This document shows, piece after piece, positions 1-64,000 of a stretch of DNA of 64,000 bases. This stretch comes from Marinicella algicola (lineage in GTDB: Bacteria; Pseudomonadota; Gammaproteobacteria; Xanthomonadales; Marinicellaceae). Under the pieces are notes generated by a model. The model did no database searches, was not told the origin of the DNA, and worked only from the letters and a program-made list of their open reading frames with translations. The position numbers and the translations under genes are program-made. The stretch spans positions 436,501 through 500,500 of the forward strand of contig NZ_JAQOMR010000001.1 in the NCBI RefSeq assembly GCF_028401385.1. The letters run 5' to 3'. Positions within the stretch are counted from its first letter, which is position 1; every line of letters starts with the position of its first letter.

Positions 1-976
1 CCGCACGATAGATATCGGGCAGGGCCTCGTCGGAGACATAGCCGGAGAAATGAACCTTGTCTTCCAGCTCCAGCGTTTTGACCTGATCCTTCAACTCATT
101 GAGAATGCGGGTTTCAAGCTCATCCATATCCGCGCCGCCGACAGCCAGATGAAGCTCGGCATCGGGCACACGCTCGACCATCACGGAAAACGCCTCGATC
201 AGCAGGTCGTACCCCTTGTTGGTGGCCAGCCTGCCGAGTGCCAGCACGGACTTGCCCTTGAAGCCGAACTGTTCGCGCAGCATGTTTCGCGAGGCTGCCG
301 AGATCGGATAGAACCGGTTGTCGTCGTAGCCCGGCGGGATCATGTAAACGCGGTCTTCGCGGATACCGTAATCCTCAACCAGCATGTCGACCTGGATCGG
401 CGTTGTCGCGATCACACTGTCGCAGGCGCGGTATATCTTGTTTTCATGCTTGATCCGTTCGGTGAAGTTGAAGTCCTTTTCGAACTGCTCCTTCTTGTCC
501 GGATAGTCCGTTTCCATCGTCCGCTTCTTCCACAGGCCCAGCGAATGCGGGGTATGGAGATGCGGAATGGACAGCGCTTCGGCCAGTCTCAGGCCGGCAT
601 AACCGGCATCCCAATAATGGGAATTGATGAAATTATAGCTCAGATCGTGCTCGCGCATGTAGCGCAGTGCGTTTTCGCTCCACTCCAGAAGGTTTTTATA
701 AAGGTATTCCTTGGGAATGAATTCCTTGCCGCCGCAGGGAATGCGGACGACGCGCACGCGCTCGTCAACCTCGTCGATTTCCGGCTGGTCCTCGAACCGG
801 CGGGTGTAGATGTCGACGGAAAAACCGAGTTGGGCGAGTTTCTTTGAAAGCTCGAGAATATAAACAACCTGGCCGCCGGTATCGGCAGCACCGAGTGGAG
901 GATCGGCCGCGACATAGCCGTGGGTGGAAACAAGAGCGATACTGGGAAATTTATCGGACTCGTTTATGTGAGCCAT
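1..976 (-). CDS. mfpsA: Mannosylfructose-phosphate synthase (partial, N-terminal 325 residues)
   Basis: A GT4-family, sucrose-phosphate-synthase-like glycosyltransferase that leaves the left edge of the window. MfpsA joins GDP-mannose and fructose 6-phosphate to give mannosylfructose phosphate, the precursor of the osmolyte mannosylfructose described in Agrobacterium. Visible features are the N-terminal loop GAADTGGQVVY (residues 29-39), SHYWDAGYAG near 117, HTPHSLG near 145 and IPPGYDDNRF near 213, all typical of the SPS/sucrose-synthase branch. The ATG at 976 follows AAGGAAGG with good spacing. The match to the Agrobacterium protein is from memory of its sequence and is close over the whole visible part; a plain sucrose-phosphate synthase is the alternative. 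The cognate phosphatase gene would be expected beyond the left edge. Confidence 0.85.
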   Translation of the reverse strand, partial: MAHINESDKFPSIALVSTHGYVAADPPLGAADTGGQVVYILELSKKLAQLGFSVDIYTRRFEDQPEIDEVDERVRVVRIPCGGKEFIPKEYLYKNLLEWSENALRYMREHDLSYNFINSHYWDAGYAGLRLAEALSIPHLHTPHSLGLWKKRTMETDYPDKKEQFEKDFNFTERIKHENKIYRACDSVIATTPIQVDMLVEDYGIREDRVYMIPPGYDDNRFYPISAASRNMLREQFGFKGKSVLALGRLATNKGYDLLIEAFSVMVERVPDAELHLAVGGADMDELETRILNELKDQVKTLELEDKVHFSGYVSDEALPDIYRA

Positions 977-1199
977 AATGGATCCTTCCTTGCAATACGT
1001 CGGGTGACATCGCGCAGCGGTCGGTTTCGCTATCAAGCATGATGGTCGTCTGTGGTGAAATCTTCAGACGAAAGAAACGGCCGGGCACACGTCCCGCGCC
1101 ATAGTAACGCATAAAGCACGCATTGGTTCCGAAGAAACTTGAGAAGGGCAGGTTTCTGTGGAAGATTTGGATCATACTCCAAGCCCTACAGGAAAAAAC

Positions 1200-2467
1200 A
1201 TGCAATTTAATGACGATCCGGCCGGTTTTCTGCGTTCACTCTTCGACGTTGCGGTGGCGGCCGCAGATCCGATGGAACAGGTCTCCAGATATCTGCCCGA
1301 ATTGCCGAAGGGCCGCACCATCGTCGTTGGCGCGGGCAAGGGTTCGGCCCGCATGGCCGAGGCGCTGGAAGCTTGCTGGGAAGGTCCGCTCGAAGGTGTG
1401 GTCGTGACCCGCTATGGCCACGAAGCACCATGCGACAAGATCCAGATCCTCTCCGCCTCCCACCCTGTGCCGGACGAAGCCGGTGAGCGCGCCGCCAAGC
1501 AAATCCTGGAGACGGTGTCCGATCTCACGGAAGATGACCTGGTGATTGTGCTGATTTCCGGAGGGGGTCGGCGCTTCTGTCCCTTCCGCAGGAGGGGCTG
1601 ACGCTGGATGACAAGATCGCGATCAACAAGGCGCTGTTGCGCTGCGGAGCCTCGATCGATGAGGTCAACTGCGTGCGCAAGCACCTGTCCGCGATCAAGG
1701 GCGGTTGGCTTGCCGCTGCGATCCATCCGGCTCGCTGCCACACATTGCTGATATCCGATGTGCCGGGCGATGACCCGGCGATCATCGCCTCGGGACCGAC
1801 TGTCGGCGAGGCCACAACGGCGGAAGATGCCAAGGCGATCATCAAACGCTACCGCATCGAGCTGCCGGATCATGTGGCCCAGCATCTGGATTCGCGGCTT
1901 GCTGAATGCGTGGCGCCGGATGATCCACGGCTGGCGCGGGCCGACAATCACATCATTGCAACCCCGCTGATCTCGCTTCAGGCCGCGGCAGAAAAAGCGC
2001 GTGCGGCAGGGCTGAACGTACTGGTGCTTGGCGACACGATCGAAGGGGAGGCGAGCGAGGTCGGCATTGTGCATGCGGGCATTGTCGAGGCCATCTATCA
2101 TCACAATGTTCCGCTACCCCGTCCGGCACTGGTTCTTTCCGGCGGCGAAACCAGCGTGACCGTGAAGGGCGACGGCCGCGGCGGCCGCAATGTCGAGTTT
2201 CTGCTTTCTCTGGCCGTGCACCTAAACGGGCTTCCGGATGTCCATGCGCTTTCTGGCGATACCGACGGGGTCGACGGGCGCGAAGAGGTCGCTGGCGCCG
2301 TAATCGGTCCCGACACGCTCGAACGGGCGAGGGCCGCCGGCATCGATGCGCGGGCGATGCTTGAAAACAATGATGCTCACAGTTTTTTCGAGGCGCTCGG
2401 CGATCAGGTGATCACCGGACCGACACTGACCAATGTCAACGATTTCAGGGCCATCCTTATACTTTAA
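1200..2467 (+). CDS. Glycerate 2-kinase, GckA/TtuD (MOFRL) family, frameshifted
   Basis: This enzyme phosphorylates D-glycerate to 2-phosphoglycerate, feeding serine-cycle, tartrate and hydroxypyruvate catabolism into glycolysis. The N-terminal part has VGAGKGSARMAEALE and VLISGGG; the C-terminal MOFRL part has LSGGETSVTVKGDGRGGRN and SGDTDGVDG. The frame breaks in SGGGSALLSLP at a run of five G (1563-1567). Adding one G restores a continuous protein of about 422 residues, so this is probably a base-calling deletion. I prefer the ATG at 1200 (AGGA seven bases upstream, FLRSLFDVAV close behind) over the GTG at 1158. The gene is divergent from mfpsA across a roughly 220-bp gap. Confidence 0.85.
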
Positions 2468-2632
2468 CCGGCAGGTGTTGGGCTTGCGGTGCTATGGACT
2501 GCTGACATAAGGCTCCAATGTACGGGCTGATTTACCGATTGGTAACCATATTGCCACATTTTTTGATGAAGACCCCGACCGGTGCATTTCGCCGGTCGCG
2601 ATTCACAAGTCTCTGGCTGAACTGGATTACCA

Positions 2633-3616
2633 ATGCATCGTTTGCTGAACGGCCTTTTCGGCCTTGGCGTCCTGGCGCTCGCCTCGTGCGCGTCCTCCGG
2701 ACATCGTGATACGGTCGCATTGCAGACAGCGCTGGTTGCGACCGAAGCGCCCCTGGATATCAGCGGCGGCAGCCCGGAGGCTCTCGAGAAGATGGTGACG
2801 GGGTCAATCGACAACGAACCAGAACCCGCGCCGGTTCAGATCGGCTCGATCCACGCACGGATCGTTCCGGGCGCGGATCAAGGCGCGCCGTTGCAGCCTG
2901 TTCACCTCGCCGGGGATGGGGTGCCGCGTACATATCCGCTCGCCGGTCGCACGATCTATCTCGAGGAAACCCGTGACATCCTGCTTGCCCCCAAGGAAGT
3001 CGTCCTCACATTCGATGACGGCCCGGTTCCGGGCCGCACACCTGCGGTGCTGCATGCGCTCGAAAACCATGGCGTCAGGGGACTGTTTTTCATGGTCGGC
3101 GAAATGGCGCACTACTATCCTGAAATTGCAGCAGAAGTTGTCGAAAGCGGCCAGACCATCGGTTCGCACACCTATTCGCATCCGCACCTGCCGGCGCTTT
3201 CGCTTGCGGCGGCTGTTGCCAATATCGACCGCGGCGCACACGCGGTAGAGAAGGCAACCGGCGTGGCCCCACGCTTCTTCCGCTTCCCTTATCTTGCCGA
3301 GAATAAAAGCCTCGACCAGGCGCTGCTGGATCGCGGTATGATCCCGGTCGGCATCGATATCGATTCACGTGACTACGAGGAGGCCTCGACGTCTGTTCTG
3401 GTCAACAGGATCATGACCGGTCTCCAAAAGCGCGGTGGCGGGATTGTGCTGATGCACGACCTGCAGGGCCGCACGGCGCGTGCCATCGGTCCGTTGCTCA
3501 ACCGGCTTGAGGTCGAAGGCTACAAGGTGGTAACGGTCAGATCCGGACGGCCACCGGAGGAAAAACCGGAAACGCTGATGGCACGGCTGTCCCGCAATAC
3601 CCTCTTTGCGCAGTAG
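2633..3616 (+). CDS. Polysaccharide deacetylase (NodB domain) lipoprotein
   Basis: This carbohydrate esterase family 4 protein has 327 residues. An N-terminal export signal ends in a lipobox (LASC, Cys about residue 19), which predicts a lipoprotein. The NodB domain begins near residue 120 with LTFDDGP (catalytic base and metal Asp), then SHTYSHPHL (metal His pair), RFPY, and near the C-terminus IVLMHD (catalytic His). All CE4 motifs are present, so it is probably active. The substrate could be peptidoglycan, chitin-like or exopolysaccharide N-acetyl groups; nothing here decides. The Shine-Dalgarno is weak. The frame is intact. Confidence 0.85.
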   Translation: MHRLLNGLFGLGVLALASCASSGHRDTVALQTALVATEAPLDISGGSPEALEKMVTGSIDNEPEPAPVQIGSIHARIVPGADQGAPLQPVHLAGDGVPRTYPLAGRTIYLEETRDILLAPKEVVLTFDDGPVPGRTPAVLHALENHGVRGLFFMVGEMAHYYPEIAAEVVESGQTIGSHTYSHPHLPALSLAAAVANIDRGAHAVEKATGVAPRFFRFPYLAENKSLDQALLDRGMIPVGIDIDSRDYEEASTSVLVNRIMTGLQKRGGGIVLMHDLQGRTARAIGPLLNRLEVEGYKVVTVRSGRPPEEKPETLMARLSRNTLFAQ

Positions 3617-3793
3617 CCTGCGGTTTCAGGGCGTACCGCAAGCCGCCGAACCGGCTTGAAAAGGCTGAGATTGCGGTCTAGAACCGCGGCATTCCGGCGG
3701 ATGCGATCGTGATCGGCCCGCCACCGATGTGCTGCCGCGGAGCATGACGTTTCAGCAGGCAGCGCACGGGTTTCAGCAAAACGGGAGGCGTCC

Positions 3794-4909
3794 ATGAGCC
3801 ATCGTAAACTGTTTCTTCTGCCCGGTGACGGTATCGGCCCGGAAATTACCGCAGAACTCGAAAAGATCATCGCGTTCATGAACGAGAAGACCGGTGCCGG
3901 CTTTGAGGTCGAAAAGGGTCTTGTCGGCGGATCGGCCTATGATGCTCATGGCGTCGCGATCTCCGATGATGACATGGCGCGGGCGATGGCGGCCGATGCT
4001 GTGATTCTGGCGGCTGTCGGCGGTCCGAAATGGGACAATGTGCCGTATGATGTGCGGCCCGAAGCCGGCCTGCTTCGCCTGCGCAAGGATATGCAGCTGT
4101 TCGCCAATCTGCGTCCGGCGATCTGCTATTCCGCACTGGCCGCGTCCTCCTCGCTGAAGCCTGAACTGGTCGAAGGCCTCGATATCCTGATCGTGCGTGA
4201 GCTCACCGGTGGCGTCTATTTCGGTGAGCCGAAGGAGATCATCGATCTCGACAACGGCCAGCAGCGCGCCATCGATACGCAGGTCTATGACACCTATGAA
4301 ATCGAACGCATCGCAGCCGTTGCCTTCGATCTCGCCAGCACCCGTGACAACCGGGTCTGCTCGATGGATAAGCGCAATGTGATGAAGTCCGGCCTGTTCT
4401 GGAACCAGGTCGTCAGCCGTGTTCATGCCGAGAAATATCCCGATGTTCAGCTCTCGCACATGCTCGCCGACGCCGGTGGCATGCAACTGGTGCGCGCCCC
4501 GAAACAGTTCGATGTGATCGTCACCGATAATCTCTTCGGCGATCTGCTGTCCGATGTTGCCGCCATGCTGACCGGTTCGCTCGGTATGCTGCCGTCGGCC
4601 TCGCTTGGCGCTGAAGACCCGGCGACAGGCAAGCGCAAGGCAATGTATGAGCCCGTGCACGGCTCCGCGCCGGATATCGCCGGTCAGGGCGTTGCCAATC
4701 CGCTGGCCATGATTGCCTCGTTTGCAATGTGCATGCGTTACTCTTTCAACATGATTGCGGAAGCCGAAGCACTGGATGCGGCGATTGCCCAGGTGCTGGA
4801 AGACGGGCTTCGCACCGGTGACATCATGGCGGAAGGTTGCCGCAAGGTCGGGACCACGGCCATGGGTGACGCGGTGGTCGAAGCTTTTGCAAGCAAACTG
4901 GCTGTCTGA
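3794..4909 (+). CDS. leuB: 3-isopropylmalate dehydrogenase
   Basis: This cytoplasmic leucine-biosynthesis enzyme oxidises and decarboxylates 3-isopropylmalate to 2-oxoisocaproate with NAD. The 371-residue protein is full length for the family. Visible motifs are PGDGIGPE (10-17), the substrate/metal segment [18 protein letters not shown], the metal-binding Asp region [11 protein letters not shown], and the NAD-binding [11 protein letters not shown]. The ATG at 3794 sits after GGGAGG. A strong hairpin follows the stop codon. The frame is intact, in contrast to many neighbours. Confidence 0.97.
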
Positions 4910-4919
4910 GAAATCCTTT

Positions 4920-4945
4920 GGCGCCGGTCCTTCCAAACCGGCGCC
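4920..4945 (+). terminator. Hairpin downstream of leuB
   Basis: GGCGCCGGT (4920-4928) and ACCGGCGCC (4937-4945) form a perfect nine-base-pair stem around an eight-base loop, eleven bases after the leuB stop. There is no clear U tract, so it may act as an attenuating or mRNA-stabilising hairpin rather than a full intrinsic terminator. Confidence 0.6.
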
Positions 4946-4965
4946 GATCCCCTAAATTGGTGCGG

Positions 4966-5907
4966 ATGAAAGAAACGCACCAATCTCAGCCCGTATCCGG
5001 CCTGCGCCTTTTCTGGAAACGCAAAACGGCGGCAAAGTCCTTTTCCATTGCTGCGACCCGCTGGCCCTGGTTCCTGTTTCCCGCCGCGACCATGGCTCTG
5101 TTGTTCCTGGCCACGCTCGATGGTCCGGTCGCGGTCGCCCGCGATGCCATGTCGCCAGCATTTCAGGATGTCGCCGGGCGCATGACCGACCTGACCACCG
5201 CGCCCTGGATTCTGGTCGTGAGCGGCGTTGTCGCACTTGCTGCGCTGGCTTTTCTGGCAAGGTCCTCAACCGTGTCTGGCCGATATCGCGCGGTCCTCAT
5301 CGTTCATCAGGCCTCATATGTGTTTGCCACCGTGGCGCTTGCCAGTGCGACGGTCAATGTGGTGAAGCGGCTGATTGGAAGAGCGCGGCCGACGCTGTTC
5401 GAAAGCGTTGGCGATCTGCATTTCAATGTCGGCGGCTGGGCCTATGACTATGCGAGCTTTCCTCCGGTCATGCCACCACCTCAGGTGCGGTCTTCGCCGC
5501 ACTTGCGTTGCTTTTCCCCGGATGGGGCCGGGTTTTGCCTGCGTTGCGATTTTCTTCGCATTTGCTCGCGTTGCTGTCGGAGCGCATTATCCAAGCGACA
5601 TTTCGGCCGGCCTTTTTACGGCGCATGGGTTGCGGTGCTGATGTCTGTGATATTCGCGCATTATCGTCTGCTGTTTGCAACTCCTGAAAAGGGCTGCCGC
5701 GGCGCAGAGGTCCTGCCGGAGGGCGTGGCTGAACTGCGGCCTTTTGCCGGGAGTCGGGCTGTCAGGGCCGGCATGCTCTGTCATTGCGCCGGCATGCCGC
5801 AGAACGCCTGGGCCAATGCTCCTTGCTGTTTTAAAATGATAGCAGAACCGGTTGACCCCGGCTATTGTGCGGTATTCACCCACCTTTTTGTCAGAAGTAA
5901 TCGATGA
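4966..5907 (+). CDS. PAP2-superfamily phosphatase, three frameshifts
   Basis: A membrane phosphatase of the type-2 phosphatidic acid phosphatase family. Several hydrophobic segments precede the first motif KRLIGRARP. The second motif FPSGHATTSG (about 5456-5485) and the third RVAVGAHYPSD (about 5565-5600) lie in the two other reading frames, and the original frame resumes at GAWVAVLMSVIFAHYRLLF. Three one-base deletions explain this: one T near 5463, one in TTTT 5533-5536, one in TTTTT 5613-5617. The last roughly 70 codons to 5907 do not look like this family, so the true C-terminus is uncertain. The stop overlaps the next start as ATGA. The substrate (lipid A, undecaprenyl or phosphatidyl phosphate) is not decided. 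Confidence 0.75.
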   Translation: MKETHQSQPVSGLRLFWKRKTAAKSFSIAATRWPWFLFPAATMALLFLATLDGPVAVARDAMSPAFQDVAGRMTDLTTAPWILVVSGVVALAALAFLARSSTVSGRYRAVLIVHQASYVFATVALASATVNVVKRLIGRARPTLFESVGDLHFNVGGWAYDYASFPPVMPPPQVRSSPHLRCFSPDGAGFCLRCDFLRICSRCCRSALSKRHFGRPFYGAWVAVLMSVIFAHYRLLFATPEKGCRGAEVLPEGVAELRPFAGSRAVRAGMLCHCAGMPQNAWANAPCCFKMIAEPVDPGYCAVFTHLFVRSNR

Positions 5908-7432
5908 GCCAATCAGATGAGAGCCGGGCAGGCGAGAGCCAGGCAGACGACACCCGTGCAGACGAGAACGGGGCAGACGAAACCCGGATTGAACACGAGC
6001 TGCACCGAGTTGCAGCCTCCAACGATCCCTTTGCCGCAGCTGTCCGCACCACCCGGATGCCGATGCTGATCACCGATCCGGCGCGGCCCGACAACCCTGT
6101 GGTTTTTGCCAATGACGCATTCCTGCTGCTGACAGGTTACGAGCGGGATGAGCTTTTGGGCCGGAACTGCCGGTTCCTGCAGGGCCCCGGCACGAATTCT
6201 GACGATATCACCAAGGTGCGCAATGCGATCGCGCGTCAGGAGCCGATCGAGATCGACCTGCTCAACTACCGCAAGGACGGTTCGAGTTTCTGGAACCGGG
6301 TTCTGATCTCGCCGGTTTTCGACGATCAAGGTAAGCTGACCTATTTCTTTGCCTCGCAGTTCGATGTGACGCCTGAGCGTCGGCGGATCGCGGAAATGCA
6401 TGTCTCGCAGGAGGAGCTTGAGACGCAGATCGAGCAGCGCATCCAGGATCTGAGAGCTTCTGAAAACCGTCTGCGCTTTATCCTTGAAGCCGCGAAAATG
6501 GGATCGTGGACCCTCGAGCTTGCCACAAAAAGACTGATCGTTTCCGCGCAGGCCAAGGCCAATTTGGGGCTGGCACCCGCCGACCGGTTGACCCTCGAAG
6601 ATGTCCGCAAGGCTGTCGACCCTGCAGATCTCGAGGACTGGTCCGCTGGGCTGGAGCGCACGATAAGCGGCGAGCAGGACCTCCACATGGTCTATCGCAT
6701 CCGCACACCGAATGGTGAACTGCGCTGGCTGGAGGCACGCGGCCAGCTGTCCGGCGCTCCCGACGGTCACCAGTTCGTCAGCGGGATTACCCAGGACATC
6801 ACAGAGCGCAAGGAGGCGGAGGAGCATAGAAAGCTGCTCGCCCGCGAACTCAACCACCGGGTCAAGAATTCACTCGCAATCGCGCAGTCGATCTTCTCGC
6901 AGTCGCTGAAGTCTGCTGGCTCAATCGATGAAGCCCAGAAAATCGCTTTCGGGCGTATCCACGCCATGTCGACGGCGCAGGACCTTCTGACCAAGGAGGG
7001 CTGGAATTCGGCCGAACTGCGCGCACTCGTCGGGGATGTGATGGAGCCGTTCAAGGGGGCCGATATCAGGATCGGTGGGCCGCGTGTCATCCTCAATGCG
7101 CAGGCGGTCTCCGCGTTGTCGCTGGCGCTTTACGAACTGGCGACCAATGCCACGAAATATGGCGCGCTTTCGGTGCCCGGAGGCTCGGTGACGATCCACT
7201 GGGAGATCGTCAAAAACGATCGCCGCACGCTGCATTTTCACTGGAGTGAGATGGGTGGGCCACCGGTCGAGCCGCCGAAAAACGTGGATTCGGGTCGCGC
7301 ATGATCGAAGAGATCGTTGCCAATTCGATGGAGGGCAAGGCCAGGATCGAATACCGGCCGACCGGTGTGCTTTACAGGATCGTGGCGGATCTTCCAGATG
7401 ATCCCGACAGGATCGGCCCGCGCGAGAGGTAG
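5904..7432 (+). CDS. LOV-PAS HWE-family sensor histidine kinase, frameshifted near the C-terminus
   Basis: A soluble blue-light receptor kinase. The LOV domain (about residues 45-160) has the photoactive-cysteine motif GRNCRFLQGP (Cys89), FANDAFLLLTGY and the C-terminal strand YFFASQFDVT. A second PAS domain covers about 190-300. The kinase core has the HWE phosphoacceptor segment ARELNHRVKNSLAIAQS, ALYELATNATKYGALS (N box) and HFHWSEMGGP. The frame breaks at A5 7278-7282; one extra A gives GFGSRMIEEIVANSMEGKA and a stop at 7432, about 509 residues. The domain order matches Brucella LOV-HK. No response-regulator gene is adjacent, so the partner must be encoded elsewhere. Confidence 0.9.
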
Positions 7433-7477
7433 GCCGGGGAGCCTGCCTGAGCAGCAGTGCCTTCCGGCAAAGAAAGA

Positions 7478-7531
7478 CCCCGAAGCTGCAATCAAAGCAG
7501 GCTTCAGGGCCAGTCGGGGAGGGGCTTTTTT
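7478..7531 (+). terminator. Possible terminator between the kinase and rraA-like gene
   Basis: CCCCGA (7478-7483) pairs with TCGGGG (7514-7519), enclosing an imperfect inner stem GAAGCTGC / GCAGGCTTC. It is followed by AGGGGCTTTTTT, giving a T run on the plus strand between two convergent genes. Confidence 0.4.
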
Positions 7532-7532
7532 G

Positions 7533-8195
7533 TTATTCTGCCGGCCAGATGGCCTGCAGCTTTTCGCCCGCCAGAATGCGGTCGCGATTGGTGGCTTCTT
7601 CCTTGCCGAGCGCGTCGGCCTGATCGGCGACGGCCTTGACGTGTTCCTTTGCGATCACGACCACACCGTCGATATCGCCGAAGATCACATCGCCGGGTTT
7701 GACGGTCGCCTTGCCGATCTGCAGCGGGACCTGGCTTTTCTTCGGTTCCTTCTTGCCGGTCACGCCGATCGGGCTCGGCATGGTGCCGAACAGCGGATAG
7801 CCGAGCGAGCGCACCTGTGCGAGATCGCGCACTGTGCCGTTGACGACGGTTGCGGCGCAGCCGTGGGTCTTGGCGCCGGTGCTCATCAGTTCACCGGAGC
7901 AGGAGCCCGGTGCACAGGAGGCGTCGCAGACCATGATGCCGCCCTTGGGGGCGTTGTCGATGGCGTTGTGGTAAACGTCCTGAGGTTCGCCCTTCCTGTC
8001 GGACGGTTCGAACAGCACCGTGACAGCCGGTCCGCAGACCACGTCACCAGGTTCGAGTGCGCCGAGAAGCGAGATGCCCTCGAGGCAACCCCACAGGCCG
8101 AGCGCTTCCATGCTGTCATGGATGTCGCCGGAGTACCATTTCTTCAGGCGTTCGATTGCCTCCCAATCGGTGTCCGAATAGTCGAAGTCGGCCAT
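7533..8195 (-). CDS. RraA-family protein (HMG/CHA aldolase-like)
   Basis: A 220-residue protein of the RraA/4-hydroxy-4-methyl-2-oxoglutarate aldolase fold. Visible family segments are HDSMEALGLWGCLEGI, PGDVVCGPAVTV, the active-site loop region GGIMVCDASCAPGSCSGELMSTGAKTHG and TVVNGTVRD, then VKPGDVIFGDIDGVVVI. The start at 8195 is preceded by AGAGGAA and is natural for the family (MADFDYSDTD). In the sequence as given the frame is open into the upstream GntR gene; I treat these as two genes (see the GntR entry). Its position beside a TTT transporter suggests a role in carboxylate catabolism. The substrate is unknown. Confidence 0.8.
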   Translation of the reverse strand: MADFDYSDTDWEAIERLKKWYSGDIHDSMEALGLWGCLEGISLLGALEPGDVVCGPAVTVLFEPSDRKGEPQDVYHNAIDNAPKGGIMVCDASCAPGSCSGELMSTGAKTHGCAATVVNGTVRDLAQVRSLGYPLFGTMPSPIGVTGKKEPKKSQVPLQIGKATVKPGDVIFGDIDGVVVIAKEHVKAVADQADALGKEEATNRDRILAGEKLQAIWPAE

Positions 8196-8196
8196 T

Positions 8197-8975
8197 TTAT
8201 TCCTCTTTTCTGGCTTTTTCTGGTTGGATTTCTCGATCGCCTGTCGCAGGTAGTCTGCGGAATTGTCGATCTGGGCGCGCAGCAGCGCCTTGGAGCCGGC
8301 CTTGTCGCGCTTGCTGATCAGGTCGAAAATACTGGCGTGTTCGGCATAGGCCTCGTCGAGCGATTTTGTCGGCACCCGGCTGGATACGTGGATCACGTCG
8401 TTGATGAGGCCGGAAAGATTGTCATAGATGTGTTGCAGCACCTGGTTGTCGGTTGCATGCACCAGCGCCAGGTGGAAGCTGGCATCGGCGTTGACGAAGC
8501 CGGAAAAGTCTTTCTGGTCGCGGGCCTTCTGCATTGCTTCCAGCGCAGCCTCGACCGCCGGGGTGACCGGGTTTTCCAGATCCGTCAGGATTTCCAGAAC
8601 CTCTGCCTCGATCATCCGGCGCACGGCCATGAGCTGCAGCAGGTAGTCGGGGTCGGTTGAAAAGCGCTGGCGCACCGTGACGGCAAGCGTGTCGAGGTAG
8701 CCATCGACATCGTCGCGCACAACTTCGGTGCGTTCGCCATGACGCCGGCGCACCAGCCCCTTGGTTTCTAGCACCTGGATCGCCTCGCGCACGGAGCGGG
8801 TGGACACGCCGAATTCACTGGCAATGGCGCTTTCGGAGCCAAGGCGGTCGCCGATATTCAGTTCGCCGTTCAGGATACGGTTTTCCAGAATGGACGATAC
8901 TTCCGAGTGCAGGCGTTCACGCCGCCGGAGCAGTCCGCTATTGCTCTTTTCGGTTTCGACATCGGTTCTCGTCAT
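8197..8975 (-). CDS. GntR (FadR-type) transcriptional regulator
   Basis: A winged-helix regulator with an N-terminal HTH (residues about 20-80; SESAIASEFGVSTRSVREAI, then VRRRHGERTEV) and a C-terminal all-helical FCD ligand domain with DASFHLALVHATDN. Read literally, it continues without a stop into the RraA-like protein. One missing A in the A5 run (complement of T5 8215-8219) would end it in a TAA at 8199-8197, one base before the ATG at 8195 with a Shine-Dalgarno in between; this is the ordinary arrangement. The start at 8975 follows GAGGAAC. It probably binds the palindrome at 9008-9029 and represses itself and tctCBA in response to the transported carboxylate. Confidence 0.85.
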
Positions 8976-8999
8976 GTGGTTCCGTTCCTCTTCATTGTG

Positions 9000-9028
9000 T
9001 TGACAATACTTATGTCATGAGTCATAAG
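9000..9028 (+). promoter_or_regulatory. Probable tctC promoter
   Basis: TTGACA (9000-9005) and CATAAG (9023-9028) are separated by 17 bases, about 70 bases upstream of the tctC start. The -35 is perfect and the -10 matches TATAAT at four of six positions. The operator palindrome covers the spacer and the -10. Confidence 0.5.
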
Positions 9029-9044
9029 TCAAGTGTTATGTCAT
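9008..9044. promoter_or_regulatory. Palindromic operator between GntR and tctC
   Basis: ACTTATG (9008-9014) and CATAAGT (9023-9029) form a perfect inverted repeat with an eight-base centre. The half-site TTATGTCAT occurs at 9010-9018 and again as a direct repeat at 9036-9044, 26 bases away. The location between divergent genes, over the predicted promoter, fits a GntR autoregulatory operator. Confidence 0.6.
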
Positions 9045-9098
9045 TGCGGGGTCGCTGCGAAAGCGGGTTCGAAGCAAGACTCACAACGGGAGGTAGAT

Positions 9099-10076
9099 AT
9101 GAAAACCACACTGAAGACACTTGTCCACACCACGGTTGCCGCTGCGGCTCTTCTTGGGCTTGCAGGCGCTGCCCACGCCGAATGGCCGGAGCGCGCCGTC
9201 ACGGTGATCGTGCCGTGGTCTGCCGGCGGTGGCACCGACGCTACCGCGCGTGCTGTCGCTGCCGATCTGGAGGAAAAGTTCGGCCAACCCTTCAACGTCG
9301 TCAACCGCACTGGCGGCGGCGGCCTCGTCGGTCACTCGGCAATCGCCAATGCCAAGCCGGATGGCTACACCATCGGCGTCATCACCATTGAAAGCACGAT
9401 GTACGAGACGCAGGGACTTCCGGGCGTCAACCCTGACAGCTACGATTATGTCGGACGTTACAATGCTGATGCCATCGGCATCAATGTTCAGGCCGATGCC
9501 GGTTATGCCGGCGTCGAGGCGCTGATCGAGGACGTCAAGGCCAATCCCGGCACGATCACCGCATCGGGCGCCAATCGTGGCGGCCTTTCGCATCTGGCCT
9601 GGGCCGGTCTTCTCAACAAGCTCGGAATTGCCCCGGATGCCAGCATCTGGGTGGCATCCGATGGTTCGGCGCCTGCGCTGCAGCAGCTTGCTGCCGGCGC
9701 GATCGATGTGGTGTCCACGTCCCCGGCCGAAGCCCGTTCGCTGGTTGAGGCCGGTGAGGTCGCAACGCTGGCCCTGATCGCCGATGAGCGCAGCCCGCTG
9801 TTTCCCGATATCCCGACGACCACCGAAGCGCTCGACGTGGAATGGTCGCCGATGCCATTCCGCGGTCTTGCCGGCCCGGCCGGTCTGCCGGCTGAAACGG
9901 TCGAGGCGCTTGAGGCGGCGCTGCAGGAAATCTGCAACGATCCGGAGTTCAAGTCGTTCATGTCGTCGCGGGGCTTCTCCGTCGCCTATCAGGATTCCGC
10001 TACCTTCAAGCAAACGGTCTACAGCGACTATGAAGGGCTTGCGGAGACCATGAAGGTTCTGGGTCTGGCGAAATAG
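9099..10076 (+). CDS. tctC: TTT-family periplasmic solute-binding protein
   Basis: The extracytoplasmic receptor of a tripartite tricarboxylate transporter. The 325-residue protein begins with a Sec signal peptide (basic MKTTLK, hydrophobic stretch, cleavage after AHA near residue 27). The mature part starts WPERAVTVIVPWSAGGGTDATARAVA, the hallmark of TctC/Bug proteins, followed by FNVVNRTGGGGLVGH and GYTIGVITIE. The ATG at 9099 follows GGGAGGT (9088-9094). It is first in the operon tctC-tctB-tctA-SDR, divergent from gntR. The ligand is a carboxylate that cannot be named from sequence. Confidence 0.92.
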   Translation: MKTTLKTLVHTTVAAAALLGLAGAAHAEWPERAVTVIVPWSAGGGTDATARAVAADLEEKFGQPFNVVNRTGGGGLVGHSAIANAKPDGYTIGVITIESTMYETQGLPGVNPDSYDYVGRYNADAIGINVQADAGYAGVEALIEDVKANPGTITASGANRGGLSHLAWAGLLNKLGIAPDASIWVASDGSAPALQQLAAGAIDVVSTSPAEARSLVEAGEVATLALIADERSPLFPDIPTTTEALDVEWSPMPFRGLAGPAGLPAETVEALEAALQEICNDPEFKSFMSSRGFSVAYQDSATFKQTVYSDYEGLAETMKVLGLAK

Positions 10077-10096
10077 CATTGCCGGAGTGAACTGAT

Positions 10097-10567
10097 ATGA
10101 AAATTAGCGACCGGATCACCGGGCCCGCTTTGTCGCTCTTCGGAGTGGCCGTGATCGTGGGGGCTATGCAGCTCCCCACGGTCCCGGGCGTGCGCTTCGG
10201 TGCGGACCTCATGCCCATGCTGGTGGGCATCGGTTTTATCGGGCTGGGGATCGCCATCAGTGTGGGTGGTTTCATCGCCGGCGGCGATCAAAAGCTCATT
10301 GACCTTTCCGAATGGCGTGTGCCCTGGCGCAAGAAGGCTGCAGCGTTCTGGACGCTTGGCGGTCTCGTGCTCGGCATCTTCGTCTTTCATGCGGTTGGCT
10401 TTCCGCTCTACGCCTTCGTCTACATGGCCGTGCTGATGCTTCTCATGGGAGCATCATGGCCGGTGACCGTGATCATCAGCCCGACTGTGGTGCTGCTGCT
10501 CTATTTCGGCTTTTCGAAGGGGCTGCTTGTGCCACTGCCCGCAGGTCTTCTGGGAGGGATACTCTAA
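10097..10567 (+). CDS. tctB: TTT-family small membrane subunit
   Basis: A 156-residue integral membrane protein with about four hydrophobic segments (near residues 10-28, 36-58, 82-104, 115-150). Its size and position between the binding protein and the large permease identify it as TctB, the poorly conserved small subunit. Its stop overlaps the next start as TAATG (10565-10569), which points to translational coupling. Confidence 0.88.
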   Translation: MKISDRITGPALSLFGVAVIVGAMQLPTVPGVRFGADLMPMLVGIGFIGLGIAISVGGFIAGGDQKLIDLSEWRVPWRKKAAAFWTLGGLVLGIFVFHAVGFPLYAFVYMAVLMLLMGASWPVTVIISPTVVLLLYFGFSKGLLVPLPAGLLGGIL

Positions 10568-12096
10568 TGAGCGCCGATACGCTGCTTCAGGCACTGACAA
10601 TAGTGCTGCAGACAGATGTGCTTCTCGCGATCCTGCTGGGCGCTGTCTACGGACTTTTCATCGGCGCCTTGCCGGGGCTGACGGCAACCATGTCGACGGC
10701 ACTGCTGGTACCGATCACCTTCTACATGGCGCCGGTGCCGGCCATCGCGCTGATCGTCTCCTCGACGGCGATGGCGATTTCCGCCGGTGACATGCCGGGC
10801 ACGCTGCTGCGCATTCCCGGAACACCGGCCTCTGCCGCCTACACCGATGAATCCTATCAGATGACGCTCAAAGGCGAGGCCTCCACGGCGTTGTCGATCG
10901 GCTTTTTCTTCTCGGCTATGGGCGGTCTTGTCGGCGCCATGGTGCTGTTGGTCACCGGGCCGCTCCTTGCCAAGGTCTCGCTCAATTTCTCCAGTTTCGA
11001 GTTCTTCTGGCTGGCGGTGCTCGGCCTTTTGACCTGCGCTCTGGTTTCCGGTGCCGATGCTGCGCGCGGCTTCACCTCGTTATTGTTCGGGATCTTGATC
11101 GCAACGGTCGGTCTCGACATCACCACAGGCTCGCCGCGTTTCGTGTTCGGCCAGATGGAACTGATGGGCGGTGTGTCCTTTATTCCCGTGATGATCGGCA
11201 TGTTCGCCTTTTCGGAAATCCTGCGCGGCTTCACCACCAACCAGAGCGGTGGCGAAGAAATGCCGAAGCTCGGAAAGATCGTGCCGTTTCAGGGCATTTT
11301 CGGGCTGTTCAGGAAATATCCGTTTTCCTTTGTACGCGGCGCCTCGCTTGGCACCGCCGTCGGTGCATTGCCGGGTGTCGGTGGCGATCTTGCTGCCTGG
11401 ATTGCCTATGGCATGAGCAAACGCTTTTCCAAGACGCCGGAAAAATACGGAACCGGACACCCGGAGGGGCTGATCGAATCGACGTCGTCCAATAATGCGG
11501 GGCTTTCCAGCGCCTGGATCCCGGCACTTGTGTTCGGCATTCCCGGTGACGCGGTCACCGCCATTGCCGTTGGCGTGTTGTTCATGAAGGGCGTCAATCC
11601 CGGCCCACGGCTCTTTGTTGAAAACCCGTCAATGCCGACGGCGATCATCATGTGCTTTTTCCTCGCCAACCTGCTGCTGTTCCCGCTCGGCTTTGTGGCG
11701 ATCAAGCTTGCCCGCCATGTCTTGTCGATCCCGCGCTCGGTGATCGTGCCGATCATCCTGGTGTGCTGCTTCCTTGGATCATACGCCGTCAATAACACCC
11801 TGTTTGGCGTCTGGATCATGCTGATTGCCGGTGCCGTTGGTTATGTGATGGAGCGCAACGGTTTTCCGATCGCACCGGTCATTCTCGGTCTCGTGCTGGG
11901 GCCGGTTCTGGAGCGCAATTTCATTATGTCGATGCAGATTTCCGGCGGCAATCTTCTGGGCTTTTTCGAACGTCCCATTGCGGCTTTCCTCGGCGTTGTC
12001 GTCTGTCTGATTTTGGTCGCGACCGTCGTGCGCTCGATCCTCTATTTCCGGCGCACAGAACCGGGCGGGGGCGATGCGGTTCACGAAGCGCAATAA
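10567..12096 (+). CDS. tctA: TTT-family large permease subunit
   Basis: This 509-residue polytopic membrane protein is the transport pore of the tripartite carboxylate transporter. The N-terminal family signature GALPGLTATMSTALLVPITF lies near residues 32-51, followed by GDMPGTLLRIPGTPASAA. A second symmetry-related motif, GALPGVGGDLAAWIAYGMSK, appears near 260. The ATG at 10567 overlaps the tctB stop, so I do not use the longer open frame upstream. The frame is intact. Transport is expected to be proton-coupled and to rely on TctC for specificity. Confidence 0.93.
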   Translation: MSADTLLQALTIVLQTDVLLAILLGAVYGLFIGALPGLTATMSTALLVPITFYMAPVPAIALIVSSTAMAISAGDMPGTLLRIPGTPASAAYTDESYQMTLKGEASTALSIGFFFSAMGGLVGAMVLLVTGPLLAKVSLNFSSFEFFWLAVLGLLTCALVSGADAARGFTSLLFGILIATVGLDITTGSPRFVFGQMELMGGVSFIPVMIGMFAFSEILRGFTTNQSGGEEMPKLGKIVPFQGIFGLFRKYPFSFVRGASLGTAVGALPGVGGDLAAWIAYGMSKRFSKTPEKYGTGHPEGLIESTSSNNAGLSSAWIPALVFGIPGDAVTAIAVGVLFMKGVNPGPRLFVENPSMPTAIIMCFFLANLLLFPLGFVAIKLARHVLSIPRSVIVPIILVCCFLGSYAVNNTLFGVWIMLIAGAVGYVMERNGFPIAPVILGLVLGPVLERNFIMSMQISGGNLLGFFERPIAAFLGVVVCLILVATVVRSILYFRRTEPGGGDAVHEAQ

Positions 12097-12158
12097 CCTG
12101 TTTCCGGCACAAGATGCTGGTTCACTTCAAACAAACCCCTTCTGAAAGGATGAAAACC

Positions 12159-12976
12159 ATGGACAATATGTTCTCCGTTGAAGGTCGTATCGCTGTCGTT
12201 ACAGGCGGTTTGGGCCAACTTGGTACCCAGTTCTCGAAATCGCTGGCAGAAGCCGGTGCCAAGGTCGCGATCTTTTCCCGCCGGCCTTTTTCCGAGGCCC
12301 AGATCGCGGAAAAATTCCCGGGTCTTGAAGATCGCATCAAGGTCTATGAGGCCTCGGTTACTGATAAGGCCGCGCTGCAGGTGGCAACCGATCAGTTAAT
12401 CGCTGATTGGGGTGTGCCACATGTGCTTGTCAACAATGCTGGCATTGATTCCAAGCCGGATGGCGGCGCCGATCAGAATGCCCCTTCGAGGACTATCCGC
12501 AGAAATATTGGGACGAGATCATCGATGCCAACCTGACGGGCGTAATGCTCACAAGCCAGGTTGTGGGCACCAAGATGGCCGAAGCCGAGCGCGGCTCGAT
12601 CATCAATGTCGGTTCGATGTATGGCATGGTCTCGCCCAATCAGGCGCTTTATGCCTACAGGCTGGAACGTGACGGTGTGCCCTTCATCAAGGCCGTGTCC
12701 TATGCCGCTTCGAAGTCTGGTCTCTTGAACCTGACGCGCTATCTCGCAACCTATTGGGCGCCCAAGAAGGTCCGCTGCAACATCATCTCGTTTGGTGGTG
12801 TGAAGACGGGATCATATGACAAGGAATTCATCGATGCGTTTCTGGAACGCGTTCCGCTTGGCCGTCAGGCCGAGGTCGATGAATATAATGGTGTGGTCCG
12901 CTTCCTCGCCTCCGACGCCTCCTCCTACATGACCGGCTCCAATGTCGTCGTCGATGGCGGCTTCACCGCCTGGTAG
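12159..12976 (+). CDS. SDR-family oxidoreductase, frameshifted
   Basis: A classical short-chain dehydrogenase of about 272 residues. It has a cofactor loop TGGLGQLGTQF, NNAGID, catalytic INVGSMYG and the YAASK pair, and ends VVVDGGFTAW. The frame breaks at C4 12481-12484; one more C restores PFEDYPQKYWDEIIDANLTG. The start is ATG 12159 (or 12150), behind GAAAGGA. The gene follows tctA by about 60 bases, so it probably belongs to the same operon and oxidises or reduces the imported hydroxy- or oxo-acid, perhaps with the RraA-like lyase. The substrate is not identifiable. Confidence 0.82.
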
Positions 12977-13012
12977 GCGCGAAGCTGAAGATTTTTCTCT
13001 CCCGAAAATCTG

Positions 13013-13044
13013 GGCGGCGGCCGTGCTTGCGGTCGCCGCCTTTT
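13013..13044 (+). terminator. Terminator of the tctCBA-SDR operon
   Basis: GGCGGCGGCCG (from 13013) pairs imperfectly with CGGTCGCCGCC (ending 13040) around a short loop and is followed by TTTT, a rho-independent structure 36 bases after the SDR stop. Confidence 0.65.
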
Positions 13045-13065
13045 CTGTGTTCGAGGTGGCCGTTT

Positions 13066-13773
13066 CTAGAAGAAGCTGACCCGACCTGTTGCGATATCGT
13101 AGATGCCTGCCGCCGAACCAAGCGTACCATCTGCGTTGGCGGCCGAAAGAATCGGGCCGGTGGTTGCCGCTATTTCGGCATTGCGAACTGCGTTTTTCGC
13201 CGTTGCTGCCATCATCAAATCTTCCGGCTCGTCCGCCATTGCTTCATAGACGGCAGGACGGATGGCGTTGACGAGGCTCGGCAGATGCCCCGGCGGCAGT
13301 TCATTGTCTTCGATGGAGGCGATGGTTGCCTCGACCGCGCCGCAACTGGTGTGGCCAAGGACGAGGACAGCCCTGATGCCGAGTACGGCTGCGGCATATT
13401 CGAGGCTGGCAATCCCGTCTTCATTCAGGAAATTGCCAGCGACCCGGACCACAAAAAGATCGCCCGGTGCCTGGTCGAAAATCAGTTCGGGTACGACACG
13501 GGAATCCGAACAGGTGACGATCGCAGCGAAAGGTTGCTGGCCGAGAGAGCGTGCAACGCGGGCGGCGGAGTGATCCGTATTGACCGGCTTATTCGCCACA
13601 TAACGGCGGTTCCCCTCGACAAGCTTGCCGAGCGCCTCCTCCGCCGTTTGCGGGCGTGGCTCATCGCTCTGTGCAAATGCACGCGATGCAAGCGGCGCTG
13701 CCAGCGAAACGGCAAGGCCGCCAGCAAGCAATCCGCGGCGGCTGAGCATCCCTGTTGAGCATTTATGACACAT
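13066..13773 (-). CDS. Beta-class carbonic anhydrase with Tat-type signal
   Basis: A zinc enzyme for CO2/bicarbonate interconversion, 235 residues. The mature domain has the zinc and catalytic motif VTCSDSRVVPE and the distal GHTSCGAVEA, so the zinc ligands (Cys, Asp, His, Cys) are present. The N-terminus reads MLSRRGLLAGGLAVSLAAPLAS followed by AFA, a twin-arginine signal, predicting a folded, periplasmic enzyme. I chose the ATG at 13773 because AGAGGAG lies just upstream; further upstream the frame looks non-coding. An unusual CxxC (MCHKC) precedes the signal. The frame is intact. Confidence 0.88.
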   Translation of the reverse strand: MCHKCSTGMLSRRGLLAGGLAVSLAAPLASRAFAQSDEPRPQTAEEALGKLVEGNRRYVANKPVNTDHSAARVARSLGQQPFAAIVTCSDSRVVPELIFDQAPGDLFVVRVAGNFLNEDGIASLEYAAAVLGIRAVLVLGHTSCGAVEATIASIEDNELPPGHLPSLVNAIRPAVYEAMADEPEDLMMAATAKNAVRNAEIAATTGPILSAANADGTLGSAAGIYDIATGRVSFF

Positions 13774-13923
13774 GGCATGATCTCCTCTTTGACCTCTCTG
13801 GGTCTTTGCGCACCGATGCCGCCGCCGCATCATCAAAGGCTTGCGGGCAGGCATCGGAAATGATGCTGGTTGGAAGACGGACGGTCGGCTATCCGATTTA
13901 CGCAAGGATTGACAAAAGCAAGG

Positions 13924-14904
13924 TCAGTTCAAGGACCTGCCGGCAAGTGTTGCTGATGGTGGTTCGCCGAAGGCGTTTCCGTAGTCTTGCGAAAAGCGTC
14001 CGAGATGCAGGAAGCCGAACTGCATCGCAACCCGTGTAACCGTCGTCTCATCACCACAGGCTACCGTGAGCGCATTGCGGGCCCGGTTCAGCCTGAGCGA
14101 GCGCAGATAGGCATTGGGAGACATGCCGATATAGTCGTTGAACGCATATTGCAGCGTGCGTGCGGAGACGCCGGTGTGGGCGCAGAGGTCCACCATGGTT
14201 GGCAAGGTGTCGGCATCGAGACAGTCTTTCGCAAAGTTGCGGGTACGACGACACAGGCTGACGGCCCGCGAGAGCGCGGGGCGGGGCGCGCTATCCTGAT
14301 GTGGCCGCTCGGATGTGGCCGCGATCTCCAGCGCTGCCTGTAGCAGGAGCTGGTGCATGCGTTTGATCTCACCGGTTTGTCCGGTCGTCTTGTCTGTTTT
14401 TGCCAGACACATTTCGATCAGGGCTGCGAAGGCTGGCTTTAGTTTCGTTTGCCAGGCGCGCACCTGACTGGGGGCCTGTTCCCAGTGCTGTGGCTCAAGG
14501 ATGCGGGCGGCCTCCGCAAAGCTGTCCTGATCAAACCGGATATAGACGGTCTGGGCACCTTTCGGCACGAACAGATCAAATTCCGTTCTTTCAGGCATGA
14601 AAAACACGGTGTCGGCATGTCCGTGGCCGTATTCAGAAAAGCGGAAGCCGGGGGCAGGTGTGCAATAGGAAAGGGTGCAGAGGTTTGTCGGTGTCGCGCC
14701 AAGTTTCTGGACAGCGGCATGCTGGCGCTCACGCACCACCGTCTGGCAGCCGAGTGCCAGCGTGTCCATAGTGCTGACCGGTTTTCCGCCTGTCAGCTGG
14801 AAGCACTCCATGTCGATCCAGGGCTGCAGTGCGGCCTGCTGCGCAGCATCGTAGACTTCCCATGATTGCCTGGGTTCCTGTTCGGCAGCGCTTTTTGCCT
14901 GCAT
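13924..14904 (-). CDS. AraC-family transcriptional regulator
   Basis: A 326-residue regulator. The C-terminal 100 residues hold the two helix-turn-helix motifs of the AraC domain (LCAHTGVSARTLQYAFNDYIGMSPNAYLRSLRLNRAR, then VTRVAMQFGFLHLGRFSQDYGNAFGEPPS). The N-terminal region is the AraC-binding-like type that senses a small molecule or interacts with partners; its ligand cannot be inferred. The target genes are unknown. The nearest candidate is the divergently placed carbonic anhydrase, though both genes lie on the minus strand here, so regulation in cis is not obvious. Confidence 0.88.
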   Translation of the reverse strand: MQAKSAAEQEPRQSWEVYDAAQQAALQPWIDMECFQLTGGKPVSTMDTLALGCQTVVRERQHAAVQKLGATPTNLCTLSYCTPAPGFRFSEYGHGHADTVFFMPERTEFDLFVPKGAQTVYIRFDQDSFAEAARILEPQHWEQAPSQVRAWQTKLKPAFAALIEMCLAKTDKTTGQTGEIKRMHQLLLQAALEIAATSERPHQDSAPRPALSRAVSLCRRTRNFAKDCLDADTLPTMVDLCAHTGVSARTLQYAFNDYIGMSPNAYLRSLRLNRARNALTVACGDETTVTRVAMQFGFLHLGRFSQDYGNAFGEPPSATLAGRSLN

Positions 14905-14997
14905 CAGTGTGTCCTCTCGCGCACCAAAGTCATTTTTCTCTGACCTCCGCTCAGGAACCTTGCCTGACTTATGTACTGATCCGCAAGCGCTGTTTTG

Positions 14998-15836
14998 TCA
15001 GCCCAGTTCGAGACTGGTGACGGCGAAGACGCCGGCGATGTGCAGGTCGGGTTTTGTCCCGCAATACATCCGCGCGGTTTCAAACCCGCGGGTGAGGCCT
15101 GCGGCTTCCAGCCATGTGATGAAGCCGAGCTGCATCACCGGTACGTCGATATCGACGCGCTGGCTGCCGATATCGGCGATCAGGCCGGCCAGCAGTGCCT
15201 TGGCGGCTTGTGGGGTCTTGGCGAATAGCGGGCCGAACTTGAAGCCGTCGCGGCATTTGCGGGCGGCGCCATAGCCGAAGATTTCGCCATCCTTCTCGAT
15301 CAGCCGGGCACTTTCGGCGGTTTTGAACCACGCGCTGAGGAAATTCGTGCGGGGGCAGGAAAGAAGGCGGTTTCGAAGGCAGCGATCGCCTCTAGGTCGG
15401 CTTCGGCTATCGTCCGGCTATCGGCATGTCCCGAACAGAGTGTTGCATCGATCGTTCCGCTCCAGCGTGCGGTGGCGTAGTCGGCGGCAAAACCCATGCG
15501 GCCATAATTCTGCTGCTGTTCGGGGACACCGTCGAGACCGATCAGTCGGTTGCCAAGATAGGTCACCGCTTTTTCCCAGACCAGCCGGCCGTACCCTTTG
15601 CCACGCATGTCCGGCCGGGTGATGTAAAGTCCGATGAAGCCGAAACCGGTGCTGTAGGCCACGGCAGAAATGCCGGAGACCATGACGCCGTCAACAAAAC
15701 AGCCGAAGAAGCCTTCGCGGTCTGCAGCCTGGAACGGTGTCGCATCGGACAGGCCCGGATTCCAGCCTTCCGTCGCGGCCCAGTCAAGCAGCGTTTCGAT
15801 TTGGGAGAGATCCAGAACACGGATTTCGGGCTGCAT
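14998..15836 (-). CDS. GNAT acetyltransferase with C-terminal YitH-like domain, frameshifted
   Basis: A protein of about 279 residues. The N-terminal GNAT domain has YITRPDMRGKGYGRLVWEKA, the acetyl-CoA loop R/Q-x-x-G-x-G/A, and NYGRMGF. The C-terminal half resembles the Acetyltransf_18 (YitH/HolE) domain: GYGAARKCRDGFKFGPLFA and ending FETARMYCG, then TSLELG. The frame breaks at G5 15351-15355 (C5 on the coding strand). One more C joins FFPCPRTNFLSAWF into one reading frame, with its stop at 14998-15000. The acceptor substrate is unknown. Confidence 0.8.
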
Positions 15837-15984
15837 GGCGATTGATCCTGTTCTGGCGGCAGGCGTGTCGGGTTGGCGCGCCTGTGTGCTGATTGTCCAC
15901 GAAAGCATATGACGGTCGACCGGACAAGGAAAGGCCGATTGCTGAGAGGGAGCGGTTCTGCACCGCTCAGACGCCTCGGTTTGT

Positions 15985-16562
15985 TCAGGCGCCTCCACCC
16001 CATCGCCGGACGATATCATTGTCGAGGTCGAAGAGGTCGAGCGCTCGGGCCACGGTCTGGGAGACCATGTCATCGAGGCTTTTCGGTTTGGCATAAAAGG
16101 CAGGCACCGGCGGCATCACGATCGCCCCGGCTTCGGTCACTGCAGTCATGGCGCGCAGATGACCGAGATGTAGCGGCGTCTCGCGCACCATAAGCACCAG
16201 ACGGCGACGATCTTTCAGCATGACGTCGGCAGCACGGGTCAACAGTCCCGCTGTCACCCCGGTCGCGATTTCCGAGAGGCTGCGGATCGAGCAGGGGCGA
16301 CGAGCATGCCCATTGTCCGAAAGGAGCCACTGGCAATCGCCGCCCCGACATCGTCGGGCTGATAGACCACATCGGCACTGGCATGGACCTCAGCAAGGCT
16401 CAGTTCGGTCTCGTGGCCGAGAGTGAGCGTGGCAGATCGCGTCATCACCAGATGCGTCTCGATCTCGAGCTGCCGCAACAGGTCAAGGGCACGGAGCCCG
16501 TAAATCACGCCGGAGGCACCGCTGATGCCGACGACAAGGCGCTTTCGATTGAGGTCTGTCAT
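15985..16562 (-). CDS. ubiX: Flavin prenyltransferase UbiX, frameshifted
   Basis: UbiX prenylates FMN to make the cofactor of UbiD-type decarboxylases, used in ubiquinone synthesis and aromatic acid decarboxylation. The roughly 192-residue protein begins RLVVGISGASGVIYG (FMN-binding loop) and contains SGSFRTMGMLVAPC, SLSEIATGVTAGLLTRAADVMLK, and the signature RETPLHLGHLRAM with MPPVPAFYAKPKSLDDMV. The frame breaks at G4 16294-16297; one more base restores VAPCSIRS. No ubiD gene is visible nearby. Confidence 0.92.
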
Positions 16563-16835
16563 GTTTTCCTCGAAGAGAGAATACCATAGATGTCGGGGCC
16601 TCGTCGGGGAAGCCTATAGCGGATATCATTTCGATCCGAAATGTTGAATGACAACGGTACAACCGCTTGTGATTGAATTACTTCAATCTTCGGTTTAGCG
16701 CAAAAAGCCTCAATGCATGTTGTATGCCATCACGGAATTTTGAAGTGGCGGAATTCGGTGAACTGTTAACTGGTGTAGCGGGCGCGCGGAGAACACGGCA
16801 AGTGGGATGACGCAACAATCTTTCAAAAAGCACTA

Positions 16836-17680
16836 GGCTCAGGACTCGTTAAAATCATAGCCAGAAGATAACAGCAGCAGCGATGCATATGCTTGAGAAG
16901 AAAGTGTGTGCACAACGGTCGTATCGGGTGTGAATTCGGCGCCAGTCCTTGAGCCTGCCAAACATGTTCTCGATTTTATGACGCTTTTGGTAGAGCTTGC
17001 GGTCATGCGCTATTGGGACCTTTCTGTTCGCCCTCGATGGAATGCAGGCCTTGATTTTGCGCTCCGCCAAGGCCTCTCGAAACCAGTCGGCATCGTAGCC
17101 TTTGTCGGCCAGTAACGTCTTTGCTTTGGGAAAGGATTCTATCATTCGGGCAGCACCTTTGTAGTCGCTCGTCTGCCCTTCGCTCAACAGCATGATCAGT
17201 GGTCGGCCATGGCCATCGCAAACCGCATGCAGCTTGGAGTTCAGGCCGCCTTTGGTGCGCCCGATACGTCTGGGAACATCCCCTTTTTAGCAGACTGGCT
17301 GCGGTGCGATGTGCTTTCAAATGCGTGGCGTCGATCATCAACTGTTCCGGCTCACCGCATTCGGCCGCCAATTCAGCGAAAATCCTGTTGAACACACCAA
17401 GCCTGCTCCAGCGGATGAAGCGATTATAGATCGTCTTGTGCGGTCCATATTCCTTCGGCGCATCGCGCCATCGCAAACCATTGCGCAAGACAAAGACAAT
17501 GCCGCTCACGATCAGCCGATCATCAACACGAGGCACACCGTGGGACAGCGGGAAATAAGGTTCAATCCGGCGCATCTGCGCCTGCGACAGCAGCGGAAAA
17601 TCACTCATTGCGGTTCTCCATTCGAGTCCAATGAATCAAAACGAAGAGAACGTCGCAAGTGATTTAATAGGTCCTGAGCC
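16836..17680 (-). mobile_element. IS5-family, IS427-group insertion sequence (845 bp)
   Basis: The element is bounded by perfect inverted ends: GGCTCAGGAC at 16836-16845 and GTCCTGAGCC at 17671-17680, extended outward by CTA/TAG. A TA flanks each side (16834-16835 and 17681-17682), which fits the two-base target duplication of this group. It encodes a DDE transposase in two overlapping frames on the minus strand. Size, ends and protein match the IS427 group. It sits between ubiX and the M3 peptidase and interrupts no gene I can recognise. Confidence 0.9.
16855..17608 (-). CDS. IS427-group transposase, OrfA-OrfB with frameshift
   Basis: OrfA starts at 17608 (MSDFPLLSQAQMRRIEPYFP) and carries the DUF4096-like region GLRWRDAPKEYGPHKTIYNRF and the first catalytic Asp in MIDATHLKAHRTAASLLK. 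OrfB carries GRTKGGLNSKLHAVCDGHG, LADKGYDADWFR (second Asp) and the glutamate helix HKIENMFGRLKDWRRIHTRYDR, ending at 16855. The switch lies at a run read on the coding strand as CTAAAAAGGGG (T5 at 17284-17288 on the plus strand). With one more A it becomes the slippery A-AAA-AAG, from which a -1 shift gives the OrfB frame, as expected for programmed frameshifting in this group. Confidence 0.85.
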
Positions 17681-17683
17681 TAG

Positions 17684-18334
17684 AGGTAAGGTTGTGATGT
17701 TTCGCGAAATTGAACGGAGGATACCGATCAGGAACGCAGCTCAATACGATTGTCAGTATAGCGAATGCGGTGCCTTTGAAAGACGTTCGCCTGTTTCTCA
17801 GTGCCATCCAACAAAAGGTCGGTCGCGACTTAAGTACATGTTCTGAGTATTTTTTTGTTTTTCCCGGGAACCAAGCATGATATCTGAGCGTTAGATGATG
17901 TGTTTAAAAAAACGGCCTATCAGAACTGAGCCAAGCTTGCGGCTTCAAATGTTAACTCAACGGGTTAGGCCAGTCAAAGCAACAGGGTGCTATCCAGTCG
18001 CAACCTTAAATTGTTCGGATTTGTATCGCATTGAAAAATCTCAGGCTGTTTAAATGCTCATGTCACTACCAATTGCGCTTCGGAACAAAGATCTGTTCCT
18101 ATTGTTTCAGGCCAACTCCCTCTACAACCGAAAGCCATTCTGGGTTGTGGTTGTTCTGATTGTCCTTCTTGTCATCTTGAAGCTCGCTGGCGTTGACTAC
18201 GATCAAGAGTTGCTTTTATCGGTCAGGTCTGAAAACCCGACTTGATGGCTGGTCGGGCCTGCGTCACGCACTACTGTGTGTTTTTTCTGGCCAGGGTGTT
18301 TGCCTATGCCGGCTTGCCTGATCTGAAGACCGCC
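17684..18334. other. Low-density intergenic stretch right of the IS
   Basis: About 650 bases of visibly lower G+C than the surroundings. Apart from a possible small membrane protein (18054-18245) I see no gene, RNA or repeat. It may be degraded sequence or the remains of a gene disturbed by the IS. Confidence 0.4.
18054..18245 (+). CDS. Possible small membrane protein, unrecognised
   Basis: A 63-residue open frame with one strongly hydrophobic helix (residues about 28-46, FWVVVVLIVLLVILKLAGV) in a lower-G+C stretch. There is no clear Shine-Dalgarno and I recognise no family. The single transmembrane profile is the only support; it may be chance. Confidence 0.25.
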   Translation: MLMSLPIALRNKDLFLLFQANSLYNRKPFWVVVVLIVLLVILKLAGVDYDQELLLSVRSENPT

Positions 18335-20401
18335 TCAGGCCAGCAATCCGCGTCCGCGCAGCATGGCGTCCGGTTCCGGCATCTTGCCTCTGAATGCGCG
18401 ATAGGCCTCTTCGGGGCGGACTGATCCGCCCTTTGAGAGAATGGCATCCCGCAGACGCCGCGCCTTTTCCGGATCGAAGACGTTTCCGCCTTCCTCGAAA
18501 GCCTCAAAAGCGTCAGCGTCCAGCACCTCCGACCACATGTAGGAATAATAGCCGGCCGCATAGCCATCGCCGGAGAAGATGTGCAGGAAGTGGGGTATTG
18601 CGTGACGCATGGCGATGGCCTTGGGCATGCCGATTGCGTTGAGCACACCATCCTGAAACGCCACAGGATCGGCAGGCGGCGTGGCGGTCGTGTGCAGGTG
18701 CATGTCGACAATGGCGCAGGCCGTGTATTCCACCGTGGCGAAAGCCTGGTTGAAATTTGCCGCCTCCAGAACCTTTTCCATCAACGCTTCGGGCATCGCC
18801 TCGCCGGTGCGGTAATGCAGGGCGTAGCTGCGCAGGATATCGGGAATGGTGAGCCAGTGCTCGTAAAGCTGCGAGGGTAGTTCGACGAAATCGCGGGCAA
18901 CGCCGGTGCCGGAAACCGACGGATAGGTGACGTCTGAAAGCATGCCATGCAATGCGTGCCCGAACTCGTGGAACAGCGTGCGGGCATCGTCGAGCGACAG
19001 CAATGCCGGTTTGCCTTCTGCAGGTTTGGCGAAATTGCAGACATTGATCACGATCGGCAATTCGCCGCGTTTCCCATTCGGCAAGGGCAGTTTGTGCTGG
19101 CTCCGCAGCGCGTTCATCCAGGCGCCCGAACGCTTGGTCGCGCGGTTGAAATAGTCACCGAGGAATATTGCGAAGGCTTCGTCGTTTTCATCGCGGATTT
19201 CGTAGACGCGCACATCGGGATGATATGCGGCAAGGTCCGTCCGTGCGACGGCGCGGATCCCGAACAGTCTTCCAGCGACCGCGAAACAGGCTTCCAGGAT
19301 CTTTTCAAGCTGCAGGTAGGGTTTCACTTCGCTCTCGGAGAAGGCGAATTTGCGGGTCCTGAGCTTTTCCGCATAATAGCGCCAATCCCAGGCTTCGATG
19401 TCGTGGTTGGCGCCGTCTTCGGAAACCAGTGTCTGAAGCTCCTTCTCGTCATCTCCGGAAGCTTTCACGGCTTTTTCCCAGACATCCATCAACAGCGTGT
19501 CGACCGCATCTGCGGTTTTCGCCATGGTGTTGTCGAGCTTCAGAGCCGCGAAATTGTCATAGCCCAGGAGGTTTGCCTTTTCGGCGCGCAGCGCAAGCGT
19601 GTCCTTCATCACGGACCGGTTGTCATGTTCGTCGCCGGACAGGCCGCGGGAGGCCCATGCATGAAAGGCTTTTTCACGCAGGTCGCGCCGGGCGGAAAGG
19701 GTGAGGAACGGCTCCACAATCGAGCGTGAGAGCGTTACCGCATAGGCTTCGGGCCGGCCGCGCTCGCTGGCTGCAGCCGACATGGCGTCGATCAGGAAGT
19801 CGGGAAGGCCTTCAAGTTCGTCGTCTGCGGACAGAAACATTGCCCATTCGCTTTCGTCAGCCAGGACATTCTGTCCAAAACGTGTGCCGAGTTCGGCAAG
19901 CCGGCCATTGATGGCGGCAAGGCGCTTCTGTTCAGCGTCCGCCAACTGAGCACCGCTGCGGACCAGTCCCTTCCAGTGGCGCTCGAGCACAATCGACTGT
20001 TCTTCGGTCAGTGCGAGCGACTGGCGGTTGTTCCAGAGCGCGTCGATCCGCTGGAACAGCGCCTTGTTGGTGCCGATCTTCGAATAGTGCGCTGACAGTT
20101 TCGGCGCGATCTCGCGTTCCAGCGCCTGGATTTGCGGGTTGGTATCGGCTCCGGCACGGGTGAAGAATATCGAAGCCACCCGCGAAAGCGCATCGCCGGC
20201 AACTTCCAGCGCTTCGATTGTGTTGGCAAAGTCTGGTGTCGCGGCATTTTCGGCGATTGCGTCGATTTCGCGGAGATGATCGGTCAAAGCCCAGTCAAAG
20301 GCCGGAGCGAAGTCGTCGTCCGAAATTCTGTCGAATTGCGGCAGGCCCAAGGCACCGTCCCATGTCATCAGTGCCGGATTGAGATCTGTTGCATCTGCCA
20401 T
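18335..20401 (-). CDS. M3-family metallopeptidase (oligopeptidase A / Dcp type)
   Basis: A cytoplasmic zinc endopeptidase of 688 residues that degrades short peptides. The zinc motif HEFGHALHGMLSD lies near residue 470, with the downstream ligand and catalytic region in FVELPSQLYEHW. Typical family segments such as WDWRYYAEKLR, ATKRSGAWMNALR and SGDGYAAGYYSYMWSEV are all in frame. I place the start at 20401 (MADATDLNPALMTWDG); ATG 20425 is an alternative. The frame is intact. Whether the specificity is endo (OpdA) or dipeptidyl (Dcp) cannot be told here. Confidence 0.9.
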   Translation of the reverse strand: MADATDLNPALMTWDGALGLPQFDRISDDDFAPAFDWALTDHLREIDAIAENAATPDFANTIEALEVAGDALSRVASIFFTRAGADTNPQIQALEREIAPKLSAHYSKIGTNKALFQRIDALWNNRQSLALTEEQSIVLERHWKGLVRSGAQLADAEQKRLAAINGRLAELGTRFGQNVLADESEWAMFLSADDELEGLPDFLIDAMSAAASERGRPEAYAVTLSRSIVEPFLTLSARRDLREKAFHAWASRGLSGDEHDNRSVMKDTLALRAEKANLLGYDNFAALKLDNTMAKTADAVDTLLMDVWEKAVKASGDDEKELQTLVSEDGANHDIEAWDWRYYAEKLRTRKFAFSESEVKPYLQLEKILEACFAVAGRLFGIRAVARTDLAAYHPDVRVYEIRDENDEAFAIFLGDYFNRATKRSGAWMNALRSQHKLPLPNGKRGELPIVINVCNFAKPAEGKPALLSLDDARTLFHEFGHALHGMLSDVTYPSVSGTGVARDFVELPSQLYEHWLTIPDILRSYALHYRTGEAMPEALMEKVLEAANFNQAFATVEYTACAIVDMHLHTTATPPADPVAFQDGVLNAIGMPKAIAMRHAIPHFLHIFSGDGYAAGYYSYMWSEVLDADAFEAFEEGGNVFDPEKARRLRDAILSKGGSVRPEEAYRAFRGKMPEPDAMLRGRGLLA

Positions 20402-20550
20402 TGCCGTCAGTCCTGTTGTTGTCATGCCGTTTGCGCCGCTCCGGCGCGCATTCGATCTCTGCGGCATCATGGGCCCCGTGACAAGGGGGTTGATGACTGC
20501 GGGATAAAATACTAAGCAATGCTTATTAAATTTCAAGCCATGGAACTTTG

Positions 20551-20998
20551 ATGGAAAACGAGATCGGTACAGACAGGCTGGGATTTCTGTTGTCCGATGT
20601 CGCGCGGCTATTTCGCATGGCCTTCGAGCGCGAGATTGGGACGGCTGGACTCGGCATTACACCGGGGAAGCACGCACTCTGGCACGCATAGCCACTCGGA
20701 ATGGCGCGCGTCAGAGCGAAATTGCCGAGGAACTCGGCATCGAGCCGATGACACTTTCGCGCTATCTCGACCGGCTGCAGCAATGCGGGCTGATCGAAAG
20801 ACGGGTCGACCCACGTGATGGGCGGGCACGGCGCATTCACACCACCGCGCAGGCCGGTGCTGTTGTCGCCGCCATCAGGCAGCATGCCGATGGGCTGATA
20901 CAGCGCGTTCAAAAGGAGCTTGCTGACGATGAAAAAGAAGTCCTGCGGAACGCGCTGAAAACCATGCGCAGTAATTTTTGCTGCTCATTCCGGAATGA
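20551..20998 (+). CDS. MarR-family regulator, two frameshifts
   Basis: A winged-helix repressor of about 149 residues. It has GARQSEIAEELGIEPMTLSRYLDRL (recognition helix) and LIERRVDPRDGRARRIHTT (the wing, with the conserved DxRxxR). The first break is at G4 20664-20667; one more G joins ITPGEARTLARIATRNG. The second is at T5 20975-20979; one more T gives a natural end LLLIPE with TGA at 20996-20998, overlapping the start of the efflux gene. Read without this repair it would run to 21041. The overlap makes it the likely regulator of the pump that follows. Confidence 0.8.
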
Positions 20999-22281
20999 CC
21001 ATGACCGAGAATACCGCTTTGCCGGCGACACCGATGAGTGAGCGCCGCACCAGTCTTATCGGCGCGATGATGACCATGCTTGGCCCGTTTTCGCTCGCCA
21101 TCTATACGCCTGCAATGCCTACGCTTGCGATTGCCTTTGATACGACCGACGCCGCGATCAAGCTATCGCTCTCGGTGTTTTTCGGCGGTTTTGCGTTTGC
21201 CATGCTGGTGGCCGGCCCGCTTTCCGATGCTTTCGGCCGGAGGAAGACGGCGATCGGCTTCCTTTCGGTCTACATGATCGGAAGCCTGCTTGCCGTGTTC
21301 GCCTGGGATGTCAATTCGCTGCTGCTCGGCCGCCTTGTGCAGGGGATCGGCGCGTCGGCTGGCCTCACCGTCGGGCGCGCTATCGTGCGCGACCAGTTTA
21401 CCGGCGATCCCGCTGCCCGCATCATGAACATGATCGGCATCGTGCTGGCGGTCGGACCGGCTGTTGCACCGACGGTGGGCGGCCTCATTCTTTCCGTTTT
21501 CGGCTGGAAGGCGATTTTTCTGGCAATGGCCGGGTTTGGCGCGGCAAGCTCGGCCATCCTCATTACCATGATGTCGGAGACCACGGTTCCGGACCGGGAA
21601 AAGGCCAGACCCGTTCCGCTTTTGAAGGCCTATGGCCGCCTTGTGACCAGCCCGCATTTCCTGGCCGCCTCGCTTCTGATCGCCTCTGCGGTTGGTACAC
21701 TCTATGCGCTGGCCTCGATACTGCCATTTGTGCTGATCAAGGTTGCGGGGCTAACGCCGTCGCAATATGGCATCGGCATGTTGATGCAGACGGGGCTTTA
21801 TTTCACGGGATCCGTCGTCTTTCGCCTGGCCCTGAAACGGTTCTCCGCGCGGGCCATGGTCCGCGTCGGCCTGATATTCATCGCGCTCGGTGCGTCCGCT
21901 ATCGCGATCTCGGTTGAAACACTGCCAATCAGCTATCTCTCAGTGATGCTGCCGGTGGGAAGCTTCGCTTTCGGCATTGCCTTCGTCATGCCCTATACGA
22001 TGAATGCAGCGCTTCTGCCGTTTCCGGCAATCGCAGGCTCAGCTTCCGCGCTGATGGGCTTCATGCAGATGGGGTCCGGCCTTGTCACCGGCATTATCGC
22101 TGCGGCTATCGGTTCGCCCGTGCTCGCCTTGCAGTTTGTGGTGCCGTCAATGGGGGCAATCGCGGTCTGCTCCTATTTCTGGCTTGTCCGTTGTGAACGC
22201 CGGGACCGGATAGAAGAGGAAAACATGTATGCCGGTGATGCCTCGCATACCGATGTCGATGCCACACCGATCATCAAATAG
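20995..22281 (+). CDS. Bcr/CflA-type MFS drug efflux transporter
   Basis: A 428-residue inner-membrane transporter with twelve predicted helices. Family hallmarks are IYTPAMPTLAIAF in helix 1, GPLSDAFGRRKTA (motif A, loop 2-3) and LVQGIGASAGLTVGRAIVRDQF (motif in helix 4). Members export chloramphenicol, bicyclomycin and similar compounds by proton antiport. The start may be ATG 20995 or 21001. It directly follows and overlaps a MarR regulator gene, a common repressor-pump pairing. The substrate is unknown. Confidence 0.88.
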   Translation: MTMTENTALPATPMSERRTSLIGAMMTMLGPFSLAIYTPAMPTLAIAFDTTDAAIKLSLSVFFGGFAFAMLVAGPLSDAFGRRKTAIGFLSVYMIGSLLAVFAWDVNSLLLGRLVQGIGASAGLTVGRAIVRDQFTGDPAARIMNMIGIVLAVGPAVAPTVGGLILSVFGWKAIFLAMAGFGAASSAILITMMSETTVPDREKARPVPLLKAYGRLVTSPHFLAASLLIASAVGTLYALASILPFVLIKVAGLTPSQYGIGMLMQTGLYFTGSVVFRLALKRFSARAMVRVGLIFIALGASAIAISVETLPISYLSVMLPVGSFAFGIAFVMPYTMNAALLPFPAIAGSASALMGFMQMGSGLVTGIIAAAIGSPVLALQFVVPSMGAIAVCSYFWLVRCERRDRIEEENMYAGDASHTDVDATPIIK

Positions 22282-22297
22282 TCCCCGAAACAGCAAC

Positions 22298-22331
22298 GGG
22301 CCGGCGTTGCAGCGCCGGCCCGCGTGTGTTT
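22298..22331. terminator. Terminator between the MFS gene and argG
   Basis: GGGCCGGCG (22298-22306) and CGCCGGCCC (22313-22321) form a perfect nine-base-pair stem, followed by GCGTGTGTTTT. It lies between two convergent genes, so it may serve both. Confidence 0.7.
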
Positions 22332-22352
22332 TGACCGTCAGGCGGTTGAGTC

Positions 22353-23573
22353 TCAGCCCTGATCGCGCTTAGCAAGCGTTCTCAGGCGCAGCGCGTTGAG
22401 TTTGATGAAGCCGGCGGCGTCCTTCTGGTCATAGGCGCCGTGGTCATCCTCGAAGGTGACGAGGGCTTCGGAATAAAGCGACTTGTCGCTTTCACGGCCG
22501 ATGACGATGACATTGCCCTTGTAGAGCTTCAGCGTGACTTCGCCTTCGACATGCTCCTGGCTCTTGTCGATTGCGGCCTGCAGCATGTAGCGCTCTGGCG
22601 AAAACCAGAAGCCGTAATAGATCAGCTCGGCATATTTCGGCATCAGCTCATCCTTGAGGTGGGCTGCACCCCGGTCGAGCGTGATGGATTCGATAGCGCG
22701 GTGGGCTGCGAGAAGAATGGTGCCGCCGGGCGTTTCGTAAATGCCGCGCGACTTCATGCCGACGAAGCGGTTTTCGACCAGATCAAGACGGCCAATACCG
22801 TTGTCGCGACCAAGATCGTTGAGCTTGGCGAGCAGTGTGGCCGGGCTGAGGCGTTCGCCATTGATGGAAACCGCGTCGCCCTTCTCAAAACCGATCTTGA
22901 TGATGGTGGCCTTGTCGGGTGCGGCTTCCGGCGAAACCGTGCGCATATGCACATATTCCGGTGCCTCAATGGCCGGGTCTTCCAGCACGCGGCCTTCGGA
23001 TGAGGAATGCAGCAAATTGGCATCGACGGAGAAGGGCGCTTCGCCACGCTTGTTCTTGGCGATCGGGATCTGGTGGTTTTCGGCGAATTCCAGAAGATCG
23101 GTCCGGCTCTTGAACGTCCAGTCGCGCCACGGCGCGATGATCTTGATATCGGGGTTCAGCGCATAAGCCGAAAGCTCGAAACGAACCTGGTCATTGCCCT
23201 TGCCGGTGGCACCATGGGCGATCGCGTCAGCGCCGGTTTCCTTGGCAATCTCGATCAGGCGCTTGGAAATCAGAGGCCGGGCAATCGAGGTGCCGAGCAG
23301 GTAGACGCCCTCGTAGACGGCATTGGCGCGGAACATCGGGAAGACGAAATCGCGCACAAATTCCTCGCGCACATCCTCGATGAAGATTTCCTTCACGCCA
23401 GCCTGTTCTGCCTTCAGGCGCGCCGGTTCCAGCTCCTCGCCCTGGCCGAGGTCGGCGGTGAAGGTCACGACTTCAGCGCCGAATTCGGTCTGGAGCCATT
23501 TCAGAATAATCGAGGTGTCGAGGCCGCCGGAATAGGCGAGCACGACCTTTTTGACGTCTTTGTGCGTTGCCAT
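22353..23573 (-). CDS. argG: Argininosuccinate synthase
   Basis: This enzyme joins citrulline and aspartate with ATP in arginine biosynthesis. The 406-residue protein is full length, with the P-loop-like [17 protein letters not shown] near the N-terminus, [36 protein letters not shown] and the citrulline-binding [18 protein letters not shown]. The ATG at 23573 gives the usual start [17 protein letters not shown]. The frame is intact and no other arg gene is near, which is normal in rhizobia. Confidence 0.97.
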
Positions 23574-23852
23574 TTTTTGATCAAGTCCATCTGCTGTTTT
23601 TTGGCATGTTTGTTGCCGTTTTAGCGGCTTTGCCGCGCCACGCAAGAAAAACCCGTGTCTGCTGCGACTTTCCCGCGTGTCTCATGTGAATTTGCAGATT
23701 GACAGGGCACTTCAACTCGAAAACAGTCTGTTGAGGACAAGCGCGCGCTTCGGCTGTGACCGGTGTGTGCGAAAGAAAGGACCATCCGCTCCATTGAGCG
23801 GTTGCGATCCGTTGCCGGCGTGAAAGCCGCCAACGACAATGGGAGGAAGACC

Positions 23853-24719
23853 ATGAGCCAGAAGAAAGCGTCGCACCCCGCGTTGAAAGAGGGCAATTCC
23901 GCCGTGATTACCGGCGGCGCCTCGGGTATCGGATTTGCTGCCGCGAAAGCGTTCATCGGTCTCGGCATGAATGTGATGATCGCCGATATGAAGAGCGAAA
24001 AGCTGAAGGCCGCAGGCGCCGAGCTTGCCGTTCTTGCCGAAAAGAAGGGCGTGAAGGCGTTGATCCATGCTGCCGATGTCTCAGATCTGTCGGCATTGGA
24101 AGAACTCGAATGCGCGGCGGTTCAGGCTTTCGGCAAGGTCAATGTTCTGATGAACAATGCCGGCATCCAGCCAAGCACTGAAATTTTTGGCAAGCAGATG
24201 CCCTGGGAAAGGATCATCGACGTCAATCTTCTGGGCGTCATCAACGGCACGCGTATCTTTACTCCTGGCATGGCTTCACATGGCGAACCGGCACTGATCA
24301 TCAATACAGGTTCGAAACAGGGTATCACCACGCCACCCGGCAATCCGGCCTATAATGTCTCTAAGGCCGGTGTGAAGGCGTTTACCGAAGCGCTTCAGCA
24401 TGATCTGAGGAACCGGGAGAACTGCAAGGTCGAGGCGCATCTCCTCATCCCCGGCTTCGTCTTCACCCCGTTGACGGCGGGCGGACGTACCGAGAAACCG
24501 GAGGGCGCATGGACGCCGGAGCAGACGGTCGATTTCATGCTGCAAAGCCTTGCCGCCGGTGATTTTTATATTCTCTGCCCTGATGGTGAAGTGGATCGGG
24601 AAACCGACGAGAAACGGATGACCTGGGCCATGGGCGACATCGTCGAAAACCGCCCGCCGCTGTCGCGCTGGCATCCCGATTATGCCGATGCGTTCAAGGA
24701 TTTCGTGAACGGGGCATGA
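23853..24719 (+). CDS. SDR-family oxidoreductase
   Basis: A classical short-chain dehydrogenase of 288 residues with NAD(P) loop TGGASGIGFAAA, NNAGIQ, the catalytic Ser in INTGSKQG and the YNVSKAGVK pair (Tyr, Lys). The C-terminal region is longer than usual (CPDGEVDRETDEKRMTWAMGD). The ATG at 23853 follows GGGAGGAAG. It ends one base before the next gene, suggesting an operon with the TfoX-like gene. The substrate is unknown. Confidence 0.88.
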   Translation: MSQKKASHPALKEGNSAVITGGASGIGFAAAKAFIGLGMNVMIADMKSEKLKAAGAELAVLAEKKGVKALIHAADVSDLSALEELECAAVQAFGKVNVLMNNAGIQPSTEIFGKQMPWERIIDVNLLGVINGTRIFTPGMASHGEPALIINTGSKQGITTPPGNPAYNVSKAGVKAFTEALQHDLRNRENCKVEAHLLIPGFVFTPLTAGGRTEKPEGAWTPEQTVDFMLQSLAAGDFYILCPDGEVDRETDEKRMTWAMGDIVENRPPLSRWHPDYADAFKDFVNGA

Positions 24720-24720
24720 G

Positions 24721-25065
24721 ATGGCGATCGACGAGGAACTGGCGGCCCGGCTGCGCCACAGGCTTGAAGGCCTCGAAGGTGTCAGCGAAAAGAAGATGTT
24801 CGGCGGGCTCTGTTTCCTCGTCAATGGTCACATGATCGTGGCCGCTAGCCGCAGCAAGGCCGGCGAGGGGCGCTTTCTGTTCCGCATCGGCAAGAACAAT
24901 GCCGATGCGGCCGTCAGCCTCGGCAAGCCGGAGCCGATGATCCACGGTGGGCGGAAGATGTCCGGGTTCTACTATCTCGACGCCGATGACCTTCCCGATC
25001 CGGTATTCGACGAATGGGTTTCGATCGCGCTGGAAAACGCCTTTTCGCTGCCGCCCAAAATGTAA
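24721..25065 (+). CDS. TfoX/Sxy N-terminal domain protein
   Basis: A 114-residue stand-alone TfoX N-terminal domain: KKMFGGLCFLVNGHMIVAAS, then the LFRIGKNNADAAV strand and MSGFYYLDADDL. Full Sxy proteins act with CRP at competence genes in gammaproteobacteria; short alphaproteobacterial versions are of unknown role. It starts directly after the SDR stop. Confidence 0.82.
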   Translation: MAIDEELAARLRHRLEGLEGVSEKKMFGGLCFLVNGHMIVAASRSKAGEGRFLFRIGKNNADAAVSLGKPEPMIHGGRKMSGFYYLDADDLPDPVFDEWVSIALENAFSLPPKM

Positions 25066-25164
25066 CACACAGCGTCTCGACTGGCCGCACTTGTCTTCAT
25101 AAGGCTCTCCGACCATATTGCCGCCATCGCCGACGCCAATACCCAGAAGAAGGTGGCAGAGTTC

Positions 25165-25797
25165 ATGTATACAGGCATTGTCCAGGCCGTCCGTCCGCTC
25201 GCTGATGTCAGCGCCTATCCCGGCGGCAAAACCTTCACCCTCGACCTCACCGATGATCTCCTTGCCGACCTGAAGCTTGGCGCCAGCGTCAATATCGAGG
25301 GCACCTGTCTTTCTGTCACCGGTATTTCCGGCAGCAATGTCACCTTTGACGCCATGACCGCCACGCTTGAGCGCACCAATCTCGGCGCGCTTCAAACGGG
25401 CCAGAACGTCAATGTCGAACGCTCGGCCAAGATGACGGATGAAAACGGCGGCCACGCTATCGCCGGCCATGTGGCAACGACAGCGGTGCTGGAGGAAATC
25501 TCGACGGCTGAAGAAAGGGCATTCATTCGCTTCCGGGTGCCTGAGGATTGGGCGAAATACATCTTTCCGCGTGGCTATCTTGCCGTTAACGGCTGCAGCC
25601 TGACGGTGGCTGAAGTTGACGATATGCTGTTCACCATCAACCTGATCCCCGAAACCATTCGCCAGACCACGTTTGCCCGCTACAAGGCCGGCGACCGGCT
25701 CAATATCGAAGTGGATCACCAGACTATGGTGATGGTGGATGTGATCGAGCGTACGGTTTCACGGGTGCTGCCGCAGCTGAGCGAAGCCCGTCGTTAA
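25165..25797 (+). CDS. ribE: Riboflavin synthase, E. coli RibC-like form
   Basis: The enzyme dismutates two 6,7-dimethyl-8-ribityllumazine molecules to riboflavin. The 210-residue protein has two lumazine-binding repeats. The first begins MYTGIVQAV and has CLSVTGISGSNVTFDAM and TNLG; the second begins GGHAIAGHV and has GYLAVNGCSLTVAEV with INLIPET. The pattern (KMTDENGGHAIAGHV, IPETIRQTTFA, VVD-type ending) resembles the E. coli RibC type more than the usual MFTGIVE form. I chose ATG 25165 over the GTG at 25153 because the family starts at M-Y/F-TGIV. No rib operon surrounds it. Confidence 0.85.
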   Translation: MYTGIVQAVRPLADVSAYPGGKTFTLDLTDDLLADLKLGASVNIEGTCLSVTGISGSNVTFDAMTATLERTNLGALQTGQNVNVERSAKMTDENGGHAIAGHVATTAVLEEISTAEERAFIRFRVPEDWAKYIFPRGYLAVNGCSLTVAEVDDMLFTINLIPETIRQTTFARYKAGDRLNIEVDHQTMVMVDVIERTVSRVLPQLSEARR

Positions 25798-25870
25798 AGG
25801 TGAGCGGTTTGCACGGACCGCTTCACAAATTTGCATCCGATTAAGTGCCAATGACGGAAGTGAGATATCC

Positions 25871-26089
25871 ATGCGGGCAAGTCTGCGCGACAAGGCGAAG
25901 GCCATCTGTGACGAAAAAATAGCCCGGAAAGGCGAAACGGTCGGTCTTTCGTTCTATGCTTTCTTCGCGAATAAAAATGACGATCCCGAACTTCTCATGG
26001 AAGCTGCAGAGTGGTGGATTAAAACCCATAAACTCGATCATTTTGAAAAGGCCGTAAAGATAAGAGACCTGATCAACTCCGGCGTCTGA
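25871..26089 (+). CDS. Small conserved hypothetical protein (DUF6500-like)
   Basis: A 72-residue soluble protein, rich in charged residues, with the block GLSFYAFFANKNDDPELLMEAAEWW. I believe this is the small rhizobial family catalogued as DUF6500, but the assignment is from memory. No function is known. It ends shortly before the bidirectional terminator at 26141. Confidence 0.6.
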   Translation: MRASLRDKAKAICDEKIARKGETVGLSFYAFFANKNDDPELLMEAAEWWIKTHKLDHFEKAVKIRDLINSGV

Positions 26090-26140
26090 GCAACGGGTTC
26101 TTCGCAGAGAGGACTGCGGGGTCATACAAGCAGAGCATAA

Positions 26141-26165
26141 AAACCCGGCGCAGAGGCCGGGTTTC
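26141..26165. terminator. Terminator between the small protein and sodB
   Basis: AACCCGGC (26142-26149) and GCCGGGTT (26156-26163) form an eight-base-pair stem with a six-base loop, with an A run before and a T run after it. It can serve both convergent genes. Confidence 0.75.
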
Positions 26166-26187
26166 TTCATATCCGTAATGGCAAAAC

Positions 26188-26790
26188 TTACTTCGTGGCG
26201 CCTTCATAGAGTTCGGCGACGTAATCCCAATTGATCATATTGTCGACGAAGGCTTCGAGGTATTTCGGACGCGCATTGCGGTAGTCGATGTAGTAGGAAT
26301 GCTCCCACACGTCGACGCCGAGGATCGGCTTGGCGCCATGAACGACCGGGTTTTCGCCGTTCGGGGTCTTCATGATTTCAAGCTTGCCATCCTTGACGGC
26401 GAGCCATGCCCAGCCGGAGCCGAACTGGCCGACACCAGCGGCAATGAAATCGGACTTGAACTTGTCAAAGCCGCCGAGATCGGACGAGAATCGCGCTTTC
26501 GAGCGCGCCCGGAAGCTTGGTGCCGCCGCCGTCCTTCTTCATCCACTTCCAGAAGTGCATGTGGTTGAAGTGCTGCGCGGCATTGTTGAAGAGCGGCTGG
26601 TTGGAACCGTATGCCTTGACCATGACTTCTTCCACCGGAAGGTTGCCGAGACCGGCTTCTTCCGCCAGCTTGTTGCCGGTGGTCACATAGGTGTTGTGGT
26701 GCTTGTCGTGGTGAAACTCGAGCGTCTCAGCCGACATGTAGGGGCGAGCGCGTCGTAAGCGTAAGGCAGTTCTGGAAGTTCAAAAGCCAT
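26188..26790 (-). CDS. sodB: Superoxide dismutase (Fe/Mn), two frameshifts
   Basis: Converts superoxide to hydrogen peroxide and oxygen in the cytoplasm. The protein of about 200 residues starts MAFELPELPYAYDALAPYMS and has metal ligands in FHHDKHHNTYV (His), NNAAQHFNHMHFWKWM (His) and ILGVDVWEHSYYIDYRN (Asp, His), so all four are present. The first break is at G4 26741-26744 (one base missing). The second, near 26491, looks like one extra base; removing it gives AFSSDLGGFDKF, as in other rhizobial enzymes. Total length stays a multiple of three. AAAGGAG precedes the start. Confidence 0.92.
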
Positions 26791-26933
26791 CTTCAATACT
26801 CCTTTTGGCAGCCGAATAGGTAATTGGCTATTGCCAAATACATAGGGATGAAGGCCGCCGCCGACAACCTGAAAATCCCAAAAATAGGGGATGTCGGCGC
26901 GGAACAAATACGGTTTCCGGTGCGTTCCGGTTT

Positions 26934-28146
26934 TTATTCGTGCCTTGCGTGCGGTCTCGGGTGCAGCGTGTCGTTTCCGAACCCGGTAAGTGCCACAATT
27001 GCTGCCAGCGACCCGAACCCCGCCATGATGACAAAAAGCGGAATGGCCGTACCATCTGCAAATGCGCTGACAAGCCCAGTTCCCAAAGCGCCCAGACCGA
27101 AACCGAGAGCACCCGTAAGTGCGGCGGCAACGCCGGCGATCTGCCCGTGGGCATCCATGGCCAGCATGTTGCAATTGGTCAGGATCGCGCCCAAAGCCGT
27201 CATGGCGACAAACAACAGCCCCATCATCACCCAGAGCTCAGCGCCGATTGTCAGCTCGATGCCTAACAGGACGATCAGCGAAAGCGCATAGGCCGAAGCA
27301 CCGATGCGCGCGACATTGCGTGCGCCCAAGGCGCCGATCAGGCGGGCGCCGCCCTGGGCACCGATGGCCATGCCGATGGCATTGAGGCCGAAGGCGACCG
27401 AGAACATTTGCGGCGAAAGGCCCTTGAGATTGATGAAAATCGAAGACGAGCCGCCGATATAGGCGAAGAAACCGCCCTGAGCGAGCGCAAGCGTGCCTGC
27501 AAAGGGTATGAAATGCGGACTTTTCAGGAGTCTGGCGTAGTGGATGAGGGCGTGTCCAGGCCGGCTGTGTCGGCGCAGTTCTTCCATGCGCGTTTCGGGT
27601 ACGGCAAAGCGGATGTAGATCAGGGAAAACAGACCGAAGGCGGCGAAGAAGGCGAAGATGACCCGCCATCCCGATAAAAGAATGATCAGGCTGCCGACAA
27701 TCGGGGCGACAATCGGCGCAAGTCCGGTGATCATCATGATGATTGCCAGCAGTTTAGCGGCGGTCTCACCGGTATAGAGGTCGCGCACCATGGCCATCGA
27801 GGTCACCATGCCGACGGAGCCTCCGAGCCCCTGTATGAGGCGCCAGACCAGCATTGAGTTGACGGACTGCGACAGCATGGTTCCAAGCGAACCGAGGATG
27901 AACAGGGCAAGCGCGATATAGACCATCGGTTTGCGACCGGTCCGGTCGGAAATTGGGCCGTAGAACAGCTGTCCGACAGTGAAACCGGCAAAAAGGTCAT
28001 GACCGAGTAGGAGATCGCACCATCGGTTGTCGAAAGGTCTGCGGCGATCAGGGGAGGGCAGGCAGATACATGTCGGTTGCAAGCGGAGCCAGCGCAGTAA
28101 TGCAGGCCAGCCCGACCGCCATGGTCAGCGTATTCACGGTTTTCAT
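26934..28146 (-). CDS. Bcr/CflA-type MFS drug efflux transporter, two frameshifts
   Basis: A second member of the Bcr/CflA drug-resistance group, about 404 residues and twelve helices. The true N-terminus reads MKTVNTLTMAVGLACITALAPLATDMYLPALP from 28146; it is cut by a missing base at G4 28051-28054 and again at A5 27990-27994. After repair it runs LIAADLSTTDGAISYSVMTFFAGFTVGQLFYG into GPISDRTGRKPMVY (motif A) and LIQGLGGSVGMVTSMAMVRDLY. It is not adjacent to a regulator gene. The substrate is unknown. Confidence 0.85.
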
Positions 28147-28323
28147 TAAAAGGTCTTTTGATGAACTACGGGACCAGTCATCCGCAAATGAGAAGCGCGG
28201 CAGGAATGCCGCGGCGGGCTGGCGGGTTCGTGGGTTGTAAATACCTTTCTGTGATGAAAGTCAATAATCGTCACTTTAATGAGTGCATTTTCCGGCACCA
28301 CGCATTATTGGACTCAAAAGCAG

Positions 28324-28348
28324 AAAAGGCGCCGAACAGGCGCCTTTT
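28324..28348 (-). terminator. Terminator of the glucose dehydrogenase gene
   Basis: AAAAGGCGCC (28324-28333) and GGCGCCTTTT (28339-28348) form a perfect ten-base-pair stem with a five-base loop, 26 bases past the gcd stop. Confidence 0.8.
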
Positions 28349-28373
28349 CACCGGTCTTTGTCGCGTGCCGGAG

Positions 28374-30704
28374 TCAGCTCTCCGGCAGCTTGTAGGCGAG
28401 AATATAATCGCCTGTCTTGGTACCGACGGAGCCGTGGCCGCCAGCGACGATCAACACATATTGTGTGCCGTCCGAGATCTCATAGGTCATTGGCGTGGCT
28501 TGTCCGCCTGCGGGAAGGCGGGCTTCCCAGAGCTGTTTGCCGGTGGTCAGGTCATAGCCGCGCAGGTAGTTGTCCATCGCCGCACCAAGGAAGGCGACGC
28601 CGCCCTTGGTGATGATCGGGCCGCCAATGCCGGGAACGCCCATCTTGATCTTCAGTCCCAGCGGGTTCATGTCCTGGATCGTGCCGTTTTTGTGTTTCCA
28701 CACGATCTCGCCGGTCGTCAGATCAGCACCTGCGACATAGCCCCATGGCGGCGCCTGGCAGGGGATGCCGAGCGGGCCGAGCAGCGTGGTGAAGGCCACA
28801 GCGTAGGGCGAGCCGTTGTTGGAATTGATGCCTTGCGTCGGCGCACCCGGATCAGTCTTCGGCACCAGCGTGGAGGTGTAGGCCATGTAAACCGGCATTG
28901 CGAACATCACCTGACGCTCGGGATCGACGGCGACGGAGCCCCAGTTCAGTGTACCGAAATTGCCGGGATAGACGATGGTACCGTTGACCGACGGCGGCGT
29001 GTAACGGCCTTCGTAGTTATACTGTTTCAGCTTGATCCGGCAGGCGAGCTGATCAAGCAGCGAGGCGCCCCACATATCTTTGCCGGTCAGCTTGGGCGGG
29101 TTGAAGGAAAGCGCAGAAACAGGCTGGGTCGGCGACAGGTTTTCGCCTTCGAGACCACCGTCCTGCGGGGCCGGAACTTCGGTCACCGGCAGGATAGGCT
29201 CACCGGTCTCGCGGTTCAGCACGAACACCTCGCCCTGCTTCGTCGGCATCACCAGTGCCGGCACGGTCTCGCCGTCAATCGTCAGGTCAAGAAGCGGAGG
29301 CTGGGCAGGTGCATCCATGTCCCAAAGGTCGTGATGGACGCCTTGAAACACCCATGCCGGTTCGCCGGTCTCGGCGTTGAGCGCGGTGACGGAAGAGGAA
29401 TATTTCTCTTCCGATGGTGATCGGTTGAGGCCGATCTGGTCGGGCACCCTGTTGCCGAACGGCACATAGATCAGTCCCAGATCGCTGTCGCCGGACATCA
29501 CCGTCCAGCTGTTCGGCGAGTTCTTGGTATAGGTTTCATCCGGGCCAAGCGGTTCGGTCTGGTCCGGATTGCCGGTATCGAAGTTCCAGACCAGTTCGCC
29601 GGTGTCGATATCGTAGGCGCGGATGACGCCCGACGGGCTCTGCGTCGAGTAATTGTCGTTGACCGAACCGCCAACAATAATCTTGCCGGCAATCGCAAGG
29701 GGCGCCGAGGTCGAATAATAATAGCCCTGCGTCTTGTAGGGCATGTTGGTTTCGAGATTCAGCGTGCCGTTATCTGCAAAATCCTCGCAGACCGTGCCAT
29801 CTTCGGCGTTAAGCGCAATAAGGCGGGCGTCCGAGGTCGGCAGGTAGACACGCGTGCTGCAGCGCCCACCCGCGGCGATATCCGGGTCATCATAATAGGT
29901 GACACCACGGCAGGTCTGGTGCTGGCGGTTACCGTCTACGGGAACCTCCGGATCGAACTTCCATTTCTGCTCGCCGGTCTTCGCGTCAAAGGCCATGGCC
30001 CAGCTGTGCGGCGTACAGACATAAAGCGTGTCATCCACCATCAGAGGCGTGTTCTCATAGGTCGTTTCGACAACGTCGTTCACGCCCTTCATGTCGCCGG
30101 TCTGGATCTGCCAGGCAAGCTCCAGATCACCGACATTTTCCGTGTTGATCTGGTCAAGCGGCGAATAACGCTGGCCGCGTTCAGAGCGGCCATAGGCATG
30201 CCATTCATCGGCAGGCACGCGCTCGGTCACCGAGGCGTCGGCGTTACGGACGCCGGGAAGCGACCCGCTGATCGCGTGCGGATCGGTAAACAGCGAGATT
30301 GCCGCCACGACAATCGATAGTGCTACGGCCCCGGCAAGCGGCCAGGCGCCAGCGCGGGCGGCGGATTTTTGTTCGGGAAAGCCATACTGGTCGCGCAGGA
30401 TCGGGCGCCGGACCCATGGCAGGAACATCCATAGGCCGAGAAGCACAACCAGTCCGCCACGGGTGCCGAGTTGCCACCAATCGAGGCCAACCTCGAGCAA
30501 CGCCCATGCAAGCGTCACCAGGATGGTTGCGCCATAGACCCAGTAGGTCAGCGGATTGCGGGTGATTATTAAAAAGGCAGTCGCCAGAAACGCGACGCCG
30601 GCGATGAGATAAAACCAGCTGCCGCCCAGCACGATCAGCCAGATGCCGCCACCGCCCAGAAACAGGCCGATGAGCGCGAAGATTAGTGTTGTAAGCACTA
30701 TCAT
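28374..30704 (-). CDS. gcd: Membrane-bound PQQ-dependent glucose dehydrogenase
   Basis: This quinoprotein oxidises glucose to gluconolactone on the periplasmic side and passes electrons to ubiquinone. The 776-residue protein has five N-terminal membrane helices (residues about 1-150), then the eight-bladed PQQ propeller with GRSERGQRYSPLDQIN, QTCRGVTYYDD, FQGVHHDLWDMD, YVAGADLTTGEIVWKHKNGT and the C-terminal GGQATPMTY. It needs imported or self-made PQQ; no pqq genes are in the window. The frame is intact over 2.3 kb. Confidence 0.94.
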   Translation of the reverse strand: MIVLTTLIFALIGLFLGGGGIWLIVLGGSWFYLIAGVAFLATAFLIITRNPLTYWVYGATILVTLAWALLEVGLDWWQLGTRGGLVVLLGLWMFLPWVRRPILRDQYGFPEQKSAARAGAWPLAGAVALSIVVAAISLFTDPHAISGSLPGVRNADASVTERVPADEWHAYGRSERGQRYSPLDQINTENVGDLELAWQIQTGDMKGVNDVVETTYENTPLMVDDTLYVCTPHSWAMAFDAKTGEQKWKFDPEVPVDGNRQHQTCRGVTYYDDPDIAAGGRCSTRVYLPTSDARLIALNAEDGTVCEDFADNGTLNLETNMPYKTQGYYYSTSAPLAIAGKIIVGGSVNDNYSTQSPSGVIRAYDIDTGELVWNFDTGNPDQTEPLGPDETYTKNSPNSWTVMSGDSDLGLIYVPFGNRVPDQIGLNRSPSEEKYSSSVTALNAETGEPAWVFQGVHHDLWDMDAPAQPPLLDLTIDGETVPALVMPTKQGEVFVLNRETGEPILPVTEVPAPQDGGLEGENLSPTQPVSALSFNPPKLTGKDMWGASLLDQLACRIKLKQYNYEGRYTPPSVNGTIVYPGNFGTLNWGSVAVDPERQVMFAMPVYMAYTSTLVPKTDPGAPTQGINSNNGSPYAVAFTTLLGPLGIPCQAPPWGYVAGADLTTGEIVWKHKNGTIQDMNPLGLKIKMGVPGIGGPIITKGGVAFLGAAMDNYLRGYDLTTGKQLWEARLPAGGQATPMTYEISDGTQYVLIVAGGHGSVGTKTGDYILAYKLPES

Positions 30705-30858
30705 AATGAAATTTCTCCCGAAATTTGGGCGTGTTTCCGGGTGGGTGGTCGAAATTGAAAAAGTTAAGCTCTAAAAATACGTCCCCGCCGCCCCGGTATG
30801 GTCAGCGCATACGCCGATGAGCATGGAGCGCTGCCTTTTCGGTAACGTGAGAGGAGGG

Positions 30859-32165
30859 CTATTGTTCCGAGGTGTTTTTCCGGAAGGAGACAGGCGAGCT
30901 TGTGTTCCTGCTGCCGGCCGCTCGTTCGATACGTTCTATATCCGATTGAAAACGCAGGGTTTCGAGGGCTCTTGCTACGGTCAGCGTGGCGAACTTGTGT
31001 GACATTTCCGAAAAATCCGGGATCGCCGTGTGACCGAGCGCGCGGCACGCATGAAGCAGGTGGATGATCACCTCGGCCATGCCCGCGCCGTCGCGCGACA
31101 TGGAGGTGAAGGCGGCGTCGAAGAACTCTTCCGCCAAGATCGCCGGAACATGGACGTGCGGATAGCGCGGTTCACGGCCTTGGTCCGGCATCTCTCCGGC
31201 CTCCATGATCCGCACCAGATGCGTGGTGACGTCAATTGCTGTTCCGGGGTCGTTGACGGCAGACGACAGCGCACGAAGGGCGATCTGCGACATCACCGTC
31301 AGGCCGTAGAGCGGATCCTGCGTGTAGTTGCGCTCATGGCCGATGGTAAATGCCCTGGCAATCTCAGAAACGATCTGCTGATCCGCAACCTTGCTGTCCT
31401 GCGGAAGCCTGATGCCGGCAATATGCCGTCCGGGCGCCACAAAAGCGCCGGGGCGTTCCAGAACATAGATATCGGCGTTTAGTTTGCGGGAAACGGTATT
31501 GAGGGCTGCCATGTCGACAAAGCAAATATAGCCTGTCTGCGGAGGATCAATGAGCTGAAGGCCTCCGGGCATGTTTCCGTCAAACTGTGTCCCGCCCAGA
31601 AACGGTTCGGCTCGGTAGTTGCGCATCGAGGTGATCGCCTGATCCTCGACCTGCTGAAGGGTGCGGCTGACCTTGCCGAGGCGTCCGAGATAATTGATCC
31701 AGCGCAGCAGAATGCCGATGATCAGCACGATGACAGCAAGCGTCGCGACAAAAGCACAAGCCGACCGCCGGTGCCATAGAGATTGGTGTTGAGCGCGATC
31801 AGCCCGACCAGGCTGAAGATGAACGAGCCGAGAAAGGTCGAAAGCGCGGATTGGGCCGTCCTGTCCTGAAGCAAGGTTCCGACCGCGCGTGGTGTTGCGC
31901 TGTTGGCCGCAGCAGATGACGCCTGCACCACGGTGTTGAGCGAGAAAATCAGAACGGTCAGCATGCTGGAGGCGATGATGGACAGCAGCGAGCCGACAGA
32001 ATCGACGCCGATGGTTTCGCCCAGGCCTTCGGGGATGTAGGGGTTTAAAAGAATGCCGATCAGCGCCGTTGCAATGCCGGCGACACAATAGATCGCGGCA
32101 ACGAACCACAATTGCCGCATCACCTGCGACATTACCCATAACCGCCGGGACAACTGAAGTTTCAT
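30859..32165 (-). CDS. DUF2254 predicted membrane protein, frameshifted
   Basis: About 435 residues with four hydrophobic segments in the first 150 residues, then a soluble domain with ERPGAFVAPGRHIAG, DPLYGLTVMSQIALRALSSAVNDPGTA (the most conserved family block) and a charged C-terminus. The function is unknown. The frame breaks at A4 31750-31753; one more base joins GGRLVLFVATLAVIVLIIG. No operon partner is evident. Confidence 0.82.
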
Positions 32166-32275
32166 GGCGCTCTTTCTGTCAAGGCGGACTCTGCCAGACC
32201 GATCACAACCGCCAGCAGGTCCGTTTGTGTCGTGTCACCTGACGGTTCAGGCTGGTATCACTAAGGCAATAGCGC

Positions 32276-32797
32276 TCACCCGGCAACCAAAGCACCTGCC
32301 ATGGTCTCGAGCTTGCGCAACGTGTTGAGGTTGCGCGCGGTTCCGCTTGAAAGCCCGGAAAGCTTCAGTTTCGAACGGCCCATGCCGTCTGGATAATGAA
32401 TATGGACCTCGCGGCCGATGACGGCGGCTTGTTCGCCGGCGGGTGCCGTCATGGTTTCCAGCAAGGCCGGATCGAAGGCCTCATCGAAGAAGACGACGCT
32501 GACCTTGTTGCCTGGTTGTTTTGAAAAGGGGCAGACGGCGAGGAGGGCGGAAAGCTCGTCATGGGTGCGCAGGAATACGCCCGGTGCCTTGCCCATATGC
32601 GTTTCCAGCGTTGTGTTGAGCAAGGCTGCGGCCTGGGCTGCGCCAAGTTGGCTCGAGAACACGACATTGCCGCTCTGGATGTAGGTTGCGACATCCTCGA
32701 ATCCGACCTTCAGGCAAAGTGCCTTCAGGTCGGCCATGGTGAGCTTGCCGGTGCCGCCGACATTGACCGCCCTCAAAAGTCCAATGAAGACGGTCAT
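32276..32797 (-). CDS. DUF1697 family protein
   Basis: A 173-residue soluble protein with the family opening FIGLLRAVNVGGTGKLTMADLK and VATYIQSGNVVF, and YPDGMGRSKL near the C-terminus. The family occurs widely in bacteria and has no assigned role. It lies 15 bases after the stop of the S9 peptidase in the same direction, so the two may be cotranscribed. Confidence 0.88.
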   Translation of the reverse strand: MTVFIGLLRAVNVGGTGKLTMADLKALCLKVGFEDVATYIQSGNVVFSSQLGAAQAAALLNTTLETHMGKAPGVFLRTHDELSALLAVCPFSKQPGNKVSVVFFDEAFDPALLETMTAPAGEQAAVIGREVHIHYPDGMGRSKLKLSGLSSGTARNLNTLRKLETMAGALVAG

Positions 32798-32812
32798 CGT
32801 CGTTCTCCCGGT

Positions 32813-34926
32813 TCAGCTTTCAGCCTTGTCCGAAACCTTCAGCGCGAAGGCATATTCGAGCGCAATTTCCTCAAGCCGCTGGAAACGCCCGGATGCGCCG
32901 CCATGGCCTGCATCCATATTTGTTCTGAGCAGAATGGGGGCGGTGCCGGTGGTGTTATCGCGCAGCCGTGCCACCCATTTCGCCGGCTCCCAATAGGTGA
33001 CCCGCGGATCTGTAAGGCCGGCGAGAGCAAGGATTGCGGGGTAGGGCTTTTCTGCCACGTTGTCGTAGGGGCTGTAGCTGGCGATATAGTCGTAAGAGGC
33101 CTCCGAGGCGATCGGATTGCCCCATTCCGGCCATTCGGGCGGGGTCAGTGGCAGGGTGTCGTCCAGCATCGTGTTGAGCACGTCCACAAAAGGCACGGCG
33201 GCGATGATGCCGGAGAATTTCTCCGGTGCCATGTTGGCAACTGCTCCCATCAGCATGCCGCCAGCGGAACCGCCCTCGGCGACGATATTGCCGTATGCGG
33301 TGAAGTTTTCTGACACCAGCGCATCGGCAGCGGCGATGAAGTCGGAAAAAGTGTTTTTCTTGGAAAACATCTTGCCGTCTTCATACCAGGCAAAACCCTT
33401 GTCCTTGCCGCCGCGGATATGGGCGATGGCATAGATGAAGCCGCGATCGACCAGCGACAGGCAATTGGTGGAAAACGATGCCGTTATCGAAGTGCCGTAG
33501 GCGCCGTAGCCATAAAGCAGGCAGGGAGCCGAGCTATCAAGCGGCGTATTCTTGCGGTAGAGGAGGCTGACCGGTACGAGTTCACCATCTTCCGCTCTCG
33601 CCTGGATGCGGCGGGTGACATAGTCGTCTGGATTGTGGCCTGAGGGCACTTCCCGGGTTTTCAGAAGGCTGCGCTCCCGGGTTGCCATGTTGTAGTCGTA
33701 GAGCTGGCCTGGCGTCGTCATCGAGGAATAGGAAAAGCGGATCGTGGTCGCCTCGTATTCCTTCGCGCCCTGAAGGCCGAGCGCATAGGCTTCCTCATCG
33801 AAGGCTATCGCATGTTCCTCGCCGGTGTTGCGGTCGCGGATGACGATGCGGGGCAGGCCGGCGAAACGCTCCAGCCAGATCAGATGTCCGGCAAATGCCA
33901 TGTGGGAGAGGATCAGTCGTCCCTGTTGGTGAGGCACGACCTCCTTCCAGTTTTCCTTGCCCGGCGCCGACGCCGGTGCTTCGACGATCTTGAAGTCTTT
34001 CGCCCCGCCGTCATTGGTCAGGATGTAGAAGACATCGCCGCCCTCGGTGACGTCATAATCGACCATGGTTTCGCGTTTCGCGATCAGCTTTGGTTTGGCC
34101 TTCAGATCGGTCGTCGGGATGATGTGGACTTCCGAGGTCTGGTGATCATGGATATCAATGAAGATGAAATCATCCAGCAGCGAGCCGCCGATGCCGACGA
34201 AAAGCCGGGATCGGCTTCCTCGTAGACCAGCCGGTCTTCGCTCTGCGTCGTGCCGAGGACATGATGGTAGACCTTGGAAGGGCGATGGTTGTCGTCGACT
34301 TCGGTGTAGAAAAAGCTCTTACCGTCCGGTGCCCAGACGCCGCCGCCGCCGGTGTTTTCGATCACGTCATCCAGATCATGACCACCATCAAGGTTACGGA
34401 CCTTGATGGTATAGAATTCCGAGCCCTTGTCGTCGTAGCTCCACAGCGCGTAGGCGTGGTCGGTGGTGTGGAAGAACCCGCCGAGATCAAAATAGGCCTT
34501 GCCGTCGCCTTCCTTGTCGCCCTCGAGCAGAACGGTCCGCAGATCCGGATCATGCAGATCGCCGTCGCGCGGGATGCGGAAGAAATAGGGCTGCTCGCCG
34601 CCGGTGCGGTAGGCGATGCCGTAGGCATAGGCCCCGTTCTTCATCGGCACGGAGCTGTCGTCTTCCTTGATGCGGCCGCGCATCTCGGCGAAGAGCGTCT
34701 TCTGAAACGCTTCCGTATCGGCCATTGCGGCTTTCATATAGGTGTTTTCCGCCTCCAGATGGCTGCGGATGTCGCCTTCCAGAATAGACGGATCCCTGAA
34801 CATGGCCTGCCAGTTTTCCGCACGCAGCCAGGCATATTCATCGGTGCGGATCTTGCCGTGACGGGTGTCTGTCACGGGTTTCGCTGCGGCTTTCGGCGGG
34901 GTGGGGAGGTTCTTGAACTCAGTCAC
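32813..34926 (-). CDS. Oligopeptidase B-type serine protease (S9A), frameshifted
   Basis: A cytoplasmic prolyl-oligopeptidase-family peptidase of about 704 residues: an N-terminal beta-propeller (opening DTRHGKIRTDEYAWLR) and a C-terminal hydrolase domain. The catalytic Ser is in VAEGGSAGGMLMG, the Asp in LTDPRV, the His in DAGHGGASGR; YGYGAYG and HIRGG are also family marks. Oligopeptidase B cleaves after Lys/Arg. The frame breaks at A4 34200-34203 and one more base joins GFFVGIGGSLLDDFIFIDIHD. All catalytic residues are present. Confidence 0.9.
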
Positions 34927-35069
34927 TGTGGCGAGCCTTTTTGTTTTCAGGTCGCCGGAAGATAAGGCGGCGGCCGGAGGACATCAAGCATGTGTCTGCA
35001 GACTTGCTACAACCAACAGGTTTGTGCATACCCGAGTTATGTTGTTACGTTTTAATCGGGAGAGTCATC

Positions 35070-35459
35070 GTGTTCAAACCTGTTCTGGTCGCCGCCCTTG
35101 TCCTCATGGCCGGTTCGTCGGCCTTTGCGATCAACAAGCGCGTCGCCGCCGAGCTTCAGCGGCTGGATCCGGAAGAGGAACTTGAGCAGCGCTGCGATGT
35201 CGAGGCGCTGTCCCGGATTGACGCCGCGCGCAAGGATATGACCCCGGACAAGGTGATTGCGTATACGTTCGAACCGCCCGTGGTTAAGGGGCATACGATT
35301 GATGCCGGAGGAGCCGTGTTCCGTTCACGTCAGCACTGGTATCATCTGGCCTATCATTGCGCGACCGACGACACCGCGCTCAAGGTCAAGGATTTCAGCT
35401 TCCGGATCGGGGCCGAAATCCCGCGCTCCGCGTGGGACAGATACTATCTCTATCCGTAA
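35070..35459 (+). CDS. DUF930 family exported protein
   Basis: A 129-residue protein of the rhizobial DUF930 family. A signal peptide (FKPVLVAALVLMAGSSAFA) precedes the mature part with LQRLDPEEELEQRCDVEAL, FEPPVVKGHTIDAGGAVFRS and WYHLAYHCATDD. The start is a GTG at 35070, behind GGGAGAG (35058-35064). No function is known; the two cysteines could form a disulfide in the periplasm. Confidence 0.82.
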   Translation: MFKPVLVAALVLMAGSSAFAINKRVAAELQRLDPEEELEQRCDVEALSRIDAARKDMTPDKVIAYTFEPPVVKGHTIDAGGAVFRSRQHWYHLAYHCATDDTALKVKDFSFRIGAEIPRSAWDRYYLYP

Positions 35460-35506
35460 GAGCGTGCGGCCGGTGGAGCGTTTCCGCGCGGCCGCACATC
35501 ACACGT

Positions 35507-36792
35507 TTAGTCGAAGGTCACAGCCTTCAGTTTGTCGATCCTCAGCGCCTGCAACGCGAGCTTCTCGTAGAACGGCTCGCTGACGCCGCTTCTCACCTTG
35601 CGCAGAAAATATTTCTCGAAGCCAACCTTGGCCGCATGCACCCAGCGGCCTTCGGATGCCCAGTTGACATTGCGCGGCGGGATTTGCGGCTGGGCCACGA
35701 AGGCCACGCCTCCATCGCCGAAATCGGCCAGGCAGACGGCGTTCCATGTGGCCTGAACATTCGGTTTTTCACCGGCAATCAGGCGTTCGATATTGGCGAC
35801 CGTCGCCGTCGCCATGGATTCGATCATGAAGCCGGTTTTCGGCACGCCAACGGGCACGGCTGTCTTGCCGGTCGGCGCAATCGCGACACAGACGCCGATG
35901 GCGAAGATGTTTTCGAAGGTCGGGTTCTGCTGATGCTTGTCGATGGGAACGAAGCCGCGCGGATTGGTCAGCCCCTCGATCCCGCGAATGGCTGAGACAC
36001 CGCGGAAGGCGGGCAGCATCATCTTGAATTGCGCCGGCAATTCGTGGCGTTCCTTGACAGCGCCGTCTTCGGCGATTTCTTCGGCAATGACGCTATCCGC
36101 TGTCATGTGGTCGACGCGGGCGTTTGTGATCCACTTGATGTGACGCTCGCGCAGTTCGCTTTCCATCAGTCCCTTGGTGTCGCCAACGCCGTCGAGGCCG
36201 AGATGGCCGATATAAGGTTCTGGGGTCACGAATGTCATGGGGACGCGGTCGCGCACCTTGGCGTCACGGAGCGCCTTGTCGAGAATGAACGCGAACTCGT
36301 AGGCCGGGCCGAAGCATGAGGCCCCTGAACGGCGCCGATGACCACTGGTCCCGGATTTTCGACGAGCGCGTCGAAGGCCGATTTTGTTTGCGCTGCATGG
36401 CCTGTTTCGCAGACCGACTGCGAAAACCCGGAGCCGGGACCGAAGCCCTCGATTTCATCAAAAGCCAGCTCCGGGCCGGTTGCGATCACCAGATAGTCGT
36501 AGTCGACCGCGCTGCCATCGGTCAGTTCAATCCGGTTTTCAGACGGATGCAGCTTTTCCGCCCCTTCTGGCCTCAATGTGATGTTCCGTTTTGCAAACAC
36601 CGGCGCCAGATCCACCTGAACCTCTTCTTCCGTGCGCCAGCCCACCGCCACCCAGGGGTTTGACGGCACAAACGAATAGACAGATCCTTTGTTGACGACG
36701 GTGACCGTGTGCTCCCGGCCGAGCTTCTCGCGCAGTTCATAAGCGACAATGGTGCCACCAAGACCTGCTCCCAGTACCACTATGTGTGCCAT
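35507..36792 (-). CDS. sqr: Sulfide:quinone oxidoreductase, frameshifted
   Basis: An FAD flavoprotein that oxidises sulfide and reduces membrane quinone. About 428 residues: FAD loop VVLGAGLGGTIVAYEL at the N-terminus, YDYLVIATG, CETGHAAQT, then FVTPEPYIGHLG, FAIGVCVAIAP and VPKTGFMIESMA. The catalytic cysteines expected by family include the CETG and GVCVA ones. The frame breaks at C4 36322-36325; one more base gives AVQGASCFGPAYEFAF. The start at 36792 follows GGGAGGAAG. A palindrome lies about 120 bases upstream. Confidence 0.88.
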
Positions 36793-36911
36793 ATCTTCCT
36801 CCCTTAAAGGACCGGATCTGCCCGAACGCGTATATGGCGAAGGCCGGATCCTCAATCACTGCCGCTCCCAGACAGTGACAATTCATTTATAGATATGTAT
36901 TATTATGAAGA

Positions 36912-36927
36912 TACGCAATAGCGTATA
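36912..36927. promoter_or_regulatory. Palindrome upstream of sqr
   Basis: ATACGC (36912-36917) and GCGTAT (36922-36927) flank AATA in an A+T-rich segment, a perfect inverted repeat about 120 bases from the sqr start. It is a candidate repressor site, for example for an ArsR-type sulfide sensor; this is inference only. Confidence 0.4.
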
Positions 36928-36988
36928 TTAAACTTGTTACTTGAGGGTTGCGTTGCTGACAGGAAATTAACAAACGTCAATCATGGAA

Positions 36989-37002
36989 TTGACCTTGATC
37001 AA
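36989..37002 (+). promoter_or_regulatory. FNR/FixK-type box
   Basis: TTGACCTTGATCAA matches the TTGAY-N4-RTCAA consensus exactly. It lies about 116 bases before the universal stress protein start, at a plausible distance for activation, and points to control by low oxygen. Confidence 0.6.
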
Positions 37003-37117
37003 TGCGGGCGACCGCGCGCGGGGGACTGTCGGGGCAACAAGTCAATGACCCGGGCCGCTGCAAATGCGCCGAAAGGCGGGATTTCGCCTAATTGCGGGAC
37101 CGGGAAAGGAGGAAGCA

Positions 37118-37528
37118 ATGTTTAAGAAAATCATCGTGCCGGTTGATATTTCCGTGCTCGACAAGGGGCTCGACATTCTGAGCAAAGCCAGTGAGTTGCT
37201 CGACCCGGCCGGCCAGATTGTGTTGCTGCATGTGGTCGAGGAAATCCCATCCTATCTGGCAATCGATGTGCCGGTGGATTTGCTGGATAGCGCCGTTGAG
37301 GATGCGCGCGACAAGCTTCAGGAACTCAGGTCCCGGGCCGGGGTGGATGCGGAAATCGAACTGCGCACTGGTCCGCCGGCACGTGAAATCTTGGCCTGTG
37401 CCAAGGCATATCAGGCCGATTTGATCCTGGTGGCCTCGCATCGGCCTGATTTCTCGAATTACCTGATCGGCTCGACAGCCGATCGCGTGGTTCGCCACGC
37501 CGCCTGTTCCGTTCTCGTTCGTCGCTGA
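37118..37528 (+). CDS. Universal stress protein (UspA family)
   Basis: A 136-residue single Usp domain: FKKIIVPVDIS at the start, VLLHVVEE, and the nucleotide-binding signature LVASHRPDFSNYLIGSTADRVVRHAACSVLV. The loop G-2x-G-9x-G/S is replaced in part by HRPDFSNYLIGST, so ATP binding is plausible but not certain. The ATG at 37118 follows AAAGGAGG. It sits behind an FNR/FixK box, and in many bacteria Usp genes respond to low oxygen. Confidence 0.88.
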   Translation: MFKKIIVPVDISVLDKGLDILSKASELLDPAGQIVLLHVVEEIPSYLAIDVPVDLLDSAVEDARDKLQELRSRAGVDAEIELRTGPPAREILACAKAYQADLILVASHRPDFSNYLIGSTADRVVRHAACSVLVRR

Positions 37529-37564
37529 CCTCAGCGCCGGGCAGGTGCAAGAAGGGATGAAACC

Positions 37565-37888
37565 ATGGACACGATGCACTACAAGGCTCTGCTGGAAGCC
37601 CGCAAGGCCGAGATACTGACACGGCTTCAGAAGATCGATACCGATCTCGGCCGGACCCGCAACCCTGACAGTCAGGAGCAGGCCGCCGAGGCCGAAAACG
37701 ACGAAGTGCTGGAGGAGTTCGGCCATGTTGGCTCGGATGAAATGAAGGCTATCGATGCTGCGTTGCAGCGCGTCGCGGATGGCACTTTCGGTGTCTGTGT
37801 TAAATGTGGCAACGATATCGCGGAGGAAAGGCTTGAAGCCGTGCCTTATACGCCGTTCTGCAAAACATGCGCGGCCGCACTGGGCTAG
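37565..37888 (+). CDS. DksA/TraR-type C4 zinc-finger protein
   Basis: A 107-residue protein with an N-terminal coiled coil and a C-terminal C4 zinc finger (CVKC, then CKTC, after FGVCVKCGNDIAEERLEAVPYTPFC). It is shorter than housekeeping DksA, like TraR or YbiI. Such proteins bind the RNA polymerase secondary channel. It lies 36 bases after usp in the same direction and probably shares its low-oxygen control. A strong hairpin follows. Confidence 0.85.
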   Translation: MDTMHYKALLEARKAEILTRLQKIDTDLGRTRNPDSQEQAAEAENDEVLEEFGHVGSDEMKAIDAALQRVADGTFGVCVKCGNDIAEERLEAVPYTPFCKTCAAALG

Positions 37889-37915
37889 AGCTGTCTCACG
37901 GCTCGATATCGGTCG

Positions 37916-37961
37916 GCGAAAGACTGCACATCGCCGTGCGGTCTTTCGCTGATCGCATTTT
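37916..37961 (+). terminator. Terminator of the usp-dksA-like unit
   Basis: A 14-base-pair stem (37916-37929 with 37936-37949, one G-U pair) encloses a six-base loop and is followed by a short T run near 37958-37961. It separates the zinc-finger gene from the hemolysin III gene. Confidence 0.65.
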
Positions 37962-38051
37962 GAGGTTAGGCTAGATGCGTAGCCGGTGTTATCCAGAACC
38001 CGGCAGCGGTATCGCATGTTATGCTCGAAAAACGCGGAGCCTGGCACTCGT

Positions 38052-38716
38052 ATGAAGCAATTCGCACGTCGCGACAGCCCATACGATCTTCCCGAACTGA
38101 TTGCTGATGGCATTGTCCATGGTATCGGCGTCGTGATGGCGCTCATTGGAGCGACTGTGCTGATTTTTATGCCGTGGTCTGGACGAGCGCAGCTCAGATT
38201 GTCGCCGCAGCTATCTATTCCGCTGGGCTGATTCTGACGCTCTCGATCTCGTTTTCCTACAATTTGTGGCCGCCGAAGGCCGGTCGCAGCAAGGCCATCT
38301 GGAAGCGGCTCGATCACAGTGCGATCTTCATCCTCATCGCCGCCACCTACACGCCGTTTCTTCAGCGGGGCCTTGCCGATCCTGTCATCATGTCGCTTCT
38401 CGTCGGCGTTTGGGTGATCGCAGCACTCGGCATTGCGCTGAAAGTGTTCTGGCCGGGGCGGTATGACCGGCTGGCCATCCTGCTCTATCTGGCCATGGGC
38501 TGGAGTGGCATTCTCGTCGCTAGGCCGCTTTTCCCCTTGCTGCCGCTCACGACTTGTATTCTCATCGTAATTGGCGGCGTGATTTATTCGGCCGGTGTGC
38601 TATTTCACATCTGGGAGCGGTTGCGGTTCCAGAACGCGATCTGGCACGGGTTTGTGGTTGCCGCCGCAGCCGTGCACTATGCGGCGGTGTTGACCTGTTT
38701 CAGCCTGACAGGCTGA
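38052..38716 (+). CDS. Hemolysin III / YqfA-type membrane protein, frameshifted
   Basis: About 221 residues with seven hydrophobic segments, of the PAQR/hemolysin III superfamily. Family marks are the N-terminal ELIADGIVHGIGVVMALIG (helix 1, His), LDHSAIFILIAATYTPF (DHxxIFxLIAGTYTP type) and the C-terminal IWHGFVVAAAAVHY. The conserved Asp/His residues are those of the putative metal site. The frame breaks at T5 38164-38168; one more T gives VLIFYAVVWTSAAQ. The name does not prove haemolysis; members are regulators of membrane lipid state or of unknown role. Confidence 0.85.
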
Positions 38717-38796
38717 GGTCTGAGGCAGGGTGGTGCTGGAAACGGCATGGCTGGGATCGCGAAAGATACGGAAAACAACGCATCAGGGAGAGAAAC

Positions 38797-39306
38797 ATGC
38801 AGATTGCAAAAGCTTTGACGGTCGCGGCGGTGCTGATAGCGTCACCCGCATTGGCCGAGGACGAGGTGATCTACTCGGATGATCTAGTGTCGCAATGTGT
38901 AAATCTCGCAGAAACCGAAGTTGAGATGCGCGCCTGCGCCGGTGTCTCTGCGCAAGCTTGCCAGAACGCATCGGACTACGGTTCCACCACCATCGGCCTG
39001 CAGGAGTGCTCAGCGCTTGAAACCAAGTTCTGGGATAGCTGGCTGAACCGGACCTACCGCGAGCTTCAGGCGCGCGCCAAAGCGGCCGATGCCGAGGCTG
39101 TAGATGATCCGCGCGCAAATGGAGAGATTGCCGAAAGCCTGCGCGACATGCAGCGTGTCTGGATCAATTTCAGAGACGCGACCTGCGAATTCGAAGCCAA
39201 CCAGTATCAGGGCGGAACCATTGCCGGGCCGGTCTATGCCGGTTGCCGGTTGTGGATGACAGCCGACCAGGCGATCTATCTCGACCACTCGTGGCCGACT
39301 TATTGA
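38797..39306 (+). CDS. LprI/DUF1311-family exported protein
   Basis: A 169-residue protein with a signal peptide (ending near SPALAEDE) and a cysteine-rich mature part: VNLAETEVEMRACAG, FWDSWLNRTYRELQARAK, MQRVWINFRDATCEFEA and AGCRLWMTADQA, the DUF1311 (lysozyme inhibitor LprI) pattern. Members protect against lysozyme in mycobacteria; here the role is inferred only from the domain. The ATG at 38797 follows AGGGAGAG. Confidence 0.8.
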   Translation: MQIAKALTVAAVLIASPALAEDEVIYSDDLVSQCVNLAETEVEMRACAGVSAQACQNASDYGSTTIGLQECSALETKFWDSWLNRTYRELQARAKAADAEAVDDPRANGEIAESLRDMQRVWINFRDATCEFEANQYQGGTIAGPVYAGCRLWMTADQAIYLDHSWPTY

Positions 39307-39615
39307 TTTGACGTGCAACTGGTTGCTCTGGCCATTGGTCCTGAAGCATCCTATGGCCTCGGACCGCGCTTACAGCCAGAACGTGAACCATGTTTCTGGT
39401 GAAATTTCAGGATGTGCTGTATTTTGACCGCTTTCCGCTGTTCTGTTGGGATTGGGTCGGAAAACGGTCAAACGGCAAAGCCGGGTTTGGTTCGGTCCGT
39501 GGTGGTTTTAGTGGTGTGGCGGCGGGTGCCGTGCCTCCATTCTGCGGGGCAGGCAAGCCCAACGGAAGCAGATTGAAGACAGATTTGTCGACGAGAGACA
39601 TCCCGGAGATCGCAT
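39307..39615. other. Intergenic stretch without recognised features
   Basis: About 300 bases between the LprI-like gene and the GGDEF-EAL gene. I see no gene, RNA or terminator here. A CGGAG close to its right end is the probable ribosome binding site of the next gene. Confidence 0.5.
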
Positions 39616-41314
39616 ATGTTTTCGAAAACGTCTATCAGCGCCACCGTTGAAAATCTCGAGTCGGTTTTAAATGCCGTGCCGTTGCCTGTTCTGATCAAGG
39701 ATCGCAGGCACCGGATCGTGGTGGCGAACGATGCCGCCTGTGTTTTTTCGGACGGACGCGGGAGATGCTGCTCGGGTCCTTGGACGAACAGTTGCCGGAT
39801 GACCAGAGGGCCGTCTTCTGGAAGGTTGATGACCGGGTATTCGAGACGGGAGAGCCGAACGAGAACGAAGAGGTTGTCACTGACGCCAAAGGTGATGTCC
39901 ACGTCATCGTTACGCGAAAACGGCTTGTTGAACTCGACACCAACGAGGGAGGCAATCGTTCATCCTGGCCATATTGTCGGATGTAACCAATATCCGGGAA
40001 GCCGAGGCGAGGGCCGCCTATCTCGCCGAGCATGATCCGCTAACGGGGCTTTCGAACCGCAACCGCCTCACCGTCAAGCTCGCCGAGGTTATCGCCGCCT
40101 CCAGCCGCTCTGATGCCAAGGTTGGCCTTTTGCTTCTGGATCTCGATGGCTTCAAGCAAGTCAACGACCAGCATGGTCATGTTGCGGGCGACGAACTCTT
40201 GCGGGTGGCCGCCCGACGCATGTCCGGCCATGTCCGCTCCGGCGATACGGTTGCGCGAACCGGCGGCGATGAGTTCTGCATCATACAAGCGGGTATCCAG
40301 CAGCCGAACGGCGCTTTCGCGCTGGCGGAGCGTCTCCTGCGGGCCTTTGAAAAACCCATTGTGATCGGCAAGATGCGGATCTTTATCTCTGCATCCATCG
40401 GCATTGCGCTTTATCCTGATGATGCCGCGGGTGAAGAGGAGCTGTATCACAGTGCTGACATGGCGCTCTACGCGGTCAAGCGTTCGGGTGGCGGCGGCTA
40501 TCTTCGTTTCGATCATCCCGCCGGTAAACCCGCGTGGCCGCAATGGGATATCGAAAAGGAGCTTCGCGGGGCGATTTTACGCGGAGATCTCTCACTCGCC
40601 TACCAGCCCTTGTGCGGCGGGGTGGATTCGGCTGTTGTCGGCTATGAGGCGCTCGCCCGTTGGAACCATCCCGAAAGAGGTGAGATCTCGCCGGATGTTT
40701 TCATCCCTGTTGCCGAAAGGATCGGCATGATTCGCAAGCTCGGCACCTGGATTCTGGAAACGGCATGCCGCGATGCCGTGATGTGGCCGGAAAATGTGCG
40801 CGTATCCGTCAACATCTCATCAGCGCAGCTTGAGGATGGACGTCTCGTTGAAATGGTTCGGCAGGCACTTCGCGTCTCAGGGCTTGCGCCAGAACGCCTC
40901 GAGTTGGAGATCAAGGAATCCGCGCTTATCGGTGCCACAGAAATCATCACAGAAACCTTCTCTGCGCTGAAGAGAATTGGCGTCCTGCTGGCGCTGGACG
41001 ACTTTGGTGCCGGTACATCGTCGATGTCCAGCATCCAGCGCATGCCGTTCGATCGCATCAAGATTGATCGTAGTTTTGTCTCCAGCCTTGCCTCCGATGC
41101 CCGTTCCGTTGCGATCATTCGCGCAATCCTGGCAATCGGCAGGGAGCTTAACCTGTCAGTCACAGCCGAAGGTGTGGAAGATGAAAGCCAGTTGGTTGCG
41201 CTCCGGCATATGGGCTGTCCTGAACTGCAGGGATTTCTCCTCGGGCGCCCTGAGCCGCTTTCGAAGGTGAACGAAATCGCAAAGCTCACACAAGGGCTGA
41301 AGGGAACGTTCTGA
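39616..41314 (+). CDS. PAS-GGDEF-EAL protein, two frameshifts
   Basis: A dual-domain c-di-GMP protein of about 566 residues. An N-terminal PAS-like region (VENLESVLNAVPLPVLIKDRRHRIVVAN) is followed by GGDEF (LAEHDPLTGLSNRNRL; active site RTGGDEFC) and EAL (YQPLCGGVDSAVVGYEALARW; DDFGAGTSS; FDRIKIDRSFVS; LSVTAEGVEDESQ; ELQGFLLGRP). Both active sites appear intact, so it may make and break c-di-GMP. The frame breaks at T6 39743-39748 and G3 39947-39949. Both repairs give CVFFGRTREMLLGSLDE and EGRQSFILAIL. No membrane helix is seen. Confidence 0.88.
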
Positions 41315-41370
41315 CGCCCGCCTCCGGTTTGGTCAGGCTTCTGTGCAGCGTGCAGCCTGTGCGGGACGCT

Positions 41371-42404
41371 TCAAAGCGTGACGGCCTGTCCTTCTTGTGA
41401 CGAGCGGGTGAGGGCTGCGATCAGCGCGTGGACGTCGAGGGCCGCCCGGCCGGAAACGACCGGAGGCCGGCCATCTTCTATGGCTTCGGCGAAATCCTCG
41501 ATGATTGCCTGATGCCAGGCATGGGTAAATGCCATCGGATCCGCGCCCCGCCGGTGGTGGCTGCTTCACCAAATTGCTGGTTCTCGCCGTTGCGCCAGTT
41601 GATATCGACCAGACCCGATTGCAGGCGGACAGAGGCATTCTCAAAGTGAAACAGAATGCTCTCAGCCGTCCCCGGAAAGCTGGCGGTACTCGCGACCAGC
41701 GAGCCGCAGGCCCCGTTTGCAAAATCAAGTCCGGCGCAGACGAAATCCTCTGCTTCCATCCGGTGCAGCCGCGATGTGCGGGCCATCGCCTGCACCCGGT
41801 TGACCGGCCCGCAGAGCGAAAGCGCCAGATCGAGGGTATGGATGGCCTGGGAAATCAGCACGCCGCCGCCATCGCGCGCATAGGTGCCACGCCCGACTTC
41901 GTCGTAATAGCTCTGCGGTCGCCACCAGGGGACCGCGATTTCCACAACGCCGATCGCACCGAATTTCCCGTCGACCATCAGCGTTTTGAGATGCTGAGAC
42001 GCTTCGCGCATGCGGTGCTGAAAAACCACGCCCAGCGGCACGTCAGCCCGCTCGCATTGCTCAACGATTGCGGCCGCCTGCTCCAGTGTCCGCTCGATCG
42101 GCTTTTCCATCAGGATCGGTTTGTTCACATTGCAGAGCGCCTCCACAATGTCGGACCTTGAATCGGGAGGCGTGCAGATGATGACAAAGTCCATCATTTC
42201 GTCTGCAGCAAGCGCCTCAAGGTCGCTGTAGCAGACCGGCGCCGGCGCCCCATGGCTCTCAACATAGGTATCGCAAAAGGCCTGCGCGCGTTCCGGCCGC
42301 CGCGACAACACACCGTGCAGGACGAGTTTATCGCTGGCCGCGATCGCCGCCGCGTGAGTGCTCGCGACCATGCCCACACCGATCAATGCAACCCGTGCTA
42401 CCAT
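41371..42404 (-). CDS. Gfo/Idh/MocA-family oxidoreductase, frameshifted
   Basis: An NAD(P)-dependent sugar-type dehydrogenase of about 344 residues. The Rossmann fold opens VALIGVGMVASTHAAAI; EKPIERTLEQA holds the conserved Glu-Lys-Pro, and GGGVLISQAIHTLDLA the catalytic-site Gly/His block. The frame breaks at CC 41541-41542; one more base restores GGARDPMAFTHAWHQAIIEDFAEAI and a stop at 41371. Start 42404 follows GGAGG. The sugar or inositol substrate is not defined. Confidence 0.87.
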
Positions 42405-42541
42405 CTGTTCAGCCTCCACCTTGATTTCTGTCTGGCGACAATCAACAATTTTTCCCCCGGTCGTCAAACCGGTGTGATTTTCATGCCCCTTTAGAACACC
42501 TGCAAAGACCGGCACAGCCTCAGGCAGAAAGCACGGCGTTC

Positions 42542-43245
42542 TCAGCCGTCCGTCTTCCTGCCCTTGAAGGATTTGGCGAGCAGAAACATTTCCACCGATT
42601 CTGAACGTGATGCTGCCGGCTTGACGTGAACCACCTGCTTGAAATTCTGTTTGAGCATTGTGAGAAGGTCCTGCTCCGCGCCGCCCTGAAAGGTCTTGGC
42701 CAGAAAGTGCCCGCCTTCGGCCAGGGTCTCGACGGCAAAGTGGGCGGCCACCTCGCACAGATACATGGTGCGCAGGTGGTCTGTGCGCTTATGTCCCGTG
42801 GTCGGCGCGGCCATGTCCGAGATCACGAGATCGGGCGGGCCGTCCAGCGCTTCGCGCAGAAGCCGCGGTGCTTCCTCGTCCAGAAAGTCCATCTCAAAGA
42901 ACTTCACGCCGGGAACCGGGCCATCTCGAGAAAGTCGATCGCAGCCACCCGGACTTCCGTGTCGGTGGAGCCGGTGACCTTGGCGGCGATCTGCGACCAA
43001 CTGCCAGGTGCTGCACCCAGATCGATGATCCGCCGTGCGCCCTTCAGGATCTGGTGCTTCTCGTCGATCTCGAGGAGCTTGTAGGCCGCGCGGGCGCGAA
43101 AGCCCTCGGTTTTGGCGCGCTGGACATAAGGGTCATTGATATGCCGCTCAATCCAGCGCCGCGACGAGGCCTTGAGCTTGGTCTTCTTGACCTTCTGGCC
43201 GAGCTTGCGGCCGACTCGGACTGGTTTTGCGGGTGTTTTGGCCAT
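42542..43245 (-). CDS. rlmE: 23S rRNA 2'-O-ribose U2552 methyltransferase RlmE, frameshifted
   Basis: RlmE (FtsJ/RrmJ) methylates the A-loop nucleotide U2552 late in 50S assembly. The roughly 234-residue protein has the K-D-K-E set: [34 protein letters not shown] (first Lys), [16 protein letters not shown] (SAM loop), [17 protein letters not shown] (Asp), FLAKTFQGG (Lys) and a C-terminal [12 protein letters not shown] (Glu). A long basic tail starts the protein. The frame breaks at GGG 42918-42920; one more base gives [18 protein letters not shown]. It lies just downstream of ppx in the same direction. Confidence 0.92.
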
Positions 43246-43254
43246 GGTGTCTTA

Positions 43255-44878
43255 TCAGTCCCTGGTGTCGTGGCGTTGTGGGTGAGGGCGATTGAAACCG
43301 CCCCGTCGGCGCTTCGCGCGCCACACACCGTCGCGCATCATCATGTCGGTCAGGATGCCTTCGCGCAGGCCGCGATCGGCAACGCGCATGCGCGGGGACG
43401 GCCAGCGGCGGCGGATTGCCTCCAGAATGGCGCAGCCAGCGAGCACGAGATCGGCGCGGTCGGGGCCGATGCAGGGATTGGCCGCCCGTCCGGCAAAGTC
43501 CCAGGACAGCAGCTTGTCCTGCATCGCGGAAACCTCGTCATTGGAGAGCCAGATACCGTCGACCTTGCGCCGATCATAGCGCGGCAGATCAAGATGAACG
43601 CCGGCAAGCGTTGTCACTGTGCCCGAGGTGCCGATCAGATGAAACCCGTCGTTATCAGCGTTCCCTTCGATATCCGGGCAGTGGAAATCGCCGAGCAGTG
43701 CTGTCACTTCGGCGACCATATCCTCGAAAATTGCTGGCGTCACATTATGCCCGCCATAGCGTTCCGAAAGGGTGACGACGCCGACCGGCAGCGAGGTCCA
43801 GTGCGAGATATTATTGGCGAGACGCACGGAACGGTTTTCGCCCAAACGGATGACGGCGATTTCAGACGAGCCGCCGCCGATATCGAAAAGCACGGCGGAG
43901 CGAGTCTCCCGCCCGATCAGCGAGGCACAGCTCGAGACGGCCAGGCGTGCTTCGGTCTCGCGGTTGATGATTTCGAGTTCGAGCCCGGTTTCGCTGCGCA
44001 CACGTTCGAGAAAGGCGTCGCCATTATCGGCCGCGCGGCAGGCTTCTGTCGCGATCAGCCGCATGCGACGGACCGAGCGCCCCTTCAGCTTTGCCGCACA
44101 AAGGCCGAGCGCTTCGACCGCGCGGTCCATGGCCTCGGGGAAAGACTTCCCGTCGCCGCCAGCCCTTCTCCAAGCCTGACAATGCGCGAAAACCCGTCGA
44201 CCACGCGAAACTGCTGGTGCCGCGTGGGCTGGGCGATCAGAAGCCGGCAATTATTGGTGCCAAGGTCAAGCGCGGCATAAAGCGTGTTGCTGAAATGTCG
44301 CTGGTTTGCGGGCTCGTTCCGGCTTGACGCAGCCTGCTCACGGCGGGTGTTGTGCGGTGCTGCTTTTGCTGTCGCACCGGCACCAGCATCTCGCTTTCTT
44401 GCAGAAGAAGGCGGATTGCCGGGGATTGTTGTTCGCTGGGTTGCTGCTGTTCCGAGGCGTTGCCAGCAACGCGCACATGTTTGCAGCCGTCGACACCAAG
44501 CGGCCCCTTGGTATGGGCCCTGCGCCGCCGTCTACGCTTCTTCTGCCGTGCAGCGGACGCTTCATTATCGTGCTTTTCGTCTGGCGTGTGGCCGCTCGGC
44601 GTTGCCTGTTGAGCGACACCGTTCTCGTTTACGCCATTGCCACCGCCTCGGCGCTTGCCGCGGCGGCGCTTGCGTTTACGTGGAGCGGCTTCGGCTTGCG
44701 GCAAAGACGGATCACGGCCGGACTGCGGCGCGGAACCGTCATTGACTGCGGGCACTCCGGCGGCGGCATTTCTGCTGCCCTTCCGGGAACGGCGACGATG
44801 GGCTCGCTTGCCCCCGCCGCCTTTTGCCAAGCGCGCCCCGCCATCAGACAGCTTGTCGCTGTTTTGGGGGTCTTCCAC
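43255..44878 (-). CDS. ppx: Exopolyphosphatase / pppGpp phosphohydrolase (Ppx/GppA), frameshifted
   Basis: A cytoplasmic ASKHA-fold enzyme acting on polyphosphate and pppGpp, about 540 residues. The catalytic part has YAALDLGTNNCRLLIAQ, EAMDRAVEALG, FDIGGGSSEIAVI and IGTSGTVTTLAG. Before it stands an unusual arginine/lysine-rich extension of some 200 residues. One break at TT 44147-44148 is repaired by one base (GKSFPEAMDRAV). A second must lie between about 44300 and 44550, most likely at G4 44421-44424. The start is unsure: GTG 44878, or ATG 44892 if a C run is also short. Downstream rlmE probably shares its transcript. Confidence 0.85.
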
Positions 44879-44892
44879 TTTTCAAATTCCAT

Positions 44893-45217
44893 TACACCGC
44901 GCAAGCTGTCACCCAAAGAAGGTCGCTCGCAACATGGTGCTCAATCGTTTTTCAGTTGGCGTCATCATAGCAGTGGTGGGAGACAAGGCCAATGCCTTTT
45001 CTTTTGTCTGTATTTCAACGCAGTGCTGCCAAAAACACCTGCCGGTGCGTGCCTCGAACGCAAATTTCGCGGTCTGTGTGCCGGCCTCTTCAGGGCGCGA
45101 AGGGGCTTCGCCGGCGGCTGGTGGCCGTCGACCGGAAAATTTTCAAAAGCCTCTTGGCAAGCCGGGGTGATTCTGTTTATAAGCCCACACACTAACTGCG
45201 CGCTTGTCGCCGGTCGT
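44893..45217. other. Intergenic stretch between ppx and tRNA-Gln
   Basis: About 325 bases with no recognised gene. The right part carries the probable tRNA promoter listed next. Nothing else was found. Confidence 0.5.
45154..45183 (+). promoter_or_regulatory. Probable tRNA-Gln promoter
   Basis: TTGGCA (45154-45159) and TATAAG (45178-45183) are separated by 18 bases, about 35 bases before the mature tRNA. This is a good sigma-70-like pair and the expected place for a stable-RNA promoter. Confidence 0.55.
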
Positions 45218-45291
45218 TGGGGAATAGGTTAACGGTAGACCCACGGACTCTGACTCCGTTAGTCCTGGTTCGAATCCAGGTTCCCCAGCCA
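45218..45291 (+). tRNA. tRNA-Gln (anticodon CTG)
   Basis: A 74-base tRNA including an encoded CCA. The acceptor arms TGGGGAA and TTCCCCA pair fully, and the T-arm shows GGTTCGAATCC. The anticodon stem ACGGA/TCCGT closes the loop CTCTGAC, so the anticodon is CTG and reads CAG (Gln). Integrase remnants right of it suggest the 3' end served as an attachment site. Confidence 0.95.
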
Positions 45292-45338
45292 TTTGATTTC
45301 ACAACGCATTCTCAGTTTAGATAGTAGAACAAAGCGGC

Positions 45339-45510
45339 TCAGTTGGACGTTCGTTTGGGGAATTCTGTTCCCGCTTCGAGCTTTCTGATCGCGCTTTCGG
45401 CCAGTCTGTGATCCCGCTTCAGGTAGTGCGAATCGAGGATAGAGCGGACCTGTCGGAGAGAGAGCTCGCTGATGGTCGCGATCTCCGCTCGCGTTTGCGC
45501 ACGCTGTTTT
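45339..45510 (-). pseudogene. Phage-type integrase C-terminal remnant
   Basis: In one frame the minus strand reads QTRAEIATISELSLRQVRSI then LDSHYLKRDHRLAESAIRKLE, ending at a stop at 45341-45339. This is the C-terminal end of island tyrosine recombinases (pattern A-E-I-A-x-I-x-x-x-S-L-x-x-V-x-x-I-L-D-x-H-Y-L). The catalytic domain is missing: upstream the frame dissolves into the truncated DUF4123 gene. The fragment lies some 50 bases from the tRNA-Gln 3' end, where an island integrase is usually placed. It looks like the scar of a deletion that joined integrase to adaptor sequence. Confidence 0.75.
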
Positions 45511-45800
45511 CGCCGAAGGGCCAGTAGATGTGTTCATCCGTCAGCGCGTGGTGATAGAGATCGACAAGCCACGGCCCGCTTGCCTGAAGGCCCGGATCGT
45601 CGCTGAGCCAAAAGGGCGGCAAGCGAGGTCGGCATTTCTGAGCTTCGGGAAGATGCCCTGGACGCAGGCGCCGTCAAACACCGGCCATAGACGCGCGTCC
45701 GGCTTTGCCGTGATCGCCCGCAACGCCTTGCCAAGCTTTTGCGCGCTTCAGGCGTCACCGCATCGGGGGCTGGCGCGGGATCGTCAACCACGGCACTCAT
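45511..45800 (-). pseudogene. Truncated DUF4123 (T6SS adaptor) gene, frameshifted
   Basis: The N-terminal part of a DUF4123 protein, the adaptor family that helps load effectors onto VgrG or PAAR spikes. From 45800 it reads KLGKALRAITAKPDARLWPV, FDGACVQGIFPKLRN, DLACRPFWLSDDPGLQASGP and WLVDLYHHALTDEHIYWPFG after two one-base repairs (T4 45737-45740, G3 45614-45616). Full members have about 270 residues or more; here about 97 remain before the sequence runs into the integrase remnant. The two repairs may be base-calling errors, but the truncation is not explained by them. Confidence 0.6.
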
Positions 45801-45858
45801 CCTTCATGCCCGGACTGGCGCTGTCTGCCATGGCGAGCGGGCAGGATGCCGAGCCGCC

Positions 45859-46111
45859 TCAGCCGATGGCATCGCCGAGCCCGACCGGCCGCGCGGCCAT
45901 TGATGAACACGGTGGGCGATCCTGCGGCAAGGGCGCGGCCATAAGCAGGGGCCGGGCATGTTGGGCACCCATGGGCGGCGTAGCTGTCGCCGACGTGCAT
46001 GGCGGGCTTGCCGTTGATGACGTCATCGCCGCTGCCACCGGTGGCCGGCGCCGGCCGATAGTGGCAGCCATGGCCGGAGCCGATATCGCCCTTTCTGTGG
46101 GCTGGAGGCAT
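45859..46111 (-). CDS. PAAR-domain protein (T6SS spike tip), frameshifted
   Basis: A small PAAR protein of about 83 residues that caps the VgrG spike. It reads PPAHRKGDIGSGHGCHYRPA, then DDVINGKPAMHVGDSYAAHG, SPTVFINGRAAGRLGDAIG, the repeating pattern V-x-x-x-G-x-x-x-x-R-x-G-D of PAAR. One extra base near CCC 45880-45882 shifts the frame; removing it gives the end RLGDAIG with a stop at 45859-45861. It begins ahead of the DUF4123 fragment, a common adaptor-spike pairing. No effector extension is visible. Confidence 0.72.
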
Positions 46112-46219
46112 GTTCTTTTCCTCAGCCTGGATTGTTCTTTCTCTACTTTTGCTCTTTATGGTTGCTCATGAAGTACGGTCAACACAAAGAAAGTCCTTTC
46201 ATGCAAAGGCCCGCCAAAC

Positions 46220-47073
46220 TCACCACTGGCAGGCACGCCGCAGCGGCGGCAGCATGTCTGCGAGATTGCCCATTTCGAAAAGGAGGGCACGATTTTCATT
46301 ACCGATGCCGAGCGATATCTGGATGCGCGGGGCGGTGCGCCATCGGGTAATGTCGGCGATGCTGGTGAGGCCGCGGGCGTTCATCAGCACGGTGCCATCG
46401 GCGATGGCCTGCCAGGTTTCGGTTTCCGGCCGGCCGCTCGCCGTTCTGATTTCGATTGCGTGGGGACCGAGCGAAAGAGGTTGCGGCAGGATCAGGCGTG
46501 CAGTGGTGATATTGGCCTCGCATGACAGCATCAGGATGGCGCGGTTGTCCGACCCCATTGCATCCGAGGGCGGCGTTTCCGGCATGGTCAGGTAGATGTT
46601 GGTCGTGCCCGGCTGAAGCAGGTCGCCGGGGATTTGCGCGGCGTAGATGGCTGCGCTCTTTTCCGGCAGCGCGCCGTTTTCGGTCGGCGGCGGCGGGGCC
46701 GCTGGGGCTGCGGCGGCTTCGGCCATCAGTTCCGGCAAGGTCAGCAGACGGTTGGAGCCGACCCGTGAATAGCGAAACTGCCAGCCGTCATCGCCTGCCG
46801 CCCGTGCCCGTTCCATCGCATGCGCCAGAGCGGCGATGGGCGTTTTTCCTGCGAAGGCGGTGCAGGCGCATCGGATGGCGAAACGCCACCGGAAAGCACT
46901 GACATCGGCGTGCCCAGCAACTGGTCGAAACAATCGAGCCGGTTCAGCCGGTCGACGGTTTGCAGGCAGGTTCCGAGCCCCGCCTTTGGCACCGCCACGG
47001 TCTCCGCTGCCGCCGCCGGGTGAGCGGCAAGCAGAAGGCCGCTTATCAGTGAGAGCAGAACCGGCGTTTTCAT
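46220..47073 (-). CDS. tagO: T6SS-associated protein TagO (VasI), frameshifted
   Basis: An exported protein of about 284 residues. The signal peptide MKTPVLLSLISGLLLAAHPAAA is followed by CLQTVDRLNRLDCFDQLLG, typical for TagO/VasI, and a C-terminal beta domain with ILMLSCEANITTARLILPQP and GLTSIADITRW. In other species TagO guides TagA and sheath assembly. The frame breaks at T5 46843-46847; one more base joins PSQEKTPIAALAHAMERAR. The start at 47073 is chosen because the signal peptide begins there. Confidence 0.72.
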
Positions 47074-47103
47074 ATCGAACCTCGTGTTTGTGGCGGTCAT
47101 CGC

Positions 47104-48705
47104 TCAGACCTCCTCCCTCTCCGTTTCGGTTATGCTCTCGTCACCGGCGCAAATGCCGTAGCGCGCCAGTTTTCGCGACAGCGTCCGGCGCGGAACACCT
47201 AGAGCCAGCGCCATTTCCGCCTGATTTCCGTGGAAGCGACGAAAGCAACGCGCAAGGATATTGATCTCGGCCTTGCTGACCATTTCCTTAAGCCCGCCTT
47301 GATCGGCTTCTGCGTTATCGGGTGCGTCGATCGCAGCAGAGGCAGCGCCGGCAAGCAGCGAAGCATGCGCCTCACGCACCTCTGCCAGAGAGATTTCGCC
47401 CTCGTCGCGGGCCAGCAGCACGCAGCGGAGTAGAAAATTCTGCAGTTCGCGCACATTGCCGGGAAAGGAATGGGTCTGAAGTTCGGCCATCGCCTCGGCG
47501 GTGAACGTCTTCACCGGCTCGTCTTCGCGAGCTGCAATCTCGGCGAGGAAATATTGGGCGAGATAGGCGATATCGCCCTCGCGTTCACGCAATGGCGGAA
47601 GCTTGATCGCAAGCTGAGCGATGCGGTGATAAAGATCGGCGCGGAAGGCTCCTCGCCAATGGCGGCCTTGATGTCGCAATGGGTGGCGGTGATCAGTCGG
47701 AAATCGACATCGTGCTCGATGTCGGCGCCGAGTGGGCGCAGCTTCCGCTCCTGAAGCACTCGCAGCAGCTTGGCCTGAAGGGCGGGCGGCAGGTCGCCGA
47801 TCTCATCGAGAAATAACGTGCCGCCATCGGCCCTCTTGATCAGGCCCTCGCGTGCGGCATCGGCGCCGGTGAAGGCGCCTTTTTCGTAGCCGAACAGCTC
47901 GCTTTCCATCAGGCTTTCCGGAATGGCGGCGCAGTTTTCGGCAATGAAGGCTTTCGCCTTGCGCGGCGACAGGCGGTGCAGTGCGCGGGCAGCCAGTTCC
48001 TTGCCGGTCCCCGTTTCCCCTCCAGCAGCACGGCGTAGTCGCGGCCAGCATAGCGCGCGATCTGGCTGCGCAGATTGGCCATCTGCGGCGATTGGCCGAC
48101 TAGCCTTTCGGCAAGCGCGTCGTCGAGCCGCTTCCAGCCGTCCTCGGCGCGCTTGCCGGTCTGGTCGTTGGTCCGGTTCGCAAAGGCATCAACCAGTGGA
48201 CGCAGCGCAAGGAAGGCCTGAAACAGCCAGGATAGAGCTGTGGCCTTTTGCGACAAGCCGGCATCGAGTAGCGCGCGCACATTGAAAAAGCAATACCCGC
48301 ACCTGGGTGGAAGCCGTTTTGCGCGTCCTCATTGAAGCGGGAATCGAGCCGGAAGGCCAGCAGGCGGCCATGAGTTTCGAACAGGCTTTTGCGTAAGGCC
48401 TCGTCGTCGCCGAACGTCGCCTTACCATGGCAATAGGCATTCTGGCGCTGCATGGCGAGGACGGCTGCCGGCGGTCTCCTGTCCAAGCCGAGGGCAAGCT
48501 GCGGTAACCGGTCGGTCGGCATCGTGCTATCGCCGGCAAGCGGCATCAGCACGCGCCCGGTCGCGTCAACGGCATAGACCGCCATGCCAATGGCCGGCTG
48601 GATATCAAGCGCCGCTTTGATGAATTGACTGCGCAACTGGCCATCGGTGCGCGCCGTCATCATGCGCAAGCCTGCCTCCCCGATGTCGTCAGCCACAGCC
48701 TCCAT
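47104..48705 (-). CDS. vasH: VasH-type sigma-54-dependent activator, three frameshifts
   Basis: An NtrC-family enhancer-binding protein of about 534 residues that activates T6SS genes with sigma-54. The N-terminal sensing region (about 1-190) has no receiver domain. The AAA+ core shows [18 protein letters not shown] (Walker A), the GAFTGA loop, [13 protein letters not shown] (Walker B) and FRADLYHRI, and the C-terminus a Fis HTH ([20 protein letters not shown]). Repairs at A5 48285-48289, C4 48017-48020 and CC 47651-47652 are needed. The GAFTGA motif is intact, so sigma-54 contact is expected. It follows clpV with a two-base gap. Confidence 0.85.
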
Positions 48706-48707
48706 CG

Positions 48708-51402
48708 TCAGCCACCGTCCGCCAGTTGGGGAGACCGCTCGCGCGGTTCCGTCCGCGCAATCGTTTCAAACGAGAAGCCGTGCTCCTCGTCGTAGTCGAC
48801 GACGATGGTCCCAAGCGCGATGCCCTGTTGCCCGGCCTCCAGAATTTCGAGTGAAATGGTCGGCAGTAATTGCCGCTGGATGATCTGATCGACGAAGCGT
48901 GCGCCATTAGTCGAAAAACCGCACATGGAGCGGATGCGCGCGGCGGCATTGTCGGTGACCGTCAAGGCGATGCGCTGGCTGTCGGCGAGAAGTTCCTTCA
49001 GCCCGCCGAGTTTCATGTCGACGATTTCGGCCATGACCGCTTCGGAAAGTGGCAGGTAGACGATCGGCTGCATGCGCGCGAGCAGTGCCGGCTTGAAATG
49101 CTGGACGAAGACCGGTTGCAGCGAGCGCGCCATGGTTTCGGCCGATGGCGTCTTGCCGTCCTCGGCCGTCGCCACCCAGTTTTCGATCTGGTCCGAGCCG
49201 AGATTGCTGGTCAGGAAGAAAACGACATTCTTGCAGTCGATGGCGCGCCCTCGCCATCGGCGAGTTCTCCCTTGTCAAAGGCCTGGTAGAAAAGGTTTAG
49301 CACATTGGCATCGGCTTTTTCGACCTCGTCGAGCAGAACCACGGAATAGGGTTTCTTGCGGATGGCCTCCGTCAAGATGCCGCCCTCGCCATAACCGACA
49401 TAGCCGGGCGGCGAGCCGATCAGGCGCGAGATGGTGTGGCGCTCCTGATATTCCGACATGTTGATCGTGGTCAGGAACTGCTCGCCGCCAAAAAGCTGTC
49501 GCGCAATCTCAAGCGCCGTTTCCGTCTTGCCGACGCCGGAGGGCCCGGCGAGGAAGAACACGCCCAAGGGTTGGCCCTTGCGGTGCAGATCGAGACGCGA
49601 TGCTCTGAGCCGCTCCTCGATTGCCTTTAGCGCATGGTTCTGGCCACGGATCGTCTGCCCCATGGTTTCGGCCAGCGTCAGCAGTTTCTGATAATCGTCG
49701 GCCACCATGGAGGTGACCGGAATGCCGGTCCAGTCGCCGATGACGGCGGCAATTTCGGCAGCGCCCACATCGACGGGCACCAGGCGGTCGGCAAGAGCGA
49801 TGCGGCTGAAGCGTTCGGCGGCATCGGCAAGATCCGGCTGATCTGTATCGGGTTGCGGGGCCTTTTCATTGCCTGAGCCGGTTTCAAGGAGGCTGCGTCT
49901 TTGCTCCAGCAGCGAACCCGCGATTTCACTCTGTTCGGAGAATTCCTTCTCCATCCTGCCGATTTCATCCTCGAGCACATCGAGACGGTTCTCGATAGCA
50001 GCAAGGCGCTCGTCTTGTTCATTCGTGAGGGTACCGATAGACTGGTCGCGCAGCAGTCCGTCGCGTTCCCGCATCAGGGCCGCGCGTTCCTCGCCATGCC
50101 TTTGAAGTATTGGCGGACTTGCCGAGCGTGCGGCCGAAACCCGCGCGCAGGCCGTATCGATAACATCGAGCGCCTTGTCAGGCAGCTGCCGGCCGGTGAT
50201 GTAGCGCGCGGAAAGGCGGGCCGCTGCGTCCAGCGCGGCCTCGGTGATATAGACGCCATGCGCCTTTTCATAAGCAGTTTTCAACCCGCGCAGGATGATG
50301 ACGGCCTCGTCCGCCGTCGGCTCATCGAGCTTGATCAGCTGAAATCGCCGGGTGAGGGCCGGGTCTTTTTCGAAATATTGTTTGTATTCGCTCCAGGTGG
50401 TGGCCGCTATGGTCTTCAGTTCACCACGGGCGAGTGCAGGTTTGAGAAGGTTGGCTGCATCCGAGCCGCCCTTGTCGCCGCCAGCACCAATCAGTGTATG
50501 GGCCTCATCGATAAACAGCACGATCGGTGTGGGGCTGGCCTTGACCTCGTCGATCACGGATTTCAGCCGCTTTTCGAACTCGCCCTTCATTGAGGCGCCG
50601 GCCTGCAGCGAGCCGATATCGAGGCCCCAGACCTCCACGCCCTTGAGCGGTTCAGGCACGTTGCCCTCGGCAATCTTGAGCGCAAACCCCTCGGCCAGCG
50701 CCGTTTTGCCGACACCGGCCTCGCCCACGCAAATCGGGTTGTTTTTGCGGCGGCGGCACAGGATTTCGATGATTTGCCGGATTTCAGCGTCGCGGCAGAA
50801 CACCGGATCGATGCCGCCATTGCGTGCCAGTTCGGTAAAATTCGTGCCGTAGCGGGAAAGCGCGCTGTCTGATGTGTCGGGTTCTTGCGCGCCGACTTGG
50901 CCGCCGGGACCTGCGGTTCCCAGCGTCTCGACCGAACCGGACGTCAGCGTTTCAAACCGTTTGAGAATGTCCTCGGCGGAGAGTGTTTCCAGCAGATTGT
51001 AATAGGAAAAATCGAGATAGCGGCCCGCGTCGGACAGCATGGCGATCAGCACGGCGCCGGAACGGATCGAAGGCTCCTTCAGTTGCACCGATGCGACGAT
51101 CCAGGCGTCCTGAAGAAGATCGAGGAGGAGCGGCGAAAACGTCGGCGTGCGGTCGGCCTCGCTCTGGCGCAGTCTGGCGAATGTTCCTCGACAGTCTCTT
51201 TCGTCTGATCGGGCGAAAGGTTGTTTTCCTGCAGGATGACACGCATATCATTGCCGGGCTGGCCAAGAAGGCAGAACAGAAAATGTTCGATGGTGACTTC
51301 GCGGTGATACCGCGCCACGCAAAGCGATCCGGCTTCCTCGATTGCCAGCCGCGAACCCCGGTTGAACCTTTCGATGATTGCCCGGATATCCAGACGCGCC
51401 AT
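48708..51402 (-). CDS. clpV: T6SS ATPase ClpV (TssH), two frameshifts
   Basis: The AAA+ unfoldase that recycles the contracted TssB/TssC sheath. About 898 residues: an N domain (1-150), AAA1 with Walker A GEAGVGKTALAEG and Walker B VLFIDEAHTLIGAGG, the coiled middle domain, AAA2 with GPSGVGKTETALE and VVLLDEVEKAD, and a C-terminal D2 domain. The first break (AA 51180-51181) is repaired to EEHFARLRQSEADRTPTFS; the second (CCC 49248-49250) to GEGRAIDCKNVVFFLTSNLG. Both nucleotide sites are intact. Confidence 0.92.
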
Positions 51403-51417
51403 GTCAGTTCCCCGCTT

Positions 51418-52246
51418 TCAAAGTATATTCTGCAATTGCTGGATCACCTGATCCGTGTAGTGGCCAAGGCGAATGTAGAAGGCGGCGAAGGTGCCGATGC
51501 ACAAAACCGCGAACAGGATCCATATCAGCGACACAGGCGTCTGGCGGCGAATGATATGGGCTTTGCTGATGACCTTGTCGCGAAACGAGGTCAGCACTTC
51601 CGGCGGATCGCCGCGTTCCTTGCGAATGGCGTCGTGGACTTCGCGGATTACGGTTTCGAGCTGGCTGCGACCGTTGTGCATGACCCTGTATTTGCCTTCG
51701 AAATCAAGGCAGAGCAGTAGGTACAGAAATTCAATGAGCTCGATATAGCGTTCCGGATCGCGCATCAGCCGCGCCAGCACGATGAAGAATTTCTCGCCGC
51801 CCCAGGTCTCGGAATGGTACTGCGCCAGCAGGCTGCGCCCCGACCAGTCGGAATCCTGGCCCCAGGGCGAGCACATGACCGCTTCATCAACGGCCGTGCA
51901 CAGGCAATATCGATGGGCAAGGATCGTCGCGCGGTCGTAACCCTCCCGATGCAGCTCCAGCTCGATGGATTCTGATTTCGGCGCTGATATCGTGGTGAAG
52001 ATGGTCGATGTTTTCAAAATTGCGGACGTCGGGAATGCGTGCCAGAAGCGCCAGCAACGGCTGGCTGGCATCGACAATTTTGTTGAGGCTGTTGCCGCGC
52101 AGCGGAAACGACAGGCGTGACGGCGCATAGGTTCTGGCCGAAACCGTCTTCATTTCCGGGGTGTCATTGGCCTCGATGAGCCTTTCGCTGTCACCCTCCC
52201 TACCGGGCTCGAATATGCCCGTTTGGCCCTCGGTCAAATCGCTCAT
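51418..52246 (-). CDS. tssL: T6SS membrane-complex protein TssL (DotU), frameshifted
   Basis: The inner-membrane partner of TssM and TssJ, about 275 residues with a cytoplasmic helical domain and one C-terminal transmembrane helix (about 230-255, SLIWILFAVLCIGTFAAFYI). Family marks are NKIVDASQPLLALLARI, TILAHRYCLCTAVDEAVM, WSGRSLLAQYHSETWGGEKFF and YLLLCLDFEGKY. The reading frame shifts near 51973 by what looks like one extra base; removing it gives SAEIESIELELHREGYD. No C-terminal OmpA domain is present. The start ATG overlaps the tssK stop. Confidence 0.9.
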
Positions 52247-53595
52247 GTCATTGCCCTCTCATTGCGGATGGCCCAGAACTGCATTTCGAGATCGGGGAAG
52301 TTGCCGGTCACGTGGAAAGCGAAGCCGCTAGCATCTTCGATGTACTTCCAACCCGGTGAGTTTTCATCAAGCTGGAAATAGGTGAACCCCGCATGATACG
52401 GCAACTGGCGCGGCGGCGCTGGCAGACGTTGCAGCACCACGCCGGGCAGTTGCACGTGGATCAGTTCGCGGATCTTTTCGATCGATGAGACCTTGGTCTG
52501 CGCCGGAAACTCCAGCGACAGTTTTTCCAACTGAACGCTCGCCTTCACGGCAATCACGAAAATAGCGGTCTTCAGCAGTGACCGGTCATTCAGCGGCGTG
52601 GTGTAGACGCCGTATTTCTGCTTGTTGAGCGGCAGCGCGACCGCATTCGCCTCGAAGATCGCCGTCAACGACTGGCGCAATGAAGTAATCACCGGTTCGA
52701 AGCAGATGGCCGGCTCTTCGTGGTGGTAAGGGGGCCACATTTCCGGCATCCGCTTTTCGTGGGTAAAGGTCGCAAGCTCGCCCGCCGCTCTTGCCAGAAC
52801 CATATAGAGATCACGCAAGTGAATGCCCTGAACCGTGGCGAGATGCCTGAACTCCGGCCACAGCCTGTTGATGGTCTGCAGCATCAGGAAATCCGAGACA
52901 TCCGAGACGCCACGCTGCCCGGGCGTGCCAAGCCGCTCGGCAATCTGGCGGGCGCGCTGCTGCAACAGGCCGACGAAATCCTCAAGCGTCTTCTTCAACT
53001 GTGGGGTCGCTTCGAGAGCCGATGCAGTCGGCAGAAAGCGGTCATCGAGAACGAGGCTGCCGTCGGATCGTTTCTCGCGGATACGGGCGATCGGAAGGCA
53101 AGTATAGGAGGAGCGATCCTCTTCCTCAAGCATCAGCCGCAGACGGTATTGCGCGACATTGATGTCTAATGTCTCGGTTTCCGCAGAGGCATTGTCGCGT
53201 ACCTCCTGCAACACCGCGCTCATGCGCACATGCGACTGCGGTTGATCGGAATCCTCGATTTCCGGCACGCCATTGAGCCTGAGAGGCAGCGCGAGATAGA
53301 CGCGCTGATCGACGATATTGCGCCCGCTGACATCGAGTGCTGCCGGCGGCTTGGTTTCGCCGGGAATGTCGAGCACCGAACCATCCGGAAACACGCCGCG
53401 CGCACTGTCGATAACGACCTTGCCGTGTAGCAGGTTCTCCGGACTGATCTCGACCTTTGACAGGCCTGTTTGATAGGCGTCGACGCCCTCGATCCGCGCC
53501 CTGATAAGATATTCGATATATCTCTGTTGTTGCTGGAAATGATGGGGTTTCAGAAACAGCCCGTCGCGCCAGACAACATGATTTCTCAATGACAT
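52243..53595 (-). CDS. tssK: T6SS baseplate protein TssK
   Basis: TssK links the baseplate wedge to the TssM/L/J membrane complex. The 450-residue protein is full length and in frame. It opens VVWRDGLFLKPHHFQQQQRY and contains the family blocks VSDFLMLQTINRLWPEFRHL and HLRDLYMVLARAAGELATF. It overlaps tssL by four bases (ATGA at 52243-52246). Confidence 0.95.
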   Translation of the reverse strand: MSLRNHVVWRDGLFLKPHHFQQQQRYIEYLIRARIEGVDAYQTGLSKVEISPENLLHGKVVIDSARGVFPDGSVLDIPGETKPPAALDVSGRNIVDQRVYLALPLRLNGVPEIEDSDQPQSHVRMSAVLQEVRDNASAETETLDINVAQYRLRLMLEEEDRSSYTCLPIARIREKRSDGSLVLDDRFLPTASALEATPQLKKTLEDFVGLLQQRARQIAERLGTPGQRGVSDVSDFLMLQTINRLWPEFRHLATVQGIHLRDLYMVLARAAGELATFTHEKRMPEMWPPYHHEEPAICFEPVITSLRQSLTAIFEANAVALPLNKQKYGVYTTPLNDRSLLKTAIFVIAVKASVQLEKLSLEFPAQTKVSSIEKIRELIHVQLPGVVLQRLPAPPRQLPYHAGFTYFQLDENSPGWKYIEDASGFAFHVTGNFPDLEMQFWAIRNERAMT

Positions 53596-53625
53596 TTTTC
53601 GCTTCGATCCATTCTGCCTAAAGCC

Positions 53626-54160
53626 TTACCGGTGCAGGTTCGTGATGATTTGCGTTGGTGTGATCGCGGTGAAGAGCTGGTAGGTCTCTCCTTGGCATTC
53701 ACCTGAACGGTGGTGCGCCAGTTGATATCCTGGTAGTTTACGTAGCCGGCGACGATGCCGATGAAGGTCGTGTCCTTTTTCAGTTCGATGTTTTTGATGG
53801 GCTTGGACCGGTCCGGCGTGACCTGGACCTGCTTCATGTCGACATAGGTCGATTGTAACGTGCCTTTCGGGTCGGTGGTCAGCGACTCAAAGTCGGATTG
53901 CATGAACTGGCCGTCGTCGGAGAGTTGAAAAACCAGACATCGATCGGCAGGGACTGGCCATCATCGCCGCGATTGGCGCCCTTCTCCTCGAAGATCATCA
54001 TGTTGAGTGTGCTCGGCTGGTCCGTAGTCTTGCCGACAGGGATATCGGGATTCGCGATGACCTTGAGAATCTTGCCCGTCGCCTGTGGAATGCCGCATGA
54101 CGACAATCCGACCACGACAAACAGCAACGCAACCCACGCAATACGCCGACGCAAACACAT
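53626..54160 (-). CDS. tssJ: T6SS outer-membrane lipoprotein TssJ, two frameshifts
   Basis: About 178 residues with a lipobox in FVVVGLSSCGIPQATGK, which anchors TssJ in the outer membrane where it binds the periplasmic part of TssM. The mature beta-sandwich shows TLNMMIFEEKGANRGDDGQS, LPIDVWFFQLSDDGQF and FIGIVAGYVNYQDINWR. Breaks at A5 53928-53932 and GG 53683-53684 are each repaired by one base, giving a stop at 53626-53628. The ATG at 54160 follows AGGAG and starts four bases after the tagH stop. Confidence 0.88.
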
Positions 54161-54164
54161 TCGC

Positions 54165-55647
54165 CTACCGCTCCTCTCCCAAGCCAGCGAGCGCCTTGCT
54201 GCGCATCTCGCGGTCATAGACCTGCCGGAAAATCTCCCAGAACATGCGGGTGAGACCGCGCTGGCGGTCGGACTTCATCTCCTCGTAATAGTGACGGTAC
54301 ATCTGCCAGTGCCAGGCATCCTGATCGCCAATGCGCGGCGCATGGCCCTTGTAGCGGGCGAAGCGGCGCGAAAGCTGGTCCGGCGCCAGTGCCGCCAGCA
54401 CAGCGCCCAAAGCCGCATCGATCGCAACCCGGCTCGCCTGTTCATGGGCGCTGATCTGCTCAAGACTTTCCTCGATGGCAGCAGTGGCGTTCAGATGAAC
54501 CGGGCTTTGAACCAGAAACAGATCGCGCATCGCCTCCTCGGTGCTCATGTCGAGACGCAACGGATTGTCTTCGACTGGATGCAGATGTGTGTCGCTGAGA
54601 TTGTTGCGGTCCTCGCCCTGGAGACTGTGAATCGCCATAAGCCCGGAAACAGCCGTTTTCAGCGCCGAACCCGTCTCGCGCGCAAGTCGGTTCGCCTCCG
54701 GGACCGGCATATCGGCGACCGGCAGTCCCATGGCCTGCATCAGCGGGCGGAGCACCACGTGATCGACCTGCTCGTCGTCTTCCAACTGCCCTGTCCTGGC
54801 GGCGGCGGGCCATTCCTCCCGCTCGCGCATTTCCTGAAGACCGCCTTCAACCGAGCGGTTTGCCAACTCGTCGAGATAGTCTTCCAGTTCCTCGCCTTCC
54901 TTCGTGACGCCAGGGCTTGCGAAATTCGCATGCTCGGCCATCGGATCGTCGACGCCGGGCCTCTTCTTGCTCGACTTCGGCTGGAGATTCAGGTCGTCGA
55001 TCAGATCTTTCTTGTCTGGCATGGCTCTCATTCCTCGTTGGCTGTCGAACAGAACGACCGGGTCGTTGGACAAGTCCATCTCTCCGCTGGCGGTTCGGTC
55101 GAGATGCGTCACCGGGTCGATCCCCTCATCGAGATCGGTGTCGTCGCGTTCGAAAAAACGCTTCCGCCGTCGTCGGCCTCCGAGGTATCGGCAAGCAGTG
55201 CGGCAGCATCAATCTGCTCATCGCGGCTTTCGCCCTTGAGCGTGCCGGGGATGATCGTTTCCACGGCGGAAAAGCGCTCTTCCCACCCCTGAAAGCTCTC
55301 GCCTCTGCCCTTTTCCCGGCTTCGTCGGCGGCGAGATAGACGGAAACGTCGAAGTCGCCGATCCTCCATCGGTCGCCATCGGAAATCGAAAACGCGGCAC
55401 CCCTGGGCAGGGGACGCGAGGAGCCGTTGACGACTATTCCCTCGTCATTTTCGGGCATGGCACAGAAACGGCCATCCTGAAGATATACGCGGACATGATG
55501 CGGACTGACGGATCCGGTGCGATCGGCAAGACGCCAGTTTGCGTCTTCGTCCGAGCCTACGGTTCCGCCGTGCTCGGAAAATACGGCGGTTGCGACAATG
55601 CCGCTTTCCAGATTGATGGTGTTATTGACGGCGAGGATCAGACGCAT
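54165..55647 (-). CDS. tagH: T6SS FHA-domain protein TagH, two frameshifts
   Basis: About 494 residues. The N-terminal FHA domain (1-100) has GGTVGSDEDANWRLADRTG, VSPHHVRVYLQDGRF and VVNGSSRPLPRGAAF, the phosphothreonine-binding fold. A C-terminal type-VI-FHA domain ends EIFRQVYDREMRSKALAGLG. The middle is acidic and low in complexity. FHA-type Tag proteins take part in Thr-phosphorylation control (PpkA/PppA), but neither enzyme gene lies in the window. Breaks near 55291 and at A6 55153-55158 need one base each. The ATG at 55647 follows GGGGAGA, two bases past the tssG stop. Confidence 0.82.
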
Positions 55648-55649
55648 TG

Positions 55650-56751
55650 TCAAAGTCTCCCCGTCACGCGGACATCGCGGCGGCTTGCCTCACCGGTTCC
55701 CAGAAACGAAGACCAGCCGAGGTGCGAGCGATATCCCTCAACCTCTTCGGGCGAAACCTCTTCGCGCCCATGCAGGCAAAGCGGTTTGGCCTCTCCGGCC
55801 GCGAGACCGAGTTTGATGTCATAGGCATGCTGGTCGCGCAGCATGAACTCGATGAGCTGTTTCACCGCCTCATGGCTGCTGCCGCGCGGCAGGAATTCCT
55901 GGAAGCGTTCGAAGCCGAGATTTTTCAGGTAGATGTTGAACTTCGAAGCGATGTCGGGAACGCGCTCGCCGATGACGGCGCTTTCGCCCAGCACCGAATT
56001 CAACCGGCCAAGAGAGAACTGTTGTTCGGTGGGAATATCAACCTTGCGCCGGATCCATTCCTCGACTTCGACATCCGGATGGAAGAAGGCATGGGCCACA
56101 ACGGATGACACCACCTGCGGCGATCTGTTGCGCGAGGCGAGCAGGCCGGTGAAGGTCAAAAGCCTCGCCCAGTTGATCGGCGACAGTTCGCGCGCTTCCC
56201 GGTCGGCAAGGCCGAACAGGCAGAATATCGCCTGCGAGAAATCATCCTTCGCACCGGGCTTGTAGCGCACATAATAGCGGTATTTGCGCATCGTGCGATG
56301 CATCAGCCCGACAAGCCGGTTGTGGAAGAAATCGAAGAAGCCCTTCAGCAGGGAGCCCTCGGCATCATAGCGCGCAACCGTTTCCTGATAATAGGAGGGC
56401 AGGGGGAGCCTGCCCCATGCAGGCCGAGAAATGTCACTTCCATGCGGAAGCGTTCGCGCCTGTCAGGTAAGACCGCCTTCTCGCGCTGATTGACGTCATC
56501 AATGGCATGGGCGTCGCCCGGCCCCTTTTCTTCAAGTACGATGCTGTTAATGTCGGACACCGGGAAACCGAGGCGGTTGTCGACGCTGAAAACGATTTTT
56601 CGTCTGCCGGAAGCATGTGGGTTCCCGCCTCCGTCCCGTCGTCGAAAGCGCGCTGCGTCTGCTCAACCGCCTGGAAGAAAGACCAGGCGCGGGCATCGCG
56701 GACCAGAAGGTCCGTCAGATGATCGGCTGCCGACCTGTCTTCGCTGGCCAT
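55650..56751 (-). CDS. tssG: T6SS baseplate protein TssG, two frameshifts
   Basis: About 367 residues of the wedge protein. The start at 56751 (MASEDRSAADHLTDLLVRDA) leads to RAWSFFQAVEQTQRAFDDG, the family opening, and the C-terminal half contains LFGLADREARELSPINWARL and LLASRNRSPQVVSSVV. Breaks at T5 56596-56600 (repair gives DEKIVFSVDNRLGFPVSD) and G5 56402-56406 (gives GSPLPSYYQETVARYDAEGS) are one-base deletions. The start overlaps the tssF end by 37 bases. Confidence 0.9.
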
Positions 56752-58521
56752 TGGTAAACCTCGTTGTTTTCCTCTCCTTCCACGATGAGTTCGTGGAAGG
56801 AGTTGATGCTGGCATAAAGGGTGAAGAACTCGGCAAGCACGCTGGCGAACAGATACATGTCGCCCTCGCTCTGAAAGCATGACTCGCGGATGGTCATGCG
56901 CGTCAGCAATCCGCGGATCGGCTGGCCGCGAAACAACTTGTCGAAGGGTTTGGTGTCGATCGCGCGGATGCCGTCCATGCGCTGGCGGCTGGTGCGCTCG
57001 GCGCGGCGGTCAGCATAGGCCTGGAAATCATAGATGGCGATCACAGCGCCAAGCGCGTCTTTGTTCAGCAGCGACACATAGTTCAGGGCGAGATTGGAAA
57101 TCATCGTCCAGTAGAGAGACCCATCAAGCGGCGGGTAGATCGGGGCTGTCGGCTGGCGCAGATTGCGAAAGGTGACAAAGGCAGGCGTGTCCTCGGTCAT
57201 GACGCAGATATCGCCGCCGCCGAGTTCGCGGGCGTGGCGGTTGTTGAAGCAGCTCAGCTCGGACGAGAACCACTTCGTAGTCTGGAACGGCACTCGAATT
57301 GTCGTGCCGGACGAAGGAAATGAGGTGATCGGCGCCAGTCTGCCGCAGGGATTCCCGCATTCTGAGCCGGAAGTAGATCTGCGTCAGGTTCTGCTGGCGT
57401 TCTACCTCGTGATGAAAGGACTCAAACGCCGGATATTCACGCAGATGCTGACCGGTTGCGGGTTCGCCCTCGGAACGCCAACTCACCACCCGGTCGATCG
57501 AAAAGATTGCCTTCGCGCCGTCACCATTGGAGGACGGTCGCAGGGGATAGTGAAGTCGGCGGTGATCGACCTTCATCGGTTCGGCATCATGACGGAACAG
57601 GTTGATGGCCGGCGTGCAGTAGAGCTGCACGGTGTCCGGGCGCACCTTGACGTCCGGCGGCAGCGGTCGCTCGAACTGAACCGACAGGCGAAACGTCATG
57701 CCGCCTTCATTGCCGAGGCTTTCGCCGAAGCGGAGAAGATCGAAGCACTGGAATTTTTCGGGGAAGACGAAATATTCCTGCAGCAGACGATAGCCTTCGT
57801 AGGCCGTGTTGCCGGACGGCAGTATCGCCTCGTTCGCCGCGAAACCGCCGGGGTGGACATTGCGCAGCGGAAAGGAAACGGTGCGCCCGCCACTTTCTCC
57901 GCCCGTGACCGTGATGTCGATGGATTTCAGATAGCGACCGAACCACAGATAAAGCATCTGCGCGGTGTGATCGCCGCTTGCAAACCACAGCCGCAGATCG
58001 CGGAGATCGATCATGCCGAGCGGCAGACCGGACAGCGTTTCAAAATCGATGTGCAACGTGGTCGACTGCCGCGATCGCTCAAGATATTGCTCGGCGATCT
58101 CGAGCGGATAGACATGGGTTTCGGACGTTGTTCGAAACGGGCAGACCGTGCCGGATACCGGTCGCGACAGGATGATCGTGCCGTGCGGCACGACTTGCCG
58201 TTCGGTGATCGACTTTTCCTGCGGCGTGAGCTTCATCAGCGCAGTGGATGGAAACGGACGCAGAAAATTCGGCAGCAGCAGATTGACGACGGAATGGGTC
58301 AGTTCCGGCAGTTCGTCATCCAGCTTCTCCCGGAGCCGCGAGGTCAGGAACGCAAACCCCTCAAGCAGACGCTCAACATCGGGGTCCGTCGACTGTTCGG
58401 AAAGATACCGAGCAAGTTTGGGATTGTTTTCAGCAAAGAACCGACCGCTTTCCTTCAGATAGGTCAGTTCGTCCTGAAAATAGCGTGAGCGCGCCGAGTT
58501 TGCCAATTCTGGCTCCTGCAA
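56715..58521 (-). CDS. tssF: T6SS baseplate protein TssF, frameshifted
   Basis: About 601 residues, the usual length. The N-terminal block RYFQDELTYLKESGRFFAEN and DVERLLEGFAFLTSRLREKLDD is strongly conserved, as are PLRPSSNGDGAKAIFS and the C-terminal SELSCFNNRHARELGGGDI. The frame shifts near 57294 by what looks like one extra base; removal gives HDNSVPFQTTKWFSSELS, as in other TssF. I could not find a good ATG: TTG 58521 is the earliest in-frame candidate, and no clear ribosome binding site was seen. The start is therefore unsure. Confidence 0.88.
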
Positions 58522-58650
58522 CTAATTACATAACTGTTCCGACGTAGCCATCTGCCGCATGACCGAACTGTTTTTTCTTTGGTCGACAGGCCCCGCCGGG
58601 TGCGTTTTTGCGTCAATTCCCTGTCAGAACGTACCCTGCCGTCGAGCACC

Positions 58651-59109
58651 CTAGATAATCTGTGTGGCGTGTCCGTCCCGCATGAGCAGATCGATTTCGA
58701 CCAGTTCCTGCCGCGATTTTGCCGGCACCAGAGCCTGGATCCGGAACTTTAGATCGAGCGGCCGATCCGGATCGCGCATGCACTCGACAGCTTTGACCTC
58801 GACGCGCGGCTCAAAGGTGTTGATGCAATCACGGATCGACGCCGCGATGTGTCGGGTCAGGTCATTGGATTCGATCGACGACTCGTTGAAATCGGCCAAA
58901 CCGAGGTCGGGGGCGGATTGGGAAGCGCCGCTGCGTGCGTTGAGCAGGCGGATCAGGTGGCGCTTGATCGAACGTACGGTTGCCTCCGCGGCATCGTCTG
59001 TGCGCTCGATTGCCACATTCTCCTCGTCCAGCACAAGACGCTCGAACAGGCTGCCGGCCGACCGGCGATCGATGCTGTCCCGAATGTCGCTTTCGCGGTC
59101 CCTTCGCAT
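58651..59109 (-). CDS. tssE: T6SS baseplate protein TssE
   Basis: A 152-residue homologue of the phage T4 wedge protein gp25. It reads SIKRHLIRLLNARSGASQSA then PDLGLADFNE, the EPR/DYG-type region of the family, and ends with RIQALVPAKSRQELVEIDLL. The frame is intact and the ATG at 59109 begins MRRDRESDIRDSIDRRSAGS. A gap of about 130 bases without a gene separates it from tssF. Confidence 0.9.
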   Translation of the reverse strand: MRRDRESDIRDSIDRRSAGSLFERLVLDEENVAIERTDDAAEATVRSIKRHLIRLLNARSGASQSAPDLGLADFNESSIESNDLTRHIAASIRDCINTFEPRVEVKAVECMRDPDRPLDLKFRIQALVPAKSRQELVEIDLLMRDGHATQII

Positions 59110-59122
59110 GGTCGGATTGCGC

Positions 59123-60608
59123 CTATTCTTCCTTGTCGAGCTTGCCCACCAGGGACAGTTCGAAATTGGCGCCCATATATTTGAAGTGCGGACGAACCTT
59201 CAGCGTGACCTGATACCAGCCGGGATCGCCCTCGACATCGGAGACCTCAACGCTTGCCGCGCGCAGCGGACGGCGCGAACGCACATCCGAAGGCGGGTTT
59301 TCCTGGTCGGCGACATACTGCTTGAGCCAGACGTTGAGCTCGCGCTCGAGGTCTTCCTTTTCCTTCCAACTGCCGATCTGCTCGCGCTGCAGCACTTTGA
59401 TATAGTGCGCCAGCCGGTTGATGATCATCATGTAGGGCAGTTGCGTACCGAGCTTGTAATTGGTCTCGGCGGCCTTGCCTTCCTTCGTGTTCTGGAAGAT
59501 TTTCGGCTTCTGAACGGAGTTGGCCGAGAAGAAGGCGGCGTTATCCGAGCCCTTGCGCATGGTCAGCGCGATGAAGCCTTCCTCGGCGAGTTCATATTCG
59601 CGCCGGTCGGTGATCAGGATTTCGGTCGGAATCTTTTCTTCGAGCTGCCCGAAGGCCTCGTAGACATGGACGGGCAGGTCGTACACCGCACCGCCCGATT
59701 GCGGGCCGATAATGTTCGGGCACCAGCGGTATTTGGCAAAGCTTTCGGTCAACCGAGTCGCGAGAACAAAGGAGGTATTGCCCCAAAGGTAATGCCCATG
59801 ATCATCGGTGACACTCTCGGAATAGACGAAGCTCTTGACCGGATTTTCCTCCGCGTCATATGGCTGGCGCAACAGGAAGCGCGGGCAGGTCAGGCCGACA
59901 TAGCGGAATCCTCGCTCTGGCGGAAACCCATCCATTTTCGAAAGCGGGGCCTTCATAAATTGAGAACAAGTCCTTCTGTGCTGGCAGATCGACGAATTCG
60001 TCGACATCGAAAATCTCCGGAGAAGCTGCCGCAATGAACGGTGCATGCGCCATGGCGCCGACCGAGGCGACGAACTGCAACAGCTTGACGTCGCGCGCGC
60101 CGGGACCGAAATCGTAATTGGCGATCATCGCGCCCACAGGCTCGCCACCGAACTGACCGTAGCCGGATGAATAGATGTGTTTGTAAAGACCGGACTGCAC
60201 CACTTCCGGCGCGGTCTCGAAATCCTCCAGCAACCTCTCCTTGGAAACCGGCAGCAGGTCGATCTTGATGTTTTCCCGGAAGTCCGTCTGGTCGATCAGG
60301 AGCTTCAGCCCGCGCCAGGCCGACTCCATTTCTTGAAATCCCTTGTCGTGAATGATCTCGTCCACCTGACGCGAGACCTTCTCATCAAGCTGGGCAATCA
60401 TCTGGTCGACGAGAACACGGTTGATGCGCTCGCCGGGCTTGCGGCTTGAGAGCATGTCGGCGATGAACGCTTCCATGCCCTTACGCGCTATGGAATAGGT
60501 CTCCGTATCGTCCGGACGGATCCGGGTTTCTTCCATGATCTGGTCCAGAAGCGAGACGCTTTGTGTTTCGCCGGACTTTTCCTTGAGAGCAGCACCTGAT
60601 TGGGCCAT
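59123..60608 (-). CDS. tssC: T6SS sheath protein TssC (large subunit), two frameshifts
   Basis: The large contractile-sheath subunit, about 495 residues with start 60608 (MAQSGAALKEKSGETQSVSL). Family marks are ESAWRGLKLLIDQTDF, IANYDFGPGARDVKLLQ, APFIAAASPEIF, YVGLTCPRFLLRQPYD and GGAVYDLPVHVYEAFG. Two breaks 30 bases apart (near 59940, and GG 59905-59906) are repaired by one base each to KWMGFRQSEDSRYVGLTCP. ATG 60659, with a good ribosome binding site, is an alternative start adding 17 residues. Confidence 0.92.
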
Positions 60609-60691
60609 GTTTTTCAACTCCGAACTACGCGCCGATGATTTCGGCAGGTCAAACTGCATTCCGGTATTCCTTCAGGAAAACGGGGACGTAT

Positions 60692-61285
60692 TCAGCCTTT
60701 CTTGTCTTTCGGCTCGTCATCCTTGACGGCGATATCGCCCTCGGGCGTGCCGGACAGGTCAGGCTTTGGCTCTGCCGCCAGTTTTTCAGCCTCTCGCGCT
60801 TCGATGGTCTGCAACTCTTCGACCAGCTTCTGCCGTGCATCCTCGTCCTCAAGAATTTGCTCCAGCCGCTGGCGAAAGGCCGGCATATTGCCGAGCGGAC
60901 CCTTCAGTGCGACAAGCGCCTCGCGAAGCTCGATCAGCTTCTGCAGTTCCGGAACCTGCCGCACCACCGCATCTGGTGAGAAATCCGCAAGGCTCGTGAA
61001 CTCAAGTGTGGTGCGAAGGCGCGCTTCCTCGTCGTCGGAGAGCGTGTCCTTAACCTCCATCTCGCGCTTCAACCCGGCCTCCTTCATCACCGAGGCGAAG
61101 CTGTTCTTGTCCACTGAGAGCATCTCGCGCTCTTCCAGCGGCAAGCCGTCGTCATGACCCAGATAGTCGCCGAGCATGACGAGACGGAGAGGCAGTTCGA
61201 CCTCCTCCTGCTGATCGCCTGTCGCGGGGACATAACGGATATTGATCCGCTCCTTCGGAGCGACGGAACTGTCTTTTCCAGCCAT
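60692..61285 (-). CDS. tssB: T6SS sheath protein TssB (small subunit)
   Basis: The 197-residue partner of TssC. It contains RINIRYVPATGDQQEEVELP, LRLVMLGDYLGHDD, FASVMKEAGLKREMEVKDTL and FSPDAVVRQVPELQKLIELR, the conserved TssB blocks. The acidic-basic tail (KPDLSGTPEGDIAVKDDEP) is longer than usual. It is the first gene of the minus-strand unit, across an A+T-rich gap from tssM. The frame is intact. Confidence 0.94.
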   Translation of the reverse strand: MAGKDSSVAPKERINIRYVPATGDQQEEVELPLRLVMLGDYLGHDDGLPLEEREMLSVDKNSFASVMKEAGLKREMEVKDTLSDDEEARLRTTLEFTSLADFSPDAVVRQVPELQKLIELREALVALKGPLGNMPAFRQRLEQILEDEDARQKLVEELQTIEAREAEKLAAEPKPDLSGTPEGDIAVKDDEPKDKKG

Positions 61286-61556
61286 TTTGTCCTGTCTCCT
61301 GTGTTCATTCAGGCCCGTCGGAAGCCGTGCGGCTACGACCTTGGCGAGTATCCGGAAGAAAATTTCCTAAAATAAGGTAACCTCCATCAGTGGTAATAAT
61401 CACTAACGTCAGTATCTCAGGTTGACAAGACGAGTTTTGAAAAATATCGAATATAAAGGCATTAAGGCTATATTTATTGTAATTTATATTGTTGTAATAT
61501 ATTTTTTACTTAAATATATTTGATCAACGAAATGGCGGCAAGGCGGGAGTGAAACC
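61286..61556. promoter_or_regulatory. A+T-rich divergent control region between tssB and tssM
   Basis: About 270 bases. From about 61430 to 61525 it is strikingly A/T-rich (long runs such as TATATTTATTGTAATTTATA), far below the G+C of the flanking genes. It must carry the promoters of both T6SS units. I could not identify a convincing -24/-12 element (TGGCAC-N5-TTGC), although VasH predicts sigma-54 control. A+T-rich DNA of this kind is a typical target of nucleoid-type silencers such as MucR or Ros in rhizobia. Confidence 0.5.
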
Positions 61557-64000
61557 GTGAAGCAGATCTTTGGACTGGCGAAAGCTCTGGTGCGCGGTTT
61601 CTTTGGTGCGCTGAAAAGCCTAGTAAAATCATATGGTACAGCCAGTTTGATCATCGCCTTCGCCCTTTGCGCGTTCATCTGGTTCCTCGGGCCTCGACTC
61701 AAGGTCTACGATTTCCAGCCATTTGGGCCAGTGACGTTCCGATTGATCGCAATCATTGCGATTATATTCTTCTGGGGGCTAAGCAATTTGCTCTTCGGCG
61801 CGGTGAGCAGACGCAGACAGGAGCGGGCTGGGGAAGAAGAGGTGACAAAGGCGCCGCGGGACCCGGTTAAGGATCGCGTTGATGCGTTCGACCGCAGTTT
61901 CCGCAATGCGATGTCCGCCATCGCAAAGCACTGGATCGGCTCTGATGGCAAGCGCGGGAAACGCTCGGTCTATTCGCTGCCCTGGTATGTGATGCTCGGC
62001 TTTCCCTCAGCCGGGAAGACCTCGTTCATCGTCGAGTCCGATCTCAAGTTTCCGCTGGCGCATCTTTTCTCGCAGGAAGACGCCAAGACTGTGACGAAAA
62101 CCGAGGATGTCGATTATTGGGTTACCGATGACGCCGTTGTTTTCGATGTCGCCGGTCAGTTGCTCACCCATCAGCGCAACCGCGAAGACGACAATATTCT
62201 CGACGTTTCGCGACTTCTCTGGGACAAATTTCTGGGTCTGCTGAATGAATACAGACCCCGCAGGCCGATCAACGGCGCGATCGTCTGCATCGATCTCGTC
62301 GACCTTATACAGTCATCGCCCGAAGTCAGGGAAAACAAGGCAGCCCTTCTGCACGCCCGCCTGGTCGAAATGTCGGAAGCGCTCAGCACGCGCTATACCG
62401 TGCATGTCATCCTGTCCAAGCTGGACCTTCTGGACGGTTTTCACGAGTTCGTCTCCGGGCTGACCAAAGCTCAGCGCGAAGAACCTTTCGGTTTCACCTT
62501 CTCGGTCTATTCGGAGAAGGCCGGAGACAGCTGGGTGGCGGAGTTCGAGAAGGCCTATGACGGCTTTCTCGAGCGTCTCAACAATCTGATGCTGGATCGT
62601 ATCGCCGATCAGCACTCCTCGGAGGCGCGACGTAAACTCTATACCTTCACGCGCCAGCTTTCCGGCCTGAAAATGCTGATCAAGGAATTTCTGGGAACCA
62701 GCCTCCATCAGGACAAGTTCTCGACGGCGCCGCTAGTGCGCGGCGTGTTCATGGCCTCCTGCCGCCAGGAAGCTGTGCCGTTCAACGCTGTCCTGACTGC
62801 GGCCTCGCAGAAATACGAGATCCGCCCGCCCGTGCTTGCCGTCCACGGCGATCACTCGAAGCACTATTTCTCGGCCAATGTGCTCAAATCCGTGATCTTC
62901 GAGGAAGCAGGCCTTGCTGGCGACAATATCCGGCTGGAGCGCGCCAAGCGGATGCGGTTCATCCTCTCAGGCGCCGCGGCTTCGGTTCTGTTCATCGGCT
63001 TTGTCGGCTTTTATTGGCAGGCCTATGAAAGCAACCGCGCCAAGATGGACGAGGTCGTCAATATCGCCAGGACCTACAAGGCGGACGGAGAAAATCAGAT
63101 CGCAAACGTGGCAGATGCGGGGCAGTCTTTCCTCAAGCCGCTGAATGCGCTGCGTTCCGCCGGAACCATTTTCGGCAATTATGACCGCTGGGGCGTCGTG
63201 CCGTCCTTCCTGACGCTGTCGCAGGGGCGGAGGATCGGGCCGGTCATCGACAAGACCTATATCGACGTGTTGCAAGACGGTTTCCTTCCCGATCTTGCGA
63301 GCTATGTGGAGACCGATGTCGTCTCACTCGGCAAGTCGGCCGACACTCGCGATGGCGATAAAAGGCTTGAAGACCTGCGCATCTATCTGATGCTTGGTGA
63401 CACGTCGAAACGCAATAATGCGTTGGTGGAGGAGTGGTACGGCGAAGTCTGGCAAACCCTCTATACCGGATACGACCAGACGCAGCAGGACCTTTCCAGT
63501 CATCTGAAATTTGCCGTCGAGGACGCTAACCTGGAAGTCCCGCTTGACCAGACCGAAGTCGCCTCGGCGCAGGCGGATCTGCGCGCCGTGCCGCGAGACC
63601 TGCGCCTTTATCGCAATATCGAGCAGCTTGCCAAAAGCCAGCTTGTGTCGTCCGTCAACTTCAGAAACGAGATCGGGCCGGCCTATAACATCATTTTCAA
63701 GCCTCCGGTCGACGCCAACGGCAAACCGGAACCGGTGGAAATCCCACCCTTCTTCACCAAGGCCGGCTTTACCGACTTTTTGTCAAGCAGAACGAGGCGC
63801 TGTCCGTCGTTGCCATCGAGGACGCCTGGGTGGCCGGCGAGCGCGACACGGTAAGCTATTCCAAGGAGGATCTGGACGCTTTCCGCAAGCAGGTCGCCGA
63901 ACGCTATGCGACCAATTACATCGATACCTGGACCACCGCTCTGAATCAGCTGGACATCGTCGATTTCGGCAGCCTCGACAAGGGCGTCGACGTGCTTGAG
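61557..64000 (+). CDS. tssM: T6SS membrane-complex protein TssM (IcmF), partial, frameshifted
   Basis: The large inner-membrane T6SS channel component, running off the right edge (about 815 residues seen). Two N-terminal helices (about 28-45 and 60-80) precede a cytoplasmic domain with the P-loop MLGFPSAGKTSFIVE, DYWVTDDAVVFDVAGQLLTH and HVILSKLDLLDGF. A third helix near 470-490 (ILSGAAASVLFIGFVGFYWQ) leads to the periplasmic part. The start is GTG 61557 behind GGGAG. One base is missing in T5 63777-63781; repair gives GFTDFFVKQNEALSVVAIED and the frame stays open to the window end. Confidence 0.92.

Follow-up and report, generated by a model that had tools for sequence, protein, structure and literature searches.

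The evidence points, with a probability of roughly 0.78, to a T6SS island that entered a tRNA-Gln(CTG) gene by means of a tyrosine integrase and was later trimmed at both ends. We find the site used by an integrase family, a stump of that integrase, a direct copy of the tRNA end, a T6SS between the two tRNA ends, and two cut edges, the gene at the left edge being of unproven identity. The analysis covers a stretch of 64,000 nucleotides (the window) together with sequence beyond its right end on the same contig (C1). The initial annotation had placed the edge of a T6SS island in tRNA-Gln, and this reading gains support from the integrase relatives found at the same tRNA and from the second copy of the tRNA end.

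ARAGORN places the attachment gene, tRNA-Gln(CTG), at 45218-45291 on the plus strand, which agrees with the tRNA-Gln named earlier at the left edge, and its last 20 bp (45272-45291) recur to the right. A search for a second tRNA-Gln end to the right of the T6SS had been proposed as a check, and it gave GAATCCAGGTTCCCCAGCCA, an exact 20-bp copy in direct orientation at C1:504963-504982. This copy lies outside the window, 23,191 bp (~23.2 kb) from the tRNA end, and ends in CCA as does the tRNA; it starts 865 bp past the end of hcp and 229-230 bp past the break in vgrG. A tRNA island is expected to carry such a copy of the tRNA 3′ end, in direct orientation, at its far border; the one here measures 20 bp as against 44-50 bp in the relatives. 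ARAGORN found no tRNA gene at the site of the right copy. As a control for chance, the reversed sequence over 124 kb gave 12 bp at most, and no further 14-mers of the tRNA were present in 15 stretches of the same genome (323 kb, the tRNA-Gln(TTG) gene lying outside them). It may be noted that a genome-wide search with the 25-mer of the tRNA end, allowing up to 3 mismatches, missed the 20-bp copy, which was found by a shorter exact search of the flank. The 25-mer matched only tRNA-Gln(CTG) itself and tRNA-Gln(TTG) at C1:654004, which shares 29 bases of the same tRNA end at 97%; the latter was considered as the right boundary and rejected, being a whole tRNA gene. The 229 bp between the vgrG start and the right copy had no homologue when compared with 192 loci and the window. 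On the left, a short element end occupies 45292-45338, between the tRNA and the stop codon of the integrase; it starts with TTTGATTTCAC and resembles several relatives among 15 loci compared after the CCA. Seven phage records matched 45218-45500, none of them reaching more than 1-2 bases beyond the tRNA gene, and no plasmid match was found to 45292-45800.

The integrase scar, which comprises the last ~50 codons, lies at 45339-45489 on the minus strand with its stop codon at 45339-45341, and was recognized from phage, plasmid and IMG/VR matches and from DNA alignments. The initial annotation had put the last ~55 residues of a phage-type integrase directly right of tRNA-Gln; the integrase C-terminus stands, and its length comes down to ~50 when taken from the start of homology. 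A search with the integrase piece had also been suggested, and the 61-aa piece (45342-45524) did match integrases: three phage records (43-59 bits), all annotated as integrase, seven plasmid records, two of them so annotated, and 25 IMG/VR loci, in which protein homology starts at query residue 9-13. DNA homology to the relatives starts at 45484-45489 in 9 of the 12 aligned loci and at 45440-45449 in the other three, and the junction at which integrase homology ends and the adaptor-like fragment starts is placed from these alignments at 45485-45494. Of the 25 IMG/VR loci, 24 have whole-integrase open frames of 347-399 residues and the last has one of 584. That a deletion took most of the integrase, as proposed earlier, is supported by the length of the stump and by the sharp end of homology. 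The stump keeps a SHYLKRD stretch, which we take to be the Tyr region of the integrase, while the upstream part with HDLRGT is gone. Also, the stump reads EL where the relatives have the GH of a GHSL stretch, with the Tyr region retained. Pfam assigned no family to the 61-aa piece, and PHROGs gave only weak matches of unknown function. The sole match of the piece in its own genome is the stump itself, and searches with the integrase and with PAAR in the order and family assigned to the genome returned only its own match. What adjoins the tRNA 3′ end is thus a remnant of an integrase whose family uses that tRNA, and with ~50 codons left as the only match in the genome there is no working integrase of its own. 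Excision by the island's own integrase should therefore no longer be possible.

Among the 25 IMG/VR loci, the tRNA-Gln(CTG) end stands beside the integrase at the spacing seen in the window in four (whole in L076, L083 and L084, in part in L077). Two others have tRNA-Lys and three tRNA-Met, and 16 have no tRNA, most of these stretches ending just past the integrase. The integrase family is not bound to tRNA-Gln alone, and this counts against the island model. In f61, a family that we equate with Rhizobiaceae on the strength of Sinorhizobium and Shinella matches, the integrase is present in 29 of 394 genomes (31 matches, 30 loci analysed). Half of these loci (15 of 30, of which 14 have the whole tRNA by ARAGORN) are at tRNA-Gln and the other 15 are not; by tblastn, 9 of the 15 integrases at tRNA-Gln are near full length and 6 are without the N-terminal part. 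On walking outwards in six element-bearing genomes we reached a direct copy of the tRNA end in five, 44-50 bp long and at a distance of 7.4-37.5 kb; in the sixth (G1035) the contig ended first. No T6SS genes were found in the stretches walked in these six genomes, so T6SS cargo is linked to this integrase family by one case.

The T6SS content is sporadic among relatives, as is expected of an island: VasI of this T6SS has matches in 4 of the 394 f61 genomes at 33-34% identity, and T6SS core genes or this integrase were found to the right of tRNA-Gln at none of 20 relatives' sites, a sigma-54 regulator at one of them (L112) aside. These sites were taken one per genome, 14 of them on the contig of ppx, and they belong to distant relatives with right stretches of 0.8-14.5 kb. 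Within that range, a T6SS at the same place with no integrase, which the initial annotation had named as the case that would refute it, was not encountered. Two minor observations were made at the relatives' sites. In L118 (G564) a 51-bp copy of the tRNA-Gln end at 98% lies ~1.3 kb to the right of the tRNA, as a very small element or a remnant. A comparison of L112 with L111 shows ~10.8 kb inserted between tRNA-Gln and the genes that adjoin the tRNA in the neighbour; read by eye, the insert contains dehydrogenases, a transporter and the sigma-54 regulator. The tRNA-Gln site looks like a hotspot.

The initial annotation had a PAAR gene followed by the T6SS block, and profile searches bear this out from PAAR and VasI through TssM. 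The PAAR spike-tip protein lies at 45797-46111 (PF05488, 1.5e-7; its C-terminus is frameshifted in the assembly), followed by a VasI-type T6SS protein at 46220-47100 (profile match, two frames), a VasH-like sigma-54-dependent regulator at 47104-48705 (several frames, with no Pfam match for the ORF at 48100-48705) and the ClpV/TssH ATPase at 48708-51088 (profile match, at least two frames). Next are DotU/TssL at 51418-52128 and TssK (VasE) at 52243-53595, each with a profile match, a T6SS FHA protein at 54165-55653 (two ORFs), TssG at 55650-56303 (profile positions 116-304, the rest not located), TssF at 56715-58521 (two frames), TssE (gp25-like) at 58651-59109 (profile match), TssC/VipB at 59123-60659 (two frames) and TssB/VipA at 60692-61285 (profile match). 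All of these are on the minus strand. TssM (IcmF) starts at 61557 on the plus strand and runs past the end of the window at 64000; its C-terminus, TssA, Hcp, the 62-bp start of vgrG and the second copy of the tRNA end are at C1:500501-504982 (L032), beyond the window. The core apparatus is thus present, with TssA, B, C, E, F, G, H, K, L, M, Hcp, FHA and PAAR, several of them split by frameshifts. T6SS genes make up the greater part of the stretch between the two tRNA copies, and among the ORFs scanned there no mobility or transfer genes were found besides the integrase stump.

At the left edge, the gene after PAAR is represented by its 5′ ~100 codons at 45490-45800 on the minus strand, in three frames in the assembly. 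The initial annotation had joined the first ~97 residues of a DUF4123 adaptor to the integrase; a cut gene after PAAR is indeed present, and it is probably a DUF4123-type adaptor, though no profile matched the fragment. On frameshift-tolerant local alignment to the N-terminal parts of three DUF4123-type proteins the fragment scored 50, 60 and 43; among 400 control stretches from the genome 5, 2 and 6 did as well or better, as did 1, 0 and 2 of 200 shuffles, a modest ranking. Its position is also that of a DUF4123-type gene: of five loci found through PAAR, three have such a gene after PAAR, namely those of Nereida (L006), Tateyamaria (L007) and Jannaschia (L008), with PF13503 E-values of 5e-24, 0.042 and 3.4e-4, of which only the first passes the cut-off for PF13503 and the other two fall below. 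The remaining two loci (L009 and L010) are distant and outside the annotated set. If the gene were instead another spike-associated gene, no statement about a lost effector would be possible; this we regard as unlikely, though worth keeping in view, and it would be compatible with the island reading. It would sit well with the lack of any Pfam match for 45490-45800 at E<=1 or E<=10, where the pieces are short and split over frames, with the lack of a homologue or a protein of similar length at E<=0.1 for the first ORF of the fragment, which is mostly out of frame, and with a small profile built on four relatives, of which just two include the N-terminus, on which the fragment did not rise above controls. 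The place after PAAR and the few control stretches that equal the alignment scores speak against it. A genome-wide PF13503 search found none, though the same search also detected none of 14 controls. In agrobacteria, effector-immunity pairs typically lie just downstream of tap1/DUF4123, according to the portion of PMC8546570 drawn on here. By eye, two further ORFs were read after the DUF4123-type gene in L007 and L008. Such a pair may have been lost here together with the 3′ part of the adaptor.

The far end of the T6SS carries a second cut. After hcp only the first 62 bp of vgrG remain (L032:4172-4233, beyond the window), which are 96.8% identical to all three vgrG loci of the genome before the alignment stops; these 62 bp are the only VgrG sequence in the cluster. 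Also the hcp stretch of the island (1,073 bp) is 90.6% identical to the stretch before vgrG at 1.80 Mb. Whole vgrG genes are present elsewhere in the genome at three places (1.53, 1.80 and 2.88 Mb). Over the three loci nine nearby ORFs were scanned: two of the loci (1.53 and 1.80 Mb) carry a lipase-like ORF as well as DUF2169, and weak ankyrin matches below the cut-off occur at all three. These loci (L191, C1:1526001-1539000; L192, C1:2874001-2887000; L193, C1:1800001-1813000) share near-identical stretches, with 3.1 kb at 99.4% between two of them, 1.7 kb at 98.4% with the third, and 595-981 bp common to all three at 99.7-99.9%; in L191 this common stretch coincides in part with an rve-type transposase. 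The modules with vgrG seem to be recent copies, which the transposase-bearing element may have made. A possible reading, which we offer tentatively and at somewhat less than even odds, is that the island has been pared down to a bare injection machine: both edges would be cut in spike-loading genes (the adaptor after PAAR, vgrG after hcp), the machine would rely on three distant vgrG modules, each lying 4-6 kb from a copy of the transposase-bearing stretch, and machine and ammunition would be separately exchangeable.

Small frameshifts break several of the T6SS genes in the assembly. The essential gene rpoB (C1:576375-580425) is also split by a frameshift, its profile match covering residues 3-769 in one frame and going on with 770-1238 in a second, so the small frameshifts are likely to be at least partly assembly errors. 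Per kb of coding sequence the window has 0.67 apparent frameshifts, in a count that includes overlapping genes; the values for ten other stretches range over 0.24-0.88, and the two control loci have 0.25 and 0.33. The frameshifts say little about gene decay. The integrase piece and the adaptor-like start together occupy 45292-45800, that is 509 bases, which is too short for both genes, so that frameshift correction cannot yield two full genes. Full integrase and adaptor genes after frameshift repair were therefore rejected by length, 509 bases as against integrases of at least 347 residues; the initial annotation had named a full integrase or DUF4123 gene after correction as a finding that would refute it. 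That the junction between integrase and adaptor was collapsed or misjoined, with a longer island in the real chromosome, is highly improbable. The frameshift in rpoB and the rate of shifts in the ten stretches relative to the two controls lend it something, but the assembly has two contigs only, the observed errors are small shifts with no large gaps, and cut integrases are frequent at this tRNA in other genomes (6 of 15).

A more substantial alternative, though still a distinctly unlikely one, is that the T6SS was resident and never cargo: an unrelated prophage or small element would have entered tRNA-Gln, a deletion would have fused the end of its integrase to the T6SS, and the 20-bp copy would belong to another, older element. 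Most of the relatives fetched differ in the right flank of tRNA-Gln, which would fit use of the site by several elements, and the walked stretches that show no T6SS fit this course of events as well. The length of the repeat is also in its favour, since the 20 bp found here are shorter than the 44-50 bp of the family; all five closed elements have the longer repeat, and the own one is either trimmed or from another event. Against a resident T6SS, the copy is exact and direct and lies 865 bp past the hcp end and 230 bp past the vgrG break, as a T6SS-bearing island predicts, and none of the 20 relatives fetched has a T6SS beside tRNA-Gln. Base composition counts against the island model: GC is 59.3% in the island, 58.9% in the left flank and 56.2% in the right flank, and the dinucleotide distance of 0.039 is barely above the maximum of ten 20-kb stretches (0.0376).

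On the preferred reading of a trimmed island, the order and mechanism of the deletions, the content lost and the use of distant VgrG may be pictured as follows. A T6SS-bearing island probably inserted by site-specific recombination into the 3′ end of tRNA-Gln(CTG), with a tyrosine integrase encoded beside the tRNA as the catalyst. A later deletion would have left just the last ~50 codons of the integrase and also removed the adaptor-like gene's 3′ part and all that lay between the two. At the far end a deletion would have cut vgrG back to about its first 20 codons and probably taken part of the right attachment site too. The T6SS apparatus would have been kept and, if working, would receive its VgrG spike from the three distant vgrG loci.

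Islands with a T6SS at a tRNA gene are already known, as are broken integrases, and this example is new. The T6SS elements of the Bacteroidales GA2 type, as covered in the parts of PMC8102008 used here, have direct tRNA repeats of 19-22 bp (tRNA-Phe, -Lys, -Pro) and a recombinase gene inside; the island resembles them in having its T6SS between direct repeats of tRNA sequence. Unlike these integrative and conjugative elements (PMC8102008, same parts), it shows no more than a stump of an integrase, and the ORFs scanned include no transfer genes; the tRNA and the kind of bacterium also differ. For GI-pheV of E. coli, the portions of PMC11537424 used describe an intP4.5 type that carries a putative T6SS cluster, with a deletion remnant in one strain. 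The likeness lies in a tRNA island with an integrase beside the tRNA and a T6SS in one type, whereas intP4 is the sole gene kept in all the GI-pheV islands in these portions (PMC11537424), and here the integrase is cut and the T6SS kept. The tRNA-Gln(CTG) elements of f61 and IMG/VR (L076, L083, L136, L138, L147 and others) share the tRNA with the island and have a related integrase C-terminus, a similar spacing and a similar element-end sequence; they differ in the repeat (20 bp here as against 44-50 bp in five closed elements), and the stretches walked show no T6SS. The agrobacterial vgrG/tap1 loci, in the portion of PMC8546570 drawn on, share with it a vgrG downstream of hcp, and their DUF4123 adaptor, typically with an effector-immunity pair after it, has a probable counterpart here; this adaptor-like gene, however, stands after PAAR at the other end of the cluster and is truncated, as is vgrG.

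The island may serve as a case of how a T6SS becomes fixed in a chromosome, with arrival on a tRNA island, loss of the integrase and of both spike-linked edges, and retention of the apparatus. Also, in the f61 (Rhizobiaceae-like) genomes one integrase family is often located at tRNA-Gln(CTG), and the repeat lengths measured there aid the drawing of borders. As a separate observation, the ppx product of the source genome has only 23-30% identity to the family assigned to it, and a comparison with a phylum-wide sample of 398 genomes gave 74-76% DNA identity over 1.7 kb to five genomes of another family, f61; the family and order assigned to the source genome look wrong.
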